Positions 1 to 64,000 of a DNA stretch of 64,000 bases are shown piece after piece (positions within the stretch are counted from its first letter, which is position 1; every line of letters begins with the position of its first letter). A program made the position numbers and the translations under genes. The notes below the pieces were generated by a model. It was given only the letters and a program-made list of their open reading frames with translations. It was not told the origin of the DNA and searched no databases. Origin of the DNA: Alkaliflexus imshenetskii DSM 15055 (lineage in GTDB: Bacteria > Bacteroidota > Bacteroidia > Bacteroidales > Marinilabiliaceae); contig NZ_KI912105.1 of the NCBI RefSeq assembly GCF_000517065.1, positions 19,773 to 83,772 of the forward strand, written 5' to 3'.

Positions 1-202
1 TTGTTTCCATTGCATTTATTTGGGCTTACCTCGCTGGTATAGACAAACATGAAAAAATTGTACACAATTAAAAGTCAAAAAACACGGAAGAAGAGCCTTC
101 AGTTTCTTCAAGTATGGGTTAATTCGGATTGCTCATGCATTGTCGAACACACTGGATATAAACGAATTTAACAAATGTGTCAAAGTTTTGTCATGTACTT
201 AG
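1..202 (+). mobile_element. IS4-family insertion sequence, 3' end with transposase C-terminus (partial, frameshifted)
   Basis: Reading on the + strand gives VSIAFIWAYLAGIDKHEK from base 3, then, after a -1 shift at an A6 run (52-57), LKVKKHGRRAFSFFKYGL and an end in VLSCT with a stop at 200-202. The KKHGRRAxSxFKYGL block and the LSCT ending are what I know from C-termini of IS4-family transposases of Bacteroidota. The likely right terminal inverted repeat is 185-202; its reverse complement matches 53697-53714 at 17 of 18 bases. The shift may be a real inactivating mutation, or programmed, or a base-call artefact. Only the 3' end lies in the window. Confidence 0.8.
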
Positions 203-1473
203 AAAAAGTTGTTAAATTTTTTCCGATTTAAATCCAATACATTAATACCTCGATTTAACACACTAACCCATAAACACCCACTTCGATCAATAAAAATAAA
301 ACTTAACTCTCCAGGTGATATACTATTTATATCAAAAGGAATGTTTCGATATTCAATAAATCTATCTTCGCTAAAATTGTACTGCATTAGTCCTAGTGAA
401 TTGGAACCAAGTGCACCTGAAAACCAAATATCTCCATCAGGGGACTTCAAGAGTTCACTCAATGTATTTATCGAAGCTTTATTATAATATTTTAAATCAG
501 CAAAGTAATTTTTGATAGCATCTACAGCACCTTCATTCTGCCTCAATCGAGCCAACCCATATGGCGTTGAAACCCAAATACTGTTATCGGCCGTTTCTTC
601 AATACTTCTTATGAACCGGGGCAAATTCCTCAATACAGGGATGTTTTGAATATCAATTGTTTTAAATGAATAGGAGGAAGGATCGCTGTTGATTGATTGC
701 TCTGTTCTGAACAAATAATGGGATGATGCAAACCACAGCTTATCATCTGAATCACAAAAAAATATAGGCTTAATCTCATGATTTGAAAAATACTGAGCCG
801 TTAATGAATCAAAGACCACAGCGTTTAAGTGTCCAAACTCTTTAGTGGCAGGATTGTAATAATCATAACCTGAATGACTCACAATCCAGATGATACCTGT
901 TTTATCCTTATATAAGCCAAACAATCGGTTATCAGAAATAGATTTGCCTTTACCGCATTTCAAATATCGCTTAAAACTCCCATCCTCATTATAAAGATTA
1001 AGGCCATATTGCGTAGCAATCCAAATGTTTTGATCGTTATCCTCGATTATATCAAGTACATTCCCATTCGTAAGTCTTTCAGGATTTGATATATCCGGGT
1101 AAAAATGAGTGAAAGATTCTCGGGATGGATCGAACACCGTTAATACAGCCAACGACCTGTAAACTATCCAAATTCTATTCTTACTATCGTTATAAATCCG
1201 ATAGACATTCGGATTTAAAAGAGAATTTTCTATCTGAGGGTTTGCTCTGTATGTCTTAAAAGTTAAACCATCAAATCGGTTAAGCCCATCTTCTGTTCCA
1301 AACCAAATAAACCCTTTTTGATCCTGAAGAATTGATGAAACAACGTTATCTGTTAAGCCATTATTGGTGGAATATTTGCTAAACCTTACATTTTGTCCAG
1401 ACAATTCGGTAATGGAAGTTATTAGGCAAACAAATAAAACAAATCGGATAGATAGATTGAGTGATTGAACCAT
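199..1473 (-). pseudogene. Two-component regulator propeller protein, 3'-truncated by an IS
   Basis: The start at 1473 gives MVQSLNLSIRFVLFVCLI, a good signal peptide ending at about LSGQ; an upstream in-frame ATG at 1566 would place a charged tail before it and is less likely. The rest is a run of regulator-propeller repeats with signatures such as DNVVSSILQDQKGFIWFGT, NGNVLDIIEDNDQNIWIAT, GDIWFSG and GCLWVSV. These form the periplasmic sensor of hybrid two-component systems (HTCS), which normally continue with a second propeller, a Y_Y_Y domain, a membrane helix and a kinase. Here the frame stops after LDLNRKKFNNFF, exactly where the IS4-type end begins at 199-202, so all signalling domains are missing. 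It is probably a dead remnant, unless the rest lies beyond the IS outside the window. Confidence 0.8.
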
Positions 1474-1713
1474 ACATATTAAATTTGTTCTGAACTTGCT
1501 ACCATTCAACTGTCCGTTTAAGAAAAAGGTTCTATTTTTAAATCTAAAACCGCATAACTGCATCATTATTATGCTTTGAAATTTTCGATATAAACGGCTA
1601 GCAAATTTATAATTTTTTAACGATTACACATTGTGCTCTAACAATAAAAGCAGATGATTTGTAATAATTAATATTGAATCAGAATCATCATCCATTTCAT
1701 TAACTCAAACAGC

Positions 1714-3342
1714 ATGAAAATTAAAACAGTAATTGCGGTTCAGGCTATATGCCTGGTTTGCTTATCTTGTCAACACAAACAAACAACCAGCGAAATGCAA
1801 ATGAAAGTAGACAATTTTGTGAAGGTGGATCTCACCACCGACATCTCTCACCTATCAGAAAACGAAAGAAAAATGTTGCCTTATCTTGTTGAGGTGGCAA
1901 AAATAATGGATGAGATATTCTGGACGCAATCCTACGGGGATAAAATGCCACTTCTGGAGTCAATCAGCGATGAAGCTACGCGCGAATTTGTGCGTATCAA
2001 TTATGGCCCATGGGAGCGCCTCAATAACAACAAACCTTTTATCGAAGGCTATGGCGAAAAACCTATGGGTGCAGGATTTTACCCATCAGATATGACCACC
2101 GAGGAGTTCGACTCTTTTGATGCACCGGATAAAAGAAGTTTATACACCCTCATTCAACGTGATAATAACGGTCAACTGGTTTCGGTGCCATACAGCAAAG
2201 CCTACCGCGTACAGCATGAAAAGGCAGCTGAGCTAATGCGCAAAGCGGCTGAACTCGCCGAGTACGAAACACTGAAAAACTATCTGAACCTCCGGGCCGA
2301 AGCCTTACTAACAGACGATTATTTGCCCAGTGACCTTGTTTGGATGGATATGCGCGACAATAACATTGATTTTGTTGTAGGCCCTATCGAAAATTATGAA
2401 GACAGGTTGTTTAATTATAAAGCAGCCCACGAAGCATATATTCTGATTAAGGATTTGGAATGGAGCAGGCGCCTCGACCGTTTTACGGCATTGCTCCCTG
2501 CTCTGCAAGAGAGTCTGCCGGTGGCACTGCAATATAAATCAGAAACACCAGGCAGCGATAGCGATATGGGTGTGTATGATGCCATATTTTATGCAGGCGA
2601 CTGTAACGCAGGCAGCAAAACCATTGCCATCAATCTGCCCAACGATCCGGAGGTGCACATACAGAAGGGCAGTCGCAAATTGCAACTAAAAAACTCCATG
2701 CGATACAAATTCGACCACATACTGGTGCCCATTAGCCAACTACTCATTGACGAGACGCAACGAAACCATATCACATTTGATGCATTTTTTGAGAATACCA
2801 TGTTTCATGAGGTGGCACACGGGCTTGGCATTAAAAATACCATCAATGGCAAAGGCGATGTACGTGAGGCAATGCGTGAAACATCCACTGCCATTGAAGA
2901 GAACAAAGCAGATATTTTAGGTCTTTATATGGTGGCACAACTTGTAAAAATGGGAGAACTGAGTGAGAAAGACCTGATGGATAATTATGTGACTTTTATG
3001 GCAGGTATTTTCCGTTCGGTGCGCTTTGGAGCTGCATCGGCACATGGAAAATCCAACATGATTAGCTTTTACTTTTTTCAGGAAAAGGGCGCGTTTACCC
3101 GCAATGAACACAACGGCACCTACATGGTAAACTTTGACGCAATGACCAATGCGATAAATGAGCTGTCGGCAAAAATCTTGATGATGCAAGGTGATGGAGA
3201 CTATCAGGCCGCTCTGAACATATTGGCAAGTCATGGCGTAATACGCGCCGAACTCCAATCTGACCTCTACCGAATAAATGATTCCGGAATACCTGTTGAC
3301 ATCCGATTTGAACAAGGATTACACATGATCGGCCTTAAGTAA
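1714..3342 (+). CDS. M49-like (dipeptidyl-peptidase III-type) zinc peptidase lipoprotein
   Basis: A 542-residue protein with a lipoprotein signal (CLVCLSCQ, cysteine at about residue 19), so it is expected on the periplasmic or outer-membrane face. The metal site is HEVAH at about residues 366-370, followed some 30 residues later by EENKADILGLYMV, which parallels the HExxGH...EECRAE arrangement of family M49. The first motif is HExxH rather than the insertion form HExxGH typical of eukaryotic DPP III. Proteins of this kind are annotated in Bacteroidota as DPP3-family or Zn-dependent hydrolases. Role inferred: trimming dipeptides from oligopeptides. It stands alone on the + strand and converges with the M48 gene across a shared terminator. 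Confidence 0.75.
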   Translation: MKIKTVIAVQAICLVCLSCQHKQTTSEMQMKVDNFVKVDLTTDISHLSENERKMLPYLVEVAKIMDEIFWTQSYGDKMPLLESISDEATREFVRINYGPWERLNNNKPFIEGYGEKPMGAGFYPSDMTTEEFDSFDAPDKRSLYTLIQRDNNGQLVSVPYSKAYRVQHEKAAELMRKAAELAEYETLKNYLNLRAEALLTDDYLPSDLVWMDMRDNNIDFVVGPIENYEDRLFNYKAAHEAYILIKDLEWSRRLDRFTALLPALQESLPVALQYKSETPGSDSDMGVYDAIFYAGDCNAGSKTIAINLPNDPEVHIQKGSRKLQLKNSMRYKFDHILVPISQLLIDETQRNHITFDAFFENTMFHEVAHGLGIKNTINGKGDVREAMRETSTAIEENKADILGLYMVAQLVKMGELSEKDLMDNYVTFMAGIFRSVRFGAASAHGKSNMISFYFFQEKGAFTRNEHNGTYMVNFDAMTNAINELSAKILMMQGDGDYQAALNILASHGVIRAELQSDLYRINDSGIPVDIRFEQGLHMIGLK

Positions 3343-3347
3343 AAGAA

Positions 3348-3387
3348 AAACTCTGTGAATCGAATAATAATCCGGTTCACAGAGTTT
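3348..3387. terminator. Bidirectional intrinsic terminator
   Basis: Perfect 12-bp inverted repeat aaactctgtgaa / ttcacagagttt with a 15-nt loop. It has A-rich DNA on the left and TTTCTTTATG on the right, and it lies between two convergent genes. Confidence 0.8.
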
Positions 3388-3414
3388 CTTTATGTATATT
3401 ATATCTGCAAGAAT

Positions 3415-4209
3415 CTATGGAAGGCTATTCTTAAAATCCTGATAACGGCTCTCAAACCTGTCACCCTCTTTGCCTCCGTACTTCACGTGATTTTGCATAA
3501 TCTTTTCGATTCTGTCAAGAGGTGACGGGTGAGTACTCAGATATGTCATTGCTTTGGGAGTCTCATCCGGGTCCATCTTTATAAAGAAATAAGCTACGCC
3601 ACGAGGATCGTAATCGGTGTCGCTCAAATACCGTACAGCATATTCGTCAGCCTCATACTCATCTTCACGGCTAAATGCCAGGGTACCTAGTCCCATAGCC
3701 AACTGACCTGCCACTTGGGCTGCAATGGATGGATTGTTGCCCAGAATAAATGAAAGCAAAACGGAATAGCCATACTGCTTTGTAAGGCGATTGGTCGAAT
3801 GTCGTCGGTCGGAGTGGGCTATTTCATGGGCCATTACACCAGCCAATGAAGCTTCATCGTCCAAAAACTTAATCAAACCCGTGTAATAAAAAGTTGTACC
3901 GCCGGGTAATGCAAAGGCATTAAGAACATCGTCGTTAATTATATACACATCCCAATCAAAGCGGTCGGCATATCTCAATTGCGACGATTTAAGAATATTA
4001 TCGCGCACCCTTTCGATATGGGCATAAGCTTCAGGAAACTCATTCCTGTCGAGAATTGGATACTGTTCAGGGTTGGCTTTTATCTCTTCCACCACATCAC
4101 GCCCAAACTGTATGTCCTGGTCAACAGTGAAGAAGTTTACTTTGCCATCGTTACAGGACGAAAGCAAGATGACAAGTAAAAATGCTGAAAGTTTTAATAT
4201 CGTCTGCAT
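3415..4209 (-). CDS. M48-family metalloprotease lipoprotein
   Basis: The start chosen at 4209 (MQTILKLSAFLLVILLSSC) gives a clean lipobox with cysteine at residue 19; an ATG nine codons upstream only adds a polar tail. Zinc ligands are H128 and H132 in HEIAHSDRRH, with the downstream glutamate in EDEYEADEYAVRYL, the standard M48 pattern (BepA/YfgC/LoiP-like). Length 264 aa fits a single M48 domain with no TPR. Periplasmic proteases of this type degrade or assist mis-assembled outer-membrane proteins; that role is known for the family and not shown here. The neighbour upstream on the same strand is the MaoC gene, about 110 bp away. Confidence 0.88.
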   Translation of the reverse strand: MQTILKLSAFLLVILLSSCNDGKVNFFTVDQDIQFGRDVVEEIKANPEQYPILDRNEFPEAYAHIERVRDNILKSSQLRYADRFDWDVYIINDDVLNAFALPGGTTFYYTGLIKFLDDEASLAGVMAHEIAHSDRRHSTNRLTKQYGYSVLLSFILGNNPSIAAQVAGQLAMGLGTLAFSREDEYEADEYAVRYLSDTDYDPRGVAYFFIKMDPDETPKAMTYLSTHPSPLDRIEKIMQNHVKYGGKEGDRFESRYQDFKNSLP

Positions 4210-4320
4210 AGAAATAAGTTTTGAAGTTAATGTCAAAAATAATGCCGATTAAATCTGTTCATTGTTTACGTAATAAACAGACTCCTCGGCATTTGGTTTA
4301 TTTGAACGCTACTGAACTTA

Positions 4321-4788
4321 CTAGGAGTTGAAATGGTATAGGAAAACAATCTCGCCTTCGTAAGCAGGTTTCTTATTCCCTTCAATCTCAAGTTTAACGC
4401 CTATATTGGCTTTTGTTACACCGCGCAGATTCACTGCAGCAATTACTTTTGCAGAAAGTCGAACCCTACTGTTTACAAGCACCGGCTGGTTGAATTTAAA
4501 CTTTTCGATGCCATAGTTTACTTGTAACTTCAGGTTTTTCACCTCCACTATCTGATTCCACAAATGCGGCAGCATTGAAAGCGTGAGATAACCGTGAGCA
4601 ATGGTATCACCAAAAGGCGACTCGCTTTTAGCGCGTTGGGCATCGGTATGAATCCATTGATGGTCAAGTGTTGCATCGGCAAACAAGTTGATTTGATCCT
4701 GTGTAAACTGATGATAATCAGAAATACCCAACTCGTGACCTACTAATTTTTCAAGTTCTTCAAAGCTGCTGATAATTACTTTACTCAT
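4321..4788 (-). CDS. MaoC-family dehydratase (hot-dog fold enoyl-CoA hydratase-like)
   Basis: The start at 4788 (MSKVIISSFEELEKLVG) matches the normal N-terminus of the family; the ATG nine codons upstream is unlikely. The core DATLDHQWIHTDAQRAKSES and FGDTIAHGYLTLSM carries the Asp/His catalytic pair of R-specific enoyl-CoA hydratases. At 155 aa it is a single hot-dog domain of usual length. Probable role: hydration of trans-2-enoyl-CoA in acyl-CoA metabolism; the substrate cannot be told from sequence. The gene stands alone. Confidence 0.88.
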   Translation of the reverse strand: MSKVIISSFEELEKLVGHELGISDYHQFTQDQINLFADATLDHQWIHTDAQRAKSESPFGDTIAHGYLTLSMLPHLWNQIVEVKNLKLQVNYGIEKFKFNQPVLVNSRVRLSAKVIAAVNLRGVTKANIGVKLEIEGNKKPAYEGEIVFLYHFNS

Positions 4789-4992
4789 GATTGTCAGTTT
4801 AATTGAAAATTTCAAAATGAAAAGGTAGTGACATTGCGGTTAAAATTACCGTATGATACCTGTCAATAAAAAGGCAAATTATAGAAATTTATCGGTACCA
4901 ACCAAACAATGCTCCTGATCTGAACGCAATTCATCCAGATTATTACATACACACCAACTTAAATAATCACCTACTAATGTGCAGACAAAGCG

Positions 4993-6168
4993 CTACACAT
5001 CTTTTGGCATATTTCTTCGAGGGCCGTTGGAGCGGTTTATTTTTTTTGAGCCTTCATACATCGAGAATTTCTGGAACCGACACTCGAGGGCGCCGTTATA
5101 TAATGTATGTTTTTCAGCAGGCTTCAATCCTACCAGCTTTAATGCCTCAGAGTTGGAACTGATAACCCATGCATCCCAGCCGGTAAATTTGTGTTTAAAC
5201 TGAGAGCCAATCTCCATATAGAGCTTTGCGATTTCGCTGTTTTTTAACCGCTCATCGTAAGGCGGATTCATTATCAACACTCCGTTTTTCCCAATGGGAA
5301 TTGCCTCAACAAATGGCATTTTTGAGAAATTAATGAACTGCTTTAGCCCAAAATCCAATGCGCTTTGTCTGGCCACATCAATGGAACGTAAGTCAATGTC
5401 GCTTCCTGTAATTCGTGCTTCAGGTTGAACAATCTGTTCTTTGGCCTCTTTCACAATTTGAGCCCACAATTCGGGATCATAATTGTTCCATCTTTGAAAT
5501 CCAAACTCCTCGCGTTTGAGGTTAGGAGCCATTTTAGCAGCAATCATAGCCGCCTCCATTACAATTGTGCCTGAACCACACATGGGATCCATAAATGGCG
5601 ACTTGCCATCCCAACCAGAGAGCATCACCATACCGGCAGCAAGTGCCTCATTGATTGGTGCGGGATGGTCTTTCGTACGGTAACCCCGCCTGTTAAGCGG
5701 TTCACCTGAACTATCCAGCGAAAGCGTGAATTTATCCTCGGCCACATGCACATTAATCATGAGTGTAGGCCGATGTAAGTTAACAGATGGGCGAATGCCA
5801 GTGCTATCTCTGAACTGATCACAAATACCATCCTTAACCCTTAGCGCCACATATTTTGAGTGGGTGAAAAAGCGGGAAAACACCACTGCATCGATGGCCA
5901 GCGTTTGGTCATTCCGCATGTATGGCGCCCAATTGTAGGCCTTTACCTTATCGTAAAGCTCCGTTTCGGTTCGCGCCGTGAATGTGGTAAGCGGCTGCAG
6001 AATACGAAGTGCCGTTCTCAAATAAAGATTACTCTTGTAGAGCGTCTCCTTATTGGAGTCGAAAGAGACTGCCCGTTTTAAAATCTTAATATTTCTGGCG
6101 CCGATGGCCTCCAGTTCTTTGGCCAGAACTTCTTCCAGCCCGTGAAAAGTTTTTGCTACTAAATTCAA
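4993..6168 (-). CDS. THUMP-domain class I SAM-dependent RNA methyltransferase (RlmL/YpsC-like)
   Basis: A 391-residue protein with an N-terminal ferredoxin-like/THUMP region (about 1-155) and a C-terminal Rossmann methyltransferase. The latter has the SAM-binding motif DPMCGSGTIVMEAA (about 192-205) and the amino-methylating NPPYDERL motif (about 301-308), typical of N2-guanine RNA methylation. It corresponds in length to the N-terminal half of E. coli RlmL, which methylates 23S rRNA G2445, and to B. subtilis YpsC; it lacks the RlmK half. The C-terminal tail is basic (KKINRSNGPRRN), in keeping with RNA binding. It faces the same way as the helicase gene behind it. Confidence 0.9.
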   Translation of the reverse strand: MNLVAKTFHGLEEVLAKELEAIGARNIKILKRAVSFDSNKETLYKSNLYLRTALRILQPLTTFTARTETELYDKVKAYNWAPYMRNDQTLAIDAVVFSRFFTHSKYVALRVKDGICDQFRDSTGIRPSVNLHRPTLMINVHVAEDKFTLSLDSSGEPLNRRGYRTKDHPAPINEALAAGMVMLSGWDGKSPFMDPMCGSGTIVMEAAMIAAKMAPNLKREEFGFQRWNNYDPELWAQIVKEAKEQIVQPEARITGSDIDLRSIDVARQSALDFGLKQFINFSKMPFVEAIPIGKNGVLIMNPPYDERLKNSEIAKLYMEIGSQFKHKFTGWDAWVISSNSEALKLVGLKPAEKHTLYNGALECRFQKFSMYEGSKKINRSNGPRRNMPKDV

Positions 6169-6334
6169 GGTACTTCCTGTTTATGAACAAAAATTAAGTA
6201 ACTGTTGGTTGTTCGATTAAAAATCAGATTTTAAATAAACCCGGTTTTAGAAAAACCAAACAACACACCGTTACTAAAACATCTAATTCTCTATATCCAA
6301 ACTGTTGAATAAAGGCTTCGGGCTATACTCAATA

Positions 6335-7597
6335 TCAGGCGCGTTTCCTGAAGAACGGCTTTTTCTCTTCTCTGGGTCGACGTGCAGGTTGATTGCCTTC
6401 GGCCATGGACTTTTTGCGTGGCGGCCTCTGTTGTTTAGGTGCTTTCACCGGGTTGTGATCTATCAACGGATAGTCATGATTCTCAACCACATTAATTTTC
6501 AGATTAATGAGTTTCTCTATATCCTTCAAAAAAGCCTTTTCTTCGGCATCACAAAATGATAAAGCAGTACCATCAGCTCCTGCCCTTCCCGTTCGGCCAA
6601 TACGGTGTACGTAAGACTCTGGCACATTTGGCAGGTCAAAGTTAATAACGTATTGCAAGTTATCCACATCGATACCCCTTGCGGCAATGTCGGTAGCAAC
6701 CAAAACACGGGTTGTCTGTTCCTTGAAATTTGTCAACGCACGCTGACGGGCATTTTGCGCCTTATTGCCATGAATTGCTTCCGCTTTGATTTTATTTTTA
6801 TCGAGGAATCGCACCACCTTATCGGCACCATGTTTGGTGCGGGTGAAAACCAAAACCGTTTTAATGTCCTTATTCTTCAGTATATCGAGCAACAGCAAAG
6901 GCTTATTCGGTTTATCTACAAAATAGATGGATTGATTAATGGTTTCAGCAGTTGACGATACAGGTGTAACCTCCACTTTGGCTGGATTTTTTAGTATACC
7001 AGATGCCAGCTTCACAATTTCGGGCGGCATGGTTGCAGAAAAAAACAGCGACTGCTTTTTAGCGGGCAGAAACGTGAGAAGCTTGCGAATATCATGAATA
7101 AAGCCCATGTCGAGCATCCGATCTGCCTCATCCAAGACAAAAATCTCTATTTCTCGAAGGGAAATCACCTTCTGATTGATAAGGTCGAGCAATCTGCCGG
7201 GAGTTGCAACCAATATATCTACACCGGCGCGCAAAGCACGAACCTGTGGGTTTTGATTTACACCACCAAAAATCACAGTACTGGTGAGTCCTGTATATTT
7301 TCCATAAGTTTTGATGCTCTCATCAATTTGAATGGCAAGCTCTCTGGTTGGTGTAACAATCAAGCTCCGAATATTTCGGCTGCGATGTCTGTTTGTATGG
7401 TTTTGAGATAGTAATTGAAGAATTGGAATTGAGAAAGCTGCTGTTTTTCCGGTGCCTGTTTGGGCGCAACCTAACAGGTCTTTGCCTGATAAAACCTCCG
7501 GAATGGCCTCGGCCTGAATTGGTGTTGGGGTGGTATATCCCTCTTCCTCAACGGCTTTCAGGATAGAATCAATAAGATTTAAAGAACTAAATAACAT
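6335..7597 (-). CDS. DEAD-box ATP-dependent RNA helicase, RhlE-like
   Basis: All DEAD-box motifs are present in order: Q-motif region [11 protein letters not shown], Walker [31 protein letters not shown], then the second RecA domain with [10 protein letters not shown] and [10 protein letters not shown]. The total of 420 aa includes a basic C-terminal tail rich in Arg/Lys/Pro (from about residue 385), typical of RhlE-type helicases that unwind rRNA or mRNA during ribosome assembly and decay. A -7 promoter box lies 46 bp upstream. It forms a likely single-gene unit upstream of the methyltransferase, both being RNA-related. Confidence 0.93.
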
Positions 7598-7643
7598 AAA
7601 TAACTATTAAATAACGCCTTTCGATAGGCTCTAAACGAAGCCG

Positions 7644-7651
7644 CAAAGATA
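7644..7651 (-). promoter_or_regulatory. -7 promoter box for the RhlE-like helicase gene
   Basis: On the - strand TATCTTTG matches the Bacteroidetes -7 consensus TAnnTTTG. No good -33 TTG is seen, but the inverted repeat ggataa-tt-ttatcc (7663-7676) covers the -33 position and could be an operator. Confidence 0.5.
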
Positions 7652-7768
7652 CAAATTATAAATGGATAATTTTATCCTGCGGCAAATAGTCGCAAGTAAT
7701 AATAGACCATTTAAAAGAACGATTCCAAGGGAAACCACTAAGCGCAGTTTTAGTTTTTAAAAATGAAG

Positions 7769-7800
7769 AAGACCGGAGTCCTGAAATGGACACCGGTCTT
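7769..7800 (-). terminator. Intrinsic terminator downstream of htpG
   Basis: The 8-bp perfect arms aagaccgg / ccggtctt enclose a 16-nt loop, 27 bp past the htpG stop. On the - strand the stem is followed by the T-rich CTTCATTTTT. Confidence 0.7.
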
Positions 7801-7826
7801 GAAGATATATATGGTTTGTATAAAGC

Positions 7827-9881
7827 TTAAATAAGTTCTATACTGCGCTTCACAAACTTACTAAGCGCCTCACCTTTAAGCATGTTATTGGAAAGCAGGG
7901 CAAGATCGATGAGCTGGGATACCAGTTTGTTTCCTGTGGCATAGTCCTTCAGTATGCTATCGCGCTTACTCTTTTGCTCATCAATTTTCTTCTCCACATC
8001 ATCCAGCTCTTCTTTCTCAGCAACCGGAATCTCCTCCTCTTTTTTCTCTTTTTTGGCTGCTTCGAGTTCGGCTTTACGGGTATCAAGAGAAGATATTCGG
8101 CTCGAGATGGTTTTGAGCTTCTCGCCAAGTTGCTCATCTACATCTTCCACAATTCGGGTAACCAACCCATGGTTTCCATTCACCACAAGGTTATAACTAT
8201 CGGGCATTTCGCCATAGAACATCATACCTCCGCCCTGAAGTGCGCTCATCTCTTTCATCCGGCGCATAAACTCCTGCTGTGTAATCATCACCGGTGTATC
8301 GTTTTCACCCATCGCCTCAAAAGTAACCATGAAATGCGATTTGGCTAGTTGAGGTACCTGCGACGAGAATATGGTGGTTAAGTTTTCACGCTGCTCAGAT
8401 GTAAGCTTTAACTCGTGGGTGTCATTTTTAGGTATAAGTTTATCCGCCACCTCGCTGTCGACGCGCACAAAGCGGCCTTTTTCAAATTTTTGTTCCAGAT
8501 GATTCACAAAATGACTATCAAAATAGCCATCCATCTGCAACACGTCATAACCTTTGTTTTTGGCAGCCTCAATAAAGCTATACTGATCATCCTTATTTGT
8601 GCTGTAGAGATATACAACCTGATCGTCCTTATCAGTCTGGTTGGCCTTGATGATATCTCGGTACTCTTCAAAGGTAAAATATTTACCTTCGGTATTCTTG
8701 AGCAGGGCAAACTTGGCAGCACGCTCATAGAACTTCTCCTCGCTAAGCATACCATATTGTATAAACAGCTTCAGGTCGTCCCACTTATCTTCAAAGTTCT
8801 TACGGTCACTTTTGAATATCTCCTCTAAACGGTCGGCCACTTTTTTGGTGATGTGGCTGGATATTTTCTTCACGTTAGAGTCACTCTGCAGGTATGAACG
8901 GGACACGTTAAGCGGAATATCCGGTGAGTCAAGCACACCATGCAGTAAAGTCAGAAATTCAGGTACAATACCTTCAACAAAATCAGTTACATACACCTGA
9001 TTACAGTAGAGTTGGATTTTATTCTTCTGAATTTCGATATTACTCTTGATTTTGGGGAAGTAGAGCACCCCGGTAAGGTTGAACGGATAATCCACATTCA
9101 AATGAATGTTGAACAATGGCTCATCGGAGAACGGATAGAGATCACGATAGAATTTCTGATAATCCTCCTCTTTTAAATCTGCAGGTTTGCGCGTCCAGAG
9201 GGGGCTCGTCTCATTGATGATATTATCCTGATCTGTTTCAACGTCTTTGCCATCTTTCCACTCCGTAACCTTGCCAAAAGCAATCTCCACAGGCAGAAAA
9301 CGGCAATACTTTTTCAAAAGGCGGCTTATCTCGCCCTTGTCAACAAAGTTTTGATTCTCGTCGTCGATGTATAGGATGATATCGGTACCACGATCATCCT
9401 TTTTGGTTTCTTCCAGGGTAAACTCAGTGCTTCCATCGCAGCTCCAGATAACCGCTTGTGTATCATCGCGGAAGGAACGCGTAATGATTTCAACTTTTTT
9501 GGCAACCATGAACGAGCTGTAAAAGCCCAATCCAAAGTGACCAATGATGGCATTGGCATCCTTCTTATACTTTTCAAGAAACTCGTTTGCCCCAGAAAAT
9601 GCAACCTGGTTAATATACTTCTGAATTTCATCGGCCGTCATCCCCACACCGCGGTCGCTGATGGTAATGGTTTTCTTCTTCTCATCCAGTTTAACACGCA
9701 CGGTGAGTTCACCCAGTTCGCCTTTGAACTCGCCTACGCTGGCCAGAGTTTTAAGTTTCTGAGTAGCATCCACTGCGTTGGAGACCAACTCACGAAGAAA
9801 TATCTCATGGTCGGAATAAAGGTATTTTTTAATAATCGGAAAAATATTCTCCGTACTTACACCAATTGTTCCTTTTTGCAT
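7827..9881 (-). CDS. htpG: Molecular chaperone HtpG (Hsp90)
   Basis: A 684-aa Hsp90. The GHKL ATPase domain has FLRELVSNAVDAT, DRGVGM and GHFGLGFYS; the middle domain has the SRSYLQSD region with the conserved arginine; the C-terminal dimerisation domain follows. It is about 60 residues longer than E. coli HtpG (624 aa). The excess is partly a Lys/Glu-rich charged segment near residues 610-655, which looks like a coiled coil and is, as far as I recall, common in Bacteroidota homologues. It acts in the cytoplasm as a dimeric ATP-dependent folding chaperone. It stands alone between terminator and upstream gap. Confidence 0.97.
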   Translation of the reverse strand: MQKGTIGVSTENIFPIIKKYLYSDHEIFLRELVSNAVDATQKLKTLASVGEFKGELGELTVRVKLDEKKKTITISDRGVGMTADEIQKYINQVAFSGANEFLEKYKKDANAIIGHFGLGFYSSFMVAKKVEIITRSFRDDTQAVIWSCDGSTEFTLEETKKDDRGTDIILYIDDENQNFVDKGEISRLLKKYCRFLPVEIAFGKVTEWKDGKDVETDQDNIINETSPLWTRKPADLKEEDYQKFYRDLYPFSDEPLFNIHLNVDYPFNLTGVLYFPKIKSNIEIQKNKIQLYCNQVYVTDFVEGIVPEFLTLLHGVLDSPDIPLNVSRSYLQSDSNVKKISSHITKKVADRLEEIFKSDRKNFEDKWDDLKLFIQYGMLSEEKFYERAAKFALLKNTEGKYFTFEEYRDIIKANQTDKDDQVVYLYSTNKDDQYSFIEAAKNKGYDVLQMDGYFDSHFVNHLEQKFEKGRFVRVDSEVADKLIPKNDTHELKLTSEQRENLTTIFSSQVPQLAKSHFMVTFEAMGENDTPVMITQQEFMRRMKEMSALQGGGMMFYGEMPDSYNLVVNGNHGLVTRIVEDVDEQLGEKLKTISSRISSLDTRKAELEAAKKEKKEEEIPVAEKEELDDVEKKIDEQKSKRDSILKDYATGNKLVSQLIDLALLSNNMLKGEALSKFVKRSIELI

Positions 9882-10028
9882 AACTCGATATTTAAAAATT
9901 TTAGATTAACAATAAATTTAGGATAAGGTATAGGCAAACGTCAACAGACAAGATGCCTTACTTTTGCGATGTCTCTAATTCAAAGGGTGTGCCAAAGGAA
10001 AGAATATGACAAATGGTCAGGCAAGCAG

Positions 10029-11057
10029 CTATTCTGTCAGAGACTGCCGTTTTTCTGCCATCTTGAGTTGCTCGAGTAAATCTTCGATGGTTCTGAGTCT
10101 GATAGGTACGCCGTCAGGACCTGATAGGATGTATTCTCTCTGGCTGTCACTTCTGATTTCGACCTGTAGTCGGCTAAAAGGATCATCAGATGTAGTAAAT
10201 CCCTGACGCGAGAGGGCACGGCTCACCCATTTGTATTCAAGCCCTTTACCTATAAGACGGATGGATTTAACATGTGCACCGGCCATGGTAAAATGCCCTG
10301 TGGCATTGTCAAATAAAATTCCCTCCCTCTCAAAGAATTTACGGAACTCATTGGTGAGTACCAAATCCTCGGGAACACCAGTTTCCATAGGCAAACCGGC
10401 TGCCAAAAGCCAGACTTTATCTGCTGTTTGTAGTGCCAAATCGAGGTCGTGTGTTGATAGCAGCACGCCTATTTGCTTTTTATGGGCGAGATTTTTCAGC
10501 AGGTGCATTATCTCAACCCGTGAAGGTAAATCCAGAAAAGCTGTGGGTTCATCGAGAAGAATAAGCGGCGTTTCTTGCACGAGTGCTTTGGCAATGAGCG
10601 CCTTCTGCCTTTCGCCATCACTAAGTTCCATGAGGTTACGATTGGCAAAACCCTCGAGACCGGCATCACCGATGGCTTTAATAACCAGTTGCCGGTCCTT
10701 ACCCGTAAGCCGTCCAAAAAAACCAGTAAACGGACTACGCCCAAGCGCCACCAAATCATAAACAGTCATATTTGGAACCATTAACCGCTCTGTTAAAACC
10801 ACGCTTATGAGCCTTGCTTTGGTTGCTGCATTGAGTTTATCCGGATTTTTTCCGTTGATGTAAACATCACCAGATATTTTTGGAAGAAAGCCCGCAAAAG
10901 TTTTTAGCAAAGTTGATTTTCCTGCACCATTTGGCCCCAATAAACAGGCAAACTCACCCTGCATCAACTTAACGTTGATATTGGAATGAAGCGGAGAGCT
11001 GTTGCGCCCCTGTTTATATCCAACCGACAATGCTTTTGTTAAAATCAATTCGCTCAT
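10029..11057 (-). CDS. btuD: Cobalamin ABC transporter ATP-binding protein (BtuD/FecE-type)
   Basis: Walker A GPNGAGKSTLLKT, ABC signature LSDGERQKALIAKAL, Walker B LILLDEPTAFLDL and the H-loop STHDLDLAL make this a complete FecE-type ATPase. It is the third gene of an operon whose leader is a cobalamin riboswitch, so the substrate is most likely vitamin B12 or another corrinoid rather than siderophore. At 342 aa it is about 80 residues longer than usual; the extra C-terminal part (from about 255) includes GAHVKSIRLIGKGLEYKW and has no motif I recognise. 67 bp separate it from the permease gene upstream. Confidence 0.88.
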   Translation of the reverse strand: MSELILTKALSVGYKQGRNSSPLHSNINVKLMQGEFACLLGPNGAGKSTLLKTFAGFLPKISGDVYINGKNPDKLNAATKARLISVVLTERLMVPNMTVYDLVALGRSPFTGFFGRLTGKDRQLVIKAIGDAGLEGFANRNLMELSDGERQKALIAKALVQETPLILLDEPTAFLDLPSRVEIMHLLKNLAHKKQIGVLLSTHDLDLALQTADKVWLLAAGLPMETGVPEDLVLTNEFRKFFEREGILFDNATGHFTMAGAHVKSIRLIGKGLEYKWVSRALSRQGFTTSDDPFSRLQVEIRSDSQREYILSGPDGVPIRLRTIEDLLEQLKMAEKRQSLTE

Positions 11058-11124
11058 CCGTTTATGCTATCTGTAATCCATATTAAGTTCCAGTAAAACG
11101 TACATCCATAATAAGTTATAATGC

Positions 11125-12174
11125 TCACCCTCCGGCCATTAGCTTTCTGTTGTTTAAAATGACTGAAATCACCACCGGAGCACCAATCATACTGGTAACT
11201 GCATTTATGGGTAAAGCGCCATCAAAACCGGGCAGGCGTGCAATTAAGTTGCTGAACAATGCAAGAATAGCTCCAGCTACCATCACCGCCGGCACAAGAA
11301 CTTGTTGGTTAGATGTTTTAAACAAACCCCGGGTAAGATGAGGCACAGCCAGTCCTAAAAAGGCAATAGGTCCGCAAAAGGCAGTGATAACCGCGGTAAG
11401 CAATCCGGTGCATGCCAAAATCAGAAATCGCGACATGCGGATGTTAACACCCAGATTGCTTGCATAATTATCACCTAAGACCATCAGATTGAGAGGTTTT
11501 ATCAATAAAAGAGAGCCTATAAGCCCGACCATCACCACAGGAAAAAACACCTCCATCCGAGTCCACGATACAGACGAAAAACTACCCAACCCCCAGATTA
11601 CGAAGGCATGCACATCCTCCTTCATACTATAAAACTTTAGCACACCTACGAGAGCAGATGCCGCATAACCAACCATAATGCCCGCAATGAGCAACATGGC
11701 ATTGTCGCGCAAACGGTTGGCCAGGAGCAACACCAGAAACAATATAGCCATTGCGCCTGCAAATGCAGCTGTAGTTACCGTCAGGTGACCTATCCATCCC
11801 AAGGCACTCAGTGCAAAACCACCAAAACTTCCCATCATAAGCACCATGGCCACACCTAAGCCGGCACCGGAACTCACACCCAAAATGGCAGGGTCGGCCA
11901 ACGGGTTGCGAAACAGTGCCTGCATCTGTAAGCCCCCAACTGCCAGACCGGCTCCGGCCAGAATTGCTGTTATGGCTTGTGGCAAACGTGACCTTTGGAT
12001 TATATAACTCCAGCTCTCAAGTTCCGTTTCATAGCCCAGCAGCCCCTTAACAACTTCTTTAAGCGGAATATTAACCGACCCCAGCGCAATGTTCAGCATA
12101 AACAATATCAACCCAATAATTAGAAGAATTGTGAGCCGCAAAAGATGCTTTCTTTTTTTAATTATTGCAGTCAT
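11125..12174 (-). CDS. btuC: Cobalamin ABC transporter permease (BtuC/FecCD family)
   Basis: A 349-aa polytopic protein with about ten hydrophobic segments. Family signatures include LPQAITAILAGAGLAVGGLQMQ, NPLADPAILGVSSGAGLGVA and CGPIAFLGLAVPHLTR, the last being the region that contacts the ATPase. Members form the transmembrane channel for B12 or iron-siderophore import. The start overlaps the stop of the binding-protein gene by 4 bp (ATGA), so the two are translationally coupled. The riboswitch upstream of the operon makes B12 the likely substrate. Confidence 0.9.
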   Translation of the reverse strand: MTAIIKKRKHLLRLTILLIIGLILFMLNIALGSVNIPLKEVVKGLLGYETELESWSYIIQRSRLPQAITAILAGAGLAVGGLQMQALFRNPLADPAILGVSSGAGLGVAMVLMMGSFGGFALSALGWIGHLTVTTAAFAGAMAILFLVLLLANRLRDNAMLLIAGIMVGYAASALVGVLKFYSMKEDVHAFVIWGLGSFSSVSWTRMEVFFPVVMVGLIGSLLLIKPLNLMVLGDNYASNLGVNIRMSRFLILACTGLLTAVITAFCGPIAFLGLAVPHLTRGLFKTSNQQVLVPAVMVAGAILALFSNLIARLPGFDGALPINAVTSMIGAPVVISVILNNRKLMAGG

Positions 12175-13304
12175 TTCAGTAGGTTAAAATACACTGGCTG
12201 GTGGTTGTCGAACAAACCGGGATGAAGATAGGCTGAGAGATCCTTCAAAATGATGTGTGGCTCTATCCACGCCTTCTCAAAAAACATGGAGTAAGCTGTG
12301 TTTGAATAGATTACTTTTCGATTTTTGTAAGCGCTGAACCCGGCGTAACGCTCGTCCATACGGTGAAGCTGATCATACGTAAAAGTATCAGGATGATTTA
12401 TCGTCAGAACCCAATAATCACATTCGTGACAATCAAAAAAAACCTTTTCGAAATCATAAGCAAGAGAGCCTCGTCCCGACACATTGGCATAAGGATAAGC
12501 GGCACCGGCATCTCTGAATAATTCTGCCAGGAAACTCTCGCCGGCAGGCAAGAACCATACATCCTGAAACAAATAACCTGTGGTTACTGAGGGACGAACC
12601 GAAACTGACGACGTCACATTAACTGCCTCGAAATATTGTTGCTCAACAGAAGCAAAATAGCGCAATGCATCAGCTTCACGATTGAAGAACGCACCGAAAA
12701 AAACAAGCCACTCCACGCGCCCCAATGGCACATTTTCAAGATAACCGGCATCTGGAATAACAACCAATCCTGCCTCTTTAAGCTGCTCATACTGATTATC
12801 CTTGAAAGGAGAAACAAATACAAATTGAGGATTTGATAGCAACAGCACCTCCATGTCTGGCGAAGAGGCCATTCCTACGTTTCGAATAAGCCGTTCGCTC
12901 AACCCTTGCTTAACAAATTCGTTGGAGATATACTCAGGTTCGGCAACGCTTTTCAGTGTTTGTAGCACGTCCAAAACATCGGCCATAATTACCTGAGTGG
13001 ACGAGAATGCTGACCAATTAAGAACCGGGGCTTTGATAGATGGAATACTCTCCAACTTAACTGTACCTGAATTATCGATAAAAAAATAGTCCGAAGCCTG
13101 AGTTGAGTCCCATGGATTGGCCACCTCCACAATTTTATCATCACCGAGATAATGTATTACAAAACCACGCGCATATTTGGGTCTATAAACAGAATCGGAA
13201 GTGGAAATAAGTTCAGTTACCGAAGTGTGTACCGAACGTGCAGGACCTGAACAGGACCATGAAAGAATTAATGACAGAATTGCAAGGCACAGTATCTTTG
13301 CCAT
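12171..13304 (-). CDS. btuF: Cobalamin ABC transporter substrate-binding lipoprotein (BtuF-like)
   Basis: First gene of the operon. The signal sequence ends in a lipobox (LILSWSC, cysteine at residue 18), so it is a lipid-anchored periplasmic binding protein. The body (377 aa) has the helical-backbone binding-protein layout: an N-terminal lobe with SVAEPEYISNEFV, then SPDMEVLLLSNPQFVFVSP and VEWLVFFGAFFNREADAL. It belongs to the FecB/BtuF class. Substrate assignment rests on the cobalamin riboswitch about 90 bp upstream. GGGAGA sits about 8 nt before the ATG, an unusually good ribosome-binding sequence for this phylum. Confidence 0.85.
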   Translation of the reverse strand: MAKILCLAILSLILSWSCSGPARSVHTSVTELISTSDSVYRPKYARGFVIHYLGDDKIVEVANPWDSTQASDYFFIDNSGTVKLESIPSIKAPVLNWSAFSSTQVIMADVLDVLQTLKSVAEPEYISNEFVKQGLSERLIRNVGMASSPDMEVLLLSNPQFVFVSPFKDNQYEQLKEAGLVVIPDAGYLENVPLGRVEWLVFFGAFFNREADALRYFASVEQQYFEAVNVTSSVSVRPSVTTGYLFQDVWFLPAGESFLAELFRDAGAAYPYANVSGRGSLAYDFEKVFFDCHECDYWVLTINHPDTFTYDQLHRMDERYAGFSAYKNRKVIYSNTAYSMFFEKAWIEPHIILKDLSAYLHPGLFDNHQPVYFNLLK

Positions 13305-13390
13305 AACTTTTTCTCCCGAAAGTTAACTGGTTCATAAGAAGATGGTGCGGTATTGGTCACCTTACCATCCGGTATTGATAAACGAACAAA

Positions 13391-13545
13391 GCAGGTTTTC
13401 TGGCTCTCCCTAATTTGCGACGCCTTCCCATCCTAATACTATCCGGACAGTGGCAATAAGTCGTAAAATTTGCAGGATTACAGCTGCGGGTACAGCTCCG
13501 GTTTTACACCGGATTCCCTCTTATGCACAAAGGCACCTTATTCAT
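13391..13545 (-). promoter_or_regulatory. Cobalamin (AdoCbl) riboswitch
   Basis: Read on the - strand from about 13540 it shows, in order, TAAGGTGCC, AAGAGGGAATCCGGTG, the GTAAAACCGGAGCTG arm, CCCGCAGCTGTAATCC, GGGAAGGCG and the 3' closing segment GCCAGAAAACCTGC. These are the conserved blocks of the cobalamin riboswitch, including the B12-box equivalent. It lies in the leader of btuFCD and should shut expression when B12 is abundant. The 60-90 nt between it and the btuF ATG is the expression platform; I see no strong T-tract terminator there, so control of translation is more likely (inference). Confidence 0.95.
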
Positions 13546-13550
13546 AATGG

Positions 13551-13558
13551 CAAAACTA
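13551..13558 (-). promoter_or_regulatory. -7 promoter box for the btu operon
   Basis: TAGTTTTG on the - strand fits TAnnTTTG. A start about 7 nt further on would begin the transcript right at the riboswitch 5' end, which supports the call. No clear -33 element. The rest of this gap (13559-13902) is AT-rich with nothing else recognised. Confidence 0.5.
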
Positions 13559-13902
13559 CGTTTTTTTTAGGCAATCACATAATATATACAACGCATTAAA
13601 CTTAATTAGGTCCATCCATGTTTATTCTCGTCATAAATCCTAAACAATTCATGACTTAATAGTCCATATTTCAAACAAAGAATTAATGTATATCGTATAA
13701 TAAAAAATGACTTTAACGGAAAAACATTAACTAACGAATACAATGATGCTTTCAGAAAATCACATAACCAATCCAATAAGAAGTCATCTATTAATACAAT
13801 CAAAATTCAAGATTATGACACATTCACTCATTATTGACTTTCTTTTTCGCATTAGAATCCTGTGTTATTGACATTATTACAATATTTAATTAAAGCATAC
13901 CT

Positions 13903-15024
13903 ATGGAATTTGAATTTTGTGATGCCCCCTTGATTGATGAGCTAAAACAACGTCTTCTCCTGATTAATCAAGATTCTGAAGTATCATCCATATTAATACT
14001 CGCTGCCGATGGAAACAATTACGATCCGGTATTAATTGACCCAATTCTGAGAGCAATAGAAAAACCTTTGTTTGGAGGCATATTCCCAGGGTTAATTTTT
14101 CAACAGAAGAAATTTGAAAAGGGCTTTATTATAATTAAGTTCAAATTACACACTGACGTTGAGTTGATTGAAAACATAAGTCTTCCGGCAACTGACTTTA
14201 ACGACCAATTGCTAAATCTGTCGGATAGACTTACAACTAATACAAAAAGTCTTTTTGTATTCATAGATGGTTTCTCTAAAAGGACGAACCATTTCATTGA
14301 TTCCATATTTATGACTATGGGTCTTGAATATAATTATATCGGTGGCGGTTGCGGGTCTCTTAGCTTGGAACAAAAGCCCTGTATTTTCTCAAATAAAGGA
14401 TTGCTTCAGGACTCGGCCATTATTGCAGCTTTTGATCTGGAATCAGGAATAGGTGTAAGTCACGGCTGGTCCTCACTTGCCGGACCATTTAAAGTTACTG
14501 CCTCCGAAGGAACCTGCGTAAAAGAGCTCGACTATAAGCCGGCTTTTGAGGTGTATAAAAGCGTTCTTAATCGAGAGAAATCAACCGGAATTACCCCCGA
14601 CAACTTTTTTTCGATAGCGAAATCCTTTCCTTTCGGAATACACAAACTCGATGCCGAAAAAGTGATTCGTGATCCCATAGCGGTTGGATTAAACAACTCC
14701 TTATTATGTGTAGGTGAAGTTGAAGTTGGATCATTTCTTCATATTATGAATGGCAACAAAGAAGACCTTATTAAAGCTGCTCGTAACGCAACCATTATGG
14801 CAATTGCTAATAAAGGTGAGCCGCCCAAAAACCTCTTGTTTCTTGTCGATTGTGTTTCGCGGGTTCTGTTTCTAGAGGATGATTTTTATCTTGAGTTAGA
14901 AGAAGTGAGTTCTGAATGTAATCACCTTCCCCTTTTAGGTGTTTTATCAATTGGTGAAATTGCCGATAATAAAAAGGACTATTTGGAATTTCATAACAAA
15001 ACATCTGTGGTTGGATGTTTTTAA
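13903..15024 (+). CDS. FIST-domain sensory protein
   Basis: A 373-aa soluble protein built of FIST N and C modules: SSILILAADGNNYDPVLIDPIL and FGGIFPGLIFQQKKFEKGF at the N-terminus, GGGCGSLSLEQKPCIFSN in the middle, and GEPPKNLLFLVDCVSRVLFL with LPLLGVLSIGEIA at the end. FIST proteins are proposed small-ligand (perhaps amino-acid) sensors that feed signalling proteins. Here the gene is followed after only 10 bp by a giant hybrid kinase, so the pair very probably works together. No signal peptide is seen, hence cytoplasmic. Confidence 0.9.
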   Translation: MEFEFCDAPLIDELKQRLLLINQDSEVSSILILAADGNNYDPVLIDPILRAIEKPLFGGIFPGLIFQQKKFEKGFIIIKFKLHTDVELIENISLPATDFNDQLLNLSDRLTTNTKSLFVFIDGFSKRTNHFIDSIFMTMGLEYNYIGGGCGSLSLEQKPCIFSNKGLLQDSAIIAAFDLESGIGVSHGWSSLAGPFKVTASEGTCVKELDYKPAFEVYKSVLNREKSTGITPDNFFSIAKSFPFGIHKLDAEKVIRDPIAVGLNNSLLCVGEVEVGSFLHIMNGNKEDLIKAARNATIMAIANKGEPPKNLLFLVDCVSRVLFLEDDFYLELEEVSSECNHLPLLGVLSIGEIADNKKDYLEFHNKTSVVGCF

Positions 15025-15034
15025 TCGCGAAACT

Positions 15035-18000
15035 ATGAATAATTCAGCACAACAAATTCAGGTGTTCTACGAGCTTGCCATGTCAATTGGTAAAAGCATG
15101 GATATTAAAGAGATGCTTCAACATGCCATGCTCACCTATCTTAGAAAGCTCAATTGTGCTGCCGGCGTGGTGTATCAGTTAAAAAAGGAAGAATCGGGCA
15201 GATTTAGATCCAACCGTTTTTTTACAATACCGATTAACTTGAGAATAGCCGAAAGATATAGTTCGGAAATAAATATCCCACATATATTTGATTCAGAAGT
15301 TGAAATCCAATCATTTAATGACTCACTTCCAGCAACGGGTAAAACATCATTTGGGATTTATTACCATATCATGTCCCTTAATGGTTTTGGATTTCTGGTT
15401 TTGTTCAAAAAAACAAACAGGTTGAATAACGAGATTATTCTTAACCTCCAGGAAATAAACGCAAGATTGTCACTAGCTTGTTTGGCCTGTATGAATGTCG
15501 AATCAATTAAAGCCAATGAATTTATTCTGAAACAAAACTCGGAGCGTCTGGAAATGGCCCTATTAGGTAGTGAAGCAGGACTATGGGATTGGGAGATCTC
15601 TACTGGCAAGGTTTTTTATAGTAAACGCTGGTGTTCGATGTTAGGCTATTCGCCTGATGAAATTGAACCGCATATTTCAACTTGGGAAAAACTTGTACAT
15701 CCCTATGATAAAGTCTCCGCAGAGGAAAATTTGGAAAAACACCTTAATGGAGAATCAGAAATTTATAAAACTGAACATCGGATAAAAAGCAAAAACGGAA
15801 ACTGGATATGGGTATTAGACACAGGTAAAGTAATTCAGCGTGATTCAAACGGATTGCCACTTAGGGCTGTTGGAACCCACTTGGACATAACAGACAGAAA
15901 ACTCGCTGACATTCATAAACATATTGAATATGAACTAAGAAGAAGTTTAGGTCTTACAAAAAGCTTAAGCGAAACATTAAAGATATGTCTGAATACTGCC
16001 ATTGCACATACTGAAATGGACTGTGGCGGGATCTATCTGGTTAATGAAACCAATGGAAGTTTGAATCTGGTATTTCATACAGGATTATCGGAGCAATTCG
16101 TCAACACCATTTCATACTATCCAAAAGAATCAGCCAACACTTCAATTATTAATAACAAAGCCCCACTATATACCAACTATAAATTACTACCAGATCAGCA
16201 AGAGACACTGAATGAAAATCTGGAAGCTCTGGCGATTATTCCAATTATATATGGTAATAATGTCGTAGCTGCCTTTAACATGGCCTCCCATCAACATACT
16301 AAAGTGCCTGCATGCAGTCGCCAAATACTCGAACTTATTGCAAATATGGCAGGATCGTTTATCATTCAGGCTAAGCACGAGACCAAAATCCGGCAGGACA
16401 AACAGGATATGGAAACCCTCTTTCACTCCATTGAGGATTTGCTATTCATTTTAAATACGAAGGGAGACATTATACATACCAATGCCATAGTAAATGCGAG
16501 GTTAGGGTACAATCATGATGAACTAAAAAATAAAAGCATACTGCATGTGCATCCTAAAAGCATGTGGGATTCTGCAAAATTGGTATTCGATGAGATTCTG
16601 TCAGGCAATGAAAATATATGTACAATTCCGCTGGTTACCAAACGAGGAAATTTGATACCTGTAGAAACCAAAGTCACCAGAGGAATCTGGCAAAACCAGG
16701 ATGCTATAATAGGGATTAGTCGAGACATTACAGAAAGGGTGAAAGTTGAGTCGAAGCTTCGCGAGCAAAGTGATGCGCTAGAAATGGGATTAAAGCAACA
16801 AGCCCTGTTATCTGATATCGCATTAGAATTAAACCAACTCGACACTTTTGGCAGTAAAATTAACAAGGTAATAAAAGCTGTGGGTAAACACATAGATGCC
16901 AGCCGGGTATATATCTTCGAAGATTTGCCTGATGGCTCTGCAACTTCTAATGCTTATGAATGGTGTAATACTGGCATTACCCCCCAAATTAATGATTTGC
17001 AAAATGTCCCATATGAGAACCTTCCATCATTTAAAGAGCTAATAGACAAAGAAGGTTGTCTTTATTCGGAGAATATACTTGAGTTACCTCATGACATCCA
17101 AATGGTTCTTGAGCCTCAGGGAATCAAATCTATAATTATTTACCCTTTGTACGTTCAGACAAGATTTTTCGGGTTTATCGGATACGATGAATGCATGCGT
17201 TATAAAAAATGGGTAAAATCGGAGCTGGAACTTCTGCGAACCATTTCCGGGATTATTGCAAATGCTTATGAACGTAAGATATATGAACAATCCTTATCGG
17301 AGAGTGAAGCAAAGAACAGTGCGATTCTCCAATCCATACCTGATATCCTGTTTCACTTTAATCAAGATGGCAAAATTTTAAGCTTCAGGTCATCATCGTC
17401 TGAGGAACTCATATTGCCTCCGGAAAAATTTATCAATAAAACGATTTCGGAACTATTTCCAGAAGAGTTTGCCAACAAAGCTCAGGATGCAATCAACAAC
17501 TGTCTGATTACGGGAAATTTCAAGTTTAATTACAGTTATCCCATTGGTGGTAAAACTGATTATTTCGAAGCCAGAATGTCGCGGATGAATGCAACAGAGG
17601 TAATTGCCATTGTCCGCAATGTTTCGGAAAGCATCAGGTATGAGCAAAAACTTGAAGAAGAACGCGACCGGGCCAATCAGGCCAATAAAGCCAAAAGTGA
17701 ATTTCTGGCCAATATGAGCCATGAAATTCGTACTCCCATGAACGCAATTCTAGGTTTCAGCGAAGCTTTATTTCATAAGCTGGAGAAACCACAACATAAA
17801 AAAATGGTGAGTTCCATTTTAGGTAGCGGGGGACTTCTGCTATCGTTGCTTAACGACATTTTAGATTTATCGAAAATTGAAGCCGGCATCATTGAAATAT
17901 CGCCGCAACCTGTAAATCTAATTCATATTTTGGAGGAGATTAAATTGCTCTTCACAGAGAAGGCTGATAAAAAAGGGGTTTCATTATCGGTAAATATTGA

Positions 18001-19159
18001 CAAATCGGTACCGGAAGGATTGTTAATGGATGAAATAAGGACCAAACAGATCATTTTCAATCTTATCGGTAACGCAGTGAAATTCACTCATAATGGATTT
18101 ATCAGGATCAACCTGACCTTTAAGCCAAAACTGAAAAGCTCCGGAACCGTGATTTTTGAGGTTGTTGACACAGGAATAGGCATACCGGAGAATCAGCAGG
18201 AGATTATTTTTGAGGCATTTCGTCAACAGTCCGGACAATCAAATCGCAAATACGAAGGAGTTGGTTTAGGCCTGGCAATTTCACGCCGCTTGGCCGGGAA
18301 AATGGGTGGGAGTATTACCTTAAAAAGCAAGGTGAATTTTGGTTCAACTTTTCGATTGGAAATCCCTAATGTCGAGATATGTAATACACTACATATTAAA
18401 GAGAACAAATACGAATTCGTCGATCCGGTTATCTTTAAAAACGCATCAATTCTTATTGTTGATGATGTGGTTTCAAATATTGAAACAATAGAAAGTCTGC
18501 TCTCAGAATCCGGGTTAGAAATGATTTCAGCTGAAAGTGGCGAAATGGCACTGGATATGCTCAAATTTACCCAACCCTCATTGATACTTCTGGATATCCG
18601 AATGCCGGGAATAGACGGATATGAAGTTGCTCGATTCATAAAATCTGAACCACGCCTGAAAAACATTCCGGTTATTGCCCTTACGGCCTCAGTATCAAAC
18701 AGAGTTCAGTCCGAGGCATTTTCAAATTTTAATGGACTACTGTTTAAACCTGTTAGTAAATCGGATTTAATCCAAGAACTAATGCGATATTTGGATTACG
18801 TAATAATTAATACAGAAAAATCAACTGAATCAACTGATCACCTCTCCATAATTAATCTTTCACAAGAATTAATGGCAGAAGTACCTCAAATATACTCCGA
18901 GTTAATCTTGAAATTCATGCCTTTATGGGAAGAAATTAACGACACGTTGGTTCTATACAGAATAGAGACATTTGCTCGAGAGCTTAAAACACTTGCTTTG
19001 AACTACAACTTCCAGTATATTAACAGTTATACGGACAAATTAATCGAGGATATTGACACGTTCGATATAGAATCCTTACGCGCTAACATCGGGACCTTTC
19101 CTGATCTGGTGAAAGAAATCGAAATGCTGACTTATGGAAATAAGCTCAATGAACAATAG
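15035..19159 (+). CDS. Hybrid histidine kinase with PAS/GAF sensors and receiver domain
   Basis: The start at 15035 (MNNSAQQIQVFYELAMSI) lies just behind the FIST stop; a frame-open ATG at 14939 lies inside that gene and is rejected. The 1374-aa protein has no membrane segment. Order: N-terminal sensor (1-160), PAS with PAC (about 180-300, GLWDWEISTGKVFYS...HLDITDRK), GAF (310-450), PAS (460-580), GAF (590-750), PAS (760-870), HisKA with H896 in SHEIRTPMN, HATPase (NLIGNAVKFT, DTGIGIP, GVGLGLAISRRLAG), receiver with phospho-acceptor D1187 in LLDIRMPG, and a C-terminal helical tail (about 1255-1374). The tail lacks an obvious Hpt histidine motif. It probably integrates the FIST signal with intracellular redox or ligand cues. 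Confidence 0.92.
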   Translation: MNNSAQQIQVFYELAMSIGKSMDIKEMLQHAMLTYLRKLNCAAGVVYQLKKEESGRFRSNRFFTIPINLRIAERYSSEINIPHIFDSEVEIQSFNDSLPATGKTSFGIYYHIMSLNGFGFLVLFKKTNRLNNEIILNLQEINARLSLACLACMNVESIKANEFILKQNSERLEMALLGSEAGLWDWEISTGKVFYSKRWCSMLGYSPDEIEPHISTWEKLVHPYDKVSAEENLEKHLNGESEIYKTEHRIKSKNGNWIWVLDTGKVIQRDSNGLPLRAVGTHLDITDRKLADIHKHIEYELRRSLGLTKSLSETLKICLNTAIAHTEMDCGGIYLVNETNGSLNLVFHTGLSEQFVNTISYYPKESANTSIINNKAPLYTNYKLLPDQQETLNENLEALAIIPIIYGNNVVAAFNMASHQHTKVPACSRQILELIANMAGSFIIQAKHETKIRQDKQDMETLFHSIEDLLFILNTKGDIIHTNAIVNARLGYNHDELKNKSILHVHPKSMWDSAKLVFDEILSGNENICTIPLVTKRGNLIPVETKVTRGIWQNQDAIIGISRDITERVKVESKLREQSDALEMGLKQQALLSDIALELNQLDTFGSKINKVIKAVGKHIDASRVYIFEDLPDGSATSNAYEWCNTGITPQINDLQNVPYENLPSFKELIDKEGCLYSENILELPHDIQMVLEPQGIKSIIIYPLYVQTRFFGFIGYDECMRYKKWVKSELELLRTISGIIANAYERKIYEQSLSESEAKNSAILQSIPDILFHFNQDGKILSFRSSSSEELILPPEKFINKTISELFPEEFANKAQDAINNCLITGNFKFNYSYPIGGKTDYFEARMSRMNATEVIAIVRNVSESIRYEQKLEEERDRANQANKAKSEFLANMSHEIRTPMNAILGFSEALFHKLEKPQHKKMVSSILGSGGLLLSLLNDILDLSKIEAGIIEISPQPVNLIHILEEIKLLFTEKADKKGVSLSVNIDKSVPEGLLMDEIRTKQIIFNLIGNAVKFTHNGFIRINLTFKPKLKSSGTVIFEVVDTGIGIPENQQEIIFEAFRQQSGQSNRKYEGVGLGLAISRRLAGKMGGSITLKSKVNFGSTFRLEIPNVEICNTLHIKENKYEFVDPVIFKNASILIVDDVVSNIETIESLLSESGLEMISAESGEMALDMLKFTQPSLILLDIRMPGIDGYEVARFIKSEPRLKNIPVIALTASVSNRVQSEAFSNFNGLLFKPVSKSDLIQELMRYLDYVIINTEKSTESTDHLSIINLSQELMAEVPQIYSELILKFMPLWEEINDTLVLYRIETFARELKTLALNYNFQYINSYTDKLIEDIDTFDIESLRANIGTFPDLVKEIEMLTYGNKLNEQ

Positions 19160-19375
19160 AATAAATCGCAGAGAACAATTAATGTAAACCAACAATTTAA
19201 ACTAAAACAGAATGATAATCCTCATTATTCCATACCTTTAAAAACGGCATGAATACATATCGATTCAGCATTTAAGGATGAATGCAAGATGCTTTGGACA
19301 AATTGATGTTTCGTGCAGAAAACTTCTTCTCTCGAAACTAACAACCCATCTAAATCCATTTAACTTATTAAGCAA

Positions 19376-19855
19376 ATGAAAAATGAAATTCAGATTCTGG
19401 TTGTTGATGACAATCAAGAAAACCTAAAATTAGTAGGTAACTTTCTAAAAGAAAAAGGCTATAAAATAGCATTGTCAACTGATGGCGAAAACGCTCTTAA
19501 AATCCTTAATAACAACCGCATCGATCTGATACTTTTGGATATTATGATGCCTGGCATGGATGGTTTTGAGTTATGTGCAAAAATTAAAGCTGAGAATGAC
19601 TTGAAAAATATACCGGTTATTTTTCTCACTGCCAGAACCGATACCGATGACATCGTAAAAGGATTTGAATTGGGTGGTGTTGACTATCTTACAAAACCTT
19701 TCCGCAAAGAAGAATTATATGTAAGGGTTAATAATCACATTCAATTAAAGCTCCTTCGTGACCTTCATGAGAAATATCTAAAAGAGTACAAAGAATCCAG
19801 AAATACAGCATTGTCGATGCTTTTGGAATTCAGCAAAATTATTGATCCAGACTAA
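19376..19855 (+). CDS. Stand-alone response regulator (receiver domain only)
   Basis: A 159-aa CheY-like receiver with acidic pair DD11-12, phospho-acceptor D55 in LLDIMMPG, the conserved Thr in FLTAR and Lys in LTKPF. After residue 120 there is only a short helical tail with no DNA-binding or enzymatic domain. It lies 217 bp after the hybrid kinase and 16 bp before the receiver-kinase, so it likely shuttles phosphate within this island. Confidence 0.93.
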   Translation: MKNEIQILVVDDNQENLKLVGNFLKEKGYKIALSTDGENALKILNNNRIDLILLDIMMPGMDGFELCAKIKAENDLKNIPVIFLTARTDTDDIVKGFELGGVDYLTKPFRKEELYVRVNNHIQLKLLRDLHEKYLKEYKESRNTALSMLLEFSKIIDPD

Positions 19856-19870
19856 TAGCTTTGAAATTTT

Positions 19871-20962
19871 ATGGAGTTTAACACTAGGCATATACTCGTG
19901 GTTGATGATGTAATCAACAACCTTAAAATCACTGCACATTTTCTCAAAGAGGCTGGCTACAGAATAAGTCTGGCCCAAAATGGAACTGAAGCAATGAGGA
20001 TTCTGGAAATAGAAATTCCTGATTTAATTCTTTTGGATATTATGATGCCTGGAGAGGATGGTATTGAGTTGTGTAAGAGAATAAAAAAGGTAGATTACCT
20101 GCACGAAATTCCAATAATTTTTTTAACCGCAAAAAACCAAACCGAGGATCTGGTGGAGGGATTTAATGCTGGAGGGGTTGATTATATAAGTAAACCATAT
20201 AAGCATGAAGAATTTCTAATTCGTGTAAAGAATCATTGTGAGTTGGCATTTGCCAAGAAAAAGATTGTTGAGATGAGCAAAACAAGAGATAAACTATACT
20301 CAATTATTGCACACGATATCCGCTCCCCTTTTGCCAGCATCATTCAAAGTTTAGATCTTATATCAGCCGATCTTATTGACAAAAACAGTCAAACCTTCAT
20401 TGACCTTCTCGATGATTTAAAAGGGAGATCAAATGCAACTTACTCGCTACTCAGCAATTTGTTAGAGTGGACTAAGTTTCAGAGTGACAAAATAAACATT
20501 AAAGCCCAACAAACAAACATTCACCAAGTTGTTACTGAATGCATTACACTTTTAAAAGGTAATGCAAAAATGAAAAACATAGAAATAAGTCAGTATACTT
20601 CAAACATTGATGTTGCATTTTGTGACGAAGTGATGATTCATGCTGTGATAAGAAATCTATTATCAAATGCTATCAAATTCACACCTGAAAACGGAAAAAT
20701 ATCAATTAGGTCAGCTCATCAGAATAGCACTATTGCAATATCAGTTAAAGACACTGGAATCGGTATTGCACAAGAAATAATTGATAAAATCTTCAATAAA
20801 GATGAGCACTTCTACTCTTTAGGTACTAATAATGAACAAGGCACCGGTTTAGGTCTCCTTATGGTGAAGGATTTCGTAACTAGAAACCTTGGCAGTCTGA
20901 GCGTTAGTAGTACATTAGGAGTTGGCACAGAAATTATTTTAACGCTCCCGGTTAAACACTAG
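19871..20962 (+). CDS. Receiver-histidine kinase (REC-HisKA-HATPase)
   Basis: 363 aa: an N-terminal receiver (D56 in LLDIMMPG, Lys in YISKPY), then HisKA with H148 in IIAHDIRSPFASI, then HATPase_c with NLLSNAIKFTPENG, DTGIGI and GTGLGLLMVKDFV. The order is reversed compared with classical hybrids; such proteins receive phosphate or a signal at the N-terminus and pass it on. Its receiver is closely related to the preceding stand-alone receiver (shared LLDIMMPGxDGxELC), which suggests local duplication. Cytoplasmic, no output domain. Last gene of the island. Confidence 0.93.
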   Translation: MEFNTRHILVVDDVINNLKITAHFLKEAGYRISLAQNGTEAMRILEIEIPDLILLDIMMPGEDGIELCKRIKKVDYLHEIPIIFLTAKNQTEDLVEGFNAGGVDYISKPYKHEEFLIRVKNHCELAFAKKKIVEMSKTRDKLYSIIAHDIRSPFASIIQSLDLISADLIDKNSQTFIDLLDDLKGRSNATYSLLSNLLEWTKFQSDKINIKAQQTNIHQVVTECITLLKGNAKMKNIEISQYTSNIDVAFCDEVMIHAVIRNLLSNAIKFTPENGKISIRSAHQNSTIAISVKDTGIGIAQEIIDKIFNKDEHFYSLGTNNEQGTGLGLLMVKDFVTRNLGSLSVSSTLGVGTEIILTLPVKH

Positions 20963-21373
20963 TCTGTTCCATTCAGTATATACATTCAGATTCAACGATA
21001 CTCAAAGACATTCGAAGTCGTATTAAAATCATCAACATCATGATTGAGTTAAAAAGATAACTTACAAAACGGACTCTATCGTTAATCAATTGGATACGAA
21101 ATAAATTGAAGTTCTGGATAGATCTTATGAATCCGGAAAAAGATTAGAGATAATTCGAACCTAACTAAAAAAGATGCGCAAACACCCGCTCTACTTCACA
21201 ACATCTTACCATCTGCCGGTTTCAAGAAATGGCTCTTAGCTGCAAAATAGACTTTAACAAGGGTTAGCAAATTCCGGCGCTATTATCACCGCCCCCCCCC
21301 ATCGATGGAAAATTCGGAGACCACGATGGAATGGGCTAACATTATTAAAACAATTAATTTCCGGGCTTAACAA
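20963..21373. other. Intergenic gap of about 410 bp
   Basis: No gene or RNA is recognised. The only oddity is a run of nine C at 21292-21300 in otherwise AT-rich DNA, far from any start codon. Confidence 0.6.
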
Positions 21374-21844
21374 TTATGACTCTTTTTCCTCATCTATAAA
21401 GTCGAGATGATAGGCCAACTTATAAAAATAAGGATAAACATAACAAGCCATGCAAAAGCCAAAAACGGCCTCGAGAAAAGCGAAAAACGTAAAGATTGCA
21501 GCTACCACAGTGGCTGTAAGCGGCATCTTTAAAACAATAAACAGCAGTACCAGAACTGAAAAAAACCATCCTATTCGTGCTGCAAAGAATTTTGGGCCGG
21601 CATTAATCAGCTTGGGCTTCAATGGAAGCACAACCAGAACCTTACGCGCTACCCATGCAAGCGGACTGTATTCAGAGCGGTCGAATCCACGCAGGGAGAA
21701 ATCAACAGCTAAGAACAGCATAATAAGGGGGTTATGCGTATAAAAAAACAGCAGCAGTATTAAAAAAGTTAAGCCAGCATTTACGCGCGCTACCCATTTG
21801 TTCACGCGTTTATCAGACATGGGGCACAATGTTTCCAGTTTCAT
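21374..21844 (-). CDS. DUF4395 family membrane protein
   Basis: 156 aa with about four hydrophobic segments (around residues 22-45, 64-75, 90-110, 112-135), a CP motif near the start (ETLCPMSDKRVNKWVARVNA) and FGFCMACYVYPYF near the end. This layout is that of DUF4395 proteins, whose function is not known; members often sit near thiosulfate/sulfurtransferase or thioredoxin genes, but no such gene is adjacent here. The conserved cysteines hint at redox or sulfur chemistry (inference). Confidence 0.8.
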   Translation of the reverse strand: MKLETLCPMSDKRVNKWVARVNAGLTFLILLLFFYTHNPLIMLFLAVDFSLRGFDRSEYSPLAWVARKVLVVLPLKPKLINAGPKFFAARIGWFFSVLVLLFIVLKMPLTATVVAAIFTFFAFLEAVFGFCMACYVYPYFYKLAYHLDFIDEEKES

Positions 21845-22258
21845 CTGTAAAAAATTTATCTAATTTGCCGGAGACAACTCGCATAATGAGTATTCATCCG
21901 TATTATATGACAAACGAATCATGCTCGTTTCAAAAAATCATCAATCCTTTATATCCACTCAAATAACAAAAAAATCGCACTAAATGTTTTGATTCTACTA
22001 ATGCACAAAAAAGCTGTAAAAATTGGGCCGATTGCGCTTTGCGACACATTCTAAATAACATAACAATCTATACACTCAAAACACCAGCACTACTTTAAGC
22101 AAACATATACAAAAATATTGAGATATTAAAAATGGTTCATATAACTAATAGAAACACGTCCCCAAGTCTTAATGCATTGACTTATATATACATAATTCAA
22201 TAATGCACATTTAACATGTATTCACAATAAACGAAACACGAAATGGCATAAAAATTGA

Positions 22259-22266
22259 TATTTTTG
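22259..22266 (+). promoter_or_regulatory. -7 promoter box for the TonB receptor operon
   Basis: TATTTTTG fits TAnnTTTG, 42 bp before the ATG. No clear -33 element. The rest of the 463-bp gap (21845-22307) shows nothing else recognisable. Confidence 0.4.
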
Positions 22267-22307
22267 CGTCGATTAAAATTATAGTAAATATCCTAACCTT
22301 AATCTTA

Positions 22308-24689
22308 ATGAAACACACGCTTCTTGTATTCGTGTTTGTGTGCCTGAATATTCTCTCAGCGTTGGCACAAACAGTTACCATCAATGGTTCTATCACAGAT
22401 GCCAGAACAGGCGAGGCTCTTATCTCGGCCAACATCTACGAGCCGGTATCGTTTATTGGCACTGCAACCAACCTCTACGGTTTCTATAGTTTGAAGCTCC
22501 CCTCGGGTAAGCAAAAACTAACAGCCTCCTACACCGGCTATCAATCAATCAATCTGGAATTAAGCTTAAATCGTGACACCACAATTCACTTCCGTCTCGA
22601 ACCAATTATTGAACTACAAGAGATTACAGTAAGTGGTCGTAGTCCGCAACAGTCTATTGAAAGTACGCAAATGGGTGTATTACAGCTATCACCTGCCAAT
22701 GTAGAAAAAATCCCTGTATTATTAGGTGAGAGCGACATCATTAAAACCATGCAGATGATGCCCGGAGTACAAGGAGGGACCGAGGGAATGAGCGGGTTTT
22801 ATGTACGTGGTGGTGGTCCCGATCAGAATCTGATTCTATTGGATGGTGTGCCAGTGTACAATGTAAGCCACCTATTTGGTTTTATGTCTGTTTTTAATAC
22901 CGATGCCCTTAGAAATGTATCACTCACCAAAGGCGGTTTTCCAGCCCGGTATGGCGGTCGGCTCTCATCAGTGTTGGATATACGCATGAAAGAAGGCAAT
23001 GATAAAGAGTTTAAAGGTTCAGCATCCATCGGCCTTTTGTCGTCGCAAGCTACCATTGAAGGCCCCATCGTAAAAGAGCGTACATCATTTATGGTATCCG
23101 GCCGCCGTTCATACTTTGATCTCCTCACCTATCCTTTGCAGGCATATTATAATAAAGTGGAAGATGACGATTACTGGATAGGTTACTATTTACAGGATTT
23201 CAATGCAAAAGTAAACCACCGCATCAACGATCGCCACAGACTTTATTTGAGCATGTACACCGGAAAAGATAAGTTCTATGCCAAAGACAACTGGGGAAAC
23301 AGCACAGATAAGGCTGGTTTGCAATGGGGTAATCTCACTGGGGCTCTGCGGTGGAACTACATCATGACCAACAACTTGTTTCTCAATGTGACCGCTACAT
23401 TAAGTGACTTCACTTTTAAATTCTTCGAGGATTATAATTCTGGTGATGCCAACAGCCGACACTATTACAGTTTTTACGAGAAGTACTATTCACGAATAAG
23501 AGATTACGCTGTAAGAGCCGATTTTGACTATACCCCAAATCATAAAAACAATGTGAAATTCGGAATTAGTCAGACTTTCCATCAGTTCTCCCCCGGGGTA
23601 ACCGTGTCGCGAGACAGGAGTGGTAACAGCTCTGCCCCTATCGATACAACTTATGGCAACATAAATATTCCTGCCAGACAACTGCAAGCCTATCTGGAAA
23701 ACGAGTTCACCCTAAACCGGCGAATCATGGTCAATGCAGGCCTTCACGTATCCCGCTTCGACATACAGAATAAAGCATGGCACAGCGTGGAGCCGCGCCT
23801 TTCGGCACGATACTTAATTCTGCCTCACATGGCATTCAAAACCTCTTATGCCTACACCACGCAATATTTACATCTGATTACCAACACCACAATGGGGCTT
23901 CCGACTGACTTGTGGGTGCCTGCAACACCTAAAACCAGACCCCAGGAAGCATGGCAGGTGGCAGCAGGTTTTTCATACGCACTCAACAACGCTTATGAAA
24001 TCTCGTTGGAAGGCTACTACAAAGAGATGAAACATCTTGTGGAATATGCCGAAGGCGCTAGTTTTTACGAATTAAACAGAGGCGATTGGGAAGATTTGAT
24101 AACCAGTGGCAGCGGAGAGAGCTACGGCGTTGAGCTTCTGGTACAAAAACCCTCCGGCCGACTGTCAGGTTGGGCGGGATACACGCTTTCATGGGCCAAC
24201 AGAACATTTCCGGAAATCAGCTTTGGACGTACCTTTCCATATAACTACGATGCACGGCACGATTTTACAGTTGTGGCAACATACAAATTGAGCAACCGAA
24301 CAGATTTTGGCGCCAACTGGACCTATCGTACCGGATATCCTTTTACACTGGCTGATGAGCAATATGCGGGACTCGAATCATCATTCAGCGAACCGGGACC
24401 GTTGAGACCAAATGGCAACAATGACATTATAGAACACTATGATACCCGAAACAACTATCGGATGCCTAATTATCACAGACTCGATGTCGGATTTAACATG
24501 CATAAGCAAAGGCAGAAGACTTTTCGCACCTGGAGCTTCGGTGTTTATAACGTGTATGCAAACTCTAACCCATTTATGCTCTACAACCGAACCCGCTACG
24601 ATGAGCAAACCAACGAGGTTAGCAGAGAAATAAAGCAGGTAAGCGTATTCAATTTTATCCCCTACATTAAATGGGGTATCAAATTTTAA
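22308..24689 (+). CDS. TonB-dependent outer-membrane receptor with carboxypeptidase-D-like N-terminal repeat
   Basis: A signal peptide (LLVFVFVCLNILSALAQ) is followed by a CarboxypepD_reg-like domain (about 22-105, starting VTINGSITDARTGEAL), a plug (about 110-225, including GFYVRGGGPDQNLILLDGVP and FPARYGGRLSSVLDIRM), and a beta-barrel to residue 793. The shortness of the barrel compared with SusC (about 1000 aa) and the DUF4249 partner directly downstream mark it as the smaller class of Bacteroidota receptors, whose ligands are mostly unknown and probably not polysaccharide. The 3' end overlaps the open frame leading to the next gene, with about 50 bp to its true start, so both are co-transcribed. 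Confidence 0.93.
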   Translation: MKHTLLVFVFVCLNILSALAQTVTINGSITDARTGEALISANIYEPVSFIGTATNLYGFYSLKLPSGKQKLTASYTGYQSINLELSLNRDTTIHFRLEPIIELQEITVSGRSPQQSIESTQMGVLQLSPANVEKIPVLLGESDIIKTMQMMPGVQGGTEGMSGFYVRGGGPDQNLILLDGVPVYNVSHLFGFMSVFNTDALRNVSLTKGGFPARYGGRLSSVLDIRMKEGNDKEFKGSASIGLLSSQATIEGPIVKERTSFMVSGRRSYFDLLTYPLQAYYNKVEDDDYWIGYYLQDFNAKVNHRINDRHRLYLSMYTGKDKFYAKDNWGNSTDKAGLQWGNLTGALRWNYIMTNNLFLNVTATLSDFTFKFFEDYNSGDANSRHYYSFYEKYYSRIRDYAVRADFDYTPNHKNNVKFGISQTFHQFSPGVTVSRDRSGNSSAPIDTTYGNINIPARQLQAYLENEFTLNRRIMVNAGLHVSRFDIQNKAWHSVEPRLSARYLILPHMAFKTSYAYTTQYLHLITNTTMGLPTDLWVPATPKTRPQEAWQVAAGFSYALNNAYEISLEGYYKEMKHLVEYAEGASFYELNRGDWEDLITSGSGESYGVELLVQKPSGRLSGWAGYTLSWANRTFPEISFGRTFPYNYDARHDFTVVATYKLSNRTDFGANWTYRTGYPFTLADEQYAGLESSFSEPGPLRPNGNNDIIEHYDTRNNYRMPNYHRLDVGFNMHKQRQKTFRTWSFGVYNVYANSNPFMLYNRTRYDEQTNEVSREIKQVSVFNFIPYIKWGIKF

Positions 24690-24742
24690 CAACAACAACT
24701 GCAAACCACTTCCATCAAACAGGAACAAACAACATCATCATC

Positions 24743-25768
24743 ATGAAAAATATGATAAAATACACAATAGGAATTCTCATTACCACATTACTACTTACGG
24801 GTTGCGAAAAAACCTTAACCGACTTCGAATTCCAGAAAAAGCCTTTAAAACTTGTGATGAACAGCTTGTTGAATCCGGACAGTATTGTGAAGGTTCACCT
24901 AACAAGCAGCATGCCAATATATGAAAAGGGAAGTCAGATAAGAGCCATAGAAAACGCTCAAATTCAAATATTTGAAAACGACAACTACTTAGCAGATGCC
25001 CTATATATTGGCAATGGATACTACGCGGCTGTTGGCATCTATCCAAAGCATGGCCACACATACAGGCTGGAAGCAAAAGCCGAAGGGTTTCCTACGGCAT
25101 GGGGCAGTACCGTTATACCACTTCAACCAACAATAAACGAAGTAAAGGTAGATATACAAGAGATAAACATTGAGGGCTTCGAAGGATATGTTTGGACATC
25201 AAAGATTTACAACTACACTTTAAATATTAAAGTTACCGATGCTCAACAGGATCAGTTTCATTCGCTGGCCTTGTACAAGCACTATATCAGGAGGTACACC
25301 GATTGTACCTATACTTTTCATGAAACCACACAAGAATGGGAGGTAGATTGTACCGATTATATAGATACAATTCCAAGCATGAGTAACTACATCAACTTCA
25401 AGTCCTACGACAGGAAAATTAAATTTCATTACAATGGCTACGATTTAAGGTTGTTTAATAGTACCGATGACATTACATCAATAAGAGCATACTTCAGCAA
25501 TGAAAAACTCAACATTGACGAAATTGTCATCCCTTTCAACCTCTATTATATTGAATATGATTCCCCTTTTGACATTCATTTGAATACAATTGATCTTAAC
25601 TATTATAAATACCAATATTCACTGGCACGACACAATGAAGTTGACGAAGGCTTTTTATCTCAAAAGGTATCGATTTACTCAAATATCGAAAATGGCTTGG
25701 GTTTACTAGGTTCAGTAACTTCTACAGTTTTGAGCATTAATCCCAATGAATCTTCAACTGATAATTAG
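24743..25768 (+). CDS. DUF4249 lipoprotein
   Basis: The start at 24743 (MKNMIKYTIGILITTLLLTGC) gives a lipobox with cysteine at residue 21; the ATG at 24671 would put 24 non-signal residues in front. The 341-aa body has an N-terminal Ig-like/CarboxypepD region (LVMNSLLNPDSIVKVHLTSS) and HTYRLEAKAEGFPTAWGSTVIP, as in DUF4249 proteins. The family occurs almost only beside small TonB receptors and probably acts as a surface lid or co-receptor, by analogy with SusD. Function otherwise unknown. Confidence 0.85.
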   Translation: MKNMIKYTIGILITTLLLTGCEKTLTDFEFQKKPLKLVMNSLLNPDSIVKVHLTSSMPIYEKGSQIRAIENAQIQIFENDNYLADALYIGNGYYAAVGIYPKHGHTYRLEAKAEGFPTAWGSTVIPLQPTINEVKVDIQEINIEGFEGYVWTSKIYNYTLNIKVTDAQQDQFHSLALYKHYIRRYTDCTYTFHETTQEWEVDCTDYIDTIPSMSNYINFKSYDRKIKFHYNGYDLRLFNSTDDITSIRAYFSNEKLNIDEIVIPFNLYYIEYDSPFDIHLNTIDLNYYKYQYSLARHNEVDEGFLSQKVSIYSNIENGLGLLGSVTSTVLSINPNESSTDN

Positions 25769-25881
25769 TCAAACAAGCAGATAACCAAACATCCGGTTTG
25801 GCATACCAATATACCACAGCATCAAGGCTGTCGGACATCGAAACTATGCACAAAAGAAATTCTGGTTACAGGTAAAATCTT

Positions 25882-25889
25882 TATCTTTG
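25882..25889 (+). promoter_or_regulatory. -7 promoter box for the zincin lipoprotein gene
   Basis: TATCTTTG, 29 bp before the ATG, fits TAnnTTTG. It suggests the peptidase has its own promoter beside read-through from the receptor operon. Confidence 0.5.
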
Positions 25890-25917
25890 TTAGGTAAAAC
25901 ATGTAAAACATTCGAAT

Positions 25918-27966
25918 ATGAGATTATTCTTAGGCCTAATTATTATCGTTATGATGTTCTCAAATTGTGACACACCTCATAAACAGAGCGCTATACAAAA
26001 GTCGGTAATCAGTGAATCTGTTATTAACCAAACCATTGGCACCATTAGAAACAATCATCCCAATGCTGATGCCATCCGCATAGAAAAAGGGGTAAAACAC
26101 GTTGCATCGCTTTGGTGGCCCGAAGATGGTGACGAGGAAACGTTCAAAAACTTCTGCATCGAAAGATTCATTGCTGACGACGCGCAACTGAAAGAGTTTT
26201 TTGAAAGAGTAAGTATGCACCTCGAAACGCTTTTCGGGCATCTCAACCTGATGGCACTTCATCTCCAAAAACCCATTCATCTTAAATTTGGAGAAGTGCT
26301 CCCCATTGATGTCGCTTTTGGTGGCTACAATGCAGGTGCCCACCTCATGGAGGACTTATACAGCAACAAAATTGCCTTTTACATTGCGCTGAATTTCCCC
26401 TATTATTCATTGAACGAGAAGGAACTATCAGGACAAAACTGGAGTAGAGAGCAATGGGCTTACGCACGATTGGGAGATGTATTCACCTCGCGCGTACCGG
26501 CAGCTATTTTGCAAAACTACTCACAGATAAGCACAGCTTCGGAACTATACATTAGTCAGTATAACATTAAAGCCGGCAAATTGCTTACCGACGATGGACG
26601 CACCATCTTTCCCGATGACATGTCACTTCTGGCACATTGGAACCTGCGCGACGAGCTAAAAGCCAACTATCCGGAAGGTGAGCAAGGCTTGGAGAAACAA
26701 AAGATGATTTATGAGGTGATGAAACACATCATTCGTCAAACCATTCCGGCCGATGTCATCAACAATCCCAACTATCAATGGGCGCCATTCACAAACAGCG
26801 TATATAAAAATGGTGAAACTGTTAATCTTCAAAGTGAGCCCGACACCCGGTACCAGAAAATTATAGATAACTTCAATGCGCTGCGTCAGATGGATGCTTA
26901 CACCCCACTTGACACATACATCAGACGAAATTTTGAAGGCAGCATGGAGATTGCTCAGCCAGAGGTTGAAGCCCTTTTTATTGAATACCTGAGTTCATCT
27001 CTGCTCAAAGAAGTGGGGAGCCTAATTTCAGAACGTTTGGGCCGTCCGCTTCAACCTTTTGACATTTGGTACGATGGGTTTAAAGCCCGAAGCTCCATCA
27101 ATGAAGAAGTGCTAAGTGAACAAACTCGACGGTTATACCCCGACGCTGAAGCATACGAAAAGGATATTGCCAATTTACTTGTAAAACTGGGCTACGAGAA
27201 AGAGCGTGCCAACTATCTGGCAGAGAGAATAACAGTTGAGCCGGCTCGTGGATCAGGTCATGCCTGGGGTGCCGCCATGCGCGGAATGCAGTCGTACCTG
27301 AGAACCCGTGTGCCCGATAATGGCATGGACTACAAAGGATACAACATTGCCATGCACGAATTGGGACACAATGTGGAACAAACCATCTCGTTATATGATT
27401 TAGATTATTATATGATGAGCGGTGTTCCAAATACTGCTTTTACCGAGGCACTGGCTTTCATATTCCAAAAAAGAGATTTAAACTTACTGGGCATTGGGGG
27501 AACCAATCCACAAGAGGAGGCGCTACGCTCACTTGATTTAATTTGGGCAACCTACGAAGTCATGGGTGTATCGCTTCTGGATATGCGTGTGTGGAAATGG
27601 CTGTATGAAAACCCAAAAGCAACAGCCAATCAACTCAAATATAAAACCATCGAGCTTGCAAATGAGATCTGGAACGATTTCTACGCACCGGTTTACGGCA
27701 TCAATGACGAACCAATTCTTGCCATTTACAGCCACATGATAAGCTACCCACTCTATCTCTCGGCGTATGCCTATGGCAATGTCATTGAGTTTCAGCTCGA
27801 GGAATTTCTGCGAAACAGAGCCTTTGCCAATGAAGTGGATAGAGTATTTAGTCTGGGACGCCTCACCCCCAACCACTGGATGCAGCAGGCGGTAGGTTCC
27901 AACATCGACATCCAACCGCTGTTAAATGCCGGTGCAAAAGCGCTGCCAGAAGTAAAAAGCAATTAA
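25918..27966 (+). CDS. Putative gluzincin metallopeptidase lipoprotein (M3-like)
   Basis: 682 aa with a lipobox (IVMMFSNC, cysteine at about residue 19). The zinc site is HELGHN at about residues 480-485, with a candidate third ligand in TEALAFIFQ some 30 residues later. This HExGH...E spacing resembles M3/M32 oligopeptidases, but the rest is not one I recognise with certainty. It is clearly different from the HExxH protein at 1714-3342. The outer-envelope location and its place behind a TonB receptor pair suggest that it processes peptides for uptake (inference). Confidence 0.65.
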   Translation: MRLFLGLIIIVMMFSNCDTPHKQSAIQKSVISESVINQTIGTIRNNHPNADAIRIEKGVKHVASLWWPEDGDEETFKNFCIERFIADDAQLKEFFERVSMHLETLFGHLNLMALHLQKPIHLKFGEVLPIDVAFGGYNAGAHLMEDLYSNKIAFYIALNFPYYSLNEKELSGQNWSREQWAYARLGDVFTSRVPAAILQNYSQISTASELYISQYNIKAGKLLTDDGRTIFPDDMSLLAHWNLRDELKANYPEGEQGLEKQKMIYEVMKHIIRQTIPADVINNPNYQWAPFTNSVYKNGETVNLQSEPDTRYQKIIDNFNALRQMDAYTPLDTYIRRNFEGSMEIAQPEVEALFIEYLSSSLLKEVGSLISERLGRPLQPFDIWYDGFKARSSINEEVLSEQTRRLYPDAEAYEKDIANLLVKLGYEKERANYLAERITVEPARGSGHAWGAAMRGMQSYLRTRVPDNGMDYKGYNIAMHELGHNVEQTISLYDLDYYMMSGVPNTAFTEALAFIFQKRDLNLLGIGGTNPQEEALRSLDLIWATYEVMGVSLLDMRVWKWLYENPKATANQLKYKTIELANEIWNDFYAPVYGINDEPILAIYSHMISYPLYLSAYAYGNVIEFQLEEFLRNRAFANEVDRVFSLGRLTPNHWMQQAVGSNIDIQPLLNAGAKALPEVKSN

Positions 27967-27987
27967 AGATACATAGCCTTCATTCCA

Positions 27988-28021
27988 AAACCGGCATCAT
28001 GCAAGTGATGTCGGTTTTTTT
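27988..28021 (+). terminator. Intrinsic terminator
   Basis: aaaccggcatca / tgatgtcggttt (12 bp, one G-T) with a 6-nt loop, followed by T7, 22 bp behind the peptidase stop. Confidence 0.85.
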
Positions 28022-28155
28022 GTATAAAAACAGTCCATTGGCATTAACGCCAAATAACAATTACCCCCATTTATATTGTAATTCACGATAAAATTCCTTT
28101 TTTTTGTTTTGAAACACTTAAATCACACAAATATCACATCTAACTAACAATCAAA

Positions 28156-29052
28156 ATGAAAACACAAAACCGTCGAGATTTCTTAAGAGTAGCAGCAATG
28201 GGTGTGTTTGGAACAGCCATTCTGAGCCAATATGGGCTTTCAGCCTGTGCAGCGCCAAAATCTGCACCGCTAAAGTCAGGTATTGGAATTCAATTATATA
28301 CCATCCGTGACAATATGGCGCAGGATGTGGTAGGCACACTTAAAAGAGTAGCAGACATTGGCTACCAATATCTTGAGTTGGCCGGATACAGTGATGGCAA
28401 ATTCTACGGATATAAGCCTGCAGAATTTAAAAAGATTGTCTCTGACCTGGGAATGGAAATCATCAGTAGTCACACAGGTGTTGAAGTAAGAGGCGTGGAC
28501 ACCAGCAACGTGGACATCATGGCCGAAGCACATGCCGATTTGGGAGTGAAGTACTGCGTGCAGCCTTGGCTGGTTGAGGAACGCCGCGTTTCGGCCGACA
28601 GCTACCGTGCGTTTGTAAATGAGCTGAACCTAATAGGAGAAGTGATGAAGCGGTATGGTATCCGGTTTGCTTATCACAACCATGATTTTGAGTTCTTCGA
28701 AGTGGATGGACTTATTCCTTTCACCGACATATTTATGCCCGAGAGCGATCCCGATTTACTCACCTTTGAGCTAGATAATTACTGGGTTACCCGTGCCGGA
28801 TTTGATCCTGTTGATGTTATGAAAGCATTCCCTGGCCGTTTTGAGCTTTGGCATATTAAAGATATGGAAGACAGCGAGGACCAGTTTTTCGCCCCAGTAG
28901 GTGAAGGAGTTATCGACTACCAGCGAATCTTCAATGTAAAGGAAACAGCAGGTATGAAGTATTTCTTTGTTGAGCAGGATCGCACACGTGATGGCAACGC
29001 CATGCAAGCCATTGAGACAAGTTTCAACAATCTGAAAAATTTGTTGGCATAA
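28156..29052 (+). CDS. Tat-exported sugar phosphate isomerase/epimerase family protein
   Basis: Begins with a twin-arginine signal (NRRDFLRVAAMGVFG) and a following small-residue/Cys stretch (LSACAAPK), so it is exported folded and perhaps lipid-anchored. The body is an AP-endonuclease-2-type TIM barrel: IGIQLYTIRDNM, YQYLELAGYSDGKFYG, the metal-site segment FAYHNHDFEF (about 175-184) and WHIKDMED (about 234-241). Bacteroidota have many such exported isomerase-like proteins, probably acting on sugars in the periplasm; the substrate is unknown. 298 aa is normal. Confidence 0.88.
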   Translation: MKTQNRRDFLRVAAMGVFGTAILSQYGLSACAAPKSAPLKSGIGIQLYTIRDNMAQDVVGTLKRVADIGYQYLELAGYSDGKFYGYKPAEFKKIVSDLGMEIISSHTGVEVRGVDTSNVDIMAEAHADLGVKYCVQPWLVEERRVSADSYRAFVNELNLIGEVMKRYGIRFAYHNHDFEFFEVDGLIPFTDIFMPESDPDLLTFELDNYWVTRAGFDPVDVMKAFPGRFELWHIKDMEDSEDQFFAPVGEGVIDYQRIFNVKETAGMKYFFVEQDRTRDGNAMQAIETSFNNLKNLLA

Positions 29053-29071
29053 CAACAACTCATTTCTCATC

Positions 29072-29108
29072 AAAAAGGGGCTGTCCATTCCTGAGACAGC
29101 CCCTTTTT
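29072..29108. terminator. Strong intrinsic terminator
   Basis: Perfect 14-bp stem aaaaaggggctgtc / gacagccccttttt with a 9-nt loop, directly behind the isomerase-like gene. The A/T flanks make it usable from both strands. Confidence 0.9.
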
Positions 29109-29252
29109 ACATCTTGCAAACAGCTATTTAACCACATGATTTACTGCGCAATAACGCTATCATAAAGAGCATTCACATATATTGCAACACATGCCAATTA
29201 ATGACAGAGGTAAAAAATTTGACCACAGTGGACTCAGATAGCTGCTTATTGC

Positions 29253-29654
29253 CTATTTGCTCTTTAAGATATCACGAATCTCTGTTAAAAGCACTTCCTC
29301 TTTACTTGGTGCAGGCGGTGCAGCAGGTGCAGCCTCTTCTTTCTTCTTGGCGGCATTCATCGCTTTAATCACCATGAAAATGGCAAATGCAATGATGATA
29401 AAATCAAAAACCACCTGTAAAAAATTGCCGTAATTGATGGTTACAGCCGGATTTTCGCCTACAGCATCCTTTAAAACGATGCTTAAGTCGGAAAAATTAA
29501 CGCCACCTACCAATAATCCAATGGGCGGCATGATGATGTCATTCACCACCGATGTCACAATTTTTCCAAAAGCGGCACCAATAACAATACCAACTGCCAT
29601 GTCAACAACGTTGCCACGCATGGCAAATGCCTTAAACTCATTTATAAGTTTCAT
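29253..29654 (-). CDS. mscL: Large-conductance mechanosensitive channel MscL
   Basis: 133 aa with the N-terminal amphipathic helix and first membrane helix ([28 protein letters not shown]), the gate glycine/alanine pattern, a periplasmic loop, the second helix ([18 protein letters not shown]) and the charged C-terminal bundle ([15 protein letters not shown]). It releases solutes on hypo-osmotic shock. The stand-alone gene is shielded by the terminator at 29072-29108. Confidence 0.97.
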
Positions 29655-29797
29655 AGATTAAGATTACTACAACAGTTTAAATATTGGGGTACATTACTCA
29701 TAATGAGCATGAAATTTACGCCAATTATCTAAAAGGTCAAATATAAACATCAATCTTATTGAATCGATTATCAGATCTTAATCTATCAAACAATATG

Positions 29798-30718
29798 TTA
29801 ACGGCGTGCCCTCTGTTCCATTAATAACAACGAATGGTATATGAACTTGTTTACCGGCACATCAAGGCCTGCTTGATGTGCGAGTTTTACCACCGTTCCA
29901 TTTTGATATTCCAGCTCCGAAGGCTTCCCTTCCCACACATCTCGGGTCAACGATGACGTGGAACTATGTGGGAACGTATCAATAAAAGCCATGGTTTTAT
30001 CCACGAAGCCATCTTCGATATACACATTTAAGCGGGATGCAAGTGTGGCAATTTCAGTAAATAGTTGAAACATCATCTCGCGTGTTTCGGGTAATTCCCT
30101 TACTTCACCATAGGTTGAACGTGTCACAGCCAACAAAGCACTTACGCAAATAGCAATGAATTTTTTCCAGAGTTCAGATTGTATGTCGTCGGCCACTTTA
30201 GATTTGAAACCAGCATCGTTAAAAGTACGGCACAACTCAGCCACCCGGGTAGTTTTTGAATTATCTGTTTCGCCAAAAACAATGGTAGGCTCCACGCCAA
30301 AATGGCTAATTACACCTTGAGATTCAATTTTGCTGATGATACGGCAGAGACCTGCCAAAACATTCTTCGCAGGTAGATACTCCTTTAGTTCATCACTTGC
30401 CAAAACGCCGTTTTGCAAAGGCAGCACCATTGTATTTTCATCCACAACGGCTTTTAGCTGGGATGCTATGTCTCTAACCTGCCACGCTTTAACTGCAACC
30501 AGAACCAAATCGGCTTTCACATCCACTCCAATAGAAGAAATCACATTTACCGGGTTAAGGTTAAAGTCGCCATTGATACTTTTTACCATCAGTCCGTTTG
30601 TACGCATGGCTTCTCCGTGCGCCCCACGTGCCACAAAAGTTACATCGTGGCCTGCCAATGCCAATCGACCACCAAAATAGGCGCCAACGCCTCCTGCTCC
30701 AATTACCAATATTTTCAC
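29798..30718 (-). CDS. panE: 2-dehydropantoate 2-reductase family protein (PanE-like)
   Basis: 306 aa with N-terminal NADPH-binding GAGGVGAYFGGRLA, a Rossmann domain with VAVKAWQV, and a C-terminal helical ketopantoate-reductase domain (about 175-300: ELWKKFIAICVSALLAVTRSTYGE). The reaction for true PanE is ketopantoate to pantoate in coenzyme A synthesis. Paralogues act on other 2-keto acids, so the symbol is tentative. It lies 25 bp downstream of the photolyase gene on the same strand. Confidence 0.85.
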   Translation of the reverse strand: MKILVIGAGGVGAYFGGRLALAGHDVTFVARGAHGEAMRTNGLMVKSINGDFNLNPVNVISSIGVDVKADLVLVAVKAWQVRDIASQLKAVVDENTMVLPLQNGVLASDELKEYLPAKNVLAGLCRIISKIESQGVISHFGVEPTIVFGETDNSKTTRVAELCRTFNDAGFKSKVADDIQSELWKKFIAICVSALLAVTRSTYGEVRELPETREMMFQLFTEIATLASRLNVYIEDGFVDKTMAFIDTFPHSSTSSLTRDVWEGKPSELEYQNGTVVKLAHQAGLDVPVNKFIYHSLLLMEQRARR

Positions 30719-30743
30719 AATCAGTTATATTAAAATTAAACCA

Positions 30744-32009
30744 TCAGGATAAATCGCACCATTTCGTTCTAAACTCACCATTCAAATCAAACTTTTCGGC
30801 TTGTTTTTTTAGGTTAAAGCGGCGGTTCACTCTGCTATCGGTACCTCTGCCCGACTGATAAGCCCAGTTTCCGTAATTACTGTACACATCATAATCAATT
30901 AACAGATGCTCAAACCAGGCAGCTCCCCATTGCCAATTCACTTTTAATTCCTTTGCAAGATAGTAAGAAACCAGCATACGGCCCCGGTTACTCATAAAAC
31001 CGGTGGCACGTAATTCATTCATAAGCGCATCTACAATGTCCACACCGGTTTTACCCTGACGCCATCTGTCGAAGGAATCCAAATCGTTATACATTGCCGG
31101 AGTTGAACTACGCAGCCCACTCAACCAAAAAAGTCGTGCACCATACCGCATTATCAAATATCGGAAATAATCCCGCCAAATAAGTTGCTCCTTTATTGTT
31201 TGCACCGATTGAACAGCCAGTTCGTCATTCAGCAGAAGACCATTCAGGCTTTGCATCACCATCCTGGCCGAAAGCGCGCCATTGGCAAGCCATGGCGCCA
31301 GATGAGAAGAGAAATGGTCTCCTGAAAGCTGATTGCGTGTTTCAGCATACCTTAAAACTGCGCCACTTTCAATGTAATCCTTCAGATGTTTTAATCCGGC
31401 CAGCTCTCCCCCTTTAAACTTTATATCATCAGAAGTTAGCGGAATCTCCGACGACATCTGTAACAATTCATCAGGAATAGGTTGAAAAGGTTTAATACTA
31501 AAAATATCAGAACTTGGTCCGGAGAGATTAGCCAACTCCCACACCTTATTCTTAAAAGCAGTGTAGTAAAATGGGGATTTATCAATGGAAAAAGGTGCAT
31601 ATTGTGGTGTTACCAGCATACTTCCATCAATCAATTGCAACTTTGCAAATGATGCCACACGGTTTTGCAGCAGCAACTCTTCATGCGCATACTCATTTTG
31701 GGCAAAGATGGATTGGGCGTCTAAAAGTCTGTATAATCGCTGAAGAATGGATGTTGTGTCACCTCTAAAAAAGAGAAGTTGCGAACCGTGCGCCGTTAAT
31801 CGCCCGGACAGCTCATGCAGTGATTGTAATAAAAACTCATACCGGAACTTACCCATCTTAGAAAATCCCAGTTGATAATTAGTCATCTGGCTATCATCCA
31901 AAATGTAAACGGCTACAATTGGGCTCCCACTCGCAATGGCTGCTAAAAGCGCAGGGTTGTCGTGAAGGCGGAGATCGTTTCGGAACCAGTAAACTATCGG
32001 TTTATTCAT
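30744..32009 (-). CDS. Deoxyribodipyrimidine photolyase / cryptochrome DASH-like
   Basis: The start at 32009 (MNKPIVYWFRNDLRLHDNPAL) is the family N-terminus; the longer frame to 32063 is rejected. The 421-aa protein has the alpha/beta antenna domain (1-130) and the helical FAD domain with SSHLAPWLANGALSARMV, LIWRDYFRYLIMRYG, GFMSNRGRMLVSYYLAKEL and WAYQSGRGTDSR. The GRGTDSR ending and the RNDLRLHD start fit the DASH group. It repairs UV-induced pyrimidine dimers, possibly preferring single-stranded DNA as DASH enzymes do; photolyase versus pure sensor cannot be decided here. Confidence 0.9.
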   Translation of the reverse strand: MNKPIVYWFRNDLRLHDNPALLAAIASGSPIVAVYILDDSQMTNYQLGFSKMGKFRYEFLLQSLHELSGRLTAHGSQLLFFRGDTTSILQRLYRLLDAQSIFAQNEYAHEELLLQNRVASFAKLQLIDGSMLVTPQYAPFSIDKSPFYYTAFKNKVWELANLSGPSSDIFSIKPFQPIPDELLQMSSEIPLTSDDIKFKGGELAGLKHLKDYIESGAVLRYAETRNQLSGDHFSSHLAPWLANGALSARMVMQSLNGLLLNDELAVQSVQTIKEQLIWRDYFRYLIMRYGARLFWLSGLRSSTPAMYNDLDSFDRWRQGKTGVDIVDALMNELRATGFMSNRGRMLVSYYLAKELKVNWQWGAAWFEHLLIDYDVYSNYGNWAYQSGRGTDSRVNRRFNLKKQAEKFDLNGEFRTKWCDLS

Positions 32010-32126
32010 TTGAATAGTATGTTTAAATTTATGTGTGCACAACTTAAACAAATAAAAGTCCAACCGGTTTTCAAAAAAAAAGGGAAGAACCGAAGTCTCC
32101 CCTGTACAAAAATAGTTTTACTACAA

Positions 32127-32630
32127 TTACTCCGTTGCAGTGGCTTCGCCCCGCATGGACATAATATCCCGGTCGAAAAGGTAAAGACTTCCCGAACCAG
32201 CAAGTTTCAACTTATCAAGCAACGTCTGAGCAGAAGCCTCCTCTTCAATTTGCTCCTGAACAAACCACTGTATCCAGTTGTGGGTGGTAAAATCCTTCTC
32301 TTCGAGACACACACCAACAATGTCGTTGATACATTTGCTCACGTACTGTTCATGTTCATACACCTTCTCAAACACAGACTGTACGCTTTCAAAGTCTGTT
32401 GGCGGCTTATCAAAACCAGGAATTATAGCGCGTCCTCCGCGCTCATTCACATAGTCCACAAACTTAAGCATGTGCATACGCTCTTCTTCGGCCTGAGCAA
32501 ACAACCACTGGGCTATCCCTGCCAATCCTTTTGTTTCGGCCCAACTGGCCATAGCAAGATATAGGTTAGAAGAGTAACCTTCCTTTTCGATTTGCTCAAC
32601 CAAAACTTTTTCAACTTTCTTATTCAACAT
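32127..32630 (-). CDS. ftnA: Ferritin
   Basis: The start at 32630 (MLNKKVEKVLVEQIEKEGYSS) gives the normal 167-aa non-haem ferritin; the longer frame adds an unrelated N-terminus. Ferroxidase residues are visible in EQIEKEGYSSNLYLAMASW, AQAEEERMHMLKF and NWIQWFVQEQIEEE. It assembles into a 24-mer storing ferric iron in the cytoplasm. It stands alone, 115 bp from the photolyase gene. Confidence 0.95.
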   Translation of the reverse strand: MLNKKVEKVLVEQIEKEGYSSNLYLAMASWAETKGLAGIAQWLFAQAEEERMHMLKFVDYVNERGGRAIIPGFDKPPTDFESVQSVFEKVYEHEQYVSKCINDIVGVCLEEKDFTTHNWIQWFVQEQIEEEASAQTLLDKLKLAGSGSLYLFDRDIMSMRGEATATE

Positions 32631-32862
32631 GGTAATTAGTTTTAGATTAGACATCAAATATAAGGTGAAACCTTGCGAAAGGTTCAATCCAATTAATACC
32701 AACTGCGTAATTTGGAATTATTCTATTTAAGAAACCTTTTTACAAACAAATTGTTAATAAAAATGCAATTGCGTTAACAAAAACAACCTCCCAAAAATGC
32801 TTTACTCCTGAAAGATGATAAACAGGATAAGATGAGAGTTAAACTGGCCAAAACCAAGTGTA

Positions 32863-34374
32863 ATGATAAAGAAAATTCTGATAGCAAACCGTGGCGAAAT
32901 AGCCGTACGCATCATCCGTTCCTGCCGGGAAATGGGCATACTGAGCGTAGCCGTTTATTCCGATGCAGACCGTTCAGCAATGCATGTAAGATATGCAGAT
33001 GAAGCCTACCGCCTCGGCGCGGCACCATCGAGTGAGAGCTACCTGAACATATCTGCAATTTTAAATGCCGCTAAAAAAGCAAAAGCCGATGCCATACACC
33101 CGGGGTACGGATTTTTATCAGAAAACGCTGAATTTGCCACCAAAGTAAAAGCGGCCGGGCTCATTTTCATTGGGCCATCGCCATACTCCATTACAGCCAT
33201 GGGCGATAAAATGCGCGCCCGCGAGCTCATGAAAAAGGCCAATGTACCAATTGTGCCGGGGTCGGGTGCGTTGTCAGATTCAGAGGCGGAAATATACTCG
33301 ATGGCAGAAGAGATTGGTTACCCTGTAATGATAAAAGCCTCAGCAGGAGGAGGCGGTAAAGGGATGCGACTTGTGCATTCGGCTAAAGAGCTGATAGCCT
33401 CGGTGAAGCTGGCAAAATCAGAAGCAATAACAGCATTTGGCAACGATGCCGTATACCTCGAAAAATATCTCCTTGAACCACATCATATTGAATTTCAGAT
33501 ATTGGCAGACAACCACGGAAACGTGGTACATCTATATGAACGGGAATGCAGCGTTCAGCGACGCCACCAAAAGGTAGTGGAAGAAACTCCTTCGCCATTC
33601 ATAACAGATACTATACGCCAGGAGATGGCTCTACATGCCATTTCAGCAGCCAAATCAGTCAACTACTCGGGCGCAGGAACCATTGAGTTTCTGATGGATA
33701 AGAACCACAACTTCTATTTTCTGGAGATGAACACACGCCTACAGGTTGAGCACCCTATTACCGAAAGAGTCACAGGTGTTGACCTTGTAAAAGCACAGAT
33801 TAAAGTTGCCATGAATGAGCCGCTTGATCTTATCCAGGAAGATATTCAGCAACGGGGCCATTCCATTGAGTGCCGCATCTATGCCGAAGACCCTGGCAAC
33901 GGATTCAGACCCAGTCCGGGACTGATAAAACAAATCACCGAACCATTGGGATTGGGAGTAAGAACGGATGGCTATGTGTACGAAGGTTACGAAATACCGG
34001 TATATTATGATCCCCTTATATCCAAACTCATTATATGGGCACCAACCAGAAAAGAAGCCATCGACCGCATGAAAAGAGCTTTGTTTGAATATAAAATTAC
34101 CGGAATTAAAACCAACATTTCGTTTGTGCAGCGCATTATGGAGGCTCCTGCATTTGTTGAAGGAAACTATAACACCCATTTTATTGATGAGCACATTGAC
34201 GAACTGCTTCAGGGCGACCAAAAATGCGAACAACGTGAAGATATTGCCATGATTATAGCTTATCTGGACTATCAAAACAAACAACACAAAAGAATGGACT
34301 TTCACAAAGATGCCTCCTCAAAATCATCAAACTGGAAAAACTTTGGAAGACTATTCAGACATAATCCCTATTGA
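32863..34374 (+). CDS. accC: Biotin carboxylase subunit of an acyl-CoA carboxylase (AccC-type)
   Basis: 503 aa with the biotin carboxylase N-domain (ILIANRGEIAVRIIRSCREMG), the ATP-grasp domain with KASAGGGGKGMRLV, ECSVQRRHQKVVEE and EMNTRLQVEHPITE, and the C-domain (HSIECRIYAEDP...GIKTNISFVQRIM). It is longer than E. coli AccC (449 aa), as in acyl- or propionyl-CoA carboxylase subunits of Bacteroidota. It carboxylates biotin on the carrier protein encoded 45 bp downstream. No carboxyltransferase gene follows, so that subunit must be encoded elsewhere. Confidence 0.92.
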   Translation: MIKKILIANRGEIAVRIIRSCREMGILSVAVYSDADRSAMHVRYADEAYRLGAAPSSESYLNISAILNAAKKAKADAIHPGYGFLSENAEFATKVKAAGLIFIGPSPYSITAMGDKMRARELMKKANVPIVPGSGALSDSEAEIYSMAEEIGYPVMIKASAGGGGKGMRLVHSAKELIASVKLAKSEAITAFGNDAVYLEKYLLEPHHIEFQILADNHGNVVHLYERECSVQRRHQKVVEETPSPFITDTIRQEMALHAISAAKSVNYSGAGTIEFLMDKNHNFYFLEMNTRLQVEHPITERVTGVDLVKAQIKVAMNEPLDLIQEDIQQRGHSIECRIYAEDPGNGFRPSPGLIKQITEPLGLGVRTDGYVYEGYEIPVYYDPLISKLIIWAPTRKEAIDRMKRALFEYKITGIKTNISFVQRIMEAPAFVEGNYNTHFIDEHIDELLQGDQKCEQREDIAMIIAYLDYQNKQHKRMDFHKDASSKSSNWKNFGRLFRHNPY

Positions 34375-34419
34375 GTTGGCAACAAAATCATCCACACGTG
34401 AAATTAAAAGAGTTAAACC

Positions 34420-34920
34420 ATGAAGATGATAGTTAAAAGCGGTGATAAAACAAAAACCGTTAAAGTACTTAAAAAAGAAGGCGATTTATTTACCATTGCG
34501 CTGGATGACAAAACATATACACTCGATATTGTAAAAGTTGAACATGCCGTTTACTCCATTCTTCATAACGGACTGAGCATCAATATGGAGATGATTGAGG
34601 GTGATACACGAGGAGCATACAAAGTAAACACGCTACACAACTATTTTGAAGTCTCCGTTGAACCAGCAATAACAATTCAGGGTAACGGAAGCAGAAAGAA
34701 ACAAACCCACCAATTGGTAAAAGCCCCAATGCCTGGCAAAATTGTTAAAGTAAAGGTGGCTCCGGGCGACATAGTAGAAGCCGGAACGCCTTTGGTAGTG
34801 CTATCAGCTATGAAGATGGAGAATGAAATTTACAGCACAGCTTCGGGTACAGTGCTTAAAGTGGCAGTGAAAGAAGATGACCTGGTGCGTGATGGTCAAA
34901 TGCTTGTGGATATCGGATAA
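34420..34920 (+). CDS. Biotin carboxyl carrier protein (biotin/lipoyl attachment domain)
   Basis: 166 aa; the C-terminal 70 residues form a biotinyl domain with the biotinylated lysine K132 in SAMKMENEI and the preceding APMPGKIVKVKVAPGD. The N-terminal part (1-90) is a poorly conserved extension. It acts with the biotin carboxylase just upstream, with which it is certainly co-transcribed (45 bp gap). It could serve acetyl-, propionyl- or methylmalonyl-CoA reactions. Confidence 0.9.
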   Translation: MKMIVKSGDKTKTVKVLKKEGDLFTIALDDKTYTLDIVKVEHAVYSILHNGLSINMEMIEGDTRGAYKVNTLHNYFEVSVEPAITIQGNGSRKKQTHQLVKAPMPGKIVKVKVAPGDIVEAGTPLVVLSAMKMENEIYSTASGTVLKVAVKEDDLVRDGQMLVDIG

Positions 34921-35175
34921 CACTAATTCGATATCAGTTTGATGAGAAATAAATTAACTGTTTAAGACTAACTTAATAAACAGGACATAGACACGAAGAC
35001 CATAAGATTTTAGACAGATAAAGTATTTCAGAAAGATGATTAGATTGATCTTATTTTTGTTCTATCTCGTCTATTGGTCTAAATGTCTTATCCCGCATTA
35101 CGGGACTTCGCTTTGCTCTGCATCTAATAGTCTAGAAATATTCAAAGCAGCCTCAAAATATCTGATAAGCAAAAC

Positions 35176-36036
35176 CTATTTGCTTATTACACCATTCTCA
35201 TCAAACAGTTTGGGACAAAATTCGCCGCCGTCCCAATGCCAGAGATGACGATAGCCGGCATTCAGTAGCATGCCAGCCACTTCGGAGAATCCACTTAAAA
35301 GTGCATCAGGATGATGTGCATCACTATTAATGGTAACTCTTACATTGTTGTCAAACATCCATTTGAAATGTGACACCGATGGAAAAGTCATTTCGGTTTT
35401 GGAAAAATATTTGGTATTGATCTCCACCACCACCTCTCTTTGAGCCGCGATCTTAAGGGTTTCATAAACCAAATCGCGATACCACTTCGCATTTTCATCA
35501 AAATGTGGTGAGACCACGTTATGCATCCTTATTTTATCCATGTGTCCGAGTATCTCGGGCGGCTGCGTGGTTAACATTTCATTTTGCAAATAAAAATAGC
35601 GTGTAACAGCTGCCTGCACATCACCGTTAAAAATCTCATTTACCCCTTTCACAAATTCACTGTTGTTATTGTCGATAGACCAACGTGTGCCATCATCAAA
35701 TGCATCCACAAAATGCACAGAACCTACCACATAATCTAGCTTTGAATCAAAAATGAGCTGACTCCCGGGACCAATTACACCCGGAATAAAATCAACCTCA
35801 AGGGATTTTAGAACAATGAGCCCATTGCCATTGTTTTGCTTTAGTCCTTCAATATCATCGAGATAGACAGGCAACTTACTGGCAGGCATGTTCCATGATG
35901 TTGGAAAGGGAACCGGCGCATGACAAGAAAATCCTATCACTCGCATTCTTTTATCCATTGCAGAACGAATGTAGTCTTCCGGTGTTTCTTTTCCATCACA
36001 ATAATGGCAATGCCCATGATAGTTACTCCAACTCAT
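35176..36036 (-). CDS. PHP-domain histidinol-phosphatase family protein
   Basis: 286 aa beginning SWSNYHGHCHYCDGKETPEDYI, the HxH metal motif of PHP phosphoesterases. Further metal ligands fit EVDFIPG, VGSVHFVD, DKIRMHN, EINTKYF and INSDAHHPDALLS near the C-terminus. This is the HisJ/HisK class of histidinol-phosphatase that performs the penultimate step of histidine synthesis. There are no his genes nearby, so another phosphoester substrate remains possible. The 34921-35175 stretch downstream holds nothing I recognise. Confidence 0.85.
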   Translation of the reverse strand: MSWSNYHGHCHYCDGKETPEDYIRSAMDKRMRVIGFSCHAPVPFPTSWNMPASKLPVYLDDIEGLKQNNGNGLIVLKSLEVDFIPGVIGPGSQLIFDSKLDYVVGSVHFVDAFDDGTRWSIDNNNSEFVKGVNEIFNGDVQAAVTRYFYLQNEMLTTQPPEILGHMDKIRMHNVVSPHFDENAKWYRDLVYETLKIAAQREVVVEINTKYFSKTEMTFPSVSHFKWMFDNNVRVTINSDAHHPDALLSGFSEVAGMLLNAGYRHLWHWDGGEFCPKLFDENGVISK

Positions 36037-36292
36037 AGCTATTTTCTTGTCAATTATTCAAACACATTTACAAAAGAGCCCAACAAACCCTACGCTCAAA
36101 AATAACCCAATTAATCCAATCCATGAAACCGCTCCTAAATAATATTACCTCTAAAGCGAACCGAATTTTGGATTACGTATTCAACCTTTGACATATAACA
36201 ATCAAACGAAGAAAAAGATAAAAATGATTGAATGGAATATTAAGTGGTGCACACGCAACAGATAACTAGATGAAAGATTCAATAAGATTGCC

Positions 36293-36300
36293 TATTTTTG
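36293..36300 (+). promoter_or_regulatory. -7 promoter box for prfC
   Basis: TATTTTTG, 20 bp before the ATG, fits TAnnTTTG; it implies a very short 5' leader. No clear -33 element. Confidence 0.45.
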
Positions 36301-36319
36301 CAAACTCAAAAAAAAGACC

Positions 36320-37897
36320 ATGACATTTAAAGAAGAGATAAAAAGGAGACGTACGTTTGGAATTATAAGTCACCCCGATGCCGGAAAAACCACACTTACA
36401 GAAAAGTTGCTTCTGTTTGGTGGTGCAATTCACGTGGCGGGGGCTGTTAAGTCTAACAAAATAAAGAAAACGGCGACCTCCGACTTCATGGAAATTGAGA
36501 AGCAGAGAGGAATATCGGTGGCTACCTCGGTCATGGGTTTTGATTATAACGGCTATAAGGTAAATATTCTGGATACCCCGGGTCACCAGGATTTTGCGGA
36601 AGATACTTACCGAACACTCACAGCAGTAGACAGTGTGATTATTGTGGTTGATGCGGCCAAAGGCGTAGAAACACAAACGCGCAAACTCATGGAAGTTTGC
36701 CGTATGCGTCACACGCCGGTAATTGTATTCATCAATAAGTTAGACCGCCCCGGCAAGGACCCTTTTGAGCTGCTCGATGAAGTGGAGGAGGAGCTAAAAA
36801 TAAAGGTGCGTCCGCTGGCCTGGCCAATGGGCAGTGGTGACCAGTTCCAAGGGGTGTACAATATATTTGAAGAGAGCCTATACCTGTTTACGCCAAACAA
36901 ACAAACACTCGAAGATGGTATCGAGATAAAGGACATACATGATCCCCAACTTGAAGAGTTTGTGACACCACGTGCCGCCTCAACCCTTCGAGAAGAGCTG
37001 GAGCTCATCGATGGTGTTTATCCCGAATTTGAGCATGAGGCGTACTTAAAAGGCACGCTGGCTCCGGTGTTTTTTGGAAGTGCATTAAACAACTTCGGAG
37101 TTCGTGAGTTGCTTCATGCATTCCTGAAACTTGCCCCTTCACCCCGCCCCTCAATCACCGATAAGCGCGTGGTTGAGCCAGAAGAAGAAGCCTTTACGGG
37201 ATTTGTGTTTAAAATTCACGCCAACATGGATCCCAACCACCGCAACCGTTTGGCGTTTGTAAAAATATGCTCCGGACATTTTCAAAGAAATACAAACTAT
37301 ATGCATGTGGGACTAAAAAAACAGATGAAGTTCAGCAGTCCAACAGCATTTATGGCCGAAAAGAAATCCATTATCGATGAAGCATTTCCAGGAGACATCG
37401 TTGGCATACCCGATTCTGGCAACTTTAAAATTGGCGATACACTCACCGAAGGCGAGATATTAAACTTTAAAGGTTTGCCAAGCTTTTCGCCGGAACTGTT
37501 CCGCTACATTGAAAATGCAGACCCAATGAAATCCAAACAGTTGGCAAAAGGCATTGATCAGTTGATGGACGAAGGTGTGGCTCAGCTTTTTGTGAGTCAG
37601 TTTAACGGACGTAAGATCATTGGTACAGTTGGCGCATTGCAGTTTGAGGTTATTCAGTACCGTTTGCTACATGAATATAGTGCCTCATGCCGTTACGAAC
37701 CCATCAATCTGTACAAAGCATGTTGGATAAAGTCAAATGACAAAGCCGAGTTGGAGGATTTCAAAAAACGCAAGAATCAATATATGGCTAAAGATAAATA
37801 TGGCCGTGACGTATTTCTGGCAGATTCATCCTACATGCTGCAAATGGCACAGGAGAGTTTTAAAAAACTTGAGTTTCATTTTACGTCTGAATTCTAA
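36320..37897 (+). CDS. prfC: Peptide chain release factor 3
   Basis: 525 aa translational GTPase with G1 [15 protein letters not shown], the RF3-specific [13 protein letters not shown] segment, switch [14 protein letters not shown]3 [12 protein letters not shown] and G4 [10 protein letters not shown], then EF-Tu-like domains 2 and 3 (to [15 protein letters not shown]). The length equals E. coli RF3 (529). It recycles RF1/RF2 from the ribosome after termination. Confidence 0.96.
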
Positions 37898-38054
37898 AGC
37901 AAGCGCTTATAACTTTTGATTTTCTCCGCTATTAACGGTAAATTTGATTTTCATTAGCAGGCGATTCCGTAAACCACCAATATCTTAGCTTTTAAGGGTT
38001 TTCATGAAGAAAATCCGGGGGAATTGCATTTTTAAAAATCAACAGAGAGACACC

Positions 38055-38447
38055 ATGAGCACCAATACAATTGAAGAAGGATTGCGCCTCACCCTTGAAA
38101 AGCGGGTGGAAAATGAAGAATTGGCAAAAAACATAGGCACCTCCAGGGTTTCAGTTTTGGCCACCTCATCGTTAATCCTGTTTATGGAGAAGGCTGTATC
38201 GATGCTTATAGAGCCGTATCTGGAAGAGGGAACAGAAACTGTCAGTTCCGAAATCAACATCAAACACTTTAAGCCGGTTGGCGAGGGCGTATTGATAAGA
38301 TGCCTTGTACATCTGAAATTTATCGAGAAGAATAAGTTGTTTTTTGATGTGGTGATTTTGGATGAGAACCATGAAGAGGTTGCCATTGGTGCGCACAGCC
38401 GATACATTGTTCAATTGGAGAAATTTAACAAGCTTATTGAGCGTTAA
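38055..38447 (+). CDS. Hot-dog thioesterase family protein
   Basis: The start at 38055 (MSTNTIEEGLRLTLEKRVENE) is preferred over an ATG 17 codons upstream that adds a basic tail. 130 aa with LATSSLILFMEKAVSMLIEPYLEEGTETV and IKHFKPVGEGVLIRC, the pattern of the fluoroacetyl-CoA thioesterase-like group of hot-dog proteins. Members hydrolyse short acyl-CoAs; the real substrate is unknown. The next gene follows after 14 bp, so the two form an operon. Confidence 0.8.
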   Translation: MSTNTIEEGLRLTLEKRVENEELAKNIGTSRVSVLATSSLILFMEKAVSMLIEPYLEEGTETVSSEINIKHFKPVGEGVLIRCLVHLKFIEKNKLFFDVVILDENHEEVAIGAHSRYIVQLEKFNKLIER

Positions 38448-38461
38448 CATACGTTTGGGTT

Positions 38462-39043
38462 ATGGATTTTTTGGATACATTCTGGATTACCTGGATATTT
38501 ATTCCCCTGATGATTTTTTTCGCCAGGGTTTCGGATGTTACAATCGGAACTCTTAGAATCGTTTTTGTATCAAAAGGTTTTAAGTTTCTCGCACCCATAC
38601 TGGGCTTTTTCGAAGTGTTTATATGGCTTTTAGCCATGAGCAAGATATTCCAGAACCTCGACAACTGGCTCTATTATGTAGCCTACTCGGCAGGCTTTGC
38701 AGTTGGAAATTATATTGGATTGCTTATTGAAGAGCGATTGGCACTTGGTTTTGTGAATCTTCGAATCATAACGCTTGCCTCTGGCGATGCACTCATAAAA
38801 CGGTTGTCGACCGAAGGTTTTGGTGTGACCACTACAGAGGCAATGGGCACACGTGGACGTGTGAATGTGATTTACTGCGTCATCAAGCGCAGTGACTATA
38901 AACATGTAGCAAAGATAATTCTTGAATACAACCCAAAAGCATTTTATACCATTGAAGACATCCGGTTTGCCAATCAGGGTGTATTCCCTATCAGATCGAT
39001 GATGCGTGGCTATGGAAACTTTCCGTGGCGCAAAGGAAAATAG
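38462..39043 (+). CDS. UPF0316/DUF2179 membrane protein
   Basis: 193 aa with three membrane helices in the first 90 residues (WITWIFIPLMIFFARV, LAPILGFFEVFIWLLAM, YVAYSAGFAVGNYIGLL) and a C-terminal cytoplasmic DUF2179 domain (about 100-185: GFGVTTTEAMGTRGRVNVIYCVIKR is its core). The family function is unknown; DUF2179 domains bind small ligands such as cyclic dinucleotides in related proteins (inference by family). Second gene of an operon with the thioesterase. Confidence 0.88.
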   Translation: MDFLDTFWITWIFIPLMIFFARVSDVTIGTLRIVFVSKGFKFLAPILGFFEVFIWLLAMSKIFQNLDNWLYYVAYSAGFAVGNYIGLLIEERLALGFVNLRIITLASGDALIKRLSTEGFGVTTTEAMGTRGRVNVIYCVIKRSDYKHVAKIILEYNPKAFYTIEDIRFANQGVFPIRSMMRGYGNFPWRKGK

Positions 39044-39077
39044 CAATGCACAGGTGGTGATTGCATCCGTTTTTCCC

Positions 39078-39108
39078 TTGCAGAAACCCTTATAAACGGC
39101 TATATTTG
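39078..39108 (+). promoter_or_regulatory. Promoter of the candidate structured RNA
   Basis: TTG (39078-39080) and TATATTTG (39101-39108) lie 20 bp apart, the best match to the Bacteroidetes -33/-7 consensus in the window. It is not in front of any coding gene but in front of the folded RNA, with an expected start near 39114. Confidence 0.65.
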
Positions 39109-39113
39109 TAGTA

Positions 39114-39354
39114 AGATCATTGACATAAAAGAAACCGCATCAGCTGCTAGTTATTGTTAAACTCAACACTATCAACATACCGAGTAAGCTATTTGTTTCA
39201 AGGACAGGCCTCACCTTCGGGTTATCTTCGTGATACGGAGGATCTTCGCGAAGCAGGTGCACTCAAATTCCTGTTCTATAGGAGTTTAATTAGACTCAGT
39301 TGATGCGGCTCCCATCATAAAAGCAGCCTTTCTCACGGAGGGCTGCTTTTTATT
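39114..39354 (+). ncRNA. Candidate structured small RNA, 6S RNA-like fold
   Basis: Nested long-range pairings close one rod-shaped structure. These are 12 bp (39135-39146 with 39297-39308, one G-U), 8 bp TTAAACTC/GAGTTTAA (39157-39164 with 39282-39289), CTAT/ATAG (39169-39172 with 39278-39281), 8 bp AGGACAGG/CCTGTTCT (39201-39208 with 39270-39277), CACCT/AGGTG (39212-39216 with 39255-39259), and a small apical hairpin. Internal loops between stems give an interrupted rod of 174 nt, the size and shape of 6S RNA, which binds RNA polymerase. There is no open reading frame. A promoter lies before it and an intrinsic terminator ends it. Identity as 6S is inference; SRP RNA and tmRNA features are absent. 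Confidence 0.6.
39319..39354 (+). terminator. Intrinsic terminator of the structured RNA
   Basis: 10-bp perfect stem aaaagcagcc / ggctgctttt with a 12-nt loop, followed by tatttg. Because of the A-rich 5' arm it can also serve the - strand gene ending at 39382. Confidence 0.85.
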
Positions 39355-39381
39355 TGCAGTAAAATTCATCCATCCCAAATT

Positions 39382-42195
39382 TCACCACCAAACCTGTTTG
39401 CCATTTTTGTCTAAAGTAAAGATGCGTTCTTCCCAGCCTTTAGAGTGATTCTTCAACCAATATATTCCACCCATTGGCACATTCTGATAATTCAGGAAGT
39501 CGGAATCTGCAATTATTCTGCCCATGCTAACCCAATCCTGTATATCCCAATAAAACAACTCATATTCATCGCCCACCTCCACCATATTGCCATCATTGCG
39601 GGATGCAAAACGAATTTTTGAGATACGGGTGGCTTTTGGTAACGCTAAGCCTACCCATGCCCCCGATGGCTCCGGTGCATCAAAATAGGTCAACACATCA
39701 CCATCAAAAACCATCTCCTTTGTTCTACCTGAATTATTCCTGCTCCCATTGGTTCCAATAATGCTTCCTTTTATTGAATCTCCATTTGTATCGTAAAAAA
39801 CAATTTCATTTATATTGCATCGTCCCTCATCCGGTCCAAAGTATCTTAAGTACTTGAATTTATCAATCACGTCCACATCGATAATGTGAAATAATGGGTC
39901 GGTCATATCCTGAGTGATTATACCAATAGTAACAGCATCAGAAAAATCAGACTTATTGGCACCATGAAATTCGCCGCCTACAATAAGTTTGTGATAGTTT
40001 TCATCAACAAGTCTGTTGGGAAATTTTCGATTCAAAGTAATGTCACTAAAATTTGTGTCCGAAACTTTTATATGCTGCACCATACCCAGAGAATCAAAGT
40101 AGAAAGCATCATTAAATGCCTTAAACTGCCCATTTACAAAGAATGCAGGCAAATACATTCCTCTTGGTTCAAGATCCTGAAATTTAACACTATTCTTTCT
40201 CGTTTTTTCACCCCATGCCGTCACCACCCAACGCTTATTGTTGAAAACCAGCAGGTAACCAAATCTATTTCCGTCCGACACATCATATTGTATGTCCACA
40301 TCTATGCTCTTTACATCGCAATATTCTGATGTAACATCTTTAAAATATGGATTTCTAAACTGATTTGGAATGCTCTCTTTCCCTTTATTAATTGCAAAAA
40401 GGCTGTTCCTGTTGATTGAATATGTTTCCCGATATACTTTCCCTTTGGCAAAGATATCCACCCAGGTTCCAGCTCCAACAGGATTGTGACAGTTATTTTG
40501 AATTGTGTTTCCCTTCAGATCAAATATTACACTCCAGCTATGACCGGCATCACGTTCGGGGTAGTTAAAAACAAAATCAGTGGCACATGCTACTCCCATT
40601 GACCTCAACACCATTGTTTGAAAAGCGGTCTGTTCCACACACGAACCATATGTATAATCCAATAATTTTATGGGACTAATAGCTCCAAAAGAGGCATAGG
40701 ATCCGGACCAGTGAAAGCGATTGGTTATCTCACTTATTTTCTGTGCGGCTCTTATGGTATTGTCAATAAAGTCATCATTCATATTTTCAGCTTTTTCTAT
40801 GTGCCAGATAAAATTGTCGCACATCTGCTGATCCGGCAATTGAACCAATATGCCATCGGCCTCAGAAAATGCCAGTATTCTACCTGTCTCTCTGTTCCTT
40901 ACCTGATATCCCCCGTTTTTCATTGGAATAAAAGCCCAAAGCTGATTCTGAAAGCCGTGGTCGTTATAGGTTATGAGCCATTCGCTCTCTCCGAAAGGGA
41001 ATGCATCAATGGCCTTTGTCAGGCCGGAATCATCAAATAGAAGTTGATATAAGTTATCATCTTTTGCAACAATTCGTATGGGCCATTCCTTTTGCGGGTT
41101 TGGCTCAATGTTGATATTATTCTCGTTGATAAGGGAATCCGCCGCGATGGTTATTCTGCCATAGGAGTTGCTAAAATAATACTTTCCTTCGGAGATAACC
41201 GACTCAGGAAACTTCATAAATATATAATCCGGAATAAAAACGTAATCAAGCAGAATACTTTTATCCAGAGAAACTATTTTTAATATATGCTCGCCTGCAT
41301 TTAAATTGGCTGTAAATTCGACAGGAGGGTCTTCGTTATTCACTGTATGCCAATTGCCCGTTGAGGGAAATATGAAATCACCAACGACCAGGCTGTCGAT
41401 CATGATGCGGATATTTGCTGCTGTGGGGTGTCCATTCACATAATGCAAATTAAAAAGCTGGAGTCCATCTTCCCGGGCATTAAATTCCATCTCAAACATG
41501 AGCGAACTGTCATTACAGATTCGGCGTGTATAACCTCCTGACGCACCATTTACACTAACCTTAAGAGATTCAATATCGCAATGCAATTCGGACTCAATGT
41601 GAGATTCAGCTCCTTTAAAAACAGAGTAATCCAAAAAATCGCCATATTTATTATATGCATAACTTCTCCAATAAACTGTATCAGAGAACCCAATTTTATA
41701 AGGAAGAATGTATTCACAAAAAATCTCAAAAGGATATTGGCGACACCATTCGTATTTATAATAAATTAAAAATGCAGACTCAATTTGTTCAATCAAAAAT
41801 TCAGCGGTAACTCGTTTAATATCATATTCAACGCTAATCAAACCATCAAGATTAAGAGCTGAGTATTGCCTAATATACTCATGATTTCTCTTTTCCAAGT
41901 GAGTACCATAAACACTACGATAAATATCATTTATGCTGTCGATTCCGCTACCAAACATTGAATAATGATATGCCATATTAGATATCAGATATTCAGCAGC
42001 TTTAAGTTTGAGAGAATCAGGATTCGTTTTATTATAATATACTAAGACTTTCTCCAATTCCACTCTGTTATCTCCGGCCATTTTCAAAGCCTTATTTGTT
42101 TCGGAAGAAAAGGGACTACATGCGGATAGAAACAATAGACTCAAGAAGAAGACTAGTCTTCCTCCAGCATTTAAGATTGAAACAGGAATTTTCAT
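39382..42195 (-). CDS. Large transglutaminase-like lipoprotein
   Basis: 937 aa, signal with lipobox (FLSACSPF, cysteine at about residue 26). Residues 480-600 form a transglutaminase-like domain with nucleophile C519 in YGSCVEQTAFQTMVLRSMG, H552 in DAGHSWSV and an Asp in AGTWVDI, so a papain-type catalytic triad seems intact. The region before it is mostly beta, with a segment (QVRNRETGRILAFSEADG) resembling a lectin-like repeat. The C-terminal 150 residues (RMFDG-like EMVFDGDVLTYFDAPEPS, IRFASRND) look like an F5/8-type discoidin domain. It is probably a surface-exposed peptidase or cross-linking enzyme. It lies 21 bp downstream of an O-antigen-ligase-like gene and belongs to the accessory locus. 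Confidence 0.72.
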   Translation of the reverse strand: MKIPVSILNAGGRLVFFLSLLFLSACSPFSSETNKALKMAGDNRVELEKVLVYYNKTNPDSLKLKAAEYLISNMAYHYSMFGSGIDSINDIYRSVYGTHLEKRNHEYIRQYSALNLDGLISVEYDIKRVTAEFLIEQIESAFLIYYKYEWCRQYPFEIFCEYILPYKIGFSDTVYWRSYAYNKYGDFLDYSVFKGAESHIESELHCDIESLKVSVNGASGGYTRRICNDSSLMFEMEFNAREDGLQLFNLHYVNGHPTAANIRIMIDSLVVGDFIFPSTGNWHTVNNEDPPVEFTANLNAGEHILKIVSLDKSILLDYVFIPDYIFMKFPESVISEGKYYFSNSYGRITIAADSLINENNINIEPNPQKEWPIRIVAKDDNLYQLLFDDSGLTKAIDAFPFGESEWLITYNDHGFQNQLWAFIPMKNGGYQVRNRETGRILAFSEADGILVQLPDQQMCDNFIWHIEKAENMNDDFIDNTIRAAQKISEITNRFHWSGSYASFGAISPIKLLDYTYGSCVEQTAFQTMVLRSMGVACATDFVFNYPERDAGHSWSVIFDLKGNTIQNNCHNPVGAGTWVDIFAKGKVYRETYSINRNSLFAINKGKESIPNQFRNPYFKDVTSEYCDVKSIDVDIQYDVSDGNRFGYLLVFNNKRWVVTAWGEKTRKNSVKFQDLEPRGMYLPAFFVNGQFKAFNDAFYFDSLGMVQHIKVSDTNFSDITLNRKFPNRLVDENYHKLIVGGEFHGANKSDFSDAVTIGIITQDMTDPLFHIIDVDVIDKFKYLRYFGPDEGRCNINEIVFYDTNGDSIKGSIIGTNGSRNNSGRTKEMVFDGDVLTYFDAPEPSGAWVGLALPKATRISKIRFASRNDGNMVEVGDEYELFYWDIQDWVSMGRIIADSDFLNYQNVPMGGIYWLKNHSKGWEERIFTLDKNGKQVWW

Positions 42196-42216
42196 TTAGG
42201 TTGGTTTTGGGGATTA

Positions 42217-43848
42217 TTAATATATAATTTCAATGATATTAGAATCGGGTTTCGGGCATTCACTTACTTTATTAATATATGTTGAGGCCTTTAATTGAAT
42301 ATAGCTCACCGTTGTAGATTCAACTTTTACGCTTTTTTCGCATATTTCCAAAGCCAATCTTAACGCGTCTCTTGTCTGATATTTTTCTTCGTATATTTCG
42401 AACCACTTATAAAGAGGTATAAATCGACATGGTATCATATATGAGGCTTGTTCATAAATTTGGATGGCTTTTTGAAAATCTCCTATTTGGTAATAATTTT
42501 CAGCTAATACTAATTGTAAATCATAATCATTAAACTTTCTCTTACATTCTTTCATAATCTCAATACTTCTATCAAATTGTCTGGCGACATAGAGTTCAGC
42601 TCCGTAATTGTATAAAAACAAAGGATTCCTTCTTAACATAGTACCATACAACTTCTCATATTCGGGCAACATTTTCTGAGTATTGCCGCGCAAAGAATTA
42701 ACTGCAATTGTTTTCCACTTCATTTCAATTCGTAACTGCTGATAGAAAAACAGCAGGGTAAAGAGAGACACAATAACTATAGCACCTCTTGAAATAATTG
42801 AAATAATGGTATTTCTAATTTTGTACTCTTTATTTGGCATCAAAATAGATACATAAAACGCTAGAAAAACCCAAACTGAAACATATTGCAATGGATAAGA
42901 AAAAAAAGCTAATACAACTAATGCTATTAAACCACTCAATACAAGTCTTTTATTTACACTCTCTAATTTTACGGTATTCCAAAAGAGTAACAATAGAAAC
43001 GAAAAAACAATAATTAAACCAACCAATCCATACTCAACTGCAACTTTAATAAACTCATTGAATGGATGCTTGACATTATCGGCTAGCAGCTCGTATTTAG
43101 AATTTGGGTTATTTCTAAAATACTCAGCTTGATAATCCATGTATATTGCCTGAAAAGCTCCATAACCATGGCCAAAAACAGGCTTGTCTCTTATAATTTC
43201 AGACGAAACTGTCCAAATTAAAAGGCGACCATTTGCTGAATCCTTTTTTTGATAATAAAGAGTAAAGAATCCAATCGCAAGGCAAATCATAATCAAGCCT
43301 AATAATAGCTTGTGATAATGGAGTTGTCTGAATTTAATCAACACATTATGGTTAAATGCGAAGAAAATCCCAGAAGAGATTACTATAGCTATGATACCCG
43401 TACGTGAACCGGATAAGATTACGGCAACTGAGATTATCGCCAAAATAGCACCCGCTAAATATTTTTCAATCCCTTTGGCCTTTGAGAATAAATATAAACC
43501 AATTGGAAAACCGAGAGACAAAACAGCTGCGAATCCGGCTGGATTATCAAAACTGCCTGTTATTGGAAAACTTAAATTATTAGAAGGTAGCCAGCCTACA
43601 AATTGAACTAACCCATAACATGCTTGAAAAAAACAGATGACGTTTATTCCCCAAAACACCAATAGGCTTCTAATTCCTTCAATTCGTATTGTATTTTTAG
43701 TTAAAGCAGCGGCTCCAGTAAAAATTATCACAGAAATGACCAAAAAATAAAACTTTGGAGTATTTGTTTCATTTACAAATTTCTCGGAAGTGAGAAATAC
43801 ACTTCCGAGAAAAATGACATTAAAGATAATCAAACCTTTTAGTTGCAT
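42217..43848 (-). CDS. O-antigen ligase/polymerase-like membrane protein with C-terminal TPR
   Basis: 543 aa: about ten membrane helices in residues 1-380, then a TPR-like tail (LYNYGAELYVARQFDRSIEIMKEC onward). The Wzy_C/WaaL signature is present: NGRLLIWTVSSEI, GHGYGAFQAIYMDYQAEYF. Family members transfer undecaprenyl-linked glycans to lipid A or, in the PglL group, to serine/threonine of proteins. It is a paralogue of the protein at 57951-59960. Its position inside a cluster of secreted proteins rather than sugar-synthesis genes favours a protein-glycosylating role (inference). Head of an apparent operon with the transglutaminase-like lipoprotein. Confidence 0.82.
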   Translation of the reverse strand: MQLKGLIIFNVIFLGSVFLTSEKFVNETNTPKFYFLVISVIIFTGAAALTKNTIRIEGIRSLLVFWGINVICFFQACYGLVQFVGWLPSNNLSFPITGSFDNPAGFAAVLSLGFPIGLYLFSKAKGIEKYLAGAILAIISVAVILSGSRTGIIAIVISSGIFFAFNHNVLIKFRQLHYHKLLLGLIMICLAIGFFTLYYQKKDSANGRLLIWTVSSEIIRDKPVFGHGYGAFQAIYMDYQAEYFRNNPNSKYELLADNVKHPFNEFIKVAVEYGLVGLIIVFSFLLLLFWNTVKLESVNKRLVLSGLIALVVLAFFSYPLQYVSVWVFLAFYVSILMPNKEYKIRNTIISIISRGAIVIVSLFTLLFFYQQLRIEMKWKTIAVNSLRGNTQKMLPEYEKLYGTMLRRNPLFLYNYGAELYVARQFDRSIEIMKECKRKFNDYDLQLVLAENYYQIGDFQKAIQIYEQASYMIPCRFIPLYKWFEIYEEKYQTRDALRLALEICEKSVKVESTTVSYIQLKASTYINKVSECPKPDSNIIEIIY

Positions 43849-43957
43849 TCTTTGCTATAAAAAATGTAATTAATACTTTTATCAATTGAAGTGGAAAAGA
43901 AGCCACCTTTCCTTCATACAAATCGAGGGGACAATAAGGATTTTTATTACAGTAAAA

Positions 43958-44698
43958 TTAAAAATCCACCCCTGCATTTAAGCAAAGAAGTTTCCAGAAA
44001 ATAACAGACAAAATTTTTCTAACTTCGGGTCTTTGTAATTCTTCTTTTGCATTATTTATAATAAAGGCTGATAAAGGATAAAAATATACACCACCTGCAT
44101 GATCGATATATTCAACCATATATACTGTTGTTTTTGAATCAATCCGCTTTATATCTTGAACAAAACTTATACCTTCGAACAGTTGCATACCTGACAATAT
44201 AGGCTGTACACCATCATTGTTAATTATAATAATGTGTGGGAATGGGGTATTACCGATATAAGCTTCACTATAATTATCAGGAAAAAAGCTTGCTATTAGA
44301 TCTGTATTAATAGCCAGTGAATCTTGCGAAACGAGTGGAGCCCTCTGCTTTATTATCACTTCGGGGTAGAAATAATAATAATGCTGCATATCTCTAATTT
44401 TCAGCAGCATATTAATCTCTTCTAACCTTTCAATATCTTGTTTCAGATCTACCACATTATGAGCTAACAAAAGGATATCTTCCTTCTGAGATGCAGTAAA
44501 TAAATCATTTAGAAACAAGTTGAATAATTGCTGTTCATTTTCAATCATATAAGTATTTTCTAATACATCAACAAAATACTTATACTGCTTTTTTGATATT
44601 TCGCATGCAGTTTTATCTCTGATTACTAGGCATTTCTTCTGAGCAAAGCAAGAAGACAATAACAAAAGAATGAATATGCAAGAAAGTATTGATTTCAT
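43958..44698 (-). CDS. Hypothetical exported protein
   Basis: 246 aa with a signal ending in a lipobox-like LLSSCFAQ (cysteine at about residue 17), so probably a lipoprotein. I do not recognise the family. The body is mixed alpha/beta: helical EQQLFNLFLNDLFTASQKEDILLLA, then a section with FPHIIIINNDGVQPILSG and VYMVEYIDHAGGVYFYPLS. An AQKKCLVIRDKTAC stretch leaves two further cysteines. It lies 109 bp upstream of the ligase-like gene on the same strand and very AT-rich. Confidence 0.6.
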   Translation of the reverse strand: MKSILSCIFILLLLSSCFAQKKCLVIRDKTACEISKKQYKYFVDVLENTYMIENEQQLFNLFLNDLFTASQKEDILLLAHNVVDLKQDIERLEEINMLLKIRDMQHYYYFYPEVIIKQRAPLVSQDSLAINTDLIASFFPDNYSEAYIGNTPFPHIIIINNDGVQPILSGMQLFEGISFVQDIKRIDSKTTVYMVEYIDHAGGVYFYPLSAFIINNAKEELQRPEVRKILSVIFWKLLCLNAGVDF

Positions 44699-44750
44699 AG
44701 GGCATTTCTAAAAATAAAATTATGGATTACTAAGCATAATAAACACTTAA

Positions 44751-44886
44751 TAGATAGCGGTTCTTTAGTAAGATTAGTAAGATTAGTAAAATCGAGTTAT
44801 AACAAAAATGGTTATTGAATAAAGCTGCAAACAGGATCTTGTTTGTGCTCAATCGTTCCTAAGCCTATTTAAAGAACCGCTATCTA
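44751..44886. repeat. Putative MITE (136 bp bounded by perfect 17-bp inverted repeats)
   Basis: TAGATAGCGGTTCTTTA at 44751-44767 has its exact reverse complement at 44870-44886. The outermost dinucleotide is TA on both sides, as expected for IS630/Tc1-type insertion into a TA target. The inside codes for nothing and includes a short tandem repeat (agtaagatt, 2-3 units, 44766-44790). The right end lies 6 bp from the stop of the next gene. Confidence 0.6.
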
Positions 44887-44891
44887 ACTAG

Positions 44892-45683
44892 CTACCTATA
44901 TTCAGTGATTGTAATTACTGGTTCACCTCGACTATTCCTCATAATTGTCACTTTTTCTACATTTCCATTTGAATAAGAATAACTATCATATCTAGTTAAA
45001 GTGTTATTACCACACGAATCATCTCCAGAATTAGTGCAATTATTCAATATCCTATATTTGCATAACTTACCATTTACATAAGCCGTACCCTCCTTATATT
45101 GAAACCATCCTCTTGGATCCCAACCGTCAGTCGTATCAAAGGCTTCAGTAAGCTTTACCTCCTTTTTTTCCCTGAATAACTGCAAAATCTTATTTAAAAT
45201 AGTTTGATCACTACTATTCTTTAAACTAACCTTTTCTCCAGAAGATTCCGTAGTGCCTGATTTCAATCGAACGAGATTTCGTAATAAATCATTTCTCTCA
45301 GTAACCTCAAATATTAACATTCCTTTGTCATCCAATGAGATTCTTAGTCTTCCCGACTTTACGTCTTTATTAGTGTTTTTTATATTGTAAGTTATGTAAT
45401 CGAACAGATTATCATTGATGCTTAACTGATTAGCATTCAAGTTTAAAAAAAGATATCCATCCACGAGTTTTACATGTTCATAGACTCTATCGGTAGCTTT
45501 TTTCAAAATAGCAACCTTTTCGATATCGACAAGAACTCTTAAATCATGCAGATCATCATCAATGGACAAAAATTCATTGTTGCTGATATTGTCAAAATAG
45601 TCGTCGGAAAATTTGTCTTCGCTACACGAAGCTATAAAAATAATACAGCTCACAAATACTATTAAAAATAAATAATTTTTCAT
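44892..45683 (-). CDS. Hypothetical lipoprotein with Cys-containing C-terminal region
   Basis: The start at 45683 (MKNYLFLIVFVSCIIFIASC) gives a lipobox with cysteine at residue 20; nine upstream codons are rejected. The 263-aa body begins acidic (SEDKFSDDYFDNIS), continues beta-rich and ends with GTAYVNGKLCKYRILNNCTNS and DDSCGNN, three cysteines close together. I do not recognise the family. The motif DxxDGWDPRGWFQYKEG at about 190-205 may be diagnostic. A related repeat module precedes it, as with the NVEALA gene, which suggests it belongs to the same secreted set. Confidence 0.6.
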   Translation of the reverse strand: MKNYLFLIVFVSCIIFIASCSEDKFSDDYFDNISNNEFLSIDDDLHDLRVLVDIEKVAILKKATDRVYEHVKLVDGYLFLNLNANQLSINDNLFDYITYNIKNTNKDVKSGRLRISLDDKGMLIFEVTERNDLLRNLVRLKSGTTESSGEKVSLKNSSDQTILNKILQLFREKKEVKLTEAFDTTDGWDPRGWFQYKEGTAYVNGKLCKYRILNNCTNSGDDSCGNNTLTRYDSYSYSNGNVEKVTIMRNSRGEPVITITEYR

Positions 45684-45765
45684 GGTTTTTTTTCTTAAAT
45701 AAAAGAACATAAATAACTTTTTGCGAATAATAAAATGGAGTTGACGATGGAATAGATATACTCCT

Positions 45766-46575
45766 CATCGTTTACATATGCGCTTTTTGTATACAAAAAG
45801 CGACAATATTATTTTTTAAAAATCGGTATATTTGCCTCAGTACCTCCTTTCTTTTTTAAGTTTGGAGGGAGTCGGAAGAGGAAGCTTGAGCGGCGAAGCT
45901 TAGGGGCTTCCTCTTCTTTTTCCCATATATCATACAGTTAGCTCGCACCAACTATATGTTGAAACATTACAGTCATCTTTATACCATTTTCATTCTTCTG
46001 CAATTTGAAAATTACCATGGTTAATAAATTGGGTAACAATTTTTGCGTTTATCCATCGTACTAGCCAGACCAACACCATTGTATAAACATTGATTATTCT
46101 TAGAAATACTATTAAGGACAGCACCAATTTACTGACGGCTACTATTGCACAAGCACAGCATATAAATCCGTAGGAGCAAATAAAGCTAATTGGCTGTTTG
46201 GCTAAAAACCAACCAACACATGCATTAATTAAAAAGAAGATAGATACAGTTTGAGCGAGACTGGTAGTTCGTGCTATTGAGAGAATCGAATTTTGGAGAA
46301 TTTGGCTATTCGCATTTATCAAATGCAGGATGCTTTCACGGGTGTGAAGTCTGCAATGACTTGCTTTGAAAATGGCATGCAATAAGAACGCAGTATTTAT
46401 CATCACCAACCGGTAATTGCACCAGTCGGAATTGTTGCGCCATTTTTGGTTAGGGTTTAAGGCAATATACATAATCTACTTGGGTTAAAGTAACTAACGT
46501 AAAATTAAACTTTTTACGGCAAATTCCATTTGTGATTTTAGATATTTAAGTTTTAATTTTAGATAATTTCACAAG
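45766..46575 (-). repeat. Accessory repeat module, copy 1 (degenerate small-gene unit)
   Basis: Homologous over most of its length to 50461-51338. On the - strand from right to left it has: two direct repeats TATCTAAAAT 21 bp apart (46535-46565); a 160-codon open stretch (46472 down to 45990) with a hydrophobic middle; a Cys-containing relic ending KDDCNVSTYSWCELTV (about 45981-45930), separated from the upstream frame by a stop; the 11-bp hairpin 45875-45885/45906-45916; and a perfect 22-bp palindrome (45781-45802). Frames are broken differently in each copy, so I annotate a decayed unit rather than a gene. Confidence 0.7.
45781..45802. promoter_or_regulatory. Perfect 22-bp palindrome
   Basis: Arms cgctttttgta / tacaaaaagcg with no spacer. 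The second module has a different palindrome (cgaagtacttcg, 50471-50482) at the same relative place. Operator or cruciform; no T-tract that would make it a terminator. Confidence 0.45.
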
Positions 46576-46649
46576 ACTTGAGCCAACTGGGTTTACAACG
46601 GCTCGAGTTGCAATTTGAGCCAAGGAAGCAGGCCTCATTTTTTAAAGAA

Positions 46650-47453
46650 TTAGTCGAACTCTACTGATTTATTTCCTTCTACAATATCAAAAAAATAATA
46701 CATTGGTGTAAATATGCTCATAAACGTGTGATTAAATTGAAGATCACTTGTATTGCCATGACTAATTCCAACTATTTGAAAATCTTTAGCATTACATTGT
46801 AAAGAAATCAAAGGCCCCCCACTTGATCCTTGGTATGAACAAGGGCTTACGCTTATTTGGTCACTAATAATATTGGGACTATCAATACGAGGTCGCTCCA
46901 TTATATAATTAATCGAATAAGCCATAAAAACATATGGTGTGAATACAGAAGCATTTCTGAAAGATAAGTAATCTGCCAATGGATAACTCACATGCAAAAA
47001 AGGATCTCCAATATTGACACCGTATTTATTTACAATAAACTTTTCTGAAGAAACAGCGTGTTTAGAATGCATTTCAAAGTCTGCCTCTATTTTTGGTATT
47101 TCTAATATTGCCATATCTGCTGTTTCATGCACCAGCCAATTAATTGTTTTATCTTTTACAATATCAATAAGGTTTATTGTTTTTTGACTCAAATCCGAAT
47201 TGCAAATTTGAATAACCGATTCATCTTTCATTGCCAGAGCCACATGAGCGGCAGTTATCAGAAATAAAGAACCATTGTGTTTCGCAATAAACGCGGTGCC
47301 GTAATTCGAATTGTTAATGCAATTTTTAGTGAAAATTGATACAACGAATGGATAAGGATTTTCTCTTGATTCGTCATGTAAATCAGTATAAGAAACAGAT
47401 ATATAGCTGATAATAAAAAGGAAAACACACAATTTCATTGAAGCTTTCATCAT
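46650..47453 (-). CDS. Trypsin-like serine protease, exported
   Basis: 267 aa with a signal peptide (MKLCVFLFIISYISVS; start may be 47453, 47450 or 47438). The triad is visible: H70 in LITAAHVAL, D113 in ETADMAILEIP and S211 in YQGSSGGPLI, with an oxyanion pattern as in S1 proteases. There is no PDZ domain and the length is minimal, so it is not a DegP-type protease. Two or more cysteines (C45, C84) could form a disulfide. It sits alone between repeat module 1 and the short module, inside the secreted-peptide locus; cleavage of precursors is a plausible role (inference). Confidence 0.82.
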   Translation of the reverse strand: MMKASMKLCVFLFIISYISVSYTDLHDESRENPYPFVVSIFTKNCINNSNYGTAFIAKHNGSLFLITAAHVALAMKDESVIQICNSDLSQKTINLIDIVKDKTINWLVHETADMAILEIPKIEADFEMHSKHAVSSEKFIVNKYGVNIGDPFLHVSYPLADYLSFRNASVFTPYVFMAYSINYIMERPRIDSPNIISDQISVSPCSYQGSSGGPLISLQCNAKDFQIVGISHGNTSDLQFNHTFMSIFTPMYYFFDIVEGNKSVEFD

Positions 47454-47597
47454 ATAGATTATTTTTTGATTATATCAAGAGAACCTTTCTCTTCAGCAAA
47501 AATTAAGCAAGGGTTAGATTCGCTGTTTATGTTAATATTGTAAGCCAAATTTGTGATAGGAAAATATTGATCCCTCATAAGTCCTGGATGCATAGTA

Positions 47598-47760
47598 CCT
47601 CTTCTTTTTCCCATATATCGTACAGTTAGCTGACACCAATTTTATGTTGAAACATTACAGTCATCTTTATATCATTTTCATTTTTCTGCAATTTGAAAAT
47701 ATCATTGGTGAATAAATTGGGTAATTTTGCGTTTATCTATTGAATTAGCCATATCTGCCT
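47598..47760 (-). repeat. Accessory repeat module, copy 3 (short relic)
   Basis: Matches the left 150 bp of copies 1 and 2: cctcttctttttccc, then the KDDCNVST relic (here cut by a stop directly after ST) and the SIDKRK segment. The hairpin 5' arm, the direct-repeat operator and the palindrome are missing. It lies upstream of the trypsin-like gene. The rest of this gap (47761-47877) shows nothing else. Confidence 0.65.
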
Positions 47761-47877
47761 ACAACGAGAGAGCCATATTGTAAAACACTTAATGCCAGGA
47801 TTTTAGCCCAACCACTCAGTACGTTATTTTGTTGATATTCAACAATTTAACTGTTTAGTGGCGTACTAAGAACGAAA

Positions 47878-48507
47878 TCAATACCCGATAAAATTTAAAT
47901 TCATACTCGAAGAACATATTCCTTTTAAGTAATTTTCGGTAATCAGTGGAATCTCTTTTATAAATGTTTGAAATCCATAACACTTAAAACTTTCATCTAC
48001 TATGAAGAAATAAGAAGTACTCATATCATCAAGGGGAATATTGAATCTTTCTGGGGTATTGAAAATCGGAAAATCTATACTATAGGAATTACAAATTGCG
48101 CGTACTTTACGGACAGATTCGTATCGACATAAAATCATTACAGGAAGTTTAGTATTATTACATTCTTCTTTTAACAATCTTATACCATGTTCGATACATG
48201 AATTGCAATGCATTTCAGTCAACCTATATACTAAGGTTGGCTCTGTAAATACATCCATTAGAGCTGAAATATTACCACTGACATCTTCAACAACAAGATC
48301 AGGTGATAGTCTGAAACCTTCAGATCGAGCCTCCAACTTCATGCAATTAATAACATTCTGTACTGAATTATGCATTAACGCTAACTTCTTGTCATACATA
48401 AGAATGCATGCATCAGCACCACTAAGCTGTTTTCGCAGATGAAAACTATAAATTGCACTTGATAATAATACAAGAACAAACAAAATATACCAAACAAGAC
48501 GTTTCAT
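47878..48507 (-). CDS. Membrane-anchored thioredoxin-like protein (CxxC)
   Basis: 209 aa with one N-terminal membrane helix (VWYILFVLVLLSSAIYSF) and a periplasmic domain. C101-N-S-C104 in TEMHCNSCIEHGIRLL starts a helix after a beta strand, as in thioredoxin folds; PVMILCRYESVRKV and FPIFNTPERFNIP follow. The active-site dipeptide NS and missing WC are unusual. Four further cysteines are present. It follows the 6-bladed propeller gene after 1 bp, so they are translationally coupled. Probable role: redox handling of cysteines in the NVEALA-type peptide or its partners (inference). Confidence 0.72.
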   Translation of the reverse strand: MKRLVWYILFVLVLLSSAIYSFHLRKQLSGADACILMYDKKLALMHNSVQNVINCMKLEARSEGFRLSPDLVVEDVSGNISALMDVFTEPTLVYRLTEMHCNSCIEHGIRLLKEECNNTKLPVMILCRYESVRKVRAICNSYSIDFPIFNTPERFNIPLDDMSTSYFFIVDESFKCYGFQTFIKEIPLITENYLKGICSSSMNLNFIGY

Positions 48508-48508
48508 A

Positions 48509-49717
48509 CTAATTTTTCAAGTTAAAAATAAATACAACCGGGTTGTCTTCAAGTTTACCATTATCCACTATGCTTTTGGTTTTATCATAAAATCCCTCTA
48601 ATTTGCAGTCATCCTTAATAACAGTTACCAAATGTTGCATATTAAACATAGATTCGGTTAAAACAACTTGATTACCACTAAGGCGACGAGGATGAAACGG
48701 AAAGTACCTTGAGATATTTAGGTTATTAAATAATTCGTAAAAGTTACCTCGCTTTCTGTTTTTGTCGTAGATGAAAAAATAAACGTCACGAACCGCTCCT
48801 ATCTCGGCAAACAAGAATCTATCAGTCTCGCTAATCCATTCAATATTAGTTATTCTATCATCTTCATTTTCTTCAAAAATAAGTTCAATTCGTCCTGAAG
48901 GGTACATTGCTCTTCTGCCTTTAAAATCGAAAACATATCTTGGAATCACATTTCCATCGCTTAAAATTGAAAAGACTGTATCGCAACCAGAGTATATTAA
49001 TGATGAATTTTCATTGCAAACTGAATAAGAAGGTCCTTTATTGCCAATTGCAAGTGGTATTTTGTCAAATGGCAAATAATATCTATAGTTCTGGTTTACT
49101 ATATCGTCAAGTAAATACAAGCGGCTATTGCCCCACTCTTCCTCACCCCAATGAACATGCAAATACAAGTTATCATTAAAGAAAAAAATATCATTTGCCC
49201 AAATATCAGAGCTTAAAGCAGCCTCTCGGATAAGTATGCCATTATAATCAAACTCCATGAGTTTTCGTAACATATTATCAAAGATTATAATAACAGAATC
49301 GCTAGCTCCCATAGAACTAATTTCCATATACTCACCAGGCCCGCGACCGGGATTAAATATTCTATTATGTCTAGTACCGTCCATATTGAATAAATAAACT
49401 GCACGCGACATACTATCAAAAATTATTATTTTATTGTTCTTTAGTTCAATTTTGTCAACTTCTCCAATTAGAAAATCCTCAGAAGTTTCCAGAGCAATAA
49501 TCAGATAATTTGTGTCAGTAATTTCAGAAAAATCAAAAGATTTCCCGACGTGGCTCGCATCAAAAACAAAAGTCTGAATTGATTCATTATTGATATTGCA
49601 ATTGTTACAAGCGGATAAAACCGTCAACATAAGACAATAAAATGGCAAGAATACAAGGTAGATTTTCACGAAGTTAAAATTTAGGTTAGATACAGGGTTT
49701 ATTTCGAAATATTTCAC
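48509..49717 (-). CDS. 6-bladed beta-propeller lipoprotein
   Basis: 402 aa; the signal region ends in LTVLSACNNC (cysteine at about residue 36), long for a lipobox, so the true start may be an internal ATG (MLTVLSAC). Propeller signatures include IGEVDKIELKNNKIIIFDSMSRAVYLFNMDG and RIFNPGRGPGEYMEISSMGA, the hallmark GRGPGEY turn of the Bacteroidota 6-bladed family. The fold resembles NHL/TolB propellers and binds peptides or surface glycans in other systems. In known genomes this family is frequently next to NVEALA genes, as here (181 bp). Confidence 0.87.
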   Translation of the reverse strand: MKYFEINPVSNLNFNFVKIYLVFLPFYCLMLTVLSACNNCNINNESIQTFVFDASHVGKSFDFSEITDTNYLIIALETSEDFLIGEVDKIELKNNKIIIFDSMSRAVYLFNMDGTRHNRIFNPGRGPGEYMEISSMGASDSVIIIFDNMLRKLMEFDYNGILIREAALSSDIWANDIFFFNDNLYLHVHWGEEEWGNSRLYLLDDIVNQNYRYYLPFDKIPLAIGNKGPSYSVCNENSSLIYSGCDTVFSILSDGNVIPRYVFDFKGRRAMYPSGRIELIFEENEDDRITNIEWISETDRFLFAEIGAVRDVYFFIYDKNRKRGNFYELFNNLNISRYFPFHPRRLSGNQVVLTESMFNMQHLVTVIKDDCKLEGFYDKTKSIVDNGKLEDNPVVFIFNLKN

Positions 49718-49897
49718 AAAAGGAATAAATAAATATAGCTGATTAAGCCTTATTATAAGGGTTAAATCCTTTGAGTGTTTAAGATTACCTTAGGAACATG
49801 ACATCACCTCATGATAACAAAGAACTATGCAGCAAAATAAAGTCAAACAATCTTAAACCATAATTAAGATTATCACTATTCCTAAGGCAAATAACCA

Positions 49898-50305
49898 TTA
49901 GTTAGTTTGACGACAGCTATATACAGTACAACCATTTCCCTTTTTAGGGCATTTTTCTTTAACCCCCGTAACGAGGGAAATGGTAAACCCGCCTTGTGCC
50001 TCTAATTTAGTTTCACTTGTTTGAACTATTCTCCCACTAGCATCATACTTAGCATATAATGTACAAAACTGTGGACTACCTGCTAAATCAGGGTAATTAA
50101 ATAATCCACCATAATTTGAGTTGTTAAGTTCGTCGTATCTAATAGCACGAAGTGGATTTCCATCATTCTCATTCTGCGCCTGCGCCATAACCGCAATCGC
50201 ATCCAATGAAATATCACCACCACCGCCTTGTAAAGCATTCATATTAAACACAGTTGCCACTGCAAAAAAGCCTGTTGCTATTGCAAAGAATATCTTCTTT
50301 TTCAT
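49898..50305 (-). CDS. NVEALA-type secreted precursor protein
   Basis: 135 aa. N-terminal signal MKKKIFFAIATGFFAVATVFNMNAL, then GGGGDISLDAIAVMAQAQNE, which corresponds to the LSLANVEALA-xxE block that names the family (the NVEALA itself has drifted to DAIAVMAQA). A long insert follows (about 47-115: RYDELNNSNYGGLFNYPDLAG), and the end is Cys-containing: C81, C119, C126 and C131 in KEKCPKKGNGCTVYSCRQTN. Typical members are 70-100 aa, so this is a long one. Function unknown; the layout suggests an exported, disulfide-bonded mature C-terminus (inference). A hairpin lies in its 5' leader. Confidence 0.8.
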   Translation of the reverse strand: MKKKIFFAIATGFFAVATVFNMNALQGGGGDISLDAIAVMAQAQNENDGNPLRAIRYDELNNSNYGGLFNYPDLAGSPQFCTLYAKYDASGRIVQTSETKLEAQGGFTISLVTGVKEKCPKKGNGCTVYSCRQTN

Positions 50306-50333
50306 AATAATAAAGATTAGTGAATTAAAATTT

Positions 50334-50353
50334 GGCTGTTAACATAAACAGCC
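50334..50353 (-). promoter_or_regulatory. 5' leader hairpin of the NVEALA gene
   Basis: Perfect 7-bp stem ggctgtt / aacagcc with a 6-nt loop, 28 bp before the ATG. No T-tract, so more likely mRNA stabiliser or protein site than attenuator. Confidence 0.45.
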
Positions 50354-50459
50354 GTTGTTCAGTAAATTGTAACACAAAATGCATCACTGCCTGGCAGGTA
50401 CATTTTTCGAAACCACGAGTAACTAAGTTACTGTGTGCTCCTAATTGATTATCTTTACG

Positions 50460-50507
50460 TCATCGTTTGCCGAAGTACTTCGACAGAATACAAACGTATT
50501 TTTTCAT
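50460..50507 (-). CDS. Possible 15-residue leader peptide with perfect Shine-Dalgarno
   Basis: MKKYVCILSKYFGKR, preceded on the - strand by AGAAAGGAGGT with 10 nt to the ATG, a perfect anti-16S match in a phylum that scarcely uses one. The GGAGG can pair with CCTCC 16 nt upstream, so access could be switched. The copy-1 module lacks the ATG. Hypothetical, not proved to be translated. Confidence 0.25.
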   Translation of the reverse strand: MKKYVCILSKYFGKR

Positions 50508-51338
50508 AAGCGTATAACCTCCTTTCTTTTTTGAGTTTGGAGGGAGTCGGAAGAGGAAGCTTGAGCGGCGAAGCTTAGGGGCTTCCTCTTCTTTTTCCCG
50601 GAATACGATTCAGTTAGCTCGCACCAACTATATGTTGAAACATTACAGTCATCTTTACAACATCTTCTTTCTTCTGCATATTGATAATCTCAATGGTTAA
50701 TAAATCGAGCAACTTTTTTGCGTTTATCCATCGTACTCGCCAGACAAACACCATTGTATAAACATTGATTATTCTTATGAAACGAGCATGATTCGTTAAA
50801 AACAAACACGGATTAAAATTCTTCATGCGAGTTCCATCCGACCATTATCAAATAAATTATTTACGGATGAAATATTATTAAGGACAGCACCAATTTGCTG
50901 ATGGCTGCTGTTGCACAAGCACAGCATATAAATCCGTAGGAGCATATAAAACCGATTGGCTGTTTGGCTAAACACCAACCAACACATGCATTAATTAAAA
51001 AGAAGGTAGATACAATTTGAACGAAACTGTTAGTTCGTGTTATTGGGGGAACCAAATATTGGAGGATTTGGCTATTCGCATTTATCAAGTGCAGAATGCC
51101 TTCCCGGGTGTATAATCTTCCAGGGCTTGCTGTGAACATGGAGTGCAATGAAAGCGCAGAATAGATATTCAAAAACCGGAAATTGCTCCGATCTGAATTA
51201 TTGCGCCATTTTTGGTCAGGGTTTAAGGCAATATACATAATCTACTCGGGTTAAAGTATCTAACGTAAAACTAAACTTTCTACGGTAAAATCTATTTGTG
51301 ATTTTAGATATTTGTGTTTTAATTTTAGATAATCTTAC
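50461..51338 (-). repeat. Accessory repeat module, copy 2
   Basis: Paralogue of 45766-46575, with the same order on the - strand: TATCTAAAAT direct repeats 21 bp apart (51301-51331), a 125-codon open stretch (51238-50861) matching copy 1 (shared FLINACVGW, CSYGFICCACA), an extra 80-bp segment, QCLYNGVCLASTMDKRKK, the relic KDDCNVSTYSWCELT (about 50656-50609), hairpin arms 50550-50560/50581-50591, and a 12-bp palindrome. About 66 nt around the hairpin are identical to copy 1, whereas flanks differ clearly. It lies upstream of the NVEALA gene. Confidence 0.7.
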
Positions 51339-51661
51339 ACATCAACAATCACAATCACGCTATATAGCATTGAATATCTGCACCATACACAAACATTACA
51401 GAAATTGAATAAAGTAAGATTTGAGGCAATTGACGATTCAATTTAACTCAGCCATCTCTCCCATGTATTGATGCTAATCCACAAATTTGGGGTAGCAGGG
51501 TTTATATTAATATGTTTAAGGATTAATAAGGGCACGAGTTGCAAACTCTCGCCAACAGGTGATTTTCATCAAAGTTTTGGACCTATTGAAAAATATTAAA
51601 GTGTATAATGACAAATAAATGCATGCGATATAAACTTACGCTAAACAGGATTATATAATCA
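51339..51661. other. Intergenic gap with a short dispersed repeat
   Basis: No gene. Positions 51344-51380 (AACAATCACA..., CTATATAG, ATATCTG) resemble 57837-57869 upstream of another propeller gene. Otherwise plain AT-rich sequence. Confidence 0.4.
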
Positions 51662-52774
51662 CTACAAAATGGAATGTGCTTTGACAATCTTAAACAAAAC
51701 AATCACATGATGTGGGTGATTTTTGATTTGATTAACTATTTTAAAAAAGTCCTTTTTAATGCTTTCATGTTCTGGACTCCATGTCATATCAGGTATAGAC
51801 CGCAACAAATCAAAAGAATTGAAATCCAAATAGCTAACGAATTTGTCCTGATGGATTCCACAATCAAACCCATTAAACAGAAATAACGAAAGGTCATCAC
51901 TTCGAAAATTTTCAAATCTAACATTTTCAGCAGTGCCATTTTTTACATAACATGTCCATAGAGGGACACCAAGTATCTTATTCCCACTGGAGACCCTAAA
52001 GGAATGAAACCCATTTACATGAGCGTAATTATAAATCATTTTTGCATTCTCTATTCTCATAAATTTAGATACTACATTATTTCTGACATTAAATATTTCA
52101 TTGTTTTGATATACAGAAAACAACACCTCTTCATCCATCCCCTGGAAAAACCTCGGCATAAACAATGAATCATTTGTTCTACTTGTGAGAAAATATTGCT
52201 TCAATAGATTTAAGGAATGGTCAAACACATTAATTCTTAAGGTATTATTTCTGCTGCCTGTTTCATGTTTGCTGATAAAATGCAAACCGGCCGTATTGAC
52301 CATAAAATCTTCAAAATTAAATGTCAATATTTCTTTGGCCAGAAAATCTCCTTGTGCTGAAAATTTGAATAAAAACAATGATCTATTATCAACAATGTAA
52401 ATAGTATCCTTATACACTGTAAAATCAGTTATCCATGCTCTTTCATCATACCGGGTAATATCTATTTTATTTTGGGCTTTACCCAGTAAGTCATAAATAA
52501 ATAAGTTCGTATTACTAATATCTGTGACATAGATAAGGGCATCACTCAATCTTACTTTTCTAATCTTGTTTATACGGTAGCCTCTTTTTGATTGTGAAAG
52601 CGTAAATGATTGTATTTCAAAAGTTAAATCAGCATCATGAATAACTTTTGTATCATAGAGATTGATTTTATAATAGGCATCTTCTATTTCAGATATGTCA
52701 AAATAGTATTGCTTTTGACCAAAAGCTTTAATCAAGACAAAGGATAGAACAAGGGATAGGCAAAGTGCTTTCAT
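51662..52774 (-). CDS. Exported 6-bladed beta-propeller protein
   Basis: 370 aa with a standard signal (ALCLSLVLSFVLIKAFGQ) but no lipobox, unlike its paralogue at 48509. Blade-type repeats include VRLSDALIYVTDISNTNLFIYD, ITDFTVYKDTIYIVDNRSLFLFKF and VNTAGLHFISKHETGSRNN. The GRGPGE turn typical of the family is replaced, so it is a divergent member. 19 bp separate it from the truncated propeller gene upstream, which suggests a former propeller operon. Confidence 0.75.
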   Translation of the reverse strand: MKALCLSLVLSFVLIKAFGQKQYYFDISEIEDAYYKINLYDTKVIHDADLTFEIQSFTLSQSKRGYRINKIRKVRLSDALIYVTDISNTNLFIYDLLGKAQNKIDITRYDERAWITDFTVYKDTIYIVDNRSLFLFKFSAQGDFLAKEILTFNFEDFMVNTAGLHFISKHETGSRNNTLRINVFDHSLNLLKQYFLTSRTNDSLFMPRFFQGMDEEVLFSVYQNNEIFNVRNNVVSKFMRIENAKMIYNYAHVNGFHSFRVSSGNKILGVPLWTCYVKNGTAENVRFENFRSDDLSLFLFNGFDCGIHQDKFVSYLDFNSFDLLRSIPDMTWSPEHESIKKDFFKIVNQIKNHPHHVIVLFKIVKAHSIL

Positions 52775-52793
52775 AATAATATTAAATAAAAAA

Positions 52794-53735
52794 TTACCTA
52801 AAGGAATACCTTAGTAATATAGGGTTATCTGACTCTGAAACTAAATCGCGTAGTTGATATAAAACTGAATCGGAAATTTCAATATTATTCTTCTCTAATA
52901 ATTCTGCCCTAAAAATAATACGCATAGGTTCCATAATTGAGACGATACCGTTAAATGAACCATCATGAGGGAAAATATCATAAATAGTAACCCCTATATT
53001 TGAGTCTTCTATTTGACTAAAAACTTTCGTGTCTTTAGTCTCTTTATTGTATAAAACAAATGAAATTGGCTCGAAACGAAAACTTATATATGTGTCATTT
53101 TCCCTAAAGCCATTGATTAATGTTTTATAATTATTTTCAAAACAATATCCTATAATATCGAAATCAATCAATTCATTATTAATACATTGAGGCAAATTAC
53201 CTTTACCAAAATCAATTAAATACTTGCTCTTGTTTACTACCTCATCAAAGGAAATAATTGTCCGGTCTAATGGTTGATTATAGTAACTCTGGTTACTTTT
53301 AACCAGAGTTGGTTTCATTCCTCTAATCATTGGGTAATTGTAACTGTTTCTGCATTTTTCAAAAGTACTTTTTAAGAATAATCCTGTGGATTTATCATAT
53401 TCGTGGATTACATATTTAAGCTTTTCATTTACCCCAGCTAAAACAATTTTGTGCCCAATAACTGCAATATGCGCCCCATAACAATCATTTACTTTAAAGC
53501 TGTTTTTAAAATTACCAGATAAATCATATCTATATACTTCTTTGGGGATCTCCATACTTACAATAATTTCATGATTCTCTTCATCTATTGAGAAATCTCC
53601 AATTTGCATATGTTCTCCCGGTCCTCTACCAATATTTCCAATTTTTCTAATAAATCTTCCATCCCAAGCAAACACAAAAATTGTTATTTGTTTTTTCTTA
53701 GTACATGACAAAACAGTTAAATAATTGAAAATCAA
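52794..53735 (-). pseudogene. 6-bladed beta-propeller protein, N-terminus replaced by IS4 end
   Basis: The open frame of 313 codons starts inside the IS4-type inverted repeat (MIFNYLTVLSCT, where VLSCT is reverse-strand IS end sequence). Real propeller sequence begins at about residue 19 with FVFAWDGRFIRKIGNIGRGPGEH, which in the paralogue at 57683 occurs near residue 97. So about 80 residues including the signal and lipobox are lost. The C-terminal blades look intact to the stop at 52794. Without a signal the product would stay in the cytoplasm, so it is probably non-functional. Confidence 0.78.
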
Positions 53736-54108
53736 TTAAATAATAATCTAAAGCATTTGGATAAAACCTTGATATTCAGTATATTACAGCTGATTACCAC
53801 ATCTTTTGTACTATACGTGAACACCAAGGTTGATAACAAATATAGCGAATTAATCCAACTGTTTAAAGAAACGACCGGATGGCATAAAGCACGGGTAAAG
53901 TGCACGATTTCAATTGTTTGTGCAATGTGCAAGTTACAAACGGTTTCGTTCGTAAAGCTTGCGCAAGGATTTGAGGGACAGGCAACCTACGAATCGAGCC
54001 ATCGACGGGTGCAACGATTTTTCGCCGAGTTTCTTATAGAGAGGCGTTTACTCGCCCGGCTGATATTTGCTCTTTTGCCCTCTAAACCGCCCTACCGCTT
54101 GAGCATGG
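53697..54108 (+). mobile_element. IS4-family insertion sequence, left-end fragment with transposase N-terminus
   Basis: The left terminal inverted repeat CTTAGTACATGACAAAAC (53697-53714) is followed by a transposase start at 53757. It reads about 117 residues with RFFAEFLIERRLLARLIFAL and PPYRLSM, the stretch just before the first catalytic Asp (PYRLSMDRTNW in complete relatives). The frame is broken at 54109 by an IS21 element; the rest of the transposase is not found on the far side. It is the same IS type as the 3' end at 1-202. Confidence 0.82.
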
Positions 54109-54194
54109 TGCAAAAAACGGTTCATACCCACCCAGGGAAAACGGCCATATCCGTTCACTTTTTTATAAGTTAGCCATGAAAATACAAAATTAAA

Positions 54195-54920
54195 TTAGTT
54201 TTTAGGTTTTCTCATTGTATCCCCTTTTAATTCAAACCTATAAGCCGTATGCACCATTCTGTCGAGTATGGCATCAGCAGCGGTTGTGTTTGAGAGCATC
54301 ACATCATACCAATCAGCAACAGCTAACTGACTCATAATTATAGAGGCTTTTCTTCCATGCCGGTCCTCTAAAAGCTCCATAAAATCTAATAACTGTTGGC
54401 CATCCATCACTTTTACACCAAAGTCGTCAATAATAAGTAAATCCATATTGGCCATTTTATCAAAGAACTTTGATAATGTGGCCTCTACCCGGTGTAAGGT
54501 TATTGTTTCAAAGAGTTTTTGGATATTGAAGTAGGCCACTTTATAACCCATTAAGCAGGCATGATAACCCAGTGCGGTACCCAGCCAACTCTTACCCGTT
54601 CCGGTGGCTCCGGTAATAAGGATAGGAGCTCCCTGCTTAAGATACTCGCCCGAGGCCATTTGCATTATTTTGCCGCGTTCAAGTCCGCGTGCTGCGTCAA
54701 AGTTTAATTCTTCAATGGTAACCTGGTAACGAAAACGGGCAGCTGAGATTAAGCGCGTATTGCGATTCTCTTTGCGTTGGTTTTTCTCTGCCTGTAAAAG
54801 CATTTGCAAGCCTTCATAGAAGGACAGTCCATCGATTTTGCGTGTTTCAAGAAGCGACGTCCAACACTGGGCCATCCCAGGCATTCTTAGACTCTTAAAT
54901 TCATTTGCAATTTCATTCAT
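54195..54920 (-). CDS. istB: IS21-family transposition helper ATPase IstB
   Basis: 241 aa AAA+ DnaC-like ATPase with Walker A GATGTGKS (104-111), Walker B LLIIDDFGV, the sensor region SIIMSQLAVADWYDVM and the closing AILDRMVHTAYRFELKG. It loads and stimulates the IstA transposase. It follows istA after 30 bp. Frame intact. Confidence 0.96.
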   Translation of the reverse strand: MNEIANEFKSLRMPGMAQCWTSLLETRKIDGLSFYEGLQMLLQAEKNQRKENRNTRLISAARFRYQVTIEELNFDAARGLERGKIMQMASGEYLKQGAPILITGATGTGKSWLGTALGYHACLMGYKVAYFNIQKLFETITLHRVEATLSKFFDKMANMDLLIIDDFGVKVMDGQQLLDFMELLEDRHGRKASIIMSQLAVADWYDVMLSNTTAADAILDRMVHTAYRFELKGDTMRKPKN

Positions 54921-54950
54921 TACACTTGTTTTTAAATGATTATTACTTGT

Positions 54951-56519
54951 TTATTTAAAATGGCTTTTACCCCTGACATTCTCATGGGAAGGAAACGCTT
55001 GTTGTGATTGGCTCATAGTAATCTCATAAATACCCCTGCATTTAGACTTTATCAAGCGATCAATGAAGGCGTAACGGTATCTTTGGTATAAAAGCGCAGT
55101 TTCACATGCCTTTTTAAACAAGTTTGGGTCTGTGGTGCGCTGTAGTTTAAGCAATCCGTCACAACCTCTGTAAAATGTTTCAACCGGAACATTGGCTGTT
55201 GCGAACATACATTCGAAGACCTGGCCAAGTTCGGCAAGAACACTGTGCCCCCTGTTAATGTAATACTGAGGCGATCGTTCTCGGAAGGCCAGCGTGTTCG
55301 ATGCCAGATGGCTCTTCTCAAGGGTGTATCCTCCCTGTTTGTAATCTCGGGGATGCACCGCAATACATTCGCCTTTGATATAAATTTTAACCAGATTCCG
55401 GGTGTAGATGACATGTGATTTTTCTCCGATATGAATATGCGGTACCGAGTAGTGGTGCTTGTCGCGCCCCAGATAGATGCAGCCGTTAAGTCCCACCTGC
55501 AAATCAGCATAATGACGCACTTCAAACTTATCTTGGGGAAGTGGCTGCAACTGGCTTTTTTCGGTGGCTAAAAAATGCTCTTCGCGCGTGTATGGATGTT
55601 GTTGCATACGCTTGCGATTATGGGCCAGCATTTTCTCTGCAATGGCGCAATTGAGCTCCTCCAGAGAAAAGAACGTCCTGTTGCGCAGTTGAGCATATAC
55701 CCGGTTATAAACAATTTTTACATGATTCTCTACTAATCCTTTATCCTTTGGGCGCCTGGGACGGGCAGGGACTACAACACAACCATAGTGATTAGCCATG
55801 TCCTCCATGATGCGATTGATTTGTGGCTCATAGGGATCGGTTTTAGATACAGCTGCTTTTAGGTTATCGCTTACGATAATTTTGGGAACGCCGCCCAGCG
55901 CATGAAAGCAAGAGGTAAGTGCATGGATAAAATCCTCACTCTTTTGCGAAGGGACAGCCATGGCAAAACCATAGTCTGTAGCAGGCATACAAGCTACAAA
56001 CACCTGTACTTTTATCACCTCTGCGGTCTTCCGGTCAATGTATTCCATTGAGTCTCCGGCAAAGTCAATAAAAAGTTTTTCGCCGGGCACATATAAATCC
56101 TTTAAGATCGAAGAAGGGTTCTTCCGCTTGGCTTTGGTATGTTGCCGAAAATGGTACCGAAACTGTGTCAGACTATATCCATTGGGATTTTCAACAAGAT
56201 ACTCTTCCCATAGGGTTTTAAGTGTTACGTGCTTCCTTCCTAACTCCCTTTCGTAGTAGGAAAGTTTTTCTTTTAACTCTTCGAAGCGATTATCAACATA
56301 GGCTGGATTGCCTCCTGTCATCCGATGCTGTAATACCGGGTCTTCGAGATTTAACAATTCACTAATGGGCAAATGGTCTCCTTTAGCACGTTTAATGTAA
56401 CGATTGACCGTTTCCTTGTTTATTGAAAGTTCTGTGGCTATTTGGCGGTTAGAAACGCCATTTTGATGTAGCCGGAGCATTTGTTTTACTTTACTCATGT
56501 CTTTTATCTTTCCTGCCAT
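54951..56519 (-). CDS. istA: IS21-family transposase IstA
   Basis: 522 aa. The N-terminal helix-turn-helix (NGVSNRQIATELSINKETVNRYI) is followed by the DDE catalytic core with D152 (KLFIDFAGDSMEY), D218 (IIVSDNLKAAV) and E264 (DKGLVENHVK), then a Mu-type C-terminal domain. The frame is complete and catalytic residues are kept, so the element may be active. 57 bp lie between its start and the innermost right-end repeat. Confidence 0.96.
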   Translation of the reverse strand: MAGKIKDMSKVKQMLRLHQNGVSNRQIATELSINKETVNRYIKRAKGDHLPISELLNLEDPVLQHRMTGGNPAYVDNRFEELKEKLSYYERELGRKHVTLKTLWEEYLVENPNGYSLTQFRYHFRQHTKAKRKNPSSILKDLYVPGEKLFIDFAGDSMEYIDRKTAEVIKVQVFVACMPATDYGFAMAVPSQKSEDFIHALTSCFHALGGVPKIIVSDNLKAAVSKTDPYEPQINRIMEDMANHYGCVVVPARPRRPKDKGLVENHVKIVYNRVYAQLRNRTFFSLEELNCAIAEKMLAHNRKRMQQHPYTREEHFLATEKSQLQPLPQDKFEVRHYADLQVGLNGCIYLGRDKHHYSVPHIHIGEKSHVIYTRNLVKIYIKGECIAVHPRDYKQGGYTLEKSHLASNTLAFRERSPQYYINRGHSVLAELGQVFECMFATANVPVETFYRGCDGLLKLQRTTDPNLFKKACETALLYQRYRYAFIDRLIKSKCRGIYEITMSQSQQAFPSHENVRGKSHFK

Positions 56520-56771
56520 GGCTTTAATATTTCTCTATACAATTTGTGCATAGAAAAATAGTGGCAAAAAAGTGAACGGGTATGCTCCGTTTCGGATTTT
56601 AAACCAAGTCGTTACAAACTTAAAATGGGTGGCAATGCTCCGTTTTTCTTCCAATTTTCTTTAGCCAGAGAAAGGCTGGGTGGCAATGCTCCGTTTTTTA
56701 AACCATTTTTGGCCGTTTTCAGCGTTTTTGAACGGCAATGCTCCGTTTTTTGACGCCTTTTAGACCATTTT

Positions 56772-57683
56772 TCAGACTTCGACTAAGCCGTTTTTTGGGT
56801 GGCTATGCTCCGTTTTATCCAGTCCTTCAACAAAGTATTGACCTGCCATTGAGTAGTTATGTATATTGTTAATATACTTATCAAAACTGCAAAGCACATC
56901 AACAGGAATGGTTCTATTGGTAAAATCAAAGAGAAATTCTTCCTTAAACTGATCCTGTTCCATTGTTAGTAAAACCCCTTCAAAAAGATCAAACATTTTC
57001 AGATTTCCATTGATTACATATATTGGAGAAGCAATCGATATAGAATGATTAGGATAATTTTCAAACTTCAAATATCCAATATTTTGATTCCCTTCGGAGT
57101 CCAGTTGTACCAACGAATACACAGAAGAATAATTGCCACCTCTTCCTGTATATAAATATAATTCATTGTTATAAGACAAAATTCGAGAACTTAATGGGTC
57201 ACCTTGGTTAATTCTCATTTCACTTAACAAATCGCCATGAAGATCATAAATGATAAGCTTTCTGTTTATATCTAGCACAAAAATTCGGTTAGTTAATTCA
57301 CAAATGGTGAAATCTACAAGCTTTTGATACTCTCCTGGTCCCTTGCCATAATTACCAATGACTCTTATAAAACTGCCATTCGAATCAAACTGAAATATCC
57401 TTTTTGATTGTTCAGCATCCATTACATAAATATATGAATCAGTTAATAGAAACTTATCTATTTTTCCAATAATTGAATTTGAATCACTTTCTAATGTTAT
57501 ATATTCTACATCATCTATTATTTCGGATGACAGTACGCTTTCCAATACATTTTCGAATACTTTTATTTTCGTTATGTCGAAGTAGCTTTTATTGTTTCTG
57601 CTATTATTAGAATTACATCCTATAAACAATAAAACGGTCTGAATCACAACAAAAAATACACAAGGTGAAAAATTAAGTTTCAT
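56772..57683 (-). pseudogene. 6-bladed beta-propeller lipoprotein, C-terminus removed by IS21
   Basis: Starts normally at 57683 (MKLNFSPCVFFVVIQTVLLFIGC, lipobox cysteine at about residue 23). Family signatures follow: IGKIDKFLLTDSYIYVMDAEQSKRIFQFDSNG and VIGNYGKGPGEYQKLVDF. Propeller sequence ends at about residue 288 (QYFVEGL), after which DKTEHSHPKNGLVEV and the stop are encoded by the IS21 right end (56821 and below). So roughly the last 80-100 residues are lost. The missing 3' part is not found beyond the element. Confidence 0.82.
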
Positions 57684-57950
57684 ATTTGATTAATTTATTA
57701 ATTGACTACTTGCCATGTAAAATTGCTTCACTACCTACACCACAAACAACCTGTTTTCTAACAAGTACAGTTTGAGGATTATAGAAGAACATAGCATCGA
57801 TTAGAGTTCTTTGTTATGTTCTACAAAACACTGCCTAACAATCACACACTATATAGTGCTGTATATCTGACGCTTGTAATAAAAAATCGCTATTTTATTT
57901 AGAATGAGCGGCATTACCTGTTATATGAACATTGAGAGACAAACGACTCT

Positions 57951-59960
57951 TTAGTCTATCGCCATCGGATGAAGAAGAAGCTTCATTTCATTAAGAATCT
58001 CTCTGGTAGCTGAAGATTCAACTTTTATTTGCCCGTCAAGTATTTCTTGTGCAACCAGTTTGGCTTTGTCAAATTGTTCGCTTTCAACATATAGCTTTGC
58101 CAGCAGATATTTGGGAAAAAGCAAAGATGGAATCATATACACACTTTTTGTATATGCCTCTTCGGCTTCAGAATAATTCCCCAAAGCTTTGTGATTGTCG
58201 CCCAGAGTGTTTTGTATTATTTGGCTGCTATAACGTTGTTGTGCCAAAGCCAGTAACTCATTACTTTTAGCATATTGTTGATTCATACTTAATGCTTTGC
58301 CATACATTTGAAGAAACAGGCCATTCGATTTTAGTATTGGAAAAGCATCTTCATACGCATCTACAGCAAGACGGTAATTCCGAACATTGTACAAGCTTTC
58401 GGCAGAAGCCCAAATTTTCATAGCCTCATAATAAGCCTGTCGCTGAGGAACAAAAATGATAACAGAAACTACTGATAAAATTACTACAGTAAGTTTAAGC
58501 AACATAATTTTGAGACCATTAACAACAAGAATAGGTTTACCCGATTTGGCCAAAATTGCTACTAAAACAATGAGTTGAAGCACAAACGAACTGATATCAA
58601 ATGGATAAGAAAACAAACTAAATACTATGATGGAAATCAAAGCACCATTAAAGCAGACAATCAACTTGTTGTCAGTATTTCGCGTTTTATCATCAGCATC
58701 TGGGCATTTAATATCTGGTTCATCATCCTTTTTTCTGAAAAAGATAACATAGAGGATGCCTGCCACCAATATAACAGCAATTAAACCCTTCTCGAGCCAT
58801 ACTTTGAGCAGTTCATTAAATGGGGCATCGGGCGAGCCAGCCACCAATGCCTGGGCGTTATGTCCTTTCCCGGAGGCAAACCAATTGGCCTGTTCTGTCA
58901 TATATATCGCATTAAATGCACCGGTTCCATGCCCGGTTAACGGTTTTTCTGCTATTACTAGCGATGTGACCTGCCACATGAGCAGTCGGCCATTGGCTGA
59001 GCCTCTTTTCATCGCGTAAAGACCAAAACTGACAGCAAAAACAGATAAAAGGATAATAACTGCAATAACAACTCGGAAAGGCTTATTAATAGCAACAAAC
59101 CTGTTTTTTAATGAACAAACAAGTGTAGAAAAATTTGGATGACCAGCAATTACGTATAAACTACCAGCAGCTGCCGCTACCCAGCCTGCCCTTGACTGCG
59201 CCGGAGGGAGAACCGTAATAATAGCTGCAAAGCTTAGCCACGCAAGAGACTGAACTACACGTCTTAAAACAAAATTAAATGACATCTTACTCAGCCATTT
59301 ACCTGTTGAAATATGATTTTGTGGATTATTGGATACTTGACTTTTCAGATTATCGGAACCACCTAACAGATTCACCTTATAAAGTAGAAATCCTAAGGAC
59401 AATGGCAACCCACTTGCAATAAAGCCTGAAAAGGGACCCGGATTGTGAAATGTGCCGGTTACACGAAACAATCCGTGATAGGACTTTTCCAAGCCATACA
59501 ACTGCATTAATCCCAAAACGGACTGCAATAACAACACCACCAGCCATAAAACTGCAATCCCAATTAGCATCTCTCGCCTATGAGTACTTAATCGAATAAA
59601 CAGATAAATGAGTCCCCAAATAGAGATTATAAATATTGTTTGAAACGTCGAAGTATATGGCGCAGCCAAAATCAATGATTCATTCACGAAATACCATCCG
59701 CAGAATATCAATACCAAAACATCAATAGCAGTTACATATATAATTTTGGTCAGCAAAAATAAAATTAGGTAGAACACCAAAAGCAACAAGAGACATTGCT
59801 CAAGCCCCCATTGCTTGGCTGTTACCAATGGATTAAAAAAGCCTGAATTTACTTGAAATGAAGAAGCGAACAACAGCGTGACTACAATCAAATTTATATA
59901 TGTAAAAATGGGGTGTTGAAGAAGTTGCTTCGTCAGGTTTTGATACAAGAAAGAAATCAT
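57951..59960 (-). CDS. O-antigen ligase/polymerase-like membrane protein with C-terminal TPRs
   Basis: 669 aa: about 12 membrane helices up to residue 500, the Wzy_C/WaaL signature (NGRLLMWQVTSLV, GHGTGAFNAIYMTEQANWF) and about four TPR-like helix pairs in the last 160 residues (YNVRNYRLAVDAYEDAFPIL, LGDNHKALGNYSEAEEAYTKSV). Paralogue of the protein at 42217. Bifunctional PglL-type O-oligosaccharyltransferases have this combination of ligase core and C-terminal repeats. It lies 62 bp behind a signal peptidase I gene on the same strand, so it is likely co-expressed with an export function. Confidence 0.85.
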   Translation of the reverse strand: MISFLYQNLTKQLLQHPIFTYINLIVVTLLFASSFQVNSGFFNPLVTAKQWGLEQCLLLLLVFYLILFLLTKIIYVTAIDVLVLIFCGWYFVNESLILAAPYTSTFQTIFIISIWGLIYLFIRLSTHRREMLIGIAVLWLVVLLLQSVLGLMQLYGLEKSYHGLFRVTGTFHNPGPFSGFIASGLPLSLGFLLYKVNLLGGSDNLKSQVSNNPQNHISTGKWLSKMSFNFVLRRVVQSLAWLSFAAIITVLPPAQSRAGWVAAAAGSLYVIAGHPNFSTLVCSLKNRFVAINKPFRVVIAVIILLSVFAVSFGLYAMKRGSANGRLLMWQVTSLVIAEKPLTGHGTGAFNAIYMTEQANWFASGKGHNAQALVAGSPDAPFNELLKVWLEKGLIAVILVAGILYVIFFRKKDDEPDIKCPDADDKTRNTDNKLIVCFNGALISIIVFSLFSYPFDISSFVLQLIVLVAILAKSGKPILVVNGLKIMLLKLTVVILSVVSVIIFVPQRQAYYEAMKIWASAESLYNVRNYRLAVDAYEDAFPILKSNGLFLQMYGKALSMNQQYAKSNELLALAQQRYSSQIIQNTLGDNHKALGNYSEAEEAYTKSVYMIPSLLFPKYLLAKLYVESEQFDKAKLVAQEILDGQIKVESSATREILNEMKLLLHPMAID

Positions 59961-60022
59961 AAATATCTAAGGATTAAGGCATATAACAATACAAATCTTC
60001 TCTTATAACCAATAACACAAAC

Positions 60023-61147
60023 CTATTGATTGAATGATAAAAACCACCGACCAATAAAACTTTTGGAGCTTTTTTCACGATACATAATAAATGATGCTTT
60101 TCCAGTGATGGCATTTTCGGGCACAGGTCCAAAATACCTGGAATCGCCGCTATCGTGACGATTATCGCCCATCATAAAAAAATAGTTATTGGTAAAGGTA
60201 TAATGCGAACTATCAAGCGATTGATTCTCCAATTCGGTGATTACTCTACCGTACAAGATTTTAGCCGAATCGGTAAGTTCAATAGTCATCCCTTTATGCG
60301 GCAAAACATAGGGGCCAAAATCGTCAATATTCCAGTTGAAACTATCATGCAAAGGGAAAACAATAAAAGCTGTATCGGGTCGCATTGGATTAATGGATGA
60401 TGACACTACCCCGGGCAAAGAGGTTAAATAATCCATCTGGCGTTGTGTTAAATGGCCATCGTATGCAAGCGGATTTTTGGTACGATAAATATTGAGATTT
60501 AAACTATCGATTAATGATGAAGCGATCAAATTTTCATTAAAAACGGTTTGAGAGTAAAAGATAACCCCACTGGCATCGGCTACCAACTTGCTATTAACAA
60601 ATGTTTTACCGCTGATTATTTGAAACGTATCACCCGGTGTGGCTAAGCAGCGTTTGATGTATACATCGTTATCGTAAGGATGATTAAAGACCATTACATC
60701 ATTAACTTTTGGTTTACCGAAGCCTTCAAATCGGTAATTCTCCCATTTAGCTTCGCCAATGCTGGCCGGTTTACCCTTTATGAGCCAATATGCTACCCCC
60801 AGCCAGGGAATCTCGTAAACCGATTTTGGCGCCTGAGGGCCGTAAATAAGCTTATTAACCCAAACAACATCGCCCGGAAAAATGGTGCGCTCCATTGATG
60901 ATGAGGGAATAACATAAATACCGAAAACAAATAGCCTAAGAAATATGGCTAGAAAAACAGCACCAATAATCACCAACGGATAAACCAGATAGGTTAACCT
61001 TCTGAATTTAATAAGCAGTTTACTTTTTGATGTGTAAACCCAAAACGATAGCCAGATTAAGCCCACAAAAACAGCCATCCAGTAAATGCCAAAAACAATG
61101 TGCGCAATAAACACCAATGGGAATATAAACCTTAATAATTTCATCAT
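60023..61147 (-). CDS. lepB: Type I signal peptidase
   Basis: 374 aa with two to three N-terminal membrane helices, catalytic S84 in IPSSSMERTIFPGD, catalytic K165 in VYIKRCLATPGD and the box E motif GDNRHDSGDSRYFGPV near the C-terminus. A long insert between boxes D and E (about 185-320) is usual for Bacteroidota enzymes. It cleaves Sec signal peptides at the periplasmic side of the inner membrane. Position next to the ligase-like protein and the propeller/NVEALA locus suggests it may serve that locus, although a general role is equally possible. Confidence 0.95.
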   Translation of the reverse strand: MMKLLRFIFPLVFIAHIVFGIYWMAVFVGLIWLSFWVYTSKSKLLIKFRRLTYLVYPLVIIGAVFLAIFLRLFVFGIYVIPSSSMERTIFPGDVVWVNKLIYGPQAPKSVYEIPWLGVAYWLIKGKPASIGEAKWENYRFEGFGKPKVNDVMVFNHPYDNDVYIKRCLATPGDTFQIISGKTFVNSKLVADASGVIFYSQTVFNENLIASSLIDSLNLNIYRTKNPLAYDGHLTQRQMDYLTSLPGVVSSSINPMRPDTAFIVFPLHDSFNWNIDDFGPYVLPHKGMTIELTDSAKILYGRVITELENQSLDSSHYTFTNNYFFMMGDNRHDSGDSRYFGPVPENAITGKASFIMYREKSSKSFIGRWFLSFNQ

Positions 61148-61257
61148 AATAATTTTTGCAATTTAAAGGGTTCAGAGCAATCCCAAAACCGGACACAACT
61201 CACTATATACCACTGTTATTAAACCAATTACCCCAAGAACATAAAACCATAACTCTC

Positions 61258-61310
61258 AACTAAAAACCATGAACCCTAAACTAAAAACTAAAAACCATCA
61301 ACCCTAACTA
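61258..61310. repeat. Imperfect tandem repeat
   Basis: The unit ctaaaaaccatsaaccctaa occurs about twice with a shorter ctaaaaa between, directly at the 3' end of the RND gene. Low complexity, no known function. Confidence 0.4.
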
Positions 61311-64000
61311 TTTTCTTTCACACAAATAATAATAGCACAAGGGTATAAAATACAAACTCACAATAGTTCCGAGCACCATGCCGCCAATCACTGTTAAGGC
61401 CAAAGGCTTTTGGAGTTCATTGCCTATTCCGCTACCCCACATAATGGGAGTAAGAGCCAAAATAGTGGTAATACTTGTCATGATGATGGGTTTTAAGCGT
61501 CGCCGTCCTCCTTCTTTTATGGCTTTTTCGATGGGCATGCCCGAGCGGTAAAGGCGATTTATCGTGTCGATTTTTAGTATGGAATCGTTAATTACAATGC
61601 CACTCATAACCACAATACCAATCATGGACATAATATTAATTGTACCACCAAAAATCCATAATAAAAAGAGAGCTCCGGCCACATCAATAGGCACTTCGAG
61701 CAATAGTATGAGCGGCTGCCGTAACGACTCAAACTGAGCCGCCAGAATAAAATAGAGCAGAATTAACGACACAACAATCACCACCATCATCTCTTTAAGC
61801 ATTTTACGGGCTGCAAACCAGTTACCCGAAAAATTTACGTTTACATCGAACTTTTGCTTTAGTTGGGATGATATATCAATAAGCCAATCAGACACATTGT
61901 TGGTAGGCAGCCGGTTAATATTTAGAGGCACAAAAGCACCTTGAGTACTACCATACAGAACTTTATAATCATCTCTATTGCTAACACTAACCAAAGCACT
62001 AACGGGAATTTCGGTATTTTGGCGATTTAACACTTTAAGCTCGTTAAACATTTTATTAACCGGCACCGGAGCGTTACCAATAACCATAGGCACGTATCCA
62101 ACACCGGTATGTAGCACACCAACCTGATATGCATTAAGAGCCGAAAGCATCCGATTATACAAAACCTGATGATCCACATTATATAGAGCCATCATTTCGC
62201 TACGCGCCTTAATCTCGATATGTGAACCCGATGGTGGCGCCATAACATCAGCACCATTAGTTAAGTCTGACAAAAATTGAGCTATCTCGGTAGATTTAGC
62301 CAATTCGGGAATGCCTCTTGCACCTTCATCGCTAATCCTAAACACCATAAGCGCGTCGTCTTGATGAAAAAGTTTCTCGAAAACCGTTTCAGGATTGGCA
62401 AACGAGAAAATGGCCGTTGGCCATTTAGCTCTCACAACAGAAGAAAGATGGCTTTTAAGCTGTTCAACTTCTTTATCGTTATTACATTTAAAGTATATTT
62501 TTGCCTCCGATATTGATTGGTCTAAGTCCTTATGCAGAATATAGTTCTGGGTTCCGGTGTAACTATTACTAAATCTCACCCTATTAACAGCCTCTGACTT
62601 TATGATGTTAACACGCATCACGTTTTCATTAAGGGTAATGTTTTCATCCCAATCAATTACCATAAATGTATCGATGTGAGTGAATGCCGGGAAACGCTCC
62701 TTTGGCATATAGTAAGCCAACAGAAAAGCCGGAATTAAAAGGGCTAAAAACAGTATCATAACAACCACACGATGACGAAATACTTTTTCGAACCCTCTTT
62801 CGTAAAGCGTCTCTGTTTTAAAAAGATTAATCTTATCAAGAAAATGGGAAACCCTTCCTTTAGTAACAAGTTTTTTACTTGCCGATTTTTTATTGAAAAG
62901 GTGAAACAATACAGGAATCAACGTGATTGAAACAATAAGCGATGCCACCAACCCTATACCCACCGCCATTGCCTGATCGTAAAACAAGGCACCGGACACG
63001 CCACTTAGGAAGATAAGCGGCACAAACACGGCACAAGTTGTTAGAACCGACGAAATCAACGGTCTTATAACTTCGTTGGTTCCTTTAATACAGGCATTTC
63101 CAAGTGTTTCGCCACGTTCGGTATATTGCGTGATGTTATCGATAACAATAATTGAGTTATCGATAATCATCCCTATTCCGAGGATTAATCCCGACAATGA
63201 AATGATGTTGATTGACAATCCGGCGATATGAAAAAATAAAAGACTTATTACCAACGAGGTGGGAACAGATATACCTATTAACCATGGCGAACGGGCATCC
63301 TTCAGAAAAAAGAAGAGTATAAAAAATGCCAGTAATCCACCAAAAATAAGATTGGTTTGAAGATTGCTTATGGAATGGTCGAGTATAGCTGTCTGGTCAC
63401 GCACAATCTCGAAGTTTATGCCTTTATAATTGTATCGGAAATGCCCAATAAGCTCCTCCACCCGTGCTTTTAACACATCCATGCGTGCGTCGGATTGCTT
63501 AATAACAGCCAGCGATAGTGCCGCCATTCCATCTCGCATAAAAACCCCTTCCTGTTGTTTTGGGCGCAAACCAATACTTGCCAATTCATCCAAACGCATC
63601 AGGCGCGTCCCAACTTTTAACCGGATGTTTTTAACATCGTCGACTGTGCGCAGACGATTGGCAAAACGTATGTTAAAACGATATTGTCCATCGGCAACTT
63701 CGATAGAACCCATTGAAAGGTTGTTTTGCTCCAGCGCATTGGTAATAACATGATGCGAAACACCTAGTGAGCGCAACAACTGCTCGTTTGGCTCAATATA
63801 CACCTCGGGCTGCATGTGCCCTGTAACATCAACCATTGCCACTTCGGGCTGTTGCTCCAAACGTTTTATAATAACCGAGCGAATTAGTTCGCTAAGCTCC
63901 AGAAATTTAACCTCATCCGAATCCTCCATCCAAATATTGATATAGAACACAGGCAAATCGGAAGCAGTGGCTTTAATTATTGCCGGACGCTCCATATCGG
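61308..64000 (-). CDS. RND-family efflux permease (5' end beyond the window)
   Basis: 897 visible codons continue past base 64000, so the N-terminus (roughly 120-150 residues compared with AcrB) is missing. Seen are the porter regions (PEVAMVDVTGHMQPEVYI), the membrane block with GIGMIIDNSIIVIDNI (the conserved acidic pair region) and FVPLIFLSGVSGALFYDQAMAVGIG, a second periplasmic part, and the closing block GIVINDSILKIDTINRLYR. The tail ends soon after the last helix. AcrB/MexB-type proton-driven export of drugs or metals; the partners (adaptor, TolC) would lie outside. 160 bp upstream of the signal peptidase gene. Confidence 0.9.
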   Translation of the reverse strand, partial: DMERPAIIKATASDLPVFYINIWMEDSDEVKFLELSELIRSVIIKRLEQQPEVAMVDVTGHMQPEVYIEPNEQLLRSLGVSHHVITNALEQNNLSMGSIEVADGQYRFNIRFANRLRTVDDVKNIRLKVGTRLMRLDELASIGLRPKQQEGVFMRDGMAALSLAVIKQSDARMDVLKARVEELIGHFRYNYKGINFEIVRDQTAILDHSISNLQTNLIFGGLLAFFILFFFLKDARSPWLIGISVPTSLVISLLFFHIAGLSINIISLSGLILGIGMIIDNSIIVIDNITQYTERGETLGNACIKGTNEVIRPLISSVLTTCAVFVPLIFLSGVSGALFYDQAMAVGIGLVASLIVSITLIPVLFHLFNKKSASKKLVTKGRVSHFLDKINLFKTETLYERGFEKVFRHRVVVMILFLALLIPAFLLAYYMPKERFPAFTHIDTFMVIDWDENITLNENVMRVNIIKSEAVNRVRFSNSYTGTQNYILHKDLDQSISEAKIYFKCNNDKEVEQLKSHLSSVVRAKWPTAIFSFANPETVFEKLFHQDDALMVFRISDEGARGIPELAKSTEIAQFLSDLTNGADVMAPPSGSHIEIKARSEMMALYNVDHQVLYNRMLSALNAYQVGVLHTGVGYVPMVIGNAPVPVNKMFNELKVLNRQNTEIPVSALVSVSNRDDYKVLYGSTQGAFVPLNINRLPTNNVSDWLIDISSQLKQKFDVNVNFSGNWFAARKMLKEMMVVIVVSLILLYFILAAQFESLRQPLILLLEVPIDVAGALFLLWIFGGTINIMSMIGIVVMSGIVINDSILKIDTINRLYRSGMPIEKAIKEGGRRRLKPIIMTSITTILALTPIMWGSGIGNELQKPLALTVIGGMVLGTIVSLYFIPLCYYYLCERK

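Follow-up and report, generated by a model that had tools for sequence, protein, structure and literature searches.

Identity of a non-coding locus in Alkaliflexus imshenetskii

What is encoded between two convergent genes, at 38462-39043 (+) and 39382-42195 (-), in a 64,000-nucleotide stretch (the window) of the genome of Alkaliflexus imshenetskii DSM 15055? The initial annotation had read a -33/-7 promoter, a 174-nt rod of nested stems and a 10-bp terminator in this gap, with no ORF, and had proposed a 6S-like RNA. We found no ORF of at least 60 aa overlapping the locus, and the following features were identified.

39078-39080, +: TTG of the -33 element (from the sequence and from TTG spacing in homologous loci)
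39101-39108, +: -7 element TATATTTG, of the form TAnnTTTG, which is exact in 46 of 70 homologous loci
Roughly 39113-39352, +: predicted primary 6S transcript
39135-39308, +: 6S RNA core structure, 174 nt (from the RF01693 and R1 matches)
39319-39352, +: intrinsic terminator, a 10-bp stem (39319-39328/39341-39350) followed by a T-run (from the sequence and from homologous loci)

We conclude, with a probability of about 0.94, that the locus is a single-copy 6S RNA gene with its own primary-sigma promoter and terminator, whose product would mimic an open promoter, sequester RNA polymerase and release it upon pRNA synthesis. It is thus an ordinary, expected housekeeping RNA of a known kind, and the gene is worth annotating. 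Less expected is that in this family the gene no longer occupies its customary position next to zapA and rny, and that it carries a start-of-transcript signal like that of ribosomal RNA operons.

Infernal searches with the Rfam 6S, 6S-Flavo and Bacteroidales families agree with the 6S-like identity. In the 64-kb window, RF01693 (Bacteroidales-1), which Rfam labels "6S-Bacteroidales RNA suggested", matched at 39142-39316 (+) with 64.3 bits (E 4.6e-8), barely exceeding its gathering score of 60 bits; there is one copy in the whole 4.12-Mb genome. 6S-Flavo (RF01685) matched over the same bases with 35.3 bits (E 0.0014 in a 601-base search), below its gathering score of 85 bits, and the RNA is not filed in that family; this score was reached in no genome searched here. 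The generic 6S model RF00013 had no match in the Alkaliflexus genome, whereas E. coli, B. subtilis and others do match. R1, a covariance model that we built from 26 same-family sequences, matched at 39133-39310 with 154 bits, the Alkaliflexus sequence itself being part of the model. The locus has the anatomy by which 6S RNA is defined, a rod of ~180-200 nt with a closing stem, a central bubble and an apical arm (PMC8876501). Its stems are backed by covariation, and it is an independent, single, non-coding gene with its own promoter and terminator.

Elsewhere in the window, an ordinary cobalamin riboswitch (RF00174) is found at 13373-13555 (-) with 99.7 bits. It lies directly upstream of a putative cobalamin/iron uptake operon on the minus strand, whose functions were read by eye from the sequence.

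12171-13304, -: uptake operon binding protein
11125-12174, -: uptake operon permease
10029-11057, -: uptake operon ATPase

Promoter and terminator

The primary-sigma consensus of Bacteroidota is TTTG/TAnnTTTG (PMC7366714). The 6S promoter fits this consensus, with a spacer of 20 nt between the -33 TTG and TATATTTG, and it is conserved in homologous loci, which bears out the promoter of the initial annotation. The 46 exact TAnnTTTG copies lie at most 75 nt upstream of the RNA (shuffles: mean 3.4, maximum 8), and a TTG precedes the -7 box by 18-22 nt, mostly 20, in 47 of the 70 loci. The terminator was likewise found as described, and a stem-loop with a T-run lies downstream in 53/70 homologous loci (shuffled: 21.9). 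A generic sigma-70/terminator scan returned nothing at the site and missed the 10-bp terminator too; it was blank at the promoter because -33/-7 promoters lie outside its design. The upstream neighbours (38004-39043, +; 36320-37897, +) comprise a DUF5698/DUF2179 membrane protein, a thioesterase-like protein (FlK/4HBT) and peptide chain release factor 3.

Structure of the RNA

The 174-nt rod consists of the following elements.

39135-39146/39297-39308, +: closing stem P1, 12 bp (all 9 modelled pairs covary in wide alignments)
39157-39164/39282-39289, +: helix P2, 8 bp (AAACUC/GAGUUU nearly invariant)
39165-39181, +: 5' strand of the central bubble, unpaired, with conserved ACUCAACA; likely pRNA start region, a role taken from 6S biology (PMC8876501)
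39182-39264, +: apical (internal) arm, with compensatory changes in nearly every pair
39182-39184/39262-39264, +: GAG/CUC helix of the apical arm
39188-39203/39246-39260, +: variable helix of the apical arm
39192-39199/39250-39257, +: 8-bp apical helix
39209-39212/39238-39241, +: CCUC/GAGG helix of the apical arm, whose tip is UUCG-capped
39265-39281, +: 3' strand of the central bubble, with a small CCUGU..AUAGG hairpin (from the family alignment, and de novo outside the family)

Folding of 39110-39354 yielded -77.1 kcal/mol (z = -4.9), and none of 200 shuffles was as good. When the 26 same-family sequences were aligned with MAFFT, with no structure imposed, 30 of the 52 pairs showed changes on both sides and 96.6% of cells were paired, compared with 34-47% when the helices were slid by 1-3 columns; none of 500 shuffles reached any structure measure of this alignment. 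P1, the main apical helices and the bubble hairpin were recovered de novo from 44 sequences outside the family, a partly dependent sample as these were found with the models, although the alignment was made by sequence alone to limit circularity and was not fitted to the structure. Here all nine P1 pairs had two-sided changes. In a model-fitted alignment of 72 rows, 50/52 pairs covary. P1, P2, the GAG/CUC helix and the small 3'-bubble hairpin are missing from the Rfam consensus, yet all are supported. The near-invariance of P2 is as expected if polymerase reads this helix.

Compensatory changes are thus abundant, and the prospect raised by the initial annotation, that the stems might fail to covary in relatives, did not materialise. 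The rod and its stems are real, but the minimum-energy pairing of the middle does not hold: when the sequence is folded on its own, the lowest-energy solution has GGACAGG paired to CCUGUUC across the bubble, unlike the conserved structure. We prefer the conserved structure because it covaries.

Distribution and genomic neighbourhood

Among the 149 genomes sampled from the order, 108 have a single R1 match each, and RF01693 detects 36/149, all among these 108. The initial annotation had called 6S RNA in Bacteroidota divergent and often unannotated, and these counts agree. R1 matched 40/149 genomes of the class sample and 17/118 of the phylum sample, all 17 within the class, both counts being lower bounds due to stricter filters. 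Of 61 sampled genomes of relatives, 37 have a match at E <= 0.001, almost always a single one. The nearest relatives of this member of the Marinilabiliaceae by the neighbouring protein are Natronoflexus, Geofilum and Alkalitalea (81-83% identity), in whose named loci the RNA is at the same place with the same upstream gene. One genome of the family, G026, has two RF01693 matches above the cut-off (C36:3467-3642, L012, and C51:183096-183274; 92.3 and 83.3 bits), which reflects either a genuine duplication or contamination, which amounts to 5% in that assembly. As all five 6S-Flavo matches in the class coincide with R1 matches, Bacteroidales-1 and 6S-Flavo look like one RNA family.

The 18 distant loci that were examined in full all have zapA (PF05164) on one side of the RNA and rny (PF12072) on the other, both genes being in line with the RNA. 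By coordinates, 78/108 genomes of the order have it 33-498 nt upstream of a co-oriented RNase Y domain match, and 30/108 do not. This rny type occurs in 71 of the 72 genomes detected by R1 only, whereas 29 of the 36 genomes detected by RF01693 have a free-standing gene, which means that RF01693 mainly recognises the free-standing type. The window's family belongs to the latter, with the gene away from zapA-rny and its own -33/-7 promoter. The 6S gene of E. coli also adjoins zapA, and this shared neighbourhood supports descent from canonical 6S.

Could Bacteroidales-1 instead be a trans-acting or protein-binding small RNA and not a functional 6S RNA? Rfam merely suggests 6S for this family, the 2010 paper gave it no function, and RF00013 does not match the Alkaliflexus RNA. 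However, the coincident matches equate it with 6S-Flavo, its relatives have zapA as a neighbour, and its anatomy is that of 6S. Moreover, a 6S homologue of Bacteroides (B. thetaiotaomicron) and its pRNAs, which form two classes, were detected by dRNA-seq (PMC7366714). We consider this alternative very improbable. A 6S transcript has also been described from Flavobacterium psychrophilum (PMC9723704). That the rod arose by chance, or is the 3' UTR of the DUF5698/DUF2179 gene, which is on the same strand and ends 91 nt upstream, is already refuted by conservation that does not depend on this neighbour: the RNA's own promoter is kept in position and spacing, its stems covary, and the DUF5698/DUF2179 gene adjoins it only in the closest relatives.

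Proposed function

In established 6S biology, RNA polymerase holoenzyme binds the bubble like melted promoter DNA, and the 5' strand of the bubble is the template for pRNA (PMC8876501). Polymerase binding, pRNA synthesis with its start site and a growth-phase role are transferred to the Alkaliflexus 6S RNA from other bacteria. Accordingly modelled, the ~174-nt rod, with its bubble between P2 and the apical arm, would imitate an open promoter and so occupy the holoenzyme, the apical arm standing in for upstream promoter DNA. When nutrients are exhausted, holding of the holoenzyme by 6S would damp housekeeping transcription. When nucleotides return, polymerase would transcribe the 5' side of the bubble and continue into P2, yielding a short pRNA that is predicted to be near 5'-GUUGAGUUUAACAAU-3' (template about 39154-39168). 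This would unwind P2, upon which 6S would refold and polymerase would be released.

We do not claim promoter mimicry at the level of sequence, since TAnnTTTG-like matches in the bubble are not clearly better than in shuffles. When the 5' strand of the bubble was complemented, such a match at >=5/6 bases was found in 42/70 loci (shuffles: mean 32, maximum 45), and the best matches of the remaining strands were unconvincing as well.

The zapA-rny spacer

Genes of the rny type have a T-run immediately after the closing stem, and P1 thus probably doubles as the terminator. These genes mostly have no -33/-7 promoter right upstream (L054, L057-L060, L065-L072, L074-L077); their transcription may come from zapA or else depend on a different kind of promoter.

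The zapA-rny spacers of the Alkaliflexus genome and its family are mostly about 100-140 nt long, and R1 finds no 6S RNA in them. Most of these spacers contain a hairpin of 50-80 nt that starts with ACCCGCATT or similar and ends in the complement and a T-run. The conserved form of this hairpin is ACCCGCATT...TGCG(G)TTTT, found in genomes with 6S elsewhere. A simple pattern catches the hairpin in 24/31 spacers, one of these being spurious, and a few more were seen by eye.

Hairpin of the probable relic type: L164 (Alkaliflexus, G000:C5, just upstream of rny at 3870778), L161, L162, L166-L172, L201-L221

Many rny-type 6S genes start with the same letters as the spacer hairpin. Most simply, the hairpin is probably a relic: the closing stem would have remained behind when the core of 6S moved away, and would now serve rny as a terminator or leader element. 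Alternatively, a terminator of unrelated origin may have arrived at these letters by convergence.

A boxA-like element in the leader

An element of the form G[AT]TC[AT]TTGA lies upstream of P1, after the -7 box or the zapA stop.

39115-39123, +: leader element GATCATTGA, boxA-like by its likeness to the leader element of the genome's own 16S rRNA

The element is found again in 6S leaders throughout Bacteroidia, at >=8/9 bases in 46/98 leaders (shuffles: mean 3, maximum 9). It is exact in 36/98, with ~0.001 copies expected per 60-nt stretch of the Alkaliflexus genome. The sequence GTTCTTTGA, which we take to resemble boxA, lies at -118 of a 16S rRNA gene of the same genome (L248, G000:C5). This leader was taken from ordinary stretches covering about a tenth of the genome; the four small contigs contain no rRNA. 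GATCATTGA and GTTCTTTGA differ in 2/9 bases, both within the A/T variation of 6S leaders, and represent the same element. Five of six other Bacteroidota rRNA operons, from plasmid records, have this element too, and a near variant is seen in the sixth. The boxA of E. coli rRNA is a binding site for NusB-S10 through which the antitermination complex is recruited (PMC10250234, PMC4807359). By analogy, the 6S leader element would bind NusB-S10 and modify the elongating polymerase.

It is possible, though on balance unlikely, that GATCATTGA is a second promoter box or a chance occurrence and not a boxA: GTTCTTTG resembles a weak -7 box (TAnnTTTG), and about half of the loci, including most Bacteroides-type leaders, lack the element. 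However, in the window's family it lies a few bases downstream of a perfect -7 box, in the genome's own rRNA operon about 60 nt downstream of the -7 box there, and the number of exact copies argues against chance. As a boxA-like element, the copy in the window may be a vestige, because GATCATTGA is near the predicted transcript start.

The history that we favour, with moderate confidence, is that 6S of Bacteroidia was ancestrally located between zapA and rny, with an rRNA-type boxA on its precursor, so that the Nus antitermination machinery known from rRNA operons may take part in its transcription. The gene would then have left the operon and become autonomous in the window's family, while a shortened closing-stem hairpin stayed before rny; Bacteroidales-1 and 6S-Flavo would form a single family, and no more than about a quarter of it is currently recognised in the order. 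The literature searched, to which the main 6S survey did not belong, contained no earlier description of the relocation, the putative relic or the boxA-like leader, and neither of the two papers in it with both 'boxA' and '6S RNA' has, by title and abstract, a boxA within 6S as its subject.

Significance and comparison with known RNAs

With the corrected full-length structure (closing stem, bubble hairpin and P2), 6S can be found in most sampled Bacteroidales genomes, not in a quarter of them. The recurrent zapA-6S-rny address helps to locate 6S where the sequence has drifted. The shared boxA-like leader suggests that 6S and rRNA transcription are linked, a connection that can be tested and that would tie a polymerase-sequestering RNA to the ribosome-making machinery.

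The RF01693 match spans the whole length of the model, and both have AAACUCA...GGAGUUU and the UUCG-tipped apical arm in common. In the RF01693 consensus the closing stem, P2 and the bubble hairpin are single-stranded, whereas all three are supported in the RNA of the Alkaliflexus family. 6S-Flavo (RF01685) covers the same RNA, but is a shorter model. Ms1 RNA of Actinobacteria is also a 6S-like small RNA that binds RNA polymerase (PMC9130861). Ms1 binds the core enzyme and belongs to other bacteria, and nothing links it to the Alkaliflexus RNA.

Canonical 6S RNA (RF00013; E. coli ssrS, B. subtilis 6S-1) is alike in size and in the succession of closing stem, central bubble and apical arm. Unlike it, the Alkaliflexus RNA has no RF00013 match, has a -33/-7 promoter and is free-standing in its family. 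The zapA neighbour of E. coli 6S is shared by most relatives. B. subtilis 6S-1 also has a small hairpin in the 3' strand of its bubble (PMC8876501), as does the Alkaliflexus RNA.
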